In this document: positions 1 to 26,250 of the stretch, piece after piece | Layout of the letters: each line of letters starts with the position of its first letter | Position numbering within the stretch: the first letter of the stretch is position 1 | IMG/VR virus record: IMGVR_UViG_3300030380_001117 | Span: 1-26,250 of that record | Origin: a virus | Strand: one strand, 5' to 3' | DNA length: 26,250 bases | Notes under the pieces: model-generated | What the model was told of the DNA's origin: nothing | The model's database searches: none | The model's input: the letters and a program-made list of their open reading frames with translations, nothing else | Program-made: the position numbers and the translations under genes

Positions 1-715
1 AAACGGCTAGCTGAATTCCCTCAAATACTGCATCATAGTCTCCGTTCATAGAGTATGCATTCACATAGCCTAATGTAGAGATAGCTGAGATGTAAAGTCT
101 GTAAGATTTTGGAGACATATAAATGTATAAATCATCTTTTGTGTAAACTGTTGTTGGTATTGCAGCTGTACACGCTTGTAAGTTTGCTATAATGTTAGCT
201 GCGTCATAAGCAGTTCCAGCACCACCTGCGTTTGCTACATCAACTACTGTTGCATCTGTTACTAAGTGTCCAACACCACCGCCTACAAATCCTGTAAACT
301 CTCCTGCTGTTGCATCATTTCCAGTCCATATAGAAACTTCTGTTCCGTTAGCAATTATCTCACCTAAGTAAGAAATTACATAGTCATCAAAAGATGCTGG
401 AGGTGGAGCACCTGCTCCTGCTCTCATTTGTGCCGCTTCCCATGAATCTAAAAGCGTGCTCTTACATAAATCTGTATTAACTTGTAGATTTTTTACCGTT
501 AAAACCGCTTCCGTCATTGTTAATGTACCTGCTTCGTTAAAGTCGCATGTAGCATCTTTTATCATATTGGCACCCGCCATTTTCTGTATGTTACTTTTAT
601 ATTTGATATTTTCTATCATAGTCAAGAACTCCATTGAGTTTGCTTGACGGAGTGCCGCTGAAATATAAAATCCAGCCGCCTTACCTGCATAATTACTTGT
701 TGTTGCTAAAGCCAT
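1..715 (-). CDS. Major capsid protein, N-terminal 238 residues (runs off the window)
   Basis: Opens at ATG 713-715 (MALATTSNYAGKAAGFYISA) and stays open to base 2 with no stop, so the C-terminus is missing. It would form the icosahedral shell. Visible: an N-terminal region rich in Ala, Gly and Thr, a central part with SWEAAQMRAG and DDYVISYLGEII, and near the edge NAYSMNGDYDAVFEGIQLAV, a pattern I associate with capsid proteins of Bacteroidota phages. It is the last gene in the window and follows the acidic scaffold by 26 bp, and the XkdF-like protease lies just before that; protease, scaffold, capsid is the expected order for a head module. The call rests on context plus this pattern; a full-length sequence would be needed to confirm an HK97 fold. 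Confidence 0.82.
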   Translation of the reverse strand, partial: MALATTSNYAGKAAGFYISAALRQANSMEFLTMIENIKYKSNIQKMAGANMIKDATCDFNEAGTLTMTEAVLTVKNLQVNTDLCKSTLLDSWEAAQMRAGAGAPPPASFDDYVISYLGEIIANGTEVSIWTGNDATAGEFTGFVGGGVGHLVTDATVVDVANAGGAGTAYDAANIIANLQACTAAIPTTVYTKDDLYIYMSPKSYRLYISAISTLGYVNAYSMNGDYDAVFEGIQLAV

Positions 716-741
716 AATTTTGTTTTTTTATTTGTTAATTA

Positions 742-1497
742 TTAATTGTATAAGTTATATAAAAATTGTTCTTTTTTAGTTAGTTTAGATACTTCTTTTT
801 TAGATAAAGAAACTTTTTTGTCAGAACTAAATTTATTTGTATTAATTGGTGAATCAGCTGGAGTTGCTGCTAATTCAGTTTTAAGTTTTTCATTCTCAGC
901 TTTTAAATTCTCTAGTTCTTCTTCTGCTGAAAATTCTACTACCTCAGTAGTTTTAGTTTTTACAGTTTTAGGACTGTCAGATGCTTCTTCAGTAGTTTCT
1001 TCAGTAGTTTCTTCTGTCATTTCTACTTCTTCTGAATCACCTTCACCTAATCTTTCTTTGATGTCTGCAATAGCATCCATTAAATTGTCTACCTTATCTT
1101 TCATTTCTTCATAAGATTTAGCCCAATCAGCTTTTTCAGCGTCTGTTTCAGGGAATGCAAATTCAACAGCTTCCATTTCGCTGTATTCTTCTTTTTCTTT
1201 TCTTGCATCAACATCTTCTTCAGTATCTTCTTCTTCAGTTTCAGATTCGATAACTTCGCCAACAACGCCTTCCTCTTCTACTCTGAAGCTAACGCCTGTA
1301 TCAGTTTTATAAGTGCCAATAGGTAATGGTATTGTCGTGCCATCTTCTGTCAAAACAGAAATATCCACACCTGATTCTAATTCTTCAGCAGTAGAAACGA
1401 AAATTGTACCATCTTCACTTTTTGCCTGCCAAGCTAATTTCACTTCTTCATCTTTGTTAAGACCAAGAGCTACTAATATTTGTTGTTTAATGTCCAT
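742..1497 (-). CDS. Acidic head scaffolding protein (putative)
   Basis: A 251-residue, very acidic protein. Residues about 75-125 and 150-175 are runs of Glu, Asp and Thr, with TEETTEETTEEA as a short internal repeat. A predicted coiled coil (EELENLKAENEKLKTEL) follows, and the C-terminus is short and basic (SDKKVSLSKKEVSKLTKKEQ). An acidic, helical body with a basic C-terminal tail directly before the capsid gene is the usual build of a phage scaffold: the tail binds the capsid protein inside the procapsid and the rest is removed on maturation. It starts at ATG 1497, about 50 bp after the protease gene, and this leader carries one of the four late-promoter-like motifs. Function is inferred from composition and position, not from a recognised domain. 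Confidence 0.65.
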   Translation of the reverse strand: MDIKQQILVALGLNKDEEVKLAWQAKSEDGTIFVSTAEELESGVDISVLTEDGTTIPLPIGTYKTDTGVSFRVEEEGVVGEVIESETEEEDTEEDVDARKEKEEYSEMEAVEFAFPETDAEKADWAKSYEEMKDKVDNLMDAIADIKERLGEGDSEEVEMTEETTEETTEEASDSPKTVKTKTTEVVEFSAEEELENLKAENEKLKTELAATPADSPINTNKFSSDKKVSLSKKEVSKLTKKEQFLYNLYN

Positions 1498-1510
1498 AGG
1501 TTCTTTTTTA

Positions 1511-1545
1511 ATATAATAGAATAGTTATTTATTTATTTGATTTTT
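1511..1545 (-). promoter_or_regulatory. Late-promoter-like motif, copy 4 (scaffold/capsid)
   Basis: On the minus strand the 16-mer AAAAATCAAATAAATA (1530-1545) is followed by nine bases and TCTATTATAT (1511-1520), ending 13 bases before the scaffold ATG. The 16-mer and its spacing are identical to the copy at 3022-3056. It is one of four occurrences, all upstream of late genes. It does not match the TTTG/TAnnTTTG host form. That it is a promoter is inference. Confidence 0.5.
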
Positions 1546-1550
1546 AGATA

Positions 1551-2471
1551 TTATAGTGCTTTTAAACTCCTTTTATACCTACCCTCTATTTTTTCGGCAC
1601 TCTCTATAAAGTTTTTCAAAACATCAAATTTTGCAATATCTTTTGTTTTAATGCCTAATTCTTTTGCCTGTTGCTCTACCTTACTGATAATAGAAGATGA
1701 TTTAGTTATTAGTTTTTTAGCATTACTTACAACAGGTTTATAATCACTAATTGCCTTTGCAATTCTAATAACTACATCACTTTCTTCTTTTGCTACATCT
1801 TTAAAACTATTAACTAATTTTTCAATATCATCAACTAAACCTAATTCAACCTTTTCTGCTTTTAGTTCAGTTTTAGATTCTTGTATTATCTCATTAAGTG
1901 CTGATAGTATTTGTTCTGTTGTTGGTTTTTGTCTTTGCATAGCTTCAAATTTATTAGTAAAGTAGCCCTCTATTGAAAGCCCTTTAAGTTCTCCATCTTT
2001 TATCTTATTCCAAAGGTCGTCATTAGTTATCTTCATTTTAACGAACCACGTGCCATTTGGCAGGTCATAGCCGTATAATTTAGACTTATCACTATCACCC
2101 TCTTTTATCCATGATTCTACTGTTAGAACGCCTGATACTCTGTCTTTATGTTCGTAAGTAGCTTTATGATGATTGTTATGTTTTAAATATAACTCACTAG
2201 CTTTTCTAACTGTTTCAGGACTAAAGTAAACATAGTATTCTGAATCTGTATTTGGATCATATCTAAATATCTGCTTGTTAGGAATTAAAGCTGGACTAAC
2301 TAGCATACGCTTTTCTTCATCTACCTTAGCAAATGTCAAGTTGTTTTTCTCTTTACCAAAGAATACAAAGTCTTGCTCTATTGCAGGTGAGTTTACTAAG
2401 CTAATAGCATCAATAGCTAGTTCTTGACTATCATCTGCTATTACTAATTCTACTATTTTAGTTTCTTTCAT
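1551..2471 (-). CDS. Prohead maturation protease, XkdF-like (Peptidase_S78_2), with helical tail
   Basis: A 306-residue protein. Residues about 55-175 match the XkdF-type serine protease family: LVSPALIPNKQIFR, YYVYFSPETVRKASELYLKH, NHHKATYEHKDRVSGVLTVE, GTWFVKMKI and GELKGLSIEGYF. His108 (TYEH) and Ser166 (GLSIEG) are the best candidates for catalytic residues. The enzyme would cleave scaffold and capsid protein during head maturation. From about residue 195 the protein is helical and charged, ending in KVEQQAKELGIKTKDIAKFD; this tail resembles the C-terminal half of the neighbouring protein at 2473-3018 and may be a scaffolding module that is self-cleaved. The stop of that neighbour lies 1 bp upstream of this ATG, so the two are probably co-translated. 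Confidence 0.85.
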   Translation of the reverse strand: MKETKIVELVIADDSQELAIDAISLVNSPAIEQDFVFFGKEKNNLTFAKVDEEKRMLVSPALIPNKQIFRYDPNTDSEYYVYFSPETVRKASELYLKHNNHHKATYEHKDRVSGVLTVESWIKEGDSDKSKLYGYDLPNGTWFVKMKITNDDLWNKIKDGELKGLSIEGYFTNKFEAMQRQKPTTEQILSALNEIIQESKTELKAEKVELGLVDDIEKLVNSFKDVAKEESDVVIRIAKAISDYKPVVSNAKKLITKSSSIISKVEQQAKELGIKTKDIAKFDVLKNFIESAEKIEGRYKRSLKAL

Positions 2472-2472
2472 A

Positions 2473-3018
2473 TTATTTTAATCCTTGTTGTTCAAATCTT
2501 TTTATTAAAGTTTTTGTTCTTTTAATTTGATTTTCAGTATCAGTAATTAACCCTTTTATTTCTTTAACTTGAGGTACACTATTAACTGAAACGCCTAATT
2601 CTTTTGCAGCTTTTTCAAAATTATTTAATTTTTCTTGAGCTACTTCTTGCATTTTTGGTTTTAATTTAATTAATTTAGAATATACATCTAAAGAAAAATT
2701 TCTATATTTTACTAATTCTTTTATATATTCATCTCCTTCATCTATTCTTGCATCAACATATTTTAAAGCACTTTTCATACCTTTAATTTGTTTTTCTAAT
2801 TCTTTTATAGAAGATAACTCTATTTTTTCAACTTTACTCAAGTTAAATTCTTTTAATTCTTTTTCGTATTCTTCATACGACTTCTTTCCTAGTGGTGTTG
2901 GTCTCATTTTACTATATTTTTTTGGATTAGACTTTTCACATTCTTCTTTAGTGGCGTATTTACATTCTCCTGTATTACCCCATTTATATTTTCCGTTTTC
3001 ACATTTTTTGCAAGGCAT
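2473..3018 (-). CDS. Cys-knuckle plus coiled-coil protein of the head module, function unknown
   Basis: A 181-residue protein. The first 35 residues have four cysteines (C3, C6, C19, C27) in MPCKKCENGKYKWGNTGEC, which looks like a small metal-binding knuckle; I recall similar segments in head-module proteins of flavobacterial phages. The rest is Lys/Glu-rich and predicted helical. The C-terminal part (KAAKELGVSVNSVPQVKEIK) can be aligned with the tail of the protease encoded just downstream, so the two may share a duplicated scaffolding module. It starts at ATG 3018, directly after a late-promoter-like motif, and ends 1 bp before the protease ATG. A scaffold or protease-partner role is plausible from position only. 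Confidence 0.6.
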   Translation of the reverse strand: MPCKKCENGKYKWGNTGECKYATKEECEKSNPKKYSKMRPTPLGKKSYEEYEKELKEFNLSKVEKIELSSIKELEKQIKGMKSALKYVDARIDEGDEYIKELVKYRNFSLDVYSKLIKLKPKMQEVAQEKLNNFEKAAKELGVSVNSVPQVKEIKGLITDTENQIKRTKTLIKRFEQQGLK

Positions 3019-3021
3019 ATT

Positions 3022-3056
3022 ATATAATAGATTAAATTAATATTTATTTGATTTTT
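3022..3056 (-). promoter_or_regulatory. Late-promoter-like motif, copy 3 (coiled-coil/protease genes)
   Basis: On the minus strand AAAAATCAAATAAATA (3041-3056) is followed by nine bases and TCTATTATAT (3022-3031). The motif overlaps the last codon of the tape-measure gene and ends 3 bases before the ATG at 3018. If it is a promoter, the transcript would be leaderless or nearly so. The 16-mer is identical to the one at 1530-1545. Confidence 0.5.
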
Positions 3057-4602
3057 AAATTGTAGCTCTTCTTCTAATTGCTGCCAGCTTATCTTGGTTG
3101 TTCGTAACATCATCAGAAACAACATACGCTTGGATAGGCTCAGGAGCTACTCCACCTGATAGATCAAAAGAACCTCCCAACATTTGTGGTGCTGGTGTTT
3201 GTGGGTCTGCTGGTACTGCTCCACCTCCACCTCCTCCAGGTACAGGTGTTTTCATTATTTGCTGAACATTTGCCAAACCTGTTGCAATAGCTGCTGCTGC
3301 TGCTGCAAATCTTGCTGGTCCCACTAATGTAGGGTCTTTTAAAACTGCATTAGCTGCTGCATAAGTGTCTATGATAGCTTGTGCTAGTGCTAATTCTTTA
3401 TTTTCTCCTGCTAATGTTCCTAAAGCTCCTGTAAGGGATGAATAAGCAGTCAACTGCTGATTAACTCCTTCTGCTACAATTTGTTCTTTTTGTTTTTCAT
3501 ATTGTTTAGTTATAGCCGTTATGTCAATGTTTGCTTTTCTAGCCATATCTACTTTTAACTTATAAGCAGCTTCTAACTCTTCTAATTCTCTTTCCGTTCC
3601 TGATAGTCCTTCAGCTCTTAATTCATTTTGTGCTTCTAATAATTCTTTATTTAAAGCTACCTCATTAGTCTTTTGCTCTGATAGTTGACCAGTAATTGTT
3701 TCTTCAAGCTCTAGTTGTCTTATTTGAATTTCTTTTAAAGCAATATTATCTTCATCTCTTTTGGAGATATTAAACTTTAATTGAGCCGCCGCTTCAAGCT
3801 TTTTCAATTCTTTTCTTTGTAATTCTTGTTGCTCTTCTAATACTTTATTCAAATCTTTGTTAGCTTTTATTCTGTCTGCAAATGTTTTAGTTTCATCATC
3901 TCTTATTTGCCTAAGCACTTCAGCTTCTTTTAATTTTTCTGCATTAAGTTTAGCAAATTCTACCTGTGAGAACGCTGCTGCTTTTCCTGAATCTGTAACT
4001 GCTTTTGCTTCATCTACTGTTGCTTTTGTATAATTTACTGTTGCCACAACAGCCTTTAAATAACTGTTTTCAACATTTGTAATTACATCAACTGCTTTTA
4101 ATTGAGCCTTAGTTGCTGTTTCCATAGCTTTTACAAATTCACCATCAAACAAGTGATTAACAGCTTCTCCTATCAACCCAAAGACTTCTAATAAAGTATT
4201 AAATCTGTCAATAAGTCCTTGCTGTATAGTGTCCCCTAAATCCTTAATTTTTTGCTGTGGATTCTCAAATAATTCTTTAAACCAATCCATTGCTTGTCCT
4301 ACTGTATCTCCGATTACATCAAATAGATCATTAAATACTATATCTAGTGCAGTCATGGTGGTATTAAAAGCATCTATTACTTTTTGGTTTTTAGAAAACA
4401 CCTCCATTAATTTTGCAACTAAAGCCACAATTAATCCAATACCTAAAGATTTTAATGCAGTTCCAATTCCTTTAATTGTTGACCCTAAAGTTCTAAAACC
4501 CATCCCAGCTTGATCTGTTGCTTTATCTAAGTTCTTAACATCTTTAGTGACGCTTTTTATATTCGTTTTTACTTCTGCTTCTAATATTGTTTTATCTGCC
4601 AT
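3055..4602 (-). CDS. Tail tape measure protein
   Basis: A 515-residue protein with the usual tape-measure build. The N-terminal part has the Asn/Lys-rich TNIKSVTKDVKNLDKATDQA followed by an amphipathic to hydrophobic stretch (TIKGIGTALKSLGIGLIVAL, about residues 42-61). A long alpha-helical, coiled-coil-rich body spans about 190-400. Then comes an Ala-rich hydrophobic stretch (ARFAAAAAAIATGLANVQQI), a poly-Gly hinge, and a conserved-looking basic end (NNQDKLAAIRRRATI). Tape-measure proteins set tail length and line the tail tube. At the commonly quoted 0.15 nm per residue this one would give a short tail of roughly 75 nm. No sheath gene is visible, so a non-contractile tail is more likely. 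It begins 11 bp after the fibre-like gene. Confidence 0.85.
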   Translation of the reverse strand: MADKTILEAEVKTNIKSVTKDVKNLDKATDQAGMGFRTLGSTIKGIGTALKSLGIGLIVALVAKLMEVFSKNQKVIDAFNTTMTALDIVFNDLFDVIGDTVGQAMDWFKELFENPQQKIKDLGDTIQQGLIDRFNTLLEVFGLIGEAVNHLFDGEFVKAMETATKAQLKAVDVITNVENSYLKAVVATVNYTKATVDEAKAVTDSGKAAAFSQVEFAKLNAEKLKEAEVLRQIRDDETKTFADRIKANKDLNKVLEEQQELQRKELKKLEAAAQLKFNISKRDEDNIALKEIQIRQLELEETITGQLSEQKTNEVALNKELLEAQNELRAEGLSGTERELEELEAAYKLKVDMARKANIDITAITKQYEKQKEQIVAEGVNQQLTAYSSLTGALGTLAGENKELALAQAIIDTYAAANAVLKDPTLVGPARFAAAAAAIATGLANVQQIMKTPVPGGGGGGAVPADPQTPAPQMLGGSFDLSGGVAPEPIQAYVVSDDVTNNQDKLAAIRRRATI

Positions 4603-4613
4603 TTTCTTTTTTT

Positions 4614-5441
4614 TTAAACTATCATTTCATAAAGGTGAAGAGTAGCCGACCAACTAATAGCCATATCTGCATGACCTAAAACTGCTATATGCATATCATT
4701 AGTTCCTGTAAATGCTACTTCTGCTGACCAACCTGTAACTGTTCCGAATTTACCTACTGTTGTAGTTGTTTGATCTACTGATGTTAAATGAGCTATCCCT
4801 GATACTTTAATAAATGCTCTATCATTAACTGCACCACCACCATGTGATCCTGCTGTTCTTACTCCTATAACATACGCTTCAAATCCTTGAAAAGAACTAG
4901 TAGATGCTCTTGCTATTATTGTATTTGTGCTGCTATCATTAACTTTTAAATTTGTTCTAGTACCATCAGTAGTTGTTCCTGATAATGATATTATAGAACT
5001 CTGACCTTTGCCTATTCCTGCACCATTAAACGCTCCTCCTCCAAATACTGTTTCTCCATCTCTTTGTGCTAATCCATAATTTCCAAATATTGCTGCATTG
5101 TCTACTCCATTAGCTATTTCATTAGTATCACCTACTATTATACTATTATTACTAAGACCTTTAGATGTGTTGTTTTCTCCAACTATAAATGTATTCCTGG
5201 AGCCTTTTTCTGTGTTATTTCTATTTCCTTTTATTAAGTTAGATTCATTTCTTATAGCTTCTCCTGTTGTTGTAGAATAATGGAACGCTTCACATGTTCT
5301 AGTTATTTCATTATATGTATATCCATATGCTTCACAATCTCTTTGGTTTGGAAAAACATCAGTAGTTCCATCTGTGAAAATAACCTGTCCACTTCTTAAT
5401 GTTTTCTTAGGTTTTACTGTATATCCTCTTCTAAATTGCAT
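4614..5441 (-). CDS. Tail fibre-like protein with YadA-like repeats
   Basis: A 275-residue protein. Residues about 65-125 contain Asn/Gly repeats (NLIKGNRNNTEKGSRNTFIV, GENNTSKGLSNNSIIVGDTN) of the kind found in trimeric left-handed beta-roll heads such as YadA. The C-terminal 150 residues are Thr/Ser/Gly-rich and look all-beta (TTTVGKFGTVTGWSAEVAFT), as in receptor-binding tips. N-terminal Cys at about 35 and 49 (RDCEAYGYTYNEITRTCEAF) may form a disulphide or mark the virion-attachment part. The ATG overlaps the stop of the 928-residue tail protein as TAATG. Position between the tail-tip genes and the tape measure supports a virion adhesin; the receptor is unknown. Confidence 0.55.
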   Translation of the reverse strand: MQFRRGYTVKPKKTLRSGQVIFTDGTTDVFPNQRDCEAYGYTYNEITRTCEAFHYSTTTGEAIRNESNLIKGNRNNTEKGSRNTFIVGENNTSKGLSNNSIIVGDTNEIANGVDNAAIFGNYGLAQRDGETVFGGGAFNGAGIGKGQSSIISLSGTTTDGTRTNLKVNDSSTNTIIARASTSSFQGFEAYVIGVRTAGSHGGGAVNDRAFIKVSGIAHLTSVDQTTTTVGKFGTVTGWSAEVAFTGTNDMHIAVLGHADMAISWSATLHLYEMIV

Positions 5442-8227
5442 TAGTTTATTAGTATAAATTCAACGGTTGATAAATTATCAGGCTTATAGTCAATTCTATT
5501 AACTCTATATGCTCTGTTTTTAATCATTACATAATCTGCAAAGTTAAATGTAGCTATATCTCCAGGTTGCAGATAAACTTTTAATGTCATAACTTTAGTA
5601 TCAGGATCATATAGCTGATTGTAATAAGGAAGCCAATATATATTAAACAAATTATCAGGAGGTGATTCGCCTATTGGTGGTATTAATTGACATTCTCCAA
5701 AATTAAAATCTACTGTATCACCTCCTGCTGGCGGTGTGCTTATTACAGTTGGTATATCTGTTAAATGTGAGAATGTAAAAAAATCATCTGTGTTTTCACT
5801 TGACAAACCATTTTGTCCTGGTATAAAATATGTTGTAGACATAGCAACAGGACTAACCTCCATTTGATATAATATTCTTGGAGCATTATCAAAAGATGAT
5901 GTAGCACCATCATCATTAGCTGAATAAATAGTTGGAACAACTAACTCAGTAAATTGTGTCCATAATGGTTTTGATACAGTAGCTGCAAATGGGCTTGCTA
6001 CAATTTCATCTTCACCTTCTAATAGTGTTAATCCTTCTGCACTAAATACTCTACTACCATACAAATGTCCTCTTGTCGCTTTTTTATAAACATTGAAAAT
6101 ATAATCCCCATCATCTTCTTCATATTTAAAAATAGTTTTCTTTTTTAAATCATTTAAAGGTTTTAGATTAATATCTTTCTCATCTATCTTGTTAGTCCAA
6201 TTATGCTTAATGTTTCTATCTTCTAATGATAACCCTTTGTCAGTTTTTATAAATATATCTTTATATGGTTCTATTATAATATTAGCAGGATCTGTTTCAT
6301 CTTTTAATGTTACCAAATTGAACATAGTAAGTAATCCACTTATAAAATCCCATTGATTTAAGCTCCCTCTAAGAGTATTCAATACACTTCCAGTAGCAGT
6401 TGGAGTAGTGATTGTAAACACAACTGTTCCTGCTGTATAATATAAAGGAACTCCACCTGCTGTTTGCAATGCTACTGGTCTTAATCTATCTCCAGTATTT
6501 AAAGTAATATCAAAACTTCCTGATATATGTGTAGGAAAATTGTTAACCATAAAATTTCCTGAAGTTGCCATAGAAGGAACTACATCTATATAATATGTTG
6601 TAGTAATAGATGCATCATAATATTCCCATCTAAAAGCTGCATTTTGATTTACACCTCCAGGAAAAAATGTAAAATCATATTCTATATTGTATAATACATT
6701 GTCTGCTGTTTCTACAATATAATTAGCATAAGTTCCAGTAGTGTTATATGTGGCAGGAGCTTGTGACTGTTGTACACCATTAGCTGTTCCGAAAGGATAT
6801 AATGGCAATGTTTGATAACTTCCACTTAGTGGAAAAGAAGTATCAGACATAGTTCCTGTACTAGTATTAAAAACTACTTCATCCATTAAGGCAGGCATTC
6901 TATCACCTCCCCAATTAAAATCCATAAATAATCTATCAAAATCAGTTCCTTCAAAAATTGATGAGCTATAAGTATATCCTGCTTCGCTAAATATTCGGTC
7001 TATTAAATATTTTATTTTTATAAATGGTCTAAATGCTTGTTCTAACCTTGTTAATTCAGGAGTTCCTATTGTAGCACTTGAACCTGTTGATCCATTTGCA
7101 TACAGTATCTGACCAGTCCAATCTACAAAAGGATATTTTAAAACATTAGTATTATTAACTCCTATACTAGCATCATAAGCATAACTGTCAGTAGACAATG
7201 CTTGTGTTAATGGCAATCCTGTTGAGTTATACCAACTGTTTCTAATAGATGTTTTATTGTAAGTGTGTTCTAACTCGCTTAAATCAATATGATCAAATGT
7301 TCTATTTTTTAAAGTATCAGCAAGAGCTATCGTTGTAGAGAACAAGTTTACATTGTAGCTAATTTCTCCATCCCTGTTTTGAATATCTATTAGCTTAAGC
7401 ATTCCATCAAATATGATGATTCCATTTTGTTTTAGAACAGCTCTAGTTTTTAAATAAGGATTAAACCCAAAAGGATTGGCTACTGTTCTTGTTACTTCAA
7501 ATAAATTACCAAATATTTGATTGTTTCTTTTAGTTGCTGGTAAATTAAAATCTTTAGAGTAAGACTGTATCTTTTCAGCTACATTTTTAAAATCATCAAC
7601 ACTTAATGTCAATGGTATCTCTTCATCTTCATATAAATCAACAAGCACTTGTCCTTCCCATTGAGTAGCTGCTTGTGCAGTATTAGTAACACTCATTTCT
7701 GATATAACTAAATTTCCTGCTGAATTACCTCCATAGCTTATCATTAGTATATCATCTTCAGCAGTTGCGGTAAATGTATATTCCCACTCAGTTAGAGAAA
7801 CAGTATTAGTTTGATTATAATCATATACCGTTATTCCTGAATCTATATGTATAATGAATACTTCATTAGGTTGTCCTGCTGCAAAATTTATTTTTGCTGT
7901 ATATTGCTGACCTACTACAAGTCCTGATAGTCTTTGATACACACCACATCTTGTTCCAAATCCAGTTGCTACTGCTGCCGAATTTAAAGTAAGATCACCT
8001 CCTGATTCTGTTGCTACTGTTGGAGTACCGTATGCTGTTAATCTAAACTTATACCAAATATTTGGTGTTACAGGTGGTTGTGCTAAAACTACATTTAAAG
8101 TAGTTGCATAGCCAGTAGATGTACTATCTAAATTAGATGCACCATTAACTCCAAAAAAGTTAGTGCCATCTACTAAGATTTGGTTATCTAAATAAGTTTG
8201 TGGGAATACAGCTAATTGTATGCTCAT
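5441..8227 (-). CDS. Large tail-tip/baseplate protein with N-terminal carbohydrate-binding-like region
   Basis: At 928 residues the largest protein here. Residues about 50-185 look like a beta-sandwich carbohydrate-binding or lectin-like domain (GVYQRLSGLVVGQQYTAKIN, then WEYTFTATAEDDILMISYGG). From about 190 a different core starts (WEGQVLVDLYEDEEIPLTLS, NVAEKIQSYSKDFNLPATKR, GIIIFDGMLKLIDI), which I associate with tail-hub proteins of flavobacterial phages. The C-terminus ends with LQPGDIATFNFADYVMIKNR and a strand pair typical of hub or tip proteins. The ATG is coupled to the upstream 488-residue gene and its stop to the fibre-like gene, both by TAATG, so the three are likely made together as the tail tip. 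The exact role (hub, distal tail or receptor binding) cannot be read from sequence alone. Confidence 0.6.
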   Translation of the reverse strand: MSIQLAVFPQTYLDNQILVDGTNFFGVNGASNLDSTSTGYATTLNVVLAQPPVTPNIWYKFRLTAYGTPTVATESGGDLTLNSAAVATGFGTRCGVYQRLSGLVVGQQYTAKINFAAGQPNEVFIIHIDSGITVYDYNQTNTVSLTEWEYTFTATAEDDILMISYGGNSAGNLVISEMSVTNTAQAATQWEGQVLVDLYEDEEIPLTLSVDDFKNVAEKIQSYSKDFNLPATKRNNQIFGNLFEVTRTVANPFGFNPYLKTRAVLKQNGIIIFDGMLKLIDIQNRDGEISYNVNLFSTTIALADTLKNRTFDHIDLSELEHTYNKTSIRNSWYNSTGLPLTQALSTDSYAYDASIGVNNTNVLKYPFVDWTGQILYANGSTGSSATIGTPELTRLEQAFRPFIKIKYLIDRIFSEAGYTYSSSIFEGTDFDRLFMDFNWGGDRMPALMDEVVFNTSTGTMSDTSFPLSGSYQTLPLYPFGTANGVQQSQAPATYNTTGTYANYIVETADNVLYNIEYDFTFFPGGVNQNAAFRWEYYDASITTTYYIDVVPSMATSGNFMVNNFPTHISGSFDITLNTGDRLRPVALQTAGGVPLYYTAGTVVFTITTPTATGSVLNTLRGSLNQWDFISGLLTMFNLVTLKDETDPANIIIEPYKDIFIKTDKGLSLEDRNIKHNWTNKIDEKDINLKPLNDLKKKTIFKYEEDDGDYIFNVYKKATRGHLYGSRVFSAEGLTLLEGEDEIVASPFAATVSKPLWTQFTELVVPTIYSANDDGATSSFDNAPRILYQMEVSPVAMSTTYFIPGQNGLSSENTDDFFTFSHLTDIPTVISTPPAGGDTVDFNFGECQLIPPIGESPPDNLFNIYWLPYYNQLYDPDTKVMTLKVYLQPGDIATFNFADYVMIKNRAYRVNRIDYKPDNLSTVEFILIN

Positions 8228-9693
8228 TATACGGTTTGTGTTTTTCTTGTATGATTCTTTTCTACTTCAAATGTGTACTGTATCAGTTTATCATTAGCTA
8301 CTGTCTTTTTAACAAAGCTAGATGTTGTAAGCAAAACTGGTTCAACATATTTATTTGTTATTGTATTAGTTGGAACTGACTCTGTACTATCATATCCGTT
8401 TAACATATACACTTCAGGACTATTAATTAATTCTTCAAACCATTCTGAATTTTCTTCAGCTATATAGTCTGTGTTCATTTGTATGCTTTCTGTTGTGTTT
8501 ACTCTAAAATTCTTTCTACCACCCATAAATCCAAAAAGTCCTAATGTACTAGAGTTCCATGTTCCTCTTGTTTGCGTATAAGTGCTTTTATTAGTGTTCA
8601 ATGATCTTGTAGATTTTTTATTAAATGTATAATAATCCCAAGTTCCCCATTGATTTAACCAACAAAGTCTTATACTCTCATATCCTTTTAAATCAGGACA
8701 ATTAATATTAACAGTATATATTTCTGTTGTTGGACTACCATAAGATGATCCTGGAGGATACTGAGCAGCATCATACCCTGCAAATGTGTAATAAGAAACA
8801 TTGTTGGCATCTAATGCTGCTCTAAATGTAGCATTAATATTACTTATGTTTCCAGGATAAACACCCATATATAGAAGATGTGAGTATATATCATCTAAAT
8901 TAGTTGAGCCACCGTTTGAAAAAAACTGACCATAATTAAGATTCCCTGTAAAAGAACCTGATGCATCAAAGTATTTTATTTGAATAAAAGTTAATTTATT
9001 AGGGTCTGCTGTTGATGTGTCAGGTAAGAAATTCAAGAATGAAACTGTACCATAATCATTTTTCCCTGCTGTTAAAGTAGTAGGCATATTAGTTAAAAAC
9101 TTATTCCCTGTTCCGTGAGCAGAATAAAATTTAGCAGCATCTAAATCAAAACCATAATCATTACTGTCTAATGTTAAGTAATTATCTCTCTGTAAAACCC
9201 CATTAAAAATGGTGTACTGTACAGAGTTGGTTGTTTGGTTGTTTAATGTTGTCACTGCTCCTGTTGCTGTTGCAGAACCCTCTACTGAAAATTGAACTGC
9301 AAAATATCTTACAGAACTTCTGCTTCTAGAATATCTATCAATAATATGTATAGGATGTCTTACTGCTGAATAGCCCTGATCTTTATATGTACTACCACTC
9401 CCTGAAAAAGTACCTAATTGATCTGCACTTACATAATTCTCTAATAGCGGTCCCAAATCAAAAATACCTCTTCCTTGATTATTTGGGGTTGTTTTAAATG
9501 TAGCAACTACATTATCAGCAACACTAAGATTTATTGCGTTTATACTTACATGAACTTCTGCTACAAATTTAACATTATAGTAGTTTTGAACTATGTAATC
9601 ATTTTTTAATGCAAATAGTATTTGCTGACCTACTGGCATTATGCCATTATTTTCATCGCCGTATAAGGGTTTTTGTTCTATTGTTGTTGCCAT
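8227..9693 (-). CDS. Tail structural protein, probably distal tail/tip
   Basis: A 488-residue protein without a signal peptide, rich in Thr, Asn, Tyr and Gly and predicted mostly beta. Features: GIFDLGPLLENYVSADQLGT in the first quarter; a middle with CPDLKGYESIRLCWLNQWGT followed by WDYYTFNKKSTRSLN; and NTDYIAEENSEWFEELINSP EVYML near the end. The ESIRLCWLNQWG block is one I associate with virion proteins of Bacteroidota phages. It sits between the HK97-gp10-like gene and the 928-residue tip protein and shares TAATG junctions with both. A structural tail role is supported by context and composition; no enzymatic motif is visible. Confidence 0.55.
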   Translation of the reverse strand: MATTIEQKPLYGDENNGIMPVGQQILFALKNDYIVQNYYNVKFVAEVHVSINAINLSVADNVVATFKTTPNNQGRGIFDLGPLLENYVSADQLGTFSGSGSTYKDQGYSAVRHPIHIIDRYSRSRSSVRYFAVQFSVEGSATATGAVTTLNNQTTNSVQYTIFNGVLQRDNYLTLDSNDYGFDLDAAKFYSAHGTGNKFLTNMPTTLTAGKNDYGTVSFLNFLPDTSTADPNKLTFIQIKYFDASGSFTGNLNYGQFFSNGGSTNLDDIYSHLLYMGVYPGNISNINATFRAALDANNVSYYTFAGYDAAQYPPGSSYGSPTTEIYTVNINCPDLKGYESIRLCWLNQWGTWDYYTFNKKSTRSLNTNKSTYTQTRGTWNSSTLGLFGFMGGRKNFRVNTTESIQMNTDYIAEENSEWFEELINSPEVYMLNGYDSTESVPTNTITNKYVEPVLLTTSSFVKKTVANDKLIQYTFEVEKNHTRKTQTV

Positions 9694-10241
9694 TATTTAA
9701 CTATTATTTTTTGTGTTTTTATTCCATCAATTAAATCTTCTTTAACACCTCCCAAGAGTTCATCTCCAAATTCTCTTAGTCCTAACATTAAAGGTTTCTG
9801 AAAGAAACTTATTCCTTGTATTCCTTTTTTACCTATGCTTCTAGCTATCAAAAATGATATGCTTTTTCTTGACATAAATCTTCCCTTTTCATCTCTAGGG
9901 GCTATGCCTTTTTTTACTATCCATTTGTCTAATGCTCTACTAGGTGGTTGTGAATGTCCTTTAGATTTTTGATATTTAAAAGGAGTTGGAATAACTTTGC
10001 TTTTATAATTCTTAAAAGTTCTTAAAACCTCTGTTCCTGAAACCCCCTTATCTACATACTTACCATAATCTGCCATGTAGAACTCTACCGAGAAACCTCC
10101 TTGACTTGGAACTACTTTAAAATATATTGAATTTTCTAAAGCACTACCTCCTCCCTTTTTTCTTTGGAGACCTCCCTTAGCTCTGTTGACTACTTGTTTA
10201 CCAAAGCTATTTAAGTATCTTTCTACATTCTTTACTTTCAT
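9693..10241 (-). CDS. HK97 gp10-like neck/tail-completion protein (putative)
   Basis: A 182-residue basic protein. It has the ADYGKYVDKGVSGTE segment (about 58-71) and a C-terminal part, ARSIGKKGIQGISFFQKPL, matching the layout of HK97 gp10-like proteins, where an 'Yxxxvd.G' strand is followed by 'G..g.pFl.pAl'-type helices. Such proteins join head and tail or cap the tail tube. Its N-terminus is Lys/Arg-rich (AKGGLQRKKGGG), as in neck proteins that contact DNA. TAATG overlaps at both ends tie it to the 149-residue gene before it and the 488-residue gene after it. The family match is by eye. Confidence 0.55.
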   Translation of the reverse strand: MKVKNVERYLNSFGKQVVNRAKGGLQRKKGGGSALENSIYFKVVPSQGGFSVEFYMADYGKYVDKGVSGTEVLRTFKNYKSKVIPTPFKYQKSKGHSQPPSRALDKWIVKKGIAPRDEKGRFMSRKSISFLIARSIGKKGIQGISFFQKPLMLGLREFGDELLGGVKEDLIDGIKTQKIIVK

Positions 10242-10690
10242 TACACAAGTGCAGCAAATACCTCTACTTGAACATCTGTTGTAGCTTTTGGTTTAACTTG
10301 TACAGTTACTACATCTTCTAAAGTACCAAATGCAGGACTAGTATCTGTTTCCCCTATTGCTGCCTCTTCAGCTTGAAATAGAATATGAGAACCTAAAGCT
10401 CTAACTGTAACCTGATAATTTGTGTTAGTAGTTACAATAGCTAACTCTATATCTTCATCAAGACTTAAATTTGTTATTCTAAAATACTTACAGTTTTCTA
10501 CATCCAAAGCCCCTGCCGCTCCATGTGGAGTTGAATTGAATACTGCTACTGTTGTAGTATTAGAATGGGCACAAGTTAATATTCTCTCGAACACATCTAC
10601 TATCCCTGTTGTTGTAATTGAATTACTAGAGCCTCTGATTGCTCCATTTAATGTCACATTTTCTGTGATTGTTGTTACTAAATCTGCCAT
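10241..10690 (-). CDS. Putative virion protein, 149 residues
   Basis: A small protein, mostly beta by composition (TTTVAVFNSTPHGAAGALDV, YFRITNLSLDEDIELAIVTT, VTVRALGSHILFQAEEAA), ending in a hydrophobic strand (VQVEVFAALV). I do not recognise a named family. Length, beta character and its place in the tail/neck operon fit a decoration or tail-tube-like subunit. It starts 6 bp after the stop of the 116-residue gene and overlaps the gp10-like gene as TAATG. No catalytic motif is visible. Confidence 0.45.
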   Translation of the reverse strand: MADLVTTITENVTLNGAIRGSSNSITTTGIVDVFERILTCAHSNTTTVAVFNSTPHGAAGALDVENCKYFRITNLSLDEDIELAIVTTNTNYQVTVRALGSHILFQAEEAAIGETDTSPAFGTLEDVVTVQVKPKATTDVQVEVFAALV

Positions 10691-10696
10691 ATTTAT

Positions 10697-11047
10697 TTAT
10701 TTATTATCTATTTGTTTTAATTTTCTTATTGCCCACTCTATACCTGAAGTACCACCCCATGCATCCCACATAAGACCACCACAACCTTCTGAGTATGGTA
10801 CATCTTTATTTTGTTGATGTCTTTTAAATGATGCCATTCTAGCTATTGTATCTCTGCTAATAGGTTTACGGTTTGCAAGCTGTGAGCTTCTTACCCATCC
10901 TACATTAGTTCCACAATCGCTTCCGTTTTCTTCTTTCCACTTTCTAGCCCTTTTAGCATTATTAGTAGCTGACTGTGGATAATCCGTGTAGCTTTCTAGT
11001 TCAATACTAATTGCTTCTAGCTTTTCTAATAATTCTTCATAGTTCAT
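10697..11047 (-). CDS. Conserved phage domain protein (KRARKW...GCGGLMWDAWGG type), function unknown
   Basis: A 116-residue protein: an N-terminal helix (MNYEELLEKLEAISIELESY) is followed by a compact conserved-looking domain with NNAKRARKWKEENGSDCGTN, GWVRSSQLANRKPISRDTIA, RMASFKRHQQNKDVPYSEGC and GGLMWDAWGGTSGIEWAIRK. I recall this domain from Bacteroidota phages, sometimes fused to portal or protease proteins, so a role in head assembly or virion structure is possible. Here it stands alone between a small membrane protein and a 149-residue virion candidate. Two Cys and several Trp/His are conserved-looking, but I cannot assign an activity. Confidence 0.5.
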   Translation of the reverse strand: MNYEELLEKLEAISIELESYTDYPQSATNNAKRARKWKEENGSDCGTNVGWVRSSQLANRKPISRDTIARMASFKRHQQNKDVPYSEGCGGLMWDAWGGTSGIEWAIRKLKQIDNK

Positions 11048-11053
11048 ATAAGG

Positions 11054-11260
11054 CTATTTGTTTTTTATTAGTGTTAAAATTGTGTTTAGTTTTTCTTTTA
11101 ATTCCTCCATATTTTTTGCATTAGTTTCATGATGTTTTGAAAATGTATCTTTCACTTCTCTAATGCTAAAGAAGAAAAATTTATACAAAGCGTAACATGC
11201 TCCCATCAAAAGCACTACACTCAATCCATAGTTTTCAATAAGCCTTAAAGTTTCTTCCAT
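11054..11260 (-). CDS. Small single-span membrane protein, BhlA/UviB-like holin candidate
   Basis: A 68-residue protein with one membrane span at about residues 10-32 (YGLSVVLLMGACYALYKFFF), a short N-terminus (MEETLRLIEN) and a charged, coiled-coil-like C-terminal half (FSKHHETNAKNMEELKEKLN). This is the layout of BhlA/UviB-type holin-like proteins. However, it lies in the tail operon, 9 kb downstream of the probable lysis genes, so a tail or membrane-contact role is possible too. The ATG overlaps the stop of the 29-residue ORF before it as TAATG. Confidence 0.5.
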   Translation of the reverse strand: MEETLRLIENYGLSVVLLMGACYALYKFFFFSIREVKDTFSKHHETNAKNMEELKEKLNTILTLIKNK

Positions 11261-11349
11261 TATAATCTTACTCTAATAGTTGGTGGTATTATTTGTATTT
11301 CTATTTTGCCTATTTTTATTATATTTAATTTCTTTAATTTTTTCCACAT
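11260..11349 (-). CDS. Basic 29-residue ORF, TAATG-coupled on both sides
   Basis: ATG 11347-11349 to TAA 11260-11262; the product begins MWKKLKKLNIIKIGKIEIQI and ends in Arg/Leu. It is strongly basic and without a clear membrane span. The ATG overlaps the stop of the 182-residue upstream gene, and its stop overlaps the ATG of the membrane protein downstream, both as TAATG. Such exact coupling at both ends argues for a translated ORF or at least a translational bridge. The length is short enough for chance; no family recognised. Confidence 0.4.
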   Translation of the reverse strand: MWKKLKKLNIIKIGKIEIQIIPPTIRVRL

Positions 11350-11897
11350 TAGTAACCTGCTCCAGTATTATCCATTGGAACTTCACAAGCATCAAAGTCA
11401 TACATAACCTTTATTCCTATCTGAAATGTCCACCCACATAGTAGGTTGTCAAATCTTTCTGTGAATGGCTCTATTGTAAACTGATCTTCTGTAAAATATA
11501 AACCATGATTAATATCATTCACTCCTGATAACGATTGTCTTAAACTGTGTCTTATTGAGCCAATAAAATCAGTACATATCTCTAATGTTTGATTGAATAC
11601 TTCTTGCTCATTGTTTTTCATGTTAACTAACTTAGTTAAATCAGCATGTTGTTTTGTTTGCCAATCATTCTTTTCAGATACTAAATCACAAACAAATAAT
11701 TGATAGTTGTATATTAGTTCACTATCTCCTGTTTCTACATTAACTGGATTGATGTGTAATAGAGGCATCTTCTCTAACTTTTCGAGATTAATATCGTATA
11801 TATCTCCAACTGATACTGTTGATAGCTGCTTATGATACTGCCCTAATCTTATTAGGAAGTTTGTTACATTGTTATATGTCTTATTGCTTACTGGCAT
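11349..11897 (-). CDS. Conserved tail/neck protein, possible tail terminator
   Basis: A 182-residue protein. It starts with PVSNKTYNNVTNFLIRLGQY, has a helical middle (HADLTKLVNMKNNEQEVFNQ, LEICTDFIGSIRHSLRQSLS) and ends with FDNLLCGWTFQIGIKVMYDF and an acidic tail. The pattern 'helices, then a WTF..i.v...yd..C strand' resembles proteins seen near tail genes of flavobacterial phages, where a tail-terminator or tube-completion role is plausible. The ATG lies inside the last 17 bases of the frameshifted tail chaperone frame, which ties translation of the two together. Function is inferred. Confidence 0.45.
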   Translation of the reverse strand: MPVSNKTYNNVTNFLIRLGQYHKQLSTVSVGDIYDINLEKLEKMPLLHINPVNVETGDSELIYNYQLFVCDLVSEKNDWQTKQHADLTKLVNMKNNEQEVFNQTLEICTDFIGSIRHSLRQSLSGVNDINHGLYFTEDQFTIEPFTERFDNLLCGWTFQIGIKVMYDFDACEVPMDNTGAGY

Positions 11898-12659
11898 GTT
11901 TTACTTTATTTTGTGTACTTAAATCTGTTTCATAACTTAACCAAGTTAGACATTCTAACAAGTTAAGATTTGTTATCCTTTCTAAATTTACTATCTCTCC
12001 ATTTGTCAATCTATACATCACTCCGAACCAACCCCACTTTTCTGCAAAAGATTCTGAGGCAATTGCTTCTCCATTTCCTTCAGCCGATGGGTCAAAAATG
12101 ATGGCAAAGTCATTAGCAATTCTTTCGCGAAACTGTAAAAAAAAACCAGTGCATTTTGCACTTGCTCTGCTGACATCTTCTTCATCTCCTCTGCCCTTAT
12201 ACTTATATTTCCATCATAAGCTTCAATAGTATAAATATTATTTTTCTTTTCAACTATTGGTCTGTATAAAACAGCACATAATTCAGGTAAGTGGTTTTGA
12301 ATATCATTCTTAATGAATGTCTCTATATCTGCATACTCACCAAGAGTAATGGAATCCAAATCAGGATGAAAACCATACTCCTTACCCTCTACCTCTATAA
12401 TTCTCCTTAGAGAACTATCTTGCTTATGTTGTAGCTCACTTATCTTTCCCAAGATTGTAGCTATATCTTTAATCTCTAGCTTATCAATTAGCTTTTTAGG
12501 AATATCAGATAATGCTGCTATCGTTTCCTTTGCTTCCTTGCTCTTGTCAAGTTTGTGAAACTTAACTAACTTTAACCATGTTTCCAGGTTAACCTCACTC
12601 CAGCTACTAATTAATTTAAACTCTTTAGTCTTTCCTCCCTCCTTAATTTTTACCTTCAT
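11881..12659 (-). CDS. Tail assembly chaperone, long form made by -1 frameshift (gpGT-like, 259 residues)
   Basis: Residues 1-174 are read in the frame of the 213-residue protein. After GTT TTT TTT (12138-12146) a -1 slip would continue as TTA CAG TTT CGC and stay open for 85 codons to TAA 11881-11883. The extension begins LQFRERIANDFAIIFDPSAE and contains ESFAEKWGWFGVMYRLTNGE, then NLNLLECLTWLSYETD. The F.EKWGW block followed by a helical region resembles the second ('T') part of tail chaperones in related phages, and this frame has no ATG until 12018. In lambda the G and GT proteins bind the tape measure during tail assembly. If the slip did not happen, an ATG at 12018 (overlapping the stop as TGATG) could give only the last 45 residues. 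Confidence 0.7.
12018..12659 (-). CDS. Tail assembly chaperone, short form (gpG-like, 213 residues)
   Basis: Begins MKVKIKEGGKTKEFKLISSW and contains LETWLKLVKFHKLDKSKEAK, LSDIPKKLIDKLEIKDIATI, YGFHPDLDSITLGEYADIET, CAVLYRPIVEKKNNIYTIEA and SAEQVQNALVFFYSFAKELL. I recognise this as a conserved family next to tail genes in flavobacterial phages. It is about the length expected of a gpG-type chaperone and is followed by an overlapping ORF in the -1 frame, as in lambda and many siphoviruses. It starts directly after a late-promoter-like motif, downstream of TerL. The short form would be the main product and the frameshifted form the minor one; the ratio cannot be read from sequence. Confidence 0.7.
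   Translation of the reverse strand: MKVKIKEGGKTKEFKLISSWSEVNLETWLKLVKFHKLDKSKEAKETIAALSDIPKKLIDKLEIKDIATILGKISELQHKQDSSLRRIIEVEGKEYGFHPDLDSITLGEYADIETFIKNDIQNHLPELCAVLYRPIVEKKNNIYTIEAYDGNISIRAEEMKKMSAEQVQNALVFFYSFAKELLMTLPSFLTHRLKEMEKQLPQNLLQKSGVGSE
12138..12144 (-). promoter_or_regulatory. Slippery heptamer T TTT TTT for -1 frameshift
   Basis: The minus strand has a run of nine T at 12137-12145, read in frame as GTT TTT TTT TAC. Positions 12144-12138 form a perfect X XXY YYZ heptamer with both codons UUU (Phe), so both tRNAs can re-pair after a -1 slip. The -1 frame downstream is open and encodes a plausible tail-chaperone extension. A homopolymer indel in the assembly would look the same and is the main alternative. 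Confidence 0.65.
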
Positions 12660-12664
12660 ATATA

Positions 12665-12693
12665 ATATAATAGAAATTGTTGTTATTTAGTTT
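12665..12693 (-). promoter_or_regulatory. Late-promoter-like motif, copy 2 (tail operon)
   Basis: On the minus strand AAACTAAATA (12684-12693, 8 of 10 matches to CAAATAAATA), nine bases, then TCTATTATAT (12665-12674), ending 5 bases before the tail chaperone ATG. This is the weakest of the four copies in the upstream box but keeps the exact spacing. It lies in the 122-bp gap after terL. Confidence 0.45.
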
Positions 12694-12746
12694 AATAATG
12701 TTTTTTATTTGTATATTTGCCGCATATTTGTCTTCATTTTAGTTAT

Positions 12747-12783
12747 AAAAGGGGGGTTAGTCACTTAGGCTGCCCTCTTTTTT
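12747..12783 (-). terminator. Possible terminator after terL
   Basis: Just past the TerL stop the minus strand reads AAAAAGAGGG, about 16 bases, then CCCCCCTTTT. The flanking A- and T-tracts and the G/C runs can pair with one mismatch, giving a stem of about nine pairs followed by U residues. It is the only GC-rich spot in the 122-bp gap before the tail operon. The large loop and the mismatch make it weak; partial termination or an RNA stability element is equally possible. Confidence 0.3.
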
Positions 12784-13984
12784 ATTGTACAAAATATCTG
12801 CCTGCATTAGGATTATCTAAGTGATATATAACATTATATCTAACACCATCTATTGCATGATTAAAAGAATCATGGTATAGTTTTGACCCCTTGTCTGCGT
12901 ATACATAATTGTTTAATTCTTTAGCTATATTAGTAGATTCAGGAGTTACAATTAGCTCATAGTCCTGCATTCTAGTTATTCCGCTTTCAATAGTTCCTTT
13001 TTTTACTGGTCTTATGTTTACTCCTAAGTGCTTCAGGTCTGCTATCAGTCTAGGTTCTGCTGAATCAGCTATAATTAACTTGTTACCTACTTTCTCTAAT
13101 ACTATTTGAGCTAACTCCTGTGACTTCATTCCGTTTTTATAGATATGTTCTTTTAAATATATCTTCTGTTTCTTTTTATCAATAGCCACCTCTGTTAAAC
13201 TATCAGGATCAACACTAAATCCAAAGTCCATTCCACAAGATGTTTGCAGACCATCAGGATTAAATTCACCAATACTCCAATTCTCAAACACCACACCTTC
13301 TGCTTTATCTAACCATCCACCCATTATTTTGTGCTGATACTTCTTAAAATTCTTGTGCTGTATAGTTTTAATACGCTCTAAGAAGCTCTCTGAGAGGTTT
13401 TCTCTATTGTCTAGGTATGTACTGTGTATATAGCATACATTGTCTTTAACGCCATTAAAACCAGCTTCTACGCCTTTGTCTTGAAAGAATCTTTTGTATA
13501 TCCAATGTTCTTTAGTTACAGGATTTAATATAAGTATGATTCTGTTTTGTATTTCTTTTTCTCTAATACTTAAATCAATAGTGTCAAATATATCTTCATC
13601 AATTAATTCTTCAGCTTCATCCAACACCCAGTTAGATACTCCTGTTAAAGATTTAAGACTAGCTGTTTGGTTTCCTGCTGATGTCTTTATACCTCTAAAC
13701 AGTATGTCGCTTTTGTTTTTTAAGTTTACTACTTCTGCTTTGTTTACGCTAAATATATTATCATACCCTAATAGTCCTATCTTTTCTAAGAACTCAGGAA
13801 TGATTGACAGGTGTGCTGAGGTCATAGTGTATCTCGTAAAGAGTACTCTAATCCCTCTAGTCATAGTTAATAATGTAAGGAATACTGTTACCGCAAAAGA
13901 TTTTCCTGATCCTCTACCACCTGTTATTATAAAATACCTGGCATTAGAATCAAATAGTGGATTATATTTCTTACTCAGTTTCAG
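12782..13984 (-). CDS. terL: Terminase large subunit, non-ATG (CTG) start
   Basis: The packaging motor ATPase and nuclease. The first ATG in frame (13864) would omit the Walker A motif GGRGSGKS, which lies upstream. The frame is closed by TAG just before ACA CTG AAA CTG AGT AAG, so the start is most likely CTG 13982-13984, giving MKLSKKYNPLFDSNARYFII and a 400-residue protein. Walker A is then at 22-29 and Walker B (NWVLDEAEEL) has D122-E123. Nuclease motifs follow: SCGMDFGFSVDPDSL, LIIADSAEPRLIADLKHLG and NHAIDGVRYNV. The start lies inside the 3' end of terS (14-base overlap, +1 relative frame), so translation is probably coupled. No ATG or GTG is available in that stretch. Length and motifs fit a complete TerL. 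Confidence 0.92.
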   Translation of the reverse strand: MKLSKKYNPLFDSNARYFIITGGRGSGKSFAVTVFLTLLTMTRGIRVLFTRYTMTSAHLSIIPEFLEKIGLLGYDNIFSVNKAEVVNLKNKSDILFRGIKTSAGNQTASLKSLTGVSNWVLDEAEELIDEDIFDTIDLSIREKEIQNRIILILNPVTKEHWIYKRFFQDKGVEAGFNGVKDNVCYIHSTYLDNRENLSESFLERIKTIQHKNFKKYQHKIMGGWLDKAEGVVFENWSIGEFNPDGLQTSCGMDFGFSVDPDSLTEVAIDKKKQKIYLKEHIYKNGMKSQELAQIVLEKVGNKLIIADSAEPRLIADLKHLGVNIRPVKKGTIESGITRMQDYELIVTPESTNIAKELNNYVYADKGSKLYHDSFNHAIDGVRYNVIYHLDNPNAGRYFVQ

Positions 13985-14231
13985 TGTCTACAAATGTTAT
14001 TACAGGCATATTCAATGTCTCCTCGTTTGAAGTCACATCAACCTTTTGCTGTGGCTTACCATAGAAGTATTCAAAGAATAATTTAACCGCCCATTGTTCT
14101 TTTTTCTCTAAACCTTTTTGCAATGACTCTAATGCTAGTGTGTTCATTGGTGTTAGGTTCTCTATTAGCTTTTGTTCTTCAGCTTTTGCCTTTCGACCTG
14201 CTCCTTCTCTTTTTCCTCCGTGTGTACTCAT
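13971..14231 (-). CDS. terS: Terminase small subunit (putative)
   Basis: An 86-residue protein starting MSTHGGKREGAGRKAKAEEQ. The GGKREGAGRK block is typical of small DNA-binding proteins and TerS N-termini of Bacteroidota phages. A helical body (NTLALESLQKGLEKKEQWAV KLFFEYFYGKP) follows and may drive oligomerisation. TerS recognises the phage DNA and starts packaging with TerL. It lies directly upstream of and overlaps terL. Its leader of 43 bp carries a late-promoter-like motif, consistent with being the first gene of a late transcript. It is short for the family, so a DNA-binding accessory is the alternative. Confidence 0.75.
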   Translation of the reverse strand: MSTHGGKREGAGRKAKAEEQKLIENLTPMNTLALESLQKGLEKKEQWAVKLFFEYFYGKPQQKVDVTSNEETLNMPVITFVDTETE

Positions 14232-14262
14232 TTTGAAATAATTTGATTAATCAAGTTGTATT

Positions 14263-14291
14263 ATATAATAGAAATCACTTGAATTCATTTG
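14263..14291 (-). promoter_or_regulatory. Late-promoter-like motif, copy 1 (terS-terL)
   Basis: On the minus strand CAAATGAATT (14282-14291, 8 of 10 matches to CAAATAAATA), nine bases, then TCTATTATAT (14263-14272). The upstream box lies within the last codons of ninB, so coding constraint did not remove it. The motif ends 31 bases before the terS ATG. It marks the border between the early operon and the packaging genes. Confidence 0.5.
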
Positions 14292-14658
14292 GAAGCATTA
14301 ATCTAATACCTAATTCTGTCAAAGCCCATATGCGTATCTGATCTGCATATATCTCAAACTCTTTAGTGTTCATTCTAGCTGTGCTATTAACTGTTTGCAG
14401 TCCTACTTGTCTTTCGTTTATCTCTATACTTTGCCACTCACTAGAAAACTTTATTTTAAGTACATCATGCATTTCATCAGGAAAATATCCTAGCTCTGCT
14501 GATAATGGCTGTACTATACAAGCCCAGTAGTAATTGTTTTGCATATTAGACCGATTGTTTCTTTGTTTCTTTACATTAACTATATAGTCACTATCTAGCT
14601 CTTTAAGATAATTAAAAAGCATTTGTTTGTCTTGGTTGTTCTTAATTACAAAGTTCAT
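14275..14658 (-). CDS. ninB: NinB-like recombination protein
   Basis: A 127-residue protein of the NinB family, which in lambda binds single-stranded DNA and acts in recombination (Orf). Visible family features: basic KKQRNNRSNMQNNYYWACIV (about 30-49, the 'R...QN..yW' block), GYFPDEMHDVLKIKFSSEW, and the C-terminal NSTARMNTKEFEIYADQIRI plus LGIRLMLPNE. Length is close to the family norm. The ATG lies 17 bases inside the end of the preceding secreted-protein gene. It is the last gene of the early operon; the next gene is terS, after a late-type motif. With NinG and the candidate annealing protein it forms a recombination set. Confidence 0.8.
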   Translation of the reverse strand: MNFVIKNNQDKQMLFNYLKELDSDYIVNVKKQRNNRSNMQNNYYWACIVQPLSAELGYFPDEMHDVLKIKFSSEWQSIEINERQVGLQTVNSTARMNTKEFEIYADQIRIWALTELGIRLMLPNEFK

Positions 14659-15088
14659 AGTATAACCTCCTATTCTTAATATATATCTGTCGCTTAGGTG
14701 TTTTTAAAAGTTCTATGCCTTGTAGATTATACATCTTGTGTTTAATTGGCTTTTTTATTTCATTTATATATGTAATGTTATTAGGACATATGGTGTCTTG
14801 CTTTACACTTGTGCATAACAGGAGGTTAGTTGTGGAATCATAAAAACTAGTAGTTAAAGTTACTATGTGTATTCCTGGACTATAAGTATGAGCTATTGTT
14901 TGATAAGCTAATGATATTGGACTATATTCTCCAATAAAAGTAGTATCTGTTCCATCTCCAAAATCTATATGATGCTCTGTGTAATAATGACTTTGATCGA
15001 TAGAGCTATATGGTGCTATAAATGTTTTCCCACCTCCAGTAGTGCATATCCAGTCTGTAAAACATAATAGTAATAAAAATGCTTTCAT
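14642..15088 (-). CDS. Secreted PKD-like protein with T9SS-type C-terminus (putative)
   Basis: A 148-residue protein that stands out from the replication genes around it. The N-terminus (MKAFLLLLCFTDWICTTGGG) looks like a signal peptide. The middle has HIDFGDGTDTTF and later IAHTYSPGIHIVTLT, the two hallmarks of a PKD (Ig-like beta) domain. The last 35 residues (KMYNLQGIELLKTPKRQIYI, then NRRLYYEL) resemble the C-terminal sorting domain of type IX secretion substrates ('vYn..G..l......giYi.n'). If so, the protein would be exported to or across the host outer membrane through the host system. It might be a moron such as a superinfection-exclusion or surface factor. The stop is within ninB; the start is 2 bp after the zinc-ribbon gene. 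All functional claims are inference. Confidence 0.6.
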   Translation of the reverse strand: MKAFLLLLCFTDWICTTGGGKTFIAPYSSIDQSHYYTEHHIDFGDGTDTTFIGEYSPISLAYQTIAHTYSPGIHIVTLTTSFYDSTTNLLLCTSVKQDTICPNNITYINEIKKPIKHKMYNLQGIELLKTPKRQIYIKNRRLYYELCN

Positions 15089-15090
15089 TA

Positions 15091-15348
15091 TTAAAAGTCT
15101 TCGTTTATTCCTCTTTCTCCAAGCAGTTTCTCTTTAGCACCATCCCAAAGATAATCACCTCTTTTCTTTTTACTTAATGATTCTTCTGTTCTTTTTAATT
15201 GAGGGAATCCTTCTACTGGTTCTGTTTTCATATATAAACCACAAGGGCATTCTGATCCTTTAGTTACCCATTCATTATCACGCAAAACAATTATTTGCTT
15301 TCTTATCTCTTTTTCGTGTTCACCACATTTGCATTTATATAGTGCCAT
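15091..15348 (-). CDS. Small zinc-ribbon-like protein
   Basis: An 85-residue protein with two CxC pairs, C6/C8 (YKCKCGEH) and C34/C36 (ECPCGLYM), about 26 residues apart, which is a plausible zinc ribbon. The C-terminal half is charged (RTEESLSKKKRGDYLWDGAK). The ATG overlaps the stop of the DUF3310 gene as TAATG. Similar small Cys-rich proteins are frequent in phage early regions, but I cannot assign a function. Confidence 0.5.
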   Translation of the reverse strand: MALYKCKCGEHEKEIRKQIIVLRDNEWVTKGSECPCGLYMKTEPVEGFPQLKRTEESLSKKKRGDYLWDGAKEKLLGERGINEDF

Positions 15349-15620
15349 TATAATCCTGTTCTATCTAACCCTCCTGTTCTTGTTTCACCTTCCCTATACA
15401 ATCTATCTAATTCAAAATGTAAATGATTAATAGCTTTCTGTATATCTTGCTCTGCTGGGTTTCCCTCCTTATTCCCTGCCCTTAATAAATAAGATACTGC
15501 TGTGCCTGTATTATATCCAAGCTGAAAATCCTCTATAATATTCCTAGCTGAGTAGCCATATAGTTTTCCTGAATAATAATGTGGCTCAGGATGTTTTTTG
15601 TAATCTTCTTTCTTTGTCAT
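15348..15620 (-). CDS. DUF3310 family protein
   Basis: A 90-residue protein matching DUF3310: HPEPHYYSGKLYGYSARNII, then EDFQLGYNTGTAVSYLLRAG NKEGN and a C-terminal helix AEQDIQKAINHLHFELDRLY. The conserved order 'H..YY.g....iied..l....g.a..YllRaG.K......Di.KA..yl' is complete. The family is common in phages beside nucleotide-metabolism and replication genes; some members are annotated as nucleotide kinase-like, but no P-loop is visible here and the activity is unknown. It overlaps the 71-residue gene before it by 35 bases and the zinc-ribbon gene after it by TAATG. Confidence 0.75.
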   Translation of the reverse strand: MTKKEDYKKHPEPHYYSGKLYGYSARNIIEDFQLGYNTGTAVSYLLRAGNKEGNPAEQDIQKAINHLHFELDRLYREGETRTGGLDRTGL

Positions 15621-15801
15621 TTTCTAAAATTTTTATTAATCCTTGTTGTGTATTTAATGTTCTAGCTTTTTTGCTTTTTCTATATTCTTCAGGTGAATAG
15701 ATTAACTTCACTTCTCTAACTAATCCTTCATTGTTATATTTAACTATCCATCTTTCTGAATGATGCATCTTTGTTCTTTTTAAATGTGCTAAATAACTCA
15801 T
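15586..15801 (-). CDS. Small basic protein, function unknown
   Basis: A 71-residue basic protein starting MSYLAHLKRTKMHHSERWIV, with a short beta-like segment (WIVKYNNEGLVREVKLIYSP) and a Lys/Arg-rich C-terminus (EEYRKSKKARTLNTQQGLIK). No domain recognised. The ATG overlaps the upstream stop as ATGA and the 3' end overlaps the DUF3310 gene, so it is part of the early operon. DNA binding would fit its charge but is only a guess. Confidence 0.45.
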   Translation of the reverse strand: MSYLAHLKRTKMHHSERWIVKYNNEGLVREVKLIYSPEEYRKSKKARTLNTQQGLIKILENDKERRLQKTS

Positions 15802-16199
15802 TGGCTGTATTTTTTATATAGTTTTTTTATTCCATCAAAGCATGTTGATAGGCATGACCCACAATTTGTTCTTGGGCTGTAACTAGTCATAAATATTGTA
15901 TTATAGGTTTCTATCATGCGTTTTTTTGCTTCTATGTTTTTAGCTTTTCCTGTTTTTAAATCTTTCCACATATCTAATATTTCATCTATTATTTCTTGTG
16001 GTAAATCATCAGGCGTTTCTATCTTAGTTGTTTTCTGCCACTTCCTTTGACTACATTCCATTGGAGCAAGTCTGGCTTTGATTTTCATGAAACAACCACA
16101 GTCCTTACATGTTCCTGTTGGCTTAAAATAATAAACACATTCTCGACAGATAGACATTCTATCCTCATACACATCATTTGGAACAAAAAACCTATTCAT
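15798..16199 (-). CDS. Cys-rich zinc-binding phage protein
   Basis: A 133-residue protein with two cysteine groups: C18, C21, C31, C34, C36 and C49 in the first third (ICRECVYYFKPTGTCKDCGC) and C113, C116, C120 near the end (SPRTNCGSCLSTCFDGI). The first group is a clear zinc-ribbon pattern, and the second looks like another metal site. The middle is helical (QEIIDEILDMWKDLKTGKAK). I have seen this two-ended arrangement in proteins of Bacteroidota phages, but no function is known to me. A transcription-linked role is conceivable because the sigma-like gene lies just upstream. Confidence 0.6.
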   Translation of the reverse strand: MNRFFVPNDVYEDRMSICRECVYYFKPTGTCKDCGCFMKIKARLAPMECSQRKWQKTTKIETPDDLPQEIIDEILDMWKDLKTGKAKNIEAKKRMIETYNTIFMTSYSPRTNCGSCLSTCFDGIKKLYKKYSQ

Positions 16200-16314
16200 G
16201 AGACTTGTTTCTAGGTGCTACTTTTTCAGGGTAATCAAATCCAAACATCATAACAAATGAATGTTTTTTTTTGGGATCATACATCTTAGCTCTACTCTTT
16301 GTTTTAATTTTCAT
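16192..16314 (-). CDS. 40-residue basic ORF between the sigma-like and zinc-binding genes
   Basis: ATG 16312-16314 to TAG 16192-16194. The product begins MKIKTKSRAKMYDPKKKHSF and ends with YPEKVAPRNKSHE. It fills the 104-bp gap between two genes, overlapping the sigma-like gene by 11 bases and the zinc-protein gene by 8, which is the tight packing seen across the operon. Basic N-terminal half, no membrane span. No family recognised; short length keeps confidence moderate. Confidence 0.45.
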   Translation of the reverse strand: MKIKTKSRAKMYDPKKKHSFVMMFGFDYPEKVAPRNKSHE

Positions 16315-16879
16315 TTAATTCTTTTCTTAATAATGTTCTTACTTTATCTATTGTTGTAAATAAACTATTTCTACTTATCTTAGTTTTTGCAGCAAGACTA
16401 TCTAATGTATTGCCTTCATAATAATAGAGCTTAAATAATTCCCTATCATACCAGTAAATATCATCTAAAGCTTGATCAATTTTCTCTAGCTTTTTCCATT
16501 GTTTAGCTACTTCTTTTTCCGCAATATTAGATATATGTTTATTATTAGCAATGTTATGTGCCACATCATCATTACTAAAAGTTGTGCTGCAATTGTAACT
16601 AAAGCTGTCAATATGTGTGTAATACTTTTCATACTTATAATAAAAATTACTTCTTGTACTTGTTAATGCTCTTCTTAATGCAACTGCTCCATATCTTGTT
16701 ATTCCATCTATTCCATCTTTATCATATATTGCTTTCAGGGTAGCAGGATTCATTTGTAAAAAATATAGCATTAACTCTTGTACAGCTTCATGTATTTTGT
16801 TTTCATCAGTTGTAATACCATAAGCCATTGTTCTAAATTTATCTGTTAGTTTTGATATTTCCTGATAAATCTTATTCAT
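16304..16879 (-). CDS. Sigma-factor-like protein (candidate late regulator)
   Basis: A 191-residue protein. Residues about 25-45 (ENKIHEAVQELMLYFLQMNP) resemble the helix of sigma region 2. The C-terminal part, YWYDRELFKLYYYEGNTLDS followed by LAAKTKISRNSLFTTIDKVR (about 142-181), has the order of sigma region 4: a helix ending in 'Y.eG.tl..LA..t.is...l......a...L'. Two regions separated by a variable linker in under 200 residues is the size of an ECF-type sigma or of the sigma-like proteins of Bacteroidota phages. Being in the early operon and preceding four copies of a novel late motif, it is the obvious candidate to read that motif. It could instead be a HTH regulator. It overlaps the upstream 118-residue gene by 8 bases. 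Confidence 0.6.
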   Translation of the reverse strand: MNKIYQEISKLTDKFRTMAYGITTDENKIHEAVQELMLYFLQMNPATLKAIYDKDGIDGITRYGAVALRRALTSTRSNFYYKYEKYYTHIDSFSYNCSTTFSNDDVAHNIANNKHISNIAEKEVAKQWKKLEKIDQALDDIYWYDRELFKLYYYEGNTLDSLAAKTKISRNSLFTTIDKVRTLLRKELNEN

Positions 16880-17228
16880 TTTCAGGTGTAATAAAATCTA
16901 ACTTTTCTACTGTTTGGTGTAACATCTCTTGTAATACTACTTTGTATGCCCTTATGACTGCTGCATTTTTTTTTGTCTCTAATCCTGCAAAGAAACCATT
17001 TGTAGCAACTGATAAATTTATAGGTATAATCATTATCCAATCATAAAAATTATTCTCTCTAACACCTTCTCCATAACCATTGCTATATTCAATTATAACT
17101 TGCACTACATCTAAATAATTATTATACTTGACTTGCGAACTAACATCTTTACTAAATTCTAAACACATTGTCATAAAAGTTTCAACTATTGACCTGTGTT
17201 CTTGACTTGAATAAATTGGAGATGTCAT
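16872..17228 (-). CDS. Unknown protein, 118 residues
   Basis: Begins MTSPIYSSQEHRSIVETFMT. Mostly helical, with a hydrophobic stretch (DWIMIIPINLSVATNGFFAG, about 63-82) too polar for a confident membrane span, and a C-terminal helix (AVIRAYKVVLQEMLHQTVEK). No motif recognised. It sits between ninG and the sigma-like gene and overlaps the latter by 8 bases, so the two may be functionally linked. Start at ATG 17228 is the only good one. Confidence 0.45.
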   Translation of the reverse strand: MTSPIYSSQEHRSIVETFMTMCLEFSKDVSSQVKYNNYLDVVQVIIEYSNGYGEGVRENNFYDWIMIIPINLSVATNGFFAGLETKKNAAVIRAYKVVLQEMLHQTVEKLDFITPENE

Positions 17229-17249
17229 AAGCCAAAGATATAAAAAAAA

Positions 17250-17654
17250 TCACTCTATACCTTTTTCTTTTTTTAAGTTTTCAACAGTTGATTTGTAATA
17301 ACTTATTTTTTCTTCATAATCACTTCTAGTCATTTTAATAGTTTGTCTTGCTTTGAATTGCAATTCTTCTGCTGTTCCTTCTCCATATTTTTGATCTAAA
17401 GCTAATCCAAATTTATATTGTTCTCCTTGACCAAATAAATTATCTGCTGCTGATTGTGGGGCTACATTAAGTTCACACCATCTTGTTGCTAGATGTCGCC
17501 GTGACATAAAATGGCCTGCATGAATTTTTTTGTAGTGATATGTCCTTCCTGAAGTTACACACTGTACCATTCCTTCATCAGTAGCTTCTCTTAGTCTAAT
17601 GTATAAGCTAAACCATTTATCTAACTCTTTTTTTAGCTTACTGATTGACTTCAT
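17250..17654 (-). CDS. ninG: NinG/Rap-like recombination protein lacking most zinc cysteines
   Basis: A 134-residue protein with the NinG layout: LKKELDKWFSLYIRLREATD, the HAGHFMSRRHLATRWCELNV core (45-64), and GEQYKFGLALDQKYGEGTAE plus a basic C-terminal helix. In lambda, NinG (Rap) is a structure-specific nuclease that processes recombination intermediates. The His residues of the HAGHF...RRH core are kept. Three of the four expected metal-binding cysteines are replaced: the first pair is C32/S35 (QCVTSG) and the second pair is S68/D71 (PQSAADN). The fold may be stabilised in another way. It overlaps the end of the 105-residue gene before it by 17 bases. The family assignment is by motif order. 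Confidence 0.78.
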   Translation of the reverse strand: MKSISKLKKELDKWFSLYIRLREATDEGMVQCVTSGRTYHYKKIHAGHFMSRRHLATRWCELNVAPQSAADNLFGQGEQYKFGLALDQKYGEGTAEELQFKARQTIKMTRSDYEEKISYYKSTVENLKKEKGIE

Positions 17655-17955
17655 ATCCTAATTCTCTTTTCCATTGATCTTGTATAACTCCCTTCCTATC
17701 ATTATAAATTTTACCTCTAAGCTCAGGATTTTCCTCCTGCAACTTTCTACGCATTCTTTCAATAGTTTTAATATTAGTTAATTTACTATTAGCAAAGAGC
17801 TGCATAAATTCATATCCAGTTATTTTATAAGGACTTATTTGTTTCTTTTTCAATTCGTTATACCAATAGGTAGCTATAAGCCTTGAATCACTATCTCTTA
17901 AATGAGGTTTATTAATTAGTAATTCCTTTACTACATCTTTTGTTTTATCTTTCAT
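17638..17955 (-). CDS. Conserved phage early protein, function unknown
   Basis: A 105-residue charged helical protein starting MKDKTKDVVKELLINKPHLR. Recognisable blocks: RDSDSRLIATYWYNELKKKQ, SNSKLTN-type segment ANSKLTNIKTIERMRRKLQE and ENPELRGKIYNDRKGVIQDQ. The latter, 'iERmRRklQe.nPelRG..Y..Rk', recurs in my memory of Bacteroidota phage early regions next to ninG. A helix-turn-helix or nucleic-acid-binding role is possible but not shown. It ends within ninG. Confidence 0.5.
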   Translation of the reverse strand: MKDKTKDVVKELLINKPHLRDSDSRLIATYWYNELKKKQISPYKITGYEFMQLFANSKLTNIKTIERMRRKLQEENPELRGKIYNDRKGVIQDQWKRELGYEVNQ

Positions 17956-17970
17956 TTTAGTTTTTTTTAG

Positions 17971-18033
17971 TTATTCTCTTATTCTTCTAATTAACCACAT
18001 CACAATGGCTGTTATTATTACCCATCCTATCAT
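17971..18033 (-). CDS. 20-residue membrane micropeptide, ATGA-coupled
   Basis: ATG 18031-18033 to TAA 17971-17973, product MIGWVIITAIVMWLIRRIRE. A hydrophobic span of about 14 residues is followed by a positively charged end, the shape of a minimal single-span membrane peptide. The ATG overlaps the TGA of the upstream replication gene (ATGA), and the next gene starts 15 bp downstream. Without it this would be the only gap in this part of the operon. It is too short to prove by composition. Confidence 0.4.
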   Translation of the reverse strand: MIGWVIITAIVMWLIRRIRE

Positions 18034-18398
18034 GATATTAATTTTAAAGGTTCTTGATAAAATAATACTTTCTTAGGGTCTTTACCTAATGTTTTTACTT
18101 CGTACCACGCATTGTCGATTACTTTTTTGTGGGCATATACCCATTTGTAAAATGTTCTTATATTTAAAAAGGGTTCATCTTTAGCAAAGCGAACACCTTG
18201 ATGAAAAGCATCCTGCACCTGATTAAAGGTCATATTGCCAAATCTTTTTTCGCTAATTAAATCTTGTGCAAATATCTTACTAAGACTTGCCAATGTTTGA
18301 GGGTCGGTTTTGTGTCCTATCTCTACACTAGTTTTTGCAATTAAGTCTAATACTTTTTCACTTAATTCTTGTAGGTTTTCTTGTTTTAATGGTTTCAT
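18030..18398 (-). CDS. Replication-associated protein, unknown activity
   Basis: I start this at ATG 18396-18398, which overlaps the upstream TGA as ATGA, rather than 24 bases earlier; this gives 122 residues starting MKPLKQENLQELSEKVLDLI. The C-terminal half has the block FNQVQDAFHQGVRFAKDEPF followed by LNIRTFYKWVYAHKKVIDNA. The pattern 'v..aF..GvR......f.n.rTfykWv' recurs in small phage proteins encoded beside replication initiators. A helicase-loader or primosome accessory role is possible from position right after the winged-helix protein. No ATPase motif is present. Confidence 0.5.
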   Translation of the reverse strand: MKPLKQENLQELSEKVLDLIAKTSVEIGHKTDPQTLASLSKIFAQDLISEKRFGNMTFNQVQDAFHQGVRFAKDEPFLNIRTFYKWVYAHKKVIDNAWYEVKTLGKDPKKVLFYQEPLKLIS

Positions 18399-19000
18399 AA
18401 TAGTTTTTTTGCTTCTTGCCAAGCATTTATCTGTGAATCTAGCTTAGACATTGTTGGTTTTTTGTTTTCTCTTTTCTCCCAAGTTCTGACTGCTGCTTTC
18501 CAGTCTTTCATTTTATTTTTACCTACCATCCAATCTTTTGATTCATAGAAATTAATAAACGCTTCTGCATCTATATTATTCTTGCGTAATATACAATAAT
18601 TTTCAACTTCATCTAAAATTGGTTTTTTAAAGAGAGCTTTCTTATTACTGTCTGTAAGATTAGTATTATTATATACTTTAGTATTAATATTATCTGTTAA
18701 CTTTTCTTTACAGGGCATGTTAACCAAAGTTATCACCCTTGTATCTATTTCTTTACTACCCTGTTTATATATGTTAACACGCTTAATATAATTATTGTCT
18801 TCTAAAATCTTTAGCCATTTTTGAATTGACACTCTACTTACTTCATATAGCTTACAGAAATATTCTGTTGATGCTGTACATCTTCCATTCATGTTACATA
18901 AAGCGGTTATCTCTGCATAAAGAAGTTTAGCATTAGGCGTTAGCTTTTTGCTGTATCTTACTTCAGCAGGAATAACCGCATAGTAATTAGGTTTTTGCAT
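18395..19000 (-). CDS. Winged-helix phage replication protein (O-like/DnaD-like)
   Basis: A 201-residue protein. The N-terminus (YYAVIPAEVRYSKKLTPNAK) and the winged-helix region at about 20-80 (LLYAEITALCNMNGRCTAST, FCKLYEVSRVSIQKWLKILE) match the helix-turn-helix replication proteins of many phages. The C-terminus (FINFYESKDWMVGKNKMKDW, then KAAVRTWEKRE) is the 'FyesknW.vgk.kMkdWkaAvrtW' motif seen at the end of phage O-like and DnaD-like proteins. It would bind origin DNA or recruit the host helicase. The central region (about 100-128) is polar and probably a linker. TAATG couples it to the DnaA-like gene upstream, and ATGA to the gene after it. Confidence 0.75.
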   Translation of the reverse strand: MQKPNYYAVIPAEVRYSKKLTPNAKLLYAEITALCNMNGRCTASTEYFCKLYEVSRVSIQKWLKILEDNNYIKRVNIYKQGSKEIDTRVITLVNMPCKEKLTDNINTKVYNNTNLTDSNKKALFKKPILDEVENYCILRKNNIDAEAFINFYESKDWMVGKNKMKDWKAAVRTWEKRENKKPTMSKLDSQINAWQEAKKLL

Positions 19001-19509
19001 TATATAATTTTTATTGAGTAATGATATTTGTCCATTGCAAACTTAACATTTTCTAATTGATTAGAAAAATCAAAGTAAGAAGTTTGAATAATACATATAG
19101 CTTCTCCACTTTTTACTTCTAAAAAAACTTGTGCTTTTTTATTTTCTCTAACGCCATTTTTAAGCAGATGTCTTTTCATAAAATCTCCATCCAAAAATGT
19201 TTGTTTAGTATTGTCAATTTCTTTAAATCCTCTATAAACCTTATTAAAGGTATTTCTATATATAATGCAACTTGCATAGTTCCCTTTATGACTTTTCTCA
19301 TAGTGATAGATTAAACTTCTATCTCTATTTAAAACCTTAGCTATAACGGTTCTATGTATTTTTTCTTCAGTCAATCCAATATATGCAGCAACTGAACGAG
19401 CTATTTGCAAAGGTCTTTTTCTACTTTTTAATGATAATGATCCACACTCAAATCCCATTAGCTTAGTTGTAAGATTGCAAATATTTTTAAAGTTATTCTC
19501 TTCTGACAT
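19000..19509 (-). CDS. Protein with DnaA domain-IV-like DNA-binding region
   Basis: I start this at ATG 19507-19509, 1 bp after the SSB-like stop, giving 169 residues (MSEENNFKNICNLTTKLMGF). Residues about 29-75 read SRKRPLQIARSVAAYIGLTE, then IAKVLNRDRSLIYHYEKSH. This is the order of DnaA domain IV: basic 'sRkR...aRqiamyl', then 'ig..fgRDHSTV.ha..k', with RDRSLI replacing RDHSTV. No AAA+ ATPase is present, so it is only the DNA-binding part, followed by about 85 unrelated residues ending in a beta-rich segment (VFLEVKSGEAICIIQTSYFD). Such domains bind DnaA-box sequences; three near-matches lie at 20801-20833. It may act in origin recognition or as a regulator. Confidence 0.65.
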   Translation of the reverse strand: MSEENNFKNICNLTTKLMGFECGSLSLKSRKRPLQIARSVAAYIGLTEEKIHRTVIAKVLNRDRSLIYHYEKSHKGNYASCIIYRNTFNKVYRGFKEIDNTKQTFLDGDFMKRHLLKNGVRENKKAQVFLEVKSGEAICIIQTSYFDFSNQLENVKFAMDKYHYSIKII

Positions 19510-19510
19510 T

Positions 19511-19834
19511 TTAAAAAGGCATATCATCAGATGTAACCATTTCGCTTACTTCTGTTGTTTCACTTTTATTTACAAAATGATAACCATCTATATTGTGATA
19601 ATATTTTCCCTTGTATTCTCTTGAATAAACATTGCAAAGAATACCAACCCTCATACCTTCTGCTAATTTGTTAAGCTGTGCAATCTTTTCATCACCAAAA
19701 GCACTTACAGCAACTAAGTTGTTAAATTCATTTCCTGTATCAATAACAACTGTTTGCTTTTGCCACTCTTTTCCAGCTTTACTTGTTCCTGATTCTATTT
19801 CTAGTTTTTTTACTAATTTTCCTGTTACTTCCAT
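19511..19834 (-). CDS. Single-stranded DNA-binding-like protein (DUF3127)
   Basis: A 107-residue protein of the DUF3127 type: TGKLVKKLEIESGTSKAGKE, then WQKQTVVIDTGNEFNNLVAV and the strand VGILCNVYSREYKGKYYHNI give the five-strand OB-fold order. The C-terminus is acidic and ends in SDDMPF, like the DDD(I/L)PF tip of bacterial SSB proteins through which partner proteins dock. It most likely coats single-stranded phage DNA during replication and recombination. The gene sits 11 bp after the candidate annealing gene and 1 bp before the DnaA-like gene. Confidence 0.78.
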   Translation of the reverse strand: MEVTGKLVKKLEIESGTSKAGKEWQKQTVVIDTGNEFNNLVAVSAFGDEKIAQLNKLAEGMRVGILCNVYSREYKGKYYHNIDGYHFVNKSETTEVSEMVTSDDMPF

Positions 19835-19845
19835 TTTTTTATTAT

Positions 19846-20238
19846 TTATTGATTATTACTCTTTTTAAAATCTTCTGATTCATCTTCACCAAATACTCCA
19901 AGCTCATAAAAGCCTGTTAGCTTTAATACTGCCCTGCTCATAGCTCGTTTTTCTGCCATTTCCATTACATACCATGTGTTGCAGTTACCATCTTTAAAAC
20001 CTCCTTTTAAAGCAGATCCGAATGTTTGTATTGATGCTTCACCTTTTAATGCATTGGCTTTTACTACACAAAAATCTCTTTCACAATTAATAACTTCATA
20101 ATCAATTGTAATATTTTCCATTGCTTGAATCTTGTCTATACCTGATCTAGTAATTATTACATAGTGTTGATGTTTGAAAATATCTTCTTTTTCTAATCCG
20201 TAGTAAAGATATTTTTCCTTAATTTTTTCTGTTTTCAT
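19846..20238 (-). CDS. Candidate recombination/annealing protein (Erf/Sak-like pattern)
   Basis: A 130-residue protein. The segment VKANALKGEASIQTFGSALK, then NTWYVMEMAEKRAMSRAVLK, then LTGFYELGVFGEDESEDF, has the order seen in phage single-strand annealing-type proteins: a beta region followed by 'p...aeTRA.gRAl...g', here MAEKRAMSRAVLKLTG. The acidic end may contact SSB. It lies directly upstream of the SSB-like gene, the usual neighbour. The protein is shorter than typical Erf or Rad52-like proteins (around 200), so an anti-host or accessory role remains possible. The ATG overlaps the upstream stop as TAATG. Confidence 0.45.
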   Translation of the reverse strand: MKTEKIKEKYLYYGLEKEDIFKHQHYVIITRSGIDKIQAMENITIDYEVINCERDFCVVKANALKGEASIQTFGSALKGGFKDGNCNTWYVMEMAEKRAMSRAVLKLTGFYELGVFGEDESEDFKKSNNQ

Positions 20239-20519
20239 TATCTTATATTTATTATTAGTGCTTTGTTTTTATAATATTGTCTATATCTCTTTAATGTTTC
20301 TTTATCCTCAAAGTCATAGCATTCATCAATATTCAATCCTGTTTCTTCACAATACTTTTCAAATGCTTCATCTATTTGCTTTCTAGTTCCAAATATTCTG
20401 ATAGCTGTACTTACAGGAACAGGGTTTGAATTGAATCGACTAAATTCTCCATTCCATTTATGTGAATCTCTATACTCTCCGTTAGGATAAAAGTAAAATG
20501 TATCGCATTCTAGTTTCAT
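20238..20519 (-). CDS. Early protein, function unknown (93 residues)
   Basis: The frame extends upstream to 20585, but I start at ATG 20517-20519, 2 bp after the preceding stop: this gives MKLECDTFYFYPNGEYRDSH, while the longer form would begin inside the previous gene with an unlikely sequence. Helical C-terminal half (IRIFGTRKQIDEAFEKYCEE, then KETLKRYRQYYKNKALI). No domain recognised. Second gene of the early operon. Confidence 0.5.
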   Translation of the reverse strand: MKLECDTFYFYPNGEYRDSHKWNGEFSRFNSNPVPVSTAIRIFGTRKQIDEAFEKYCEETGLNIDECYDFEDKETLKRYRQYYKNKALIINIR

Positions 20520-20521
20520 AA

Positions 20522-20752
20522 TTAGTAATTTAAATGTATATGTAATAAAATTGATCCTATAAATAATCCTATCATACTTGTGCAAAGTAAGAAAAACTCG
20601 AATTTTGACATTATTTCTTTATCATCATTAATAGTATAGTCAGCTGATGTATTAATAAATTCTCCTCTACTATTTTTTACATAGAAAAAGTTAGCTACTT
20701 CTTTTGGACTTAAATTGAAACTGTGACCTGTGTGTTTGTTTGTGATTTTCAT
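20522..20752 (-). CDS. First early gene: small C-terminally anchored membrane protein
   Basis: I start at ATG 20750-20752 (MKITNKHTGHSFNLSPKEVA), giving 76 residues. A longer reading from TTG 20782 would begin inside the promoter -7 element and so cannot be made from that promoter. Residues about 1-48 are soluble; about 50-74 (FEFFLLCTSMIGLFIGSILL) form one membrane span with a short tail. No family recognised. As the first gene transcribed after infection it could be a host-takeover or exclusion factor, but this is only a guess from its position. Confidence 0.55.
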   Translation of the reverse strand: MKITNKHTGHSFNLSPKEVANFFYVKNSRGEFINTSADYTINDDKEIMSKFEFFLLCTSMIGLFIGSILLHIHLNY

Positions 20753-20779
20753 TTTAGTTATTTTAGTTAAACAATGGTA

Positions 20780-20811
20780 CAAAAGTAATAAAAATAAAAG
20801 ATATTCACAAA
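20780..20811 (-). promoter_or_regulatory. Early promoter, Bacteroidota primary-sigma type
   Basis: On the minus strand TTTG (20808-20811), 20 bases, TACTTTTG (20780-20787). This fits the Bacteroidota vegetative consensus (TTTG near -33, TAnnTTTG near -7, spacing 17-23). The start of transcription would be about 20774, leaving a leader of about 22 A-rich bases before ATG 20752. It is the only such pair I found in a non-coding stretch on the coding strand. The -33 box lies in the first DnaA-box-like repeat. Confidence 0.7.
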
Positions 20812-20836
20812 ATGATTCACAAACTTATTAACAATT
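20801..20836. repeat. Three 12-bp DnaA-box-like direct repeats
   Basis: Plus strand units: ATATTCACAAAA (20801-20812), TGATTCACAAAC (20813-20824), TTATTAACAATT (20825-20836), head to tail without gaps. The first nine bases of each match the DnaA box TTATNCACA with a single mismatch. The 9-mer ATTCACAAA is exact in units one and two, 12 bp apart. The repeats overlap the early promoter -33 box and the palindrome. They could be iterons of an origin, operator sites, or both. Confidence 0.5.
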
Positions 20837-20849
20837 TAGGTGTTAATAA
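20825..20849. repeat. Perfect 9-bp palindrome upstream of the early promoter
   Basis: TTATTAACA (20825-20833), seven bases, TGTTAATAA (20841-20849). Flanking AAAC (20821-20824) and GTTT (20852-20855) can extend the stem across a 2-base bulge. Each arm is also a one-mismatch DnaA box, so this gives two oppositely oriented boxes. No T-run follows on the minus strand, so an operator or origin element is more likely than a terminator. The 48 bp up to 20897 show nothing further. Confidence 0.5.
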
Positions 20850-20897
20850 AGGTTTTACTAGAGAAGATTAGAGGAGTTCTAAGATGCTTGTAAGGGG

Positions 20898-20984
20898 TTA
20901 TACTGTTCCTATAAAGTAAATGGCTGTCATAAGCCCTATATACAGTATAAAGAGGCGAAAATTGTATTTATCTTCTGTACTCAT
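20898..20984 (-). CDS. 28-residue membrane micropeptide, TAATG-coupled
   Basis: ATG 20982-20984 to TAA 20898-20900; the product starts MSTEDKYNFRLFILYIGLMT and ends AIYFIGTV. The first ten residues are polar, the rest is one membrane span. The ATG overlaps the stop of the phosphoesterase gene as TAATG. It occupies most of what would look like a 230-bp gap and is the last ORF before the regulatory region. It contains an inverted repeat (20898-20906 with 20942-20950) that may or may not matter. No family recognised. Confidence 0.45.
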   Translation of the reverse strand: MSTEDKYNFRLFILYIGLMTAIYFIGTV

Positions 20985-21730
20985 TATAAAGGCATGGGTT
21001 CTAAAATAGGTAGTCGACCATTGTCAAGAATTACTCCTACTGCTATTATGGGTTTCTTAGTAAAATTCTTAGCATAGTTCGCTGCATAGCTGGAAACATT
21101 GAATGCCGAGCCGAGCTGCATTGACCACAATAGACTATCTTTGTTTGCGTGATAGATTATGCTAGTTTCAGTATGTATATGACCCTGAACTATTTTAGTA
21201 TTCCAGTTTATAGCTCTATTAATAGCACCATTTCTACCTGAGCTTCCTGTACCATGTAAATACATTACTCCATCTTCTACAAACTTGTCCTTCCATATCC
21301 AGCCAGGAGTGCCTAAAACATCATTGAAATCTTTAAGCCATGCTTGAGATAAGCCAGATGCAACAAGTTTTCTTGATATGATAGCATCATGGTTGCCAAT
21401 GCAAATTGTAGCCTCACTCCACTCCTCCCAAAATGGCTTAATTTGTTCTATTGCTAATGCAAGTTCATCACCTGCACTTTTGCCATCAGGGCATATCTCA
21501 TGAAACGAACTAAAACTATTGTCCAGCAAATCACCACAAAAATGTACGGAATTGCAATTCCATTTTTTATAAATAGCTTTACAGTGTTCAAAAAAGCCAG
21601 GCTCAACGAAAGGAGCATGTAAATCTGGTATGATTAACTTTCTCCTTTCATCTTTTGCCCTACTTTCTTTTATAAGCTCAATCTCGTGGGGTTTTAATCT
21701 AAATCTATTATTTTTTTGCACTGTCAGCAA
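20984..21730 (-). CDS. Calcineurin-like metallophosphoesterase
   Basis: A 248-residue protein with all metal-binding motifs of the family in order: D36-L-H38 (IIPDLHAP), G66-D67-L-L-D70 (HFCGDLLDN), G112-N113-H114-D115 (ICIGNHDA), H159 (YLHG) and G183-H184-I-H186 (VQGHIHTE). It should hydrolyse phosphate esters using two metal ions; the substrate (nucleotide, nucleic acid end or phosphoprotein) is not predictable. The frame opens at TTG 21730; GTG 21721 is a better start because it lies just before the holin-like stop, as at most junctions here. No ATG is near. It lies between the lysis genes and the origin-like region, so it may be expressed late. Confidence 0.82.
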   Translation of the reverse strand: MLTVQKNNRFRLKPHEIELIKESRAKDERRKLIIPDLHAPFVEPGFFEHCKAIYKKWNCNSVHFCGDLLDNSFSSFHEICPDGKSAGDELALAIEQIKPFWEEWSEATICIGNHDAIISRKLVASGLSQAWLKDFNDVLGTPGWIWKDKFVEDGVMYLHGTGSSGRNGAINRAINWNTKIVQGHIHTETSIIYHANKDSLLWSMQLGSAFNVSSYAANYAKNFTKKPIIAVGVILDNGRLPILEPMPL

Positions 21731-21902
21731 TTCCTTGTCCTAACACTAATGTTAGTAAAGCATAGAATAATTTAGTTGCTGTATCTTCATCTACTCCTAA
21801 ATAAGTTACAATTAAAGGTACAACTACCGAACTTAATGCATACCAAAACTTTTTTGATTTAAGCATTTGTCCAATTAGAAACTTCGATAAAAAATCTTTC
21901 AT
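21708..21902 (-). CDS. Holin-like two-span membrane protein
   Basis: A 64-residue protein: basic N-terminus (MKDFLSKFLIGQMLKSKKFW), span one at about 20-38 (YALSSVVVPLIVTYLGV), a short acidic loop (DEDTATK), span two at about 44-60 (LFYALLTLVLGQGIADS), and a basic end. Size, two spans and charged ends are typical of class II holins, and it directly follows the DUF5675 probable lysis gene. It would make pores or trigger lysis at the inner membrane. The end overlaps the phosphoesterase start. Confidence 0.6.
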   Translation of the reverse strand: MKDFLSKFLIGQMLKSKKFWYALSSVVVPLIVTYLGVDEDTATKLFYALLTLVLGQGIADSAKK

Positions 21903-21903
21903 G

Positions 21904-22398
21904 TTATTTATTTTTGATTATTAATTTAATATTCTCGCCGCCCAAATATAATATTTCTTTCATTAATAAGTCCATAGCTAAAGTTGAGTTATAAACAATG
22001 TCTTGTTGGCTTCCTTGTCCTACTAGGATGCAGCCCCTTGTATCTTTAGCGGTATTGCCTCTATGAAATAATATATATGATCGGTCTTTTACATCTTGTA
22101 CTAACAAGTGCAAATAGTCTCTTGTAGCACTTTGTCTAGCTGGTCTAAGTCTAACTGAGTATTCACCAGCAGGGATACATGATATGCTTTTTTGATTATC
22201 CCTATAAGGCAATTCCAAAGTATCACACATTCTTTCTCCATTTAAAAACAGCTCACCCATTGTGGATTCTTCTGTAAATGTATCTCTAATCAATAAGAGG
22301 TTAATATATTTCAAACTAGAGGTAGTAGGCTTTGTAGATTTTACAGCCTTTAATTTCTTTAACAAATTCTTTACGCATTTGAATTTCATCCTTTTCAC
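21904..22398 (-). CDS. DUF5675 protein, probable lysis enzyme
   Basis: The conserved domain begins at about residue 31 (YINLLLIRDTFTEESTMGEL) and continues with DTLELPYRDNQKSISCIPAG and LFHRGNTAKDTRGCILVG. The H112-x-G-N and D119-T...G-C123 pattern resembles the His/Cys catalytic site of L,D-transpeptidase-type folds, and DUF5675 genes are common in phage lysis regions. It is followed directly by a holin-like gene. I give the longest frame (164 residues, GTG 22398), but its first 28 residues overlap a 43-codon ORF; a TTG at 22314, 1 bp after that ORF's stop, would give 137 residues containing the whole domain. ATG 22389 is a third option. Cell-wall activity is inferred, not shown. Confidence 0.65.
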   Translation of the reverse strand: MKRMKFKCVKNLLKKLKAVKSTKPTTSSLKYINLLLIRDTFTEESTMGELFLNGERMCDTLELPYRDNQKSISCIPAGEYSVRLRPARQSATRDYLHLLVQDVKDRSYILFHRGNTAKDTRGCILVGQGSQQDIVYNSTLAMDLLMKEILYLGGENIKLIIKNK

Positions 22399-22447
22399 TT
22401 TTGTTATACTTAGGATTTGTGCTATTTAGTTTTCTCTTTTTAGGCAT
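22316..22447 (-). CDS. Basic 43-residue ORF before the DUF5675 gene
   Basis: ATG 22445-22447 to TAG 22316-22318. Starts MPKKRKLNSTNPKYNKSEKD and ends IYKAYYL; Lys-rich and soluble. It overlaps the end of the 52-residue membrane ORF by 8 bases. It also overlaps the upstream end of the DUF5675 frame, where at most one frame need be real; if DUF5675 starts at TTG 22314 the two fit end to end. No family recognised. Confidence 0.35.
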   Translation of the reverse strand: MPKKRKLNSTNPKYNKSEKDEIQMRKEFVKEIKGCKIYKAYYL

Positions 22448-22598
22448 CTTTTTTAAATTTAAAAAACTTATATACAGTAAAGCCTATTGCCATTATTAGC
22501 GAAACAAAGGTTAGTATTTCATTACATTCAGTAATGCTAAACCCTATTGCTGTACTATTTACTAGTCCTACTTGTATTGTGTCCTGTACTTCTTTCAT
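22440..22598 (-). CDS. 52-residue single-span membrane ORF, second holin candidate
   Basis: ATG 22596-22598 to TAA 22440-22442. Starts MKEVQDTIQVGLVNSTAIGF, followed by one membrane span (ILTFVSLIMAIGFTVYKFFK, about 28-47) and a basic tail ending in DA. A short polar N-terminus, one span and a basic tail next to a probable lysis enzyme suit a small holin or a spanin-like accessory. It overlaps the neighbouring ORFs on both sides. Confidence 0.5.
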   Translation of the reverse strand: MKEVQDTIQVGLVNSTAIGFSITECNEILTFVSLIMAIGFTVYKFFKFKKDA

Positions 22599-22680
22599 TT
22601 TTATTTGATTTAGGCTTACTCTCCAAGTAGGATTTGAGCTTCGTTATGTTAACTGTTTTTGTTTTATAATATTTCTTCAT
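22555..22680 (-). CDS. Basic 41-residue ORF after the connector gene
   Basis: ATG 22678-22680 to TAG 22555-22557. Starts MKKYYKTKTVNITKLKSYLE and ends GHNTSRTSK; very Lys/Ser-rich, without hydrophobic span. The ATG overlaps the stop of the connector gene as TAATG, the most common junction type in this genome, which is the main reason to list it. It overlaps the next ORF by 44 bases in another frame, so it could be a leader rather than a functional protein. Confidence 0.4.
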   Translation of the reverse strand: MKKYYKTKTVNITKLKSYLESKPKSNKNERSTGHNTSRTSK

Positions 22681-23258
22681 TAGCTATAATCACTTGCACT
22701 TAAAAAATTCCTTAATGTTAGTTTTGTTCCTTGCTGCATAGGTCTTTCAAGATTCATACCATTGTAATAGGCATTTCTATCAGGGTCTACATCTGCCCCA
22801 CTATTTGTTGAATATTCAGGAAAGCTTGAAAGGTTATTAGTGATATAGTCTATTAATCTTTCAGTATAGTATTCGGCTGTGTTTCTAACCTCTTCTCTAA
22901 GATGTTGTGCTTCTTCTGTACTTAAAGCAGTTCCAGTCTCACTGCTTTTGCTATATATGTTTCCATTCTCGATTTTAAATCTAAGAAATGGAATGGCGTG
23001 GTAAAATGCCCAGTTCGGCAACATGTCTCCAATATAATCATCTAATAAAGTTTTGTATGCTTCATTACCTACATTTCCTATTGTTCCAGCTACAATTAAA
23101 TCTTTAAGCTTTTGATTGAGATCAGTTCCAAGCTTAGTCTCTACATACAATTTTTGTGCCTGTCTTACATAAGGCAACAATAGATTAACATCAACATTTA
23201 AATTGATTGCTGTTGAATCTTTTAATTTTTCTTCTGATATGAATAATACATATGCCAT
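22680..23258 (-). CDS. Head-tail connector protein, DUF6712-like
   Basis: A 192-residue protein. Blocks MAYVLFISEEKLKDSTAINL, LLPYVRQAQKLYVETKLGTD, DDYIGDMLPNWAFYHAIPFL and TAEYYTERLIDYITNNLSSF match the DUF6712 family of Bacteroidota phage head-tail connectors, functionally like the small adaptor below the portal (gp6/gp15-type). A mostly helical profile with an aromatic-rich centre fits. The C-terminus (NRNAYYNGMNLERP-like region, here DPDRNAYYNGMNLERPMQ) may insert between portal and tail. It starts 2 bp after the portal stop; portal-connector adjacency supports the call. Confidence 0.72.
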   Translation of the reverse strand: MAYVLFISEEKLKDSTAINLNVDVNLLLPYVRQAQKLYVETKLGTDLNQKLKDLIVAGTIGNVGNEAYKTLLDDYIGDMLPNWAFYHAIPFLRFKIENGNIYSKSSETGTALSTEEAQHLREEVRNTAEYYTERLIDYITNNLSSFPEYSTNSGADVDPDRNAYYNGMNLERPMQQGTKLTLRNFLSASDYS

Positions 23259-23260
23259 AA

Positions 23261-25294
23261 TTATCTTGGTTTTAAAAATCCTTTGTTCTTCATTCTTTTT
23301 GGTGGTTTTGCTACTAAAGGACTATTTTTTTTAGCAGTAAATCCTTCTGATTTTGCTTTTGTGTAGCCAATTAAATCTGCATCTTCTATTTTTGTTGTTC
23401 TTGATTCTCCTATTGTAGTTTTAAAGATTTGTCTAAGCCAAAAATGCTGACAATTACCACCTCCTTTGTATTTGAATATATCATATTTCAAAGCACCTTT
23501 CGGTCCCCAACCTATATTTCTTTTTTGATTTTTAGAATAATAGTAATCATTCACAACCTTATTGCTCATAGCCTGTATGTCCTCTTTTCTGTACAACTTT
23601 TTAGCCCCCATCATTTGTCTGCAAAAGCGTCTTTTCTGTCCTGTTTTATTTACTAAAAAATCATCTTCTGTGTACACATATCTTACTCTAAAATAATCAT
23701 AGCTTTTTTTAGATATTCCATCTTGCTCAGATTTTCTACCAGGCAAAGCCCTCCCTGTTGATGCTAACTCTATTTTCTCACCAGCTACATCATTTAAAAC
23801 TGCTTCAAAGTCAAAATCTAAATGCTCATCTCCTACCTTTTCTTCTTCTATTAATTCATAACCTTCAGGAATATCCTCTCCATACTCCTCAATAAACTTA
23901 GCAAGTTCTGTTGCTGCTGAATGCCCCTCACAAGCCATATAAACCGTTCTACCCTCATATTCATGCTCGTGATACCCTGAACACCCAACAGACTTTGCAT
24001 GCTCCTCAGCCTCTTCTATAGTGCTAAAAACAGGCTGTCCATCTATCATTCCTACTTTTGCGAATCTAACCTCTTCTTCTGCTGTTTTTTCATCATCTGC
24101 TAAAGGCTTCAATCCAAGAGATTCTCTTATTTCGTCTTGTGTCATTACATCTCTAACAGTTGCAGAATCAAATTGTACTGTTATTGGCTTTAATTGTACA
24201 AAATCTACCTCTAAATCCATATTGTTTACTGAGAATATAGTTTGTAGCGTATCTAATATATTTAATTGGAATGGTCTTACAACAGTATTTAAATAGAAAT
24301 TAGCTGCATTCGTCAGCTCATCTGTATTTGATGAAAAGCCATTCGTACTATCAATACCCATAAGTGTTTTAGATGTTACACGATGGGCTGTGACTATGTT
24401 TTGAACTAACAACTCTTGGAGGGCTAAATACTGTTTGTCAGCATCAGAAACACTAATTGGTGTAACTTCAGGAGTTCTTGTTCTATCATCACTAAATGTT
24501 AGTATAAACTTACCGCTATTTTTAGCCCCCGTAAATTTCTCTGTAAGACTTCTTTCTATTTGGAATCTCTCTTCTTGTGTTGGCACTCCATTGGCAAAAG
24601 AAATAAAATATGATCCACTAAATCCATTCTCTATATTTGCTAGATGAAACTCAGCAACTCGCTGGTCAACGAGAGCCCAATTACAGCCAGCTAAATAATC
24701 AGGCGTGTGGTATATGTCCATATTAGGAGAATAAGAACCTGAATATAGCAACTGACTACCTGAAGTTCTATCATTAGCATTAAATGCTGCAATAGGGTAA
24801 GGTTTGTGTGTTCTTGTGTTTGACCAATCTGCACTAATATAATAAGTATCTACCTTGCCCATTTCGTTAGGTCTACCTGCTCTAACTCTTTCCACAGGTA
24901 CATGGTAAATTTCTACAATCTCTGTACGCTCTCTATTCCATATAACATGTAACGCATAAGCCCCTTGAAGTTTAAAATCAAAAGCTATTTTTTTAATTAC
25001 TTGATGTAATGATTCTTTACTATTTGCATGTCTCATGAACTTTTTAAGTCTCACATATGCATCTAAATTAGTATCTACATCATCTACAATTAAATCTTCT
25101 CCCGCAATCATTTCTGCTGTACTATTAATAATAGCAGCATGTGTTGAGCTGTTGTAGTATAAATCAATAAGAAACTGTGGATATAGGTTTCTCCAGTCGT
25201 CAGTGCCGTACTCGATATAATCTCTACCACGAACTTCTTGAATTATTGGAGCTGTTTGAGTTTCTAAATTTATACTTAAAATATTATTTTCCAT
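23261..25294 (-). CDS. Portal protein with long Cys/His-containing C-terminal extension
   Basis: A 677-residue protein. Residues 1-400 are the portal: IEYGTDDWRNLYPQFLIDLY, IAFDFKLQGAYALHVIWNRE, then the region AHRVTSKTLMGIDSTNGFSS and NFYLNTVVRPFQLNILDTLQ. Portal subunits form the ring through which DNA enters and leaves the head. The extension is unusual. At 431-460 there is a small motif (HAKSVGCSGYHEHEYEGRTV, with C438, H442, H444, C455, H458). At about 530-625 there is a second domain with FCRQMMGAKKLYRKEDIQAM (C558) and GNCQHFWLRQIFKTT (C615, H617). The end is basic (KPPKRMKNKGFLKPR). I recall these pieces from Bacteroidota phage head proteins, where they may serve in maturation or scaffolding; no activity is known to me. 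Confidence 0.85.
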   Translation of the reverse strand: MENNILSINLETQTAPIIQEVRGRDYIEYGTDDWRNLYPQFLIDLYYNSSTHAAIINSTAEMIAGEDLIVDDVDTNLDAYVRLKKFMRHANSKESLHQVIKKIAFDFKLQGAYALHVIWNRERTEIVEIYHVPVERVRAGRPNEMGKVDTYYISADWSNTRTHKPYPIAAFNANDRTSGSQLLYSGSYSPNMDIYHTPDYLAGCNWALVDQRVAEFHLANIENGFSGSYFISFANGVPTQEERFQIERSLTEKFTGAKNSGKFILTFSDDRTRTPEVTPISVSDADKQYLALQELLVQNIVTAHRVTSKTLMGIDSTNGFSSNTDELTNAANFYLNTVVRPFQLNILDTLQTIFSVNNMDLEVDFVQLKPITVQFDSATVRDVMTQDEIRESLGLKPLADDEKTAEEEVRFAKVGMIDGQPVFSTIEEAEEHAKSVGCSGYHEHEYEGRTVYMACEGHSAATELAKFIEEYGEDIPEGYELIEEEKVGDEHLDFDFEAVLNDVAGEKIELASTGRALPGRKSEQDGISKKSYDYFRVRYVYTEDDFLVNKTGQKRRFCRQMMGAKKLYRKEDIQAMSNKVVNDYYYSKNQKRNIGWGPKGALKYDIFKYKGGGNCQHFWLRQIFKTTIGESRTTKIEDADLIGYTKAKSEGFTAKKNSPLVAKPPKRMKNKGFLKPR

Positions 25295-25304
25295 GTTTTA
25301 TTAT

Positions 25305-25394
25305 TTATTTCTTACAACACTTTGTATTGCACATTTTTAAGCAAATTGTGTTTAAAGTTATTTTGCAGATAAATTTACATATTATTTTCTTCAT
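25305..25394 (-). CDS. Cys-rich 29-residue ORF between the LamG-like and portal genes
   Basis: ATG 25392-25394 to TAA 25305-25307; the product starts MKKIICKFICKITLNTICLK and contains six cysteines (positions 6, 10, 18, 22, 26, 27) and eight lysines. It fills most of the 107-bp gap between the LamG-like stop (7 bp upstream) and the portal ATG. A CxxxC...CxxxC...CC order at this size suggests a metal-binding or disulphide peptide, if it is made. Leader peptide or chance are alternatives. Confidence 0.4.
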   Translation of the reverse strand: MKKIICKFICKITLNTICLKMCNTKCCKK

Positions 25395-25401
25395 AGTTTC
25401 A

Positions 25402-26085
25402 TTATAGTTTTGATAAATAATTATTTACATTAGCAGTTAAAGTAGCGTTGCTATCTGAGTATATTTGAATTTCATAAATTCTTCCTGAATATGGGTTTAC
25501 ATCAGTTTTTCTTACACCTATTGCATCAATATCTGAAGTCCCTGTTAAAGTTTGTGTTCCACTTTGAGCTGATCCATTATGATACAAAGTCATCAATCCT
25601 AATGCAGTTCTAGTTAAAACTATATATCCATCTTCAAAATCACCACTATCTAAATCCATATTTTTTGTAGAGCCATCAATTTTTACTGCTAACCTATCTG
25701 AGGCTGTAAGTTTAAAAAACTCATTGGAAGTTGTATTATCTGCAATTACAGTATTGTTAAAAGCATCAGGATAAAATTTTATTCCTATTGTAAATGATCC
25801 TGTTAAAGATATTTGTCCACTTGTTTGAAGATTATTTGTGTCTGCACTAGTAAAACTTAAAAACTCACCACTTGCGTCATAAGCAGGCTGTTCAGTTGCT
25901 GTTGCTTGTCTCATATCTCTACTATTCGCAGATTGATCCCTCCATGTGCTTACATCACTTCCATTTAGCACAATACCAGCACCTTTCTTATACCAAGCTT
26001 CTAACTTAGAGCTTTCATCTTCAGGAGACCAAGCCCCCATAGGTCTTATAGATGCTAAACTAAATCCTAATCCTAATTTTACCAT
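25402..26085 (-). CDS. LamG/concanavalin-like virion or surface protein
   Basis: A 227-residue protein with a jelly-roll profile: KLEAWYKKGAGIVLNGSDVS, then TWRDQSANSRDMRQATATEQ, SGEFLSFTSADTNNLQTSGQ, FTIGIKFYPDAFNNTVIADN, DGYIVLTRTALGLMTLYHNG and SGRIYEIQIYSDS near the end. Order and spacing match LamG-type lectin domains (a 'W.D.sgn' start and a 'G.i.ei.iY' end). There is no cleavable signal peptide. Such proteins decorate heads or tails and bind sugars or host surfaces. It follows the upstream gene by 3 bp and precedes the portal. Confidence 0.6.
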   Translation of the reverse strand: MVKLGLGFSLASIRPMGAWSPEDESSKLEAWYKKGAGIVLNGSDVSTWRDQSANSRDMRQATATEQPAYDASGEFLSFTSADTNNLQTSGQISLTGSFTIGIKFYPDAFNNTVIADNTTSNEFFKLTASDRLAVKIDGSTKNMDLDSGDFEDGYIVLTRTALGLMTLYHNGSAQSGTQTLTGTSDIDAIGVRKTDVNPYSGRIYEIQIYSDSNATLTANVNNYLSKL

Positions 26086-26088
26086 ATC

Positions 26089-26250
26089 CTATGTAGTTGG
26101 ACCTTCAGCATAACCTATTCCAACTCCACTCGTTAGTGTTATTGCCGTAATATTCATCAGAAGAGATGTGCCAGCAGGGAGTGTCGTTTGAAGAGCTGAT
26201 TCTCCTGTTGCATCAGCAACTGTTATTGCAGATACTACACTTTCTACTGG
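26089..26250 (-). CDS. C-terminal 53 residues of an unknown structural-type gene (partial)
   Basis: The frame is open from the window edge to TAG 26089-26091. It reads PVESVVSAITVADATGESAL, then QTTLPAGTSLLMNITAITLT and ends VGIGYAEGPTT. Small, Thr/Ala/Gly-rich beta character suggests a virion protein. The LamG-like gene starts 3 bp after its stop, so both are in one operon. The start lies outside the window and the function cannot be judged. Confidence 0.6.
   Translation of the reverse strand, partial: PVESVVSAITVADATGESALQTTLPAGTSLLMNITAITLTSGVGIGYAEGPTT

Follow-up and report, generated by a model that had tools for sequence, protein, structure and literature searches.

The gene downstream of TerL and its two reading frames

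The window, i.e. the whole stretch of 26,250 nucleotides of marine phage DNA analysed here (IMG/VR record IMGVR_UViG_3300030380_001117, positions 1 to 26,250), carries a gene on its minus strand in which a run of nine T lies between two open frames in a -1 relation. The features of the locus are listed below.

12782-13984, minus strand: large terminase (TerL) gene, directly upstream (Terminase_3, E 6.8e-28)
12659-12018, minus strand: frame-0 open reading frame of 213 aa (ORF list), encoding the gpG-like short product, made up of the N domain and a brief tail in frame 0
12145-12137, minus strand: uninterrupted T9 tract, the site of the frame transition (sequence)
12144-12138, minus strand: heptamer T_TTT_TTT, in phase with frame 0 (sequence)
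11881-12138, minus strand: -1-frame extension of 85 codons and a stop, encoding the C domain of the 259-aa fusion, the gpGT-like long product (translation)
11349-11897, minus strand: the 182-aa gene that follows, which overlaps the last part of the -1 frame (ORF list)
3055-4602, minus strand: gene for the tape measure protein, distant from the frameshift locus (E 8.5e-12 to tape measure PHROGs)

At the run, frame 0 reads ...GCA CTG GTT TTT TTT TAC AGT TTC... and ends with a stop codon at 12020-12018. Past the slip, the sequence of the -1 frame is TTA CAG TTT CGC..., corresponding to LQFRERIANDFAIIF...ESFAEKWGWFGVMY...KHASKQ, and is closed by a stop at 11883-11881. The -1 fusion is 259 aa long, with its last 85 residues derived from the -1 frame. 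The initial annotation had described the T9 run with its in-phase heptamer, the 213-residue frame ending at 12018, the -1 frame open for 85 codons to 11881, the presence of ESFAEKWGWF in this extension and a first -1-frame ATG at 12018, which overlaps the frame-0 stop (TGATG), and all of these were read correctly from the sequence. The open -1 frame is longer than expected by chance, since none of the 34 other genes of the window exceeded 39 by a similar measure, and its conservation (see below) departs from chance most clearly. The run itself is unremarkable in an AT-rich window of 32% GC, where four T9 or A9 runs were found for 6.5 expected; it is thus no evidence alone, and a comparative test was needed. 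An A9 run on the sense strand at 16966-16974 lies within a 118-aa gene (16872-17228), and such runs are rare in the coding sequence of these phages.

Two other genes of the window deserve mention. The Walker A motif of TerL (GGRGSGKS) is encoded in frame on the minus strand 5' of the first ATG (13864), within window positions 13984-13864, and the true start is probably a CTG at 13984, which overlaps the end of TerS and is conserved in the clade of the window; in several distant relatives, the codon near this position is ATG, GTG or TTG. The portal protein (23261-25294) is extended at its C-terminus by about 280 residues, among which is a DUF3721-like stretch just below the Pfam cut-off.

Conservation of the run and of the -1 relation

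Separate scans of IMG/VR, one for the frame-0 protein and one for the -1 extension, returned 80 relatives each, and in all of them the two parts are in a -1 relation and are separated by T9 or T10. The only annotated phages matched in these initial scans were the Nonlabens isolates P12024S and P12024L, which show about 26-29% identity in the N domain and also have T9 and the -1 relation. In the P12024S record, the two halves are entered as two hypothetical proteins, the C part being annotated as its own 55-aa gene. The set was enlarged by three further scans started from divergent members, and the loci were defined with HMMs for both domains. Both domains were carried by 337 loci, corresponding to 32 clusters at 60% identity, 17 at 50% and 7 at 40%; two additional loci, which ended at a contig edge before the junction, stand outside this set. 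The -1 relation was found in all 337 two-domain loci, with T9 in 306 and T10 in 31, the run being in phase 1 in 313 and in phase 0 in 24, and T_TTT_TTT was in the correct phase in every locus. Not one of them had a shorter run or merged frames. On a tree of 72 representatives, about 10 changes of run length or phase were counted, at least 4 of them forced by well-supported branches, and every change kept at least nine T and the -1 relation without ever merging the frames, for which a single added T would suffice. A scan of bacterial genomes returned two contigs only, both in metagenome-assembled genomes (MAGs), and no prophage evidence. These contigs (L222 and L223) are in MAGs labelled Euryarchaeota and Pseudooceanicola and are probably mis-binned phage contigs.

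Codon-position diversity, computed within the clade of the window, shows at the sequence level that the -1 frame is under selection. In codons 31-45 past the run, diversity at the three positions of the -1 frame was 0.108, 0.069 and 0.410, i.e. mostly at the third position. Values for the first eight codons past the run were 0.351, 0.151 and 0.354, both frames being constrained there.

Homopolymers are prone to error and more distant relatives have one ORF, so that a continuous reading frame with one T missing by a sequencing or assembly error was considered. This explanation is extremely improbable: the -1 relation is shared by all 337 loci, which were recovered from many different metagenomes, T9 and T10 are always compensated, the separately sequenced isolates P12024S and P12024L agree and the frames are merged in no locus. 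Assembly error was ruled out by these 337 concordant loci. Alternatively, reinitiation at ATG 12018 might produce the C domain as a small protein of its own, without any fusion, as could be suggested by the TGATG overlap in the window and by the separate annotation of the C part in P12024S. Nevertheless, conservation of the -1 frame begins at the slip site, far upstream of this ATG, the Met is absent in distant relatives and the two domains form one ORF in other phages. The overlap of stop and ATG is not conserved either, since the length of the frame-0 tail varies, with stops 18 to 86 codons beyond the run. Reinitiation was rejected as the main route, and we consider it very improbable.

The single-ORF form was recognized through structure models, for which P12024S was excluded from the alignments and the N and C domains were modelled separately with AlphaFold2. 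The N-domain model had a mean pLDDT of 85 and a pTM of 0.72, and the C-domain model was weaker (pLDDT 69). Fold searches with the two models converged on the same single BFVD proteins (A0A6J5N0W0, A0A6J5MY57, A0A6J5SVK3 and A0A6J5N3F3), the matches of the C domain being weak (E 0.05 to 1.4). A further N-domain match, gp10 of Flavobacterium phage 6H, pointed to isolates with the single-ORF form. Both domains are joined in one ORF of 259-301 aa in Flavobacterium phages 2A, FPSV-F7 and laban6-1, Cellulophaga phage Ingeline_1, Polaribacter phage Leef_1, Bacteroides phage BT-TP2 and a Microcystis phage. A profile of the trans-frame fusion aligned with the single-ORF proteins over 238 columns (E 4.5e-16), compared with E values of 4e-11 and 1.3e-5 for the halves alone. 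None of the single-ORF phages has T9 at the junction, and wherever Phe-Phe is retained there, it is encoded by T6 or by an interrupted run. Among the sequences examined, T9 thus accompanies split frames and the single frame occurs without it. The union of both domains in one ORF without T9 in distant phages indicates that the trans-frame fusion is a real protein architecture. In phage 6H itself (L341, 10352-10380), the junction is altered and the N and C domains do not share a frame, unlike the near-identical phage 2A and its kin, which have one ORF; this split may be either a sequencing error or a real loss.

The programmed -1 frame transition proposed in the initial annotation is strongly supported by the 337 loci. 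That annotation had called for conservation of the T run and of both frames in related phages, and both are kept throughout. Searching the relatives for a continuous ORF made by T10, or for loss of the -1 frame in close relatives, returned no case of either. Taken together, the comparative evidence indicates that -1 recoding is very probably maintained at this gene.

RNA polymerase or ribosome at the T run

Tail-chaperone frameshifting is textbook ribosomal recoding and, to our knowledge, the cases studied by experiment are all ribosomal. The initial annotation proposed a frameshift of the lambda type; its -1 recoding is borne out at all 337 loci, but its ribosomal mechanism is less secure, since the invariable occurrence of nine or more uninterrupted T fits polymerase slippage at least equally well. 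In the scheme that we consider most likely, RNA polymerase would slip on T9 and add one extra U in a share of the transcripts, ordinary translation of which would run into the C domain. Ribosomal -1 slippage at U_UUU_UUU may contribute some of the fusion. Two proteins with a common N domain would result, the frame-0 product of 213 aa and the fusion of 259 aa.

Four points (run length, the T8 to C change, RNA structure and run avoidance) favour a length-dependent homopolymer and thereby RNA polymerase, for which nine A or T are a common and efficient slippage site in bacteria (PMC5009743, PMC1088944). All the runs have at least nine T, although T7 or T8 could contain the in-phase heptamer. At phase-1 T9 sites, a change of T8 to C would be silent in both frames, and the resulting U_UUU_UUC is efficient as a ribosomal motif in E. 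coli (PMC4066793); the change was never seen (P ~7e-5, calculated from codon usage with 32 clusters that are partly interdependent and so not fully independent observations). At this Phe codon, TTC does occur in 11 loci from several lineages, and the run is there extended upstream to T10, as exemplified by L155 compared with its 95% identical relative L115. Pseudoknot-free folding of 30-45 nt upstream and 40-80 nt downstream of the run gave no signal of a local stimulatory RNA structure (mean z near 0 over 44 clusters), and an AGTGCA/TGCACT hairpin located just 5' of the run in the window is absent from the relatives. In the other genes of these phages, runs of at least nine A were observed 5 times for 33 expected; avoidance of runs of at least nine T was weak (1 observed, 3.2 expected), and no phase-specific avoidance of 7-mers was found in these genes.

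Slippage of the ribosome, as in lambda G-T, would involve faithful transcripts and a slip of tandem tRNA-Phe one base back on U_UUU_UUU, the fusion being made by a constant proportion of the ribosomes. This explanation, which we regard as quite possible though not the preferred one, agrees with the in-phase T_TTT_TTT of all 337 loci, with the lambda gpG/gpGT precedent (PMC5009743), with the 6-7% frameshifting of HK97-like tail-chaperone genes in reporters (PMC3711429) and with the efficiency of U_UUU_UUU as a -1 motif in E. coli (PMC4066793). Acting alone, however, it would leave unexplained the absence of runs below nine, the restriction of U_UUU_UUC to loci where the run is re-extended to T10 and the absence of other permitted heptamer types (0 occurrences). 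A stimulatory structure was not found around the run, though lambda-type sites may need none. On the other side, the case for the polymerase is weakened in that the nine T can be partly explained by a hydrophobic-Phe-Phe-aromatic stretch together with the heptamer, and run avoidance may also have other causes such as replication slippage. Both kinds of slippage may operate together. From the sequence patterns, we modestly favour recoding with polymerase slippage as its main step.

Predicted function and comparison with known systems

The product is probably a tail assembly chaperone functioning like lambda gpG/gpGT, an assignment by analysis that concerns function alone and does not make it a proven member of the family. 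Many copies of the short form would bind the tape measure protein, and recruitment of tail tube subunits would fall to the less abundant long form. A short product and a -1 fusion sharing their N part, kept in 337 of 337 loci, form the signature layout of gpG/gpGT. Matches to known chaperones were weak (phrog_4976, E 0.028; a BFVD chaperone, E 0.078; Phage_TAC_7 in 4 of 72 relatives, best E 0.016), and the chaperone role is therefore based on layout and context. No significant Pfam or NCBIfam family was found for either half, no homologue of solved structure was found by sequence and none of the fold matches listed for the PDB was convincing. The N half matches phrog_32199 (E 8e-13), of unannotated function, and the counterpart of the C half is phrog_38404; neither half is assigned a function in PHROGs, Pfam or NCBIfam. 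As to the tail assembly chaperone named in the initial annotation, layout and context thus speak for it and the sequence and fold matches speak for it weakly.

The same annotation had rightly placed the gene after TerL and 7.4 kb from the tape measure gene. It follows TerL in the relatives too, where the order TerS-TerL-frameshift gene-182-aa gene-Neck1-like gene is retained, the 182-aa gene being matched in 38 of 44 clusters. In Ingeline_1, the two-domain gene is located three genes before the tape measure gene. The hosts are probably Bacteroidetes, judging from those of isolated relatives.

We see an even chance that, in a broad group of aquatic phages that probably infect Bacteroidetes, slippage of RNA polymerase on the conserved T9/T10 rather than the ribosome determines how much of each chaperone form is made, the more distant phages encoding the fused form alone. 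Polymerase slippage may then have taken over a task elsewhere done by ribosomal recoding; no described case of a tail chaperone with transcriptional slippage was found in the open-access literature. The invariant run of at least nine T would extend tail-chaperone recoding to a family without clear similarity to known chaperones, in a large phage group previously unannotated for such frameshifting. The phrog_32199 and phrog_38404 families are accordingly halves of one protein, and the C domain is overlooked or wrongly placed by gene callers in these phage genomes. The isolates P12024S and P12024L, together with natural single-ORF counterparts, make the mechanism directly testable.

Among known systems, lambda gpG/gpGT has likewise a short product and a -1 fusion with a C-terminal domain, made near the 3' end of a gene of the virion structural cluster. 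It differs in its slippery sequence (G_GGA_AAG instead of T9/T10), in its location, as the window gene adjoins TerL rather than the tape measure gene, and in its slip, which is ribosomal in lambda and here a predicted mechanism only; no sequence family match between the two is detectable. Thermus dnaX and Shigella mxiE and spa13, which rely on polymerase slippage at A9/T9, likewise have nine or more A or T without interruption and yield extended and short products from one gene, whereas the present case is a phage tail gene known from sequence comparison alone. The phrog_25418 proteins (Flavobacterium 2A, laban6-1 and Cellulophaga Ingeline_1) are homologous in both the N and the C domain, keep their order and are likewise of unannotated function, but are encoded by one continuous ORF of 259-301 aa in which T9 is absent. 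Finally, phrog_32199 and phrog_38404 (gp38 and gp39 of P12024S) are direct homologues of the two halves with the same T9 and -1 relation, but are recorded as two separate proteins of unannotated function, their pairing by frameshift having gone unrecognised.

Follow-up and report, generated by a model that had tools for sequence, protein, structure and literature searches.

A strictly spaced two-box motif as the likely late promoter of a phage-encoded ECF-like sigma factor

Introduction

To our knowledge, promoters have been mapped for only a handful of phage-encoded sigma factors; we found none from Bacteroidota phages in the open library. The closest described systems come from phages of enteric bacteria. 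In Salmonella phage 7-11, the sigma factor SaPh711_gp47 uses eight late promoters, GTAAtg-(16)-aCTA, with transcription starting 6-9 bp from the element, and in E. coli phage phiEco32 the sigma factor gp36 uses middle and late promoters with a near-invariant tAATGTAtA (PMC8948821). The two proteins, gp36 and gp47, are 15% identical, and their motifs differ as the sigmas do (PMC8948821). Bacterial ECF holoenzymes likewise need strict promoter elements separated by a rigid spacer (PMC6411747).

We analyzed a window of 26,250 nucleotides that forms part of a 27,840-bp IMG/VR record (IMGVR_UViG_3300030380_001117), which contains runs of N and may be incomplete; no terminal repeat was seen in the 27,840 bp. 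The original prediction from this window was that a motif found before four late blocks is a phage-specific promoter read by a sigma-like protein encoded in the same genome. That proposal is supported by strand bias, conservation and a joint switch of sigma and motif, and is the best-supported reading of the locus. We consider it quite likely that the phage encodes an ECF-like sigma factor whose late promoters are formed by the motif, and that this sigma would act through the host core polymerase and yield leaderless or near-leaderless late mRNAs.

As in the known phage sigma systems, the element stands before several late genes on the coding strand, and a sigma-like gene lies in the early operon. 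The likeness to 7-11 is drawn from promoter layout, namely a phage sigma, a bipartite late promoter, and a -35-like AA and a -10 CTA at comparable places, although both the sequence and the host phylum are different; by this analogy, the present system would work like that of 7-11. With phiEco32 it shares a near-invariant short -10 box, a motif that switches with the sigma in divergent relatives and, probably, a sigma made before the late genes; however, the phiEco32 promoters have a single element with no -35 box, whereas the present phage keeps both boxes strictly. A term search of the 7-11 paper (PMC8948821) for "leaderless" found nothing.

Results

Five copies of the motif lie just upstream of start codons

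A search of the window for CAAATAAATA-N9-TCTATTATAT, allowing up to three mismatches, yielded exactly four matches, all on the minus strand, where almost every gene is encoded. Dinucleotide shuffles of the window gave a mean of 0.06 two-box matches and never reached four, and the core TCTATTATAT is exact in all four copies and absent elsewhere in the window. The first copy (14263-14291; core 14263-14272, upstream box 14282-14291; two mismatches) precedes the first late gene, TerS (13971-14231, minus strand), which we named from its position before TerL and its sequence (it has a weak match to phrog_38011, of unknown function). The second (12665-12693; core 12665-12674, upstream box 12684-12693; two mismatches) precedes a gene (12018-12659, minus strand) considered tail assembly-type from its position (phrog_32199, also of unknown function). 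The remaining two copies have no mismatches: one (3022-3050; core 3022-3031, upstream box 3041-3050) serves the gene for a Cys-rich/coiled-coil protein (2473-3018, minus strand) and the protease, and the other (1511-1539; core 1511-1520, upstream box 1530-1539) serves a gene for an acidic protein (742-1497, minus strand) that is scaffold-like in its position before the capsid region. In both of these the AAAAAT extension is genuine (3022-3056 and 1511-1545). Thus, four copies lie on the minus strand where they had been placed, with upstream-box matches of 8, 8, 10 and 10, a nine-base spacer throughout, and distances of 5 and 3 bases to the ATG in the second and third copies, respectively, all as initially described.

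The claim that the window holds no further copy was also correct, but the total is at least five once the whole record is counted, since a scan extended to the complete record and to related phages, as had been proposed, revealed an extra copy in the remainder of the record (26876-26904; core 26876-26885). This fifth copy, CAAATAAAAA-N9-TCTATTATAT-TATAT-ATG, ends 5 bases ahead of the ATG of a structural gene (26388-26870) and had no part in defining the motif, and is thus out-of-sample. The core ends 13 nt (1511), 3 nt (3022), 5 nt (12665), 31 nt (14263) and 5 nt (fifth copy) ahead of the start codon, such that each of the five is followed within 3-31 nt by a start codon on its own strand (P ~1e-8 under random placement, a rough value in which the choice of motif is unpenalised).

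Two local features were noted at these sites. A terminator-like hairpin of 9 bp with a T-run lies just upstream of the fifth copy (record 26918-26938; L005:1543-1563); terminators ahead of promoters are not general, as none was seen in eight site classes of the relatives. At TerS, the -35-like box (14282-14291, minus strand) falls inside the last codons of a NinB-like gene, where CCAAATGAATTCAAG encodes PNEFK, and this sequence is shared by protein and promoter.

The two boxes have an ECF-type layout

Across related loci, the upstream box reads AA(A/C)TRAA(T/A) and starts 18 bases ahead of the core in 348 of 381 cores, giving an overall layout, AA(A/C)-N16-CTATTATAT, that is ECF-type. Specifically, ECF-type promoters combine an AA(C)-type -35 and a short -10 with a rigid 16-18 bp distance, and the motif shows AA(A/C)-N16-CTA. 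The description of two boxes and a spacer therefore stood, but it had missed this longer layout. Stringent -35 and -10 elements, a rigid spacer, an AA(Y)-type -35 and a short -10 core are all common to the motif and to bacterial ECF promoters; in contrast to the latter, the phage -35 is A-rich without GG, and the -10 is extended to 10-11 nearly invariant bases.

We also compared the motif with the TAnnTTTG element of the flavobacterial primary sigma (PMC9723704, PMC6847099). In both, TA opens the -7/-10 box, and the early operon uses the flavobacterial form; however, the late motif is without TTTG, which is missing in all five copies (0/5), in line with the earlier statement that none fits TAnnTTTG.

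The motif is conserved on the gene strand of related loci

To assess conservation, we used 154 loci (1.6 Mb) fetched by searches with the sigma-like protein and TerL, in which the motif itself was unused. Many of these loci are fragments and they are related by descent, so the counts that follow are not independent events. The core TCTATTATAT occurred 260 times on the gene strand of the 154 loci, compared to an average of 8 for permuted 10-mers. An iterated weight matrix on these motif-independent relatives recovered 212 unique sites, of which 211 are on the gene strand; the core is exact in 205. When upstream regions were selected by gene, the exact core was present in 79 of 80 distinct TerS regions and 104 of 105 distinct tail-gene regions. 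For the two-box form, the gene strand gave 355 matches and the opposite strand gave none. Matches inside genes, which would have counted against a promoter, were essentially lacking given this split, and the TerS copy overlaps only the NinB-like end. All 25 near-full records carry 2-6 copies each, with none for a reversed-pattern control. Among 99 copies in full records, a single one lies on the opposite strand (G014, the record of L079, 24421-24448, minus strand), about 200 bp from a sense copy; it is possibly an antisense promoter or a chance match.

The motif is also stable where the sigma is not. It is constant in the main clade though the sigma falls to ~55-60% identity, and a diverged group (sigma ~57% identical) has 108 two-box matches on the gene strand and none on the other. 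The spacer is free to vary (104 distinct sequences) while the offset of the upstream box is fixed, which argues for selection and not recent copying. That the motif arises by chance or composition might be suggested by a genome of ~68% A+T in which single-box near-matches are common, but shuffles never reached the observed count, the strands split 355 to 0, and orthologous sites are conserved with variable spacers; the relatives already refute this explanation, and we regard its probability as vanishingly small.

The motif was also specific. Of 115 loci retrieved initially with nothing but the motif, 114 proved to be clade members by protein homology. The exception, L178 (IMGVR_UViG_3300024359_000008, 72.7 kb), is the sole motif-bearing locus without homologues of the phage's proteins, and its motif is probably there by chance.

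Motif sites precede presumed late genes, and the early operon has a host-type promoter

TerS, the tail gene (12018-12659), the scaffold-like gene and the gene at 26388-26870 each have a site in front of them, as does either the Cys-rich/coiled-coil gene or the protease. Many relatives have a further site before a ParB/methylase-type gene (named by eye from its sequence) that lies between sigma and TerS, and in one relative a homologue of the small gene at 15091-15348, likewise between sigma and TerS, is preceded by a site. No sites were found before the early replication operon. Motif sites before early genes, which would have spoken against this reading, were thus limited to, at most, the single site at the 15091-15348 homologue. 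Judging by the functions of the genes served, the motif would drive late genes.

By comparison, the early operon, which begins after the largest intergenic gap and ends in the sigma gene, is preceded by a host-type promoter, TTG-N20-TACTTTTG (20780-20810, minus strand). Host-type TTG/TAnnTTTG promoters in the relatives peak 3.5-5.5 kb upstream of the sigma gene, at densities of up to 0.28-0.34 per 500 bp compared to ~0.02 elsewhere. Thus, the early genes look as if they are driven by the host sigma and the late genes by the motif.

The putative reader is an ECF-like sigma protein

We propose as the reader of the motif the 191-aa product of the last early gene (16304-16879, minus strand), which was present in 12 of 12 records tested (fetched by TerL). 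This protein matches phrog_36 (transcription regulation) with E 2.5e-4, and its library matches lie mostly in the C-terminal HTH. Pfam Sigma70_r4_2 and r4 match 28 and 26 of 37 homologues, respectively, all below threshold, with a best region 4 E of 7e-4; the window protein itself scores 13.9 bits for Sigma70_r4 (cut-off 24.1) and 12.4 bits for r4_2 (cut-off 25.7), below the curated family cut-off. A profile search of solved-structure sequences gave no credible match, and tblastn of the protein against 50,697 phage records gave zero matches, which indicates that no isolate among those records has a detectable homologue. No anti-sigma gene was identified beside the sigma-like gene.

Two AlphaFold2 models (mean pLDDT 65 and 71) show helical N- and C-terminal domains joined by a poorly predicted linker (85-120). 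The best solved structures in Foldseek were sigma factors, with Mtb SigL first (E 7.8e-4), followed by AlgU, SigH, sigmaE and SigW, although only one match had E below 0.001 and whole-chain TM-scores were low. In the first model, the C-terminal part can be overlaid on region 4 of sigmaE in its complex with -35 DNA (TM 0.78 on target). Thus, the predicted models show, at moderate confidence, the two-domain sigma2-sigma4 fold of bacterial ECF sigmas such as Mtb SigH, SigL and E. coli sigmaE (PMC6411747; PDB 6dv9, 2h27). On these models we call the protein ECF-like and do not file it as an ECF member, because it failed the curated sequence cut-off.

We considered that the phage might encode a DNA-binding activator, not a sigma, that binds AA(A/C)TRAAT and leaves the TATTATAT box to be opened by the host primary sigma, in the manner of MotA/AsiA- or Mor-type systems. 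The core does contain TATTAT, host-like promoters tolerate TA-rich -7 boxes, and by sequence the sigma-like protein might be an HTH regulator with region 4 only. However, the TTTG of TAnnTTTG is missing from the core, which, in contrast to host promoters, hardly varies (205/212); ECF holoenzymes require just such a rigid arrangement of two boxes (PMC6411747); and the model, with its N- and C-terminal helical domains, matches whole ECF sigmas. We therefore think an activator unlikely.

A divergent relative pairs another sigma with another motif

Among isolates, Nonlabens phage P12024S has the closest TerL (64% identical); its gp33 matches Pfam Sigma70_r2 above the cut-off and is encoded at the same gene position, before TerS-TerL. 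The TCTATTATAT motif is absent from P12024S. The P12024S genome (NC_018271.1) has TAAAAC-N17-CGTTAATATA at seven places (145, 2997, 5378, 21247, 23927, 25167 and 26768), all on the late-gene strand and adjoining late genes (shuffle mean 0.26), and contigs with gp33 homologues (48-99% identity) retain it. This layout, AAAAC-N17-CGT, is also ECF-type. When CTATTATATAATATG and CGTTAATATAATATG are aligned at C, 12 of 15 bases are common and the ATG has the same position. Cross-scans were exclusive (355 vs 0 for the main motif; 0 vs 22 for the P12024S-type motif). Thus, the P12024S/L gp33 system (Inhavirus, NC_018271) shares a sigma-type gene before the terminase, a two-box motif at late genes and an ATG straight after the box, but differs in its box (CGTTAATATA), in an AAC-to-C spacer one base longer, and in a sigma undetectable by BLAST; hhalign links the two sigma groups weakly, through 50 columns of the N-terminal part (E 8.5e-4, probability 24%).

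The motif thus changes with the sigma, in one independent switch only; since the motif is constant within the main clade despite sigma divergence, the co-variation comes from one deep comparison. We know of no earlier report of the P12024S motif, having searched the open-access library. A blind scan for k-mers upstream of genes, aimed at Riemerella CRP6 and Polaribacter P12002S, was too weak, as it missed even the known motif.

This comparison also bears on whether the phage exploits a host ECF sigma, with its own sigma-like protein having another role. Flavobacterial hosts encode several ECF sigmas (seven in F. psychrophilum, with a CGT-type -10 attributed; PMC9723704), and the P12024S box is of the CGT type. 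Against this, the phage's own sigma ends the early operon in all records tested, and in P12024S relatives a change of motif type goes with a change of phage sigma type. We consider the use of a host ECF sigma decidedly improbable.

Start sites are predicted at or next to the start codon

A purine (A/G) occupies position 13, with the T of TCTATTATAT as 0 (i.e., core+4), in 94-100% of sites, and a T just before it in about 80% or more. At sites with the ATG at least 9 nt away, core+4 is still A (0.89) or G (0.10), and thus the purine is not a by-product of the ATG. At 131 of 228 sites (~57%), 3 or 5 nt separate the core from the ATG; the core+4 base is the A of the ATG in the 3-nt class and leaves a leader of 2 nt in the 5-nt class. 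Reading frames from the motif-adjacent ATG appear genuine, as third codon positions are the most variable from codon 2 on. With starts at the core+4 purine, the 3022 copy would begin transcription at 3018, the A of the ATG (leaderless), the tail-gene copy at 12661 (leader ~2 nt), the scaffold copy at 1507 (~10 nt), and the TerS copy at 14259, with its start codon at 14231 (~28 nt), all on the minus strand. With such short distances to the ATG at most sites, late mRNAs are predicted to be mostly leaderless or nearly so; the earlier remark on leaderless transcripts is strengthened by these predicted starts. Against this reading, a -10 in precisely the position of the host -7 element, 4-5 nt ahead of the start, would place the start 1-2 nt within the ATG for the 3-nt class.

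The same proximity raised the alternative, already mentioned in the original prediction, that the motif acts on RNA as an A/U-rich initiation signal just upstream of the AUG. Shine-Dalgarno sequences are lacking in Bacteroidota, and the frequency of the 3- and 5-nt distances would suit such a signal. Flavobacteria also use A-rich Kozak-like contexts (PMC6847099). However, the TerS and scaffold copies hold the same motif 13-35 nt from the ATG, the motif is present at only ~5 genes per genome, the upstream box sits ~30 nt from the ATG at fixed spacing, and P12024S shows another sequence in the same layout. We consider an RNA signal very improbable.

Discussion

The reading that we prefer, late promoters of an ECF-like phage sigma, draws from sequence the motif, its geometry, strand, conservation and gene context, the host-type early promoter and the sigma-like fold. 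We infer that the sigma-like protein reads the motif, as well as the start point and late timing. In the mechanism we envisage, host RNA polymerase would transcribe the early operon from the host-type promoter near 20780, and the last part of that operon would yield the small ECF-like sigma (16304-16879) that binds the host core polymerase. Region 4 of the sigma would read AA(A/C)TRAAT as the -35 and region 2 would read TCTATTATAT(A) as the -10, with the boxes held at a fixed 16-bp AA(A/C)-to-C distance, and transcription would begin 4 nt past the core, where the purine is conserved. The terminase, tail, protease, scaffold/capsid and portal/lysis blocks would be driven by at least five promoters of this kind.

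A stronger proposal is that the start site of a phage ECF-like sigma promoter is fused to the start codon (...TATATAATATG), both here and separately in Nonlabens phages, such that most of the late transcriptome is leaderless; we give this about an even chance. If true, virion mRNAs would be leaderless in hosts that hardly use such mRNAs, and promoter choice by a sigma would be coupled to a distinct translation initiation. Leaderless mRNAs make up only 5.5% in F. psychrophilum (PMC9723704), and in F. johnsoniae 87% of mRNAs have leaders >10 nt (PMC6847099); leaderless late mRNAs are thus predicted in flavobacteria, where they are rare.

New here are the clade with its probable Bacteroidota host, the sequence and its strictness over hundreds of contigs, and the apparent fusion of promoter and start codon; no prior description of the motif was found in open papers. 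A sigma and its promoter could be paired from sequence alone over hundreds of contigs, and the second, divergent pair in an isolated phage, P12024S, makes the model testable in culture. Given its specificity (114/115 loci), the motif can serve to identify members of this marine clade and to mark their late transcription units.

The motif-bearing phages are a widespread marine group, probably with flavobacterial hosts, as judged from the P12024S TerL and the TAnnTTTG early promoters. Hosts suggested by two matches (L276, Pseudooceanicola; L277, Euryarchaeota) were not trusted, as both lie in viral-looking contigs of those MAGs and their placement is most likely due to binning errors.

We also note an unusual start of TerL (12782-13864, minus strand; Terminase_3, E 6.8e-28). 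Its true N terminus, with Walker A (KYNPLFDSNARYFIITGGRGSGKS), reaches upstream to ~13985 in the same frame (13865-13985, minus strand), and this extension has no ATG, GTG or TTG start before the in-frame stop. Four relatives share the startless extension, and CTG is the second codon after the stop. Thus, TerL translation may involve either a CTG start or a TerS-TerL frameshift.

Follow-up and report, generated by a model that had tools for sequence, protein, structure and literature searches.

A promoter-locked array of DnaA-box-like repeats as the probable operator of a phage DnaA domain IV protein

An array of 12-bp repeats overlaps the early promoter of a phage whose hosts are very probably marine Flavobacteriaceae, and the fixed geometry of array and promoter across relatives makes a strong case that the array is the operator of this promoter. 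With moderate confidence, we propose that it works as an autoregulatory operator of the DnaA type, bound by a phage DnaA domain IV (DnaA-IV) protein made from its own operon. The window analysed is a stretch of 26,250 bases out of a 27,840-base virus record, and its main genes all lie on the minus strand. We place the host in the marine Flavobacteriaceae because the window's terminase and that of Nonlabens phage P12024S share 64% identity and because the promoter is of the Bacteroidetes type.

In the available text of PMC2483708, the Bacteroidetes promoter motif is defined as TAnnTTTG/TTTG. By this definition, the leftward early promoter combines a -33 element, TTTG (20808-20811), with a -7 element, TACTTTTG (TAnnTTTG, 20780-20787), both on the minus strand and 20 bp apart. 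Promoter and array share an intergenic regulatory region at 20753-20897 (strand not assigned). A+T reaches 75% over 20753-20898 (146 bp, across the gap) and 82% over 20779-20850. The earlier note had described an AT-rich, non-coding gap of 145 bp here; the base composition bears this out, and the length does so only if a 28-codon ORF at about 20898-20984 is counted as coding. This small minus-strand ORF follows the phosphoesterase gene and has a transmembrane look; by eye, a similar ORF of 25-28 codons sits at the same place in several relatives, and an inverted repeat at about 20890-20960 falls inside it.

Leftward from the promoter, the minus strand encodes a first ORF of 76 aa without a family (20522-20752), one of 93 aa without a confident family (20238-20519) and one of 130 aa whose sole match, to phrog_22961 of unknown function, is weak (19846-20238). 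These are followed by a DUF3127 or single-strand DNA-binding-like protein (19511-19834; Pfam E 3.6e-20, phrog_4932 E 1.3e-15), by the candidate array binder, in which a stand-alone DnaA domain IV (about residues 1-100) is joined to a 65-residue C-terminal domain (19000-19509), and by an HTH_36 replication-initiation-like protein (18395-19000; Pfam E 4.2e-12, phrog_19658 E 1.8e-23). The syntenic upstream neighbour is a metallophosphoesterase gene (20984-21730, minus), which served as a marker. Rfam gave no match in 20600-21050 of the window and, at gathering scores, none in the window and seven loci. Several relatives carry a short inverted repeat, CTAGACAG...AAAGT...CTAGT, upstream of the array (L005 1915-1955, L007 2390-2415, L011 1065-1095). 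One relative, L003, has three distinct hammerhead-ribozyme-like sequences (CUGAUGA...GAAAC...GUC with complementary stems; 988-1036, 1340-1386 and 1602-1650) between small ORFs just downstream of its early promoter. They fall under the Rfam gathering cut-offs (22.6 bits, Hammerhead_1), and a stem-checked pattern scan of the loci collected returned these three sites and one poor match.

The array itself is made of three gapless units on the minus strand. Unit 1, the promoter-distal one (20825-20836), has the core TGTTAATAA, with the conserved register TTGTTAATAAGT at 20823-20834; unit 2 (20813-20824) has the core TGTGAATCA, for which the family consensus is TGTAAATAA; and the promoter-proximal unit 3 (20801-20812), with the core TGTGAATAT, covers the -33 element. 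Beyond unit 1, an inverted box on the plus strand (20841-20849; TTATTAACA in the minus-strand reading) forms a perfect inverted repeat with it, 7 bp apart. Read on the plus strand, 20801-20836 is ATATTCACAAAA, TGATTCACAAAC and TTATTAACAATT, and 20841-20849 is TGTTAATAA, the inverse of TTATTAACA. Each of the four 9-mers differs from the DnaA box TTATNCACA at exactly one position. Thus, the three units with one mismatch each and the inverted box that the earlier note had reported are all there, and the -33 box does lie in what it called the first unit (20801-20812, our unit 3), as TTTG at 20811-20808 of the minus strand.

Four boxes with at most one mismatch to TTATNCACA within 50 bp is a density that none of 1000 dinucleotide shuffles of the local 300 bp attains, and in 40 shuffles of the whole window the densest cluster holds at most 3 per 50 bp. 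Over the window as a whole, one-mismatch boxes are not enriched (39 sites, against 36-61 in 40 dinucleotide shuffles). Tandem Repeats Finder reports the array unprompted (20803-20834, period 12, 2.7 copies, score 43). In a single sequence, the array is a modest find that would not stand out, because five other repeats of the window score equally or higher. Could these be functionless, A+T-rich repeats arisen by chance? The base composition of the region would suit such an origin, as would the six tandem-repeat rows that score at least 43 in the window, the array included. The idea is refuted by conservation, and with the quantised spacing and the gene linkage described below also against it we give it almost no probability at all.

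Relatives were collected in two scans of IMG/VR: the 19000-19509 protein as query yielded 10 loci and an alignment of its relatives 80, some contigs being in both sets. The relatives assessed comprise 84 entries, that is, 83 loci and the window. A 22-base core, TTGTTAATAASTTTGTAAATAA, was searched for upstream of the gene with up to 5 mismatches, and it was found in 59 of the 84 entries, representing 53 distinct contexts. At the same place as in the window, the arrays share the 12-bp consensus units TTGTTAATAACT-TTGTAAATAANT-NTGTTAATAT. In 19 of the 25 entries without the core, the contig ends less than 2.2 kb upstream; the other six have 5 kb. By eye, five loci (L023, L038, L082, L088 and L090) show a diverged array in 12-bp steps before a TAnnTTTG box, and the gap of L050 holds only GTGAAAAA-like repeats. 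The array occurs once per genome.

Since the core had selected the loci, fair evidence of conservation must come from positions outside it. The third unit, for which there was no selection, is conserved (T25 0.94, G26 0.91, T27 0.91), as is the inverted TTAACA (T-14 to A-7), likewise not selected for. TTAACA stands at the exact place of the inverted box in 36 of 83 arrays and in 25 of the 50 from loci that were not found by motif. Unit 1 reads TGTTAATAA in 69 of the 82 arrays with NGT there (36 of 49 in loci not found by motif). The check in related phages that followed from the earlier note did not refute it: the 12-bp period is conserved.

The boxes, however, are mostly not canonical DnaA boxes. 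Exact TGTGNATAA, which is TTATNCACA reversed, is found once among 82 first and once among 74 second units, 5 times among 81 third units and 9 times among 44 fourth units; a systematic variant, TTATTAACA, takes its place. Judged by 9-mers that match TTATNCACA, the array thus falls outside the DnaA box arrays. The term DnaA-box-like, used in the earlier note, is right about the likeness, at one mismatch per box, and would be wrong for a canonical box, since the family consensus is TTATTAACA/TTATTTACA and not TTATNCACA. The window is atypical among its relatives in that units 2 and 3 have retained the G.

The phasing of the array to the promoter points to its function. In 84 arrays, the spacing between -7 and the start of unit 1 is 45-48 in 37 cases, 57-58 in 41 and 50 in 3. 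Single arrays lie at 34 (a two-unit array), 60 and 31, the last being a mis-call in L223, where the true -7 lies at 58. The 51 arrays from loci not found by motif follow the same steps (33 at 45-50, 15 at 57-58, and 31, 34 and 60 once each). Such quantised distances imply that arrays lengthen or shorten by entire 12-bp units, with the last one fixed on the -33 element. The geometry between sites and early promoter is thus fixed across relatives, as befits an operator. The last unit always lies on the -33 element, and an origin alone needs no such phasing, which is why we read the array as the operator of the early promoter. The earlier note had proposed an origin that doubles as operator; the operator half of this proposal is well supported by the conserved 12-bp period and its phase to -7.

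The array also travels with the gene of the DnaA-IV protein. The exact core occurs in 105 contig stretches of IMG/VR, and the gene lies downstream on the same strand at 77 of 114 exact-core places, a count in which overlapping loci of one contig can appear more than once. The remaining 37 places contradict nothing, because their sequence ends within 2117 bases downstream; wherever more than 2.2 kb follows an array, the gene is there. In a set chosen instead by terminase (80 loci from viruses, 13 from assembled bacterial genomes), all 10 contigs with the phosphoesterase and the module have the array. Nine are recognised by profile score (13.1 to 42.3), and in the tenth, L280, unit 1 and the inverted box are in place and the last unit is off by about one base. 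In Nonlabens phage P12024S, the phosphoesterase and DUF3127 genes are present and the DnaA-IV gene is missing; a search for the array in it, including a reading of the gap, found none, only 2 chance-level matches at 3 mismatches. This contrast comes from one gene-less syntenic phage type, and the linkage could reflect shared ancestry rather than function.

What, then, is this protein? In the set of 102 aligned relatives, 85 match Pfam Bac_DnaA_C (PF08299) at E 0.01 or better, the lowest E being 1.6e-8; on its own, the window protein reaches 18.7 bits, under the curated cut-off of 31.5 bits. Against PDB sequences, the top match of the profile is to DnaA (E 0.036), to which 3 of the 12 matches up to E 1 belong. 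The AlphaFold2 model (pLDDT 90.6) places residues 5-97/100 on DnaA domain IV as bound to DnaA-box DNA (3pvp, Z 15.8; 1j1v, Z 14.7), over 93-96 residues at an rmsd of 1.9-2.0, and the first unrelated entry follows at Z 5.6. By homology and predicted fold, the 19000-19509 product is thus a stand-alone DnaA domain IV. It differs from a full DnaA initiator in that its 169 aa contain only the C-terminal HTH family and no AAA+ domain III. Predicted alone, the C-terminal part (residues 104-169, pLDDT 88.3) has no clear fold relative; the best matches are PII/CutA-like and designed proteins (Z up to 4.3), and as DnaA domain I is absent from the matches listed, the models lend no support to that identity.

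Three arginines, R30, R38 and R64, are invariant in all 102 members. In an alignment with Bacillus subtilis DnaA, R30 and R38 fall on the arginines of the minor-groove contact and the HTH, and R64 falls on the His of RDHTT, which opens the recognition helix of DnaA. We take the three to correspond to residues 399, 407 and 434 of Escherichia coli DnaA. According to the available text of PMC5742627, Arg399 reads 5'-TTA in the minor groove, and recognition of TnCACA falls to the helix 434-451. The phage boxes retain the TTA half and differ in the CACA half, which is what would be expected of a domain IV with a kept arginine and an altered helix start. This correspondence between the change in the box and the change in the helix is suggestive. 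By eye, array variants such as TGTTAAAAA showed no pattern of covariation with recognition-helix residues. As for the spread of the protein, tblastn against 50,697 phage records gave no match, and a pattern search in bacterial genomes left none of 57 stretches confirmed. Two phage contigs of the same group, binned in 'Euryarchaeota' and 'Pseudooceanicola' MAGs (L286 and L287), do carry the DnaA-IV gene; these placements are probable binning errors.

An unexpected finding came from the bacterial side, where unit 1 of the phage array is found as an element of the host dnaN promoter. As host set we used 41 genomes from the family of a Psychroflexus MAG, which we take to be the Flavobacteriaceae. 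The exact 15-mer TGTTAATAASTTTGT (in the window's form, TGTTAATAAGTTTGT) occurs 19 times in them, against 4 occurrences of a reversed-pattern control. Eighteen of the 19 sites lie 61 to 259 bases ahead of an MKFIVS start, which is the start of dnaN (L368-L385), and all 18 are exactly 38 bases from the -7 box. Thus, TGTTAATAAGTTTGT marks the dnaN promoters of Flavobacteriaceae almost uniquely. TGTTAATAA itself is present in 24 of 30 host dnaN upstream regions. Counted from the same base, the register to -7 is 46 and 57 in the phages and 38 and 48-49 in the hosts. In the available part of PMC5682007, dnaN of F. psychrophilum is described as likely having its own promoter, and that account does not include the box.

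Since the dnaN box occurs in bacteria that have no phage protein, some host protein presumably reads the sequence of unit 1, and host DnaA is the plain candidate; the phage DnaA-IV protein could act there too. This raises an alternative for the phage array as well: host DnaA may be its main ligand, the early promoter following or titrating host DnaA and the phage protein acting as a competitor. The dnaN boxes are in keeping with it, and so is a TTRTNCACA-like box that abuts the -7 of the host dnaA promoter in 26 of 30 Flavobacteriaceae genomes (L300-L335), suggesting DnaA autoregulation; units 2 and 3 of the window moreover keep the G of TGTGNATAA. We nevertheless consider host DnaA an unlikely main ligand, because exact DnaA boxes are as rare in the arrays as counted above, the array tracks the phage gene and is absent from P12024S, and host domain IV has the canonical RDH signature, kept in 31 loci. 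Less likely again would be an unrelated transcription factor of dnaN, from host or phage, that reads the boxes, their likeness to DnaA boxes being incidental. The tight marking of dnaN promoters by the 15-mer at a constant 38 bp from -7 fits such a factor, as does the deviation of the family consensus from the DnaA box at the same position; it would leave unaccounted for both the close association of the array with a DnaA domain IV gene and the retained ATAA half, which is read by the conserved arginine.

Box clusters were also sought in the host genomes. Triplets of the canonical box (TTATNCACA, gaps up to 30) were found in 0 of 41, TTATTAACA-led triplets in 1 of 60 and gapless 12-bp canonical triplets with at most one mismatch in 0 of 100. 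As canonical clusters were not found, the host oriC was not located for comparison. The full phage array matched in 2 of 199 at up to 2 mismatches: the match in L336 is a coding coincidence, and the other, L337 1501-1540, is a promoter-like gap with three tandem 12-bp TTGTTAATAA units (a triple repeat of TGTTAATAA) before a TACCTTG box. This is the sole host site that resembles the phage array; about 0.4 kb upstream of it is an ORF that we assume, from its start, to resemble a sliding clamp.

To explain these results, we return to the autoregulatory operator. The binder of the 12-bp units is most likely the phage DnaA-IV protein, acting cooperatively. Early in infection, host RNA polymerase would transcribe the early promoter. 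As DnaA-IV protein accumulates, occupancy would begin at unit 1 and the inverted box and extend to the last unit, the one over -33, and the operon would be turned down or tuned, much like DnaA autoregulation. The array, its conservation, its phasing to the promoter, its link with the gene and the domain IV homology are observed; the sign of the regulation, the cooperativity and the protein as binder are what we infer. The same complex may possibly have an additional role in starting phage DNA replication.

Alternatively, the array may be the phage replication origin, where DnaA-IV on the boxes would recruit the HTH_36 initiator and the SSB-like protein and open the A+T-rich stretch, with transcription from the promoter perhaps activating the origin, by analogy with lambda. 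We see this as a tentative possibility. The array heads the replication operon, its surroundings (20779-20850) are the 82% A+T stretch, its candidate binder is of the DnaA family, and the gapless 12-bp phasing and single copy per genome would suit an origin. The replication module (17950-20900) holds no other iteron set, only two two-copy families, and with no competitor the origin could lie at the array. In the available text of PMC7466680, lambda offers a precedent, with iterons, transcriptional activation and DnaA stimulating pR. Against an origin, GC skew in four near-full genomes is positive throughout with no sign change at the array, a test that the one-strand gene layout weakens; in the downstream half, third-position skew is somewhat raised, for which early and late gene content could also account. 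One relative, G003 (L392, L393; 28,522 bases), has a 127-base direct repeat at its ends and is probably a complete, circularly assembled genome. The phase-lock to the promoter is also something that an origin alone does not require, and the stand-alone protein lacks the AAA+ domain for DNA melting. Finally, lambda-type origins sit within the initiator gene. Like the array, the lambda origin has tandem repeats, an initiator in the same operon and promoter coupling; its iterons, however, lie inside gene O and are read by another protein (PMC7466680, available text), whereas the phage array overlaps the early promoter and lies between genes, with the HTH_36 gene about 1.8 kb away.

How does the proposed operator compare with known systems? 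With bacterial DnaA and its boxes (oriC, dnaA autoregulation) it shares the domain IV fold, the key arginines, the ordered arrays of 9-bp boxes and a box that overlaps the promoter of a replication gene. It differs in a protein reduced to domain IV plus an added C-terminal domain, in the TTATTAACA/TTATTTACA consensus with its exact gapless 12-bp period, and in the His to Arg change of the recognition helix in all 102 members. Promoter-acting DnaA domain IV relatives are already known in phage-derived elements: GafY (HdaB in an earlier report), of the Caulobacter gene transfer agent, is a DnaA domain IV homologue that binds promoter regions (PMC9632790). As described in the available text of that paper, it resembles the phage protein in homology and in acting on promoters in a phage-derived element; it differs in regulating gene transfer agent operons, in an alphaproteobacterium, and that text describes no tandem 12-bp box array. 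Stand-alone Bac_DnaA_C (PF08299) ORFs in other Flavobacteriaceae elements share the Pfam domain, the small size and phage-like neighbourhoods, but 7 such ORFs (one in an alphaproteobacterial bin) have no array upstream, with a best score of 1.5 against at least 13 in most true arrays. These unrelated ORFs (L396-L402, 96-150 aa, bacterial assemblies) have helices of the DHT/DHS type or changed ones. New to us are the variant form of the box, the quantised array locked to the promoter, and the dnaN link; in the available portions of the literature on DnaA boxes, phage DnaA-like proteins, Bac_DnaA_C in phages, dnaN and Flavobacteria promoters and lambda pR we recognised no treatment of the array or the dnaN element, which leaves such an absence unproven.

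The conserved array and its linked gene suggest a small phage switch built from a bacterial replication initiator. Should DnaA or the phage protein bind the dnaN element, it would offer a handle on how clamp supply and initiation are controlled in Flavobacteriaceae, a family in which canonical box clusters were not found in the 41 genomes searched. For an abundant marine phage group, represented by the 105 IMG/VR contig stretches, this defines a cis element and names a candidate regulator to match; together, array and protein make a test case for the re-coding of DnaA domain IV specificity.
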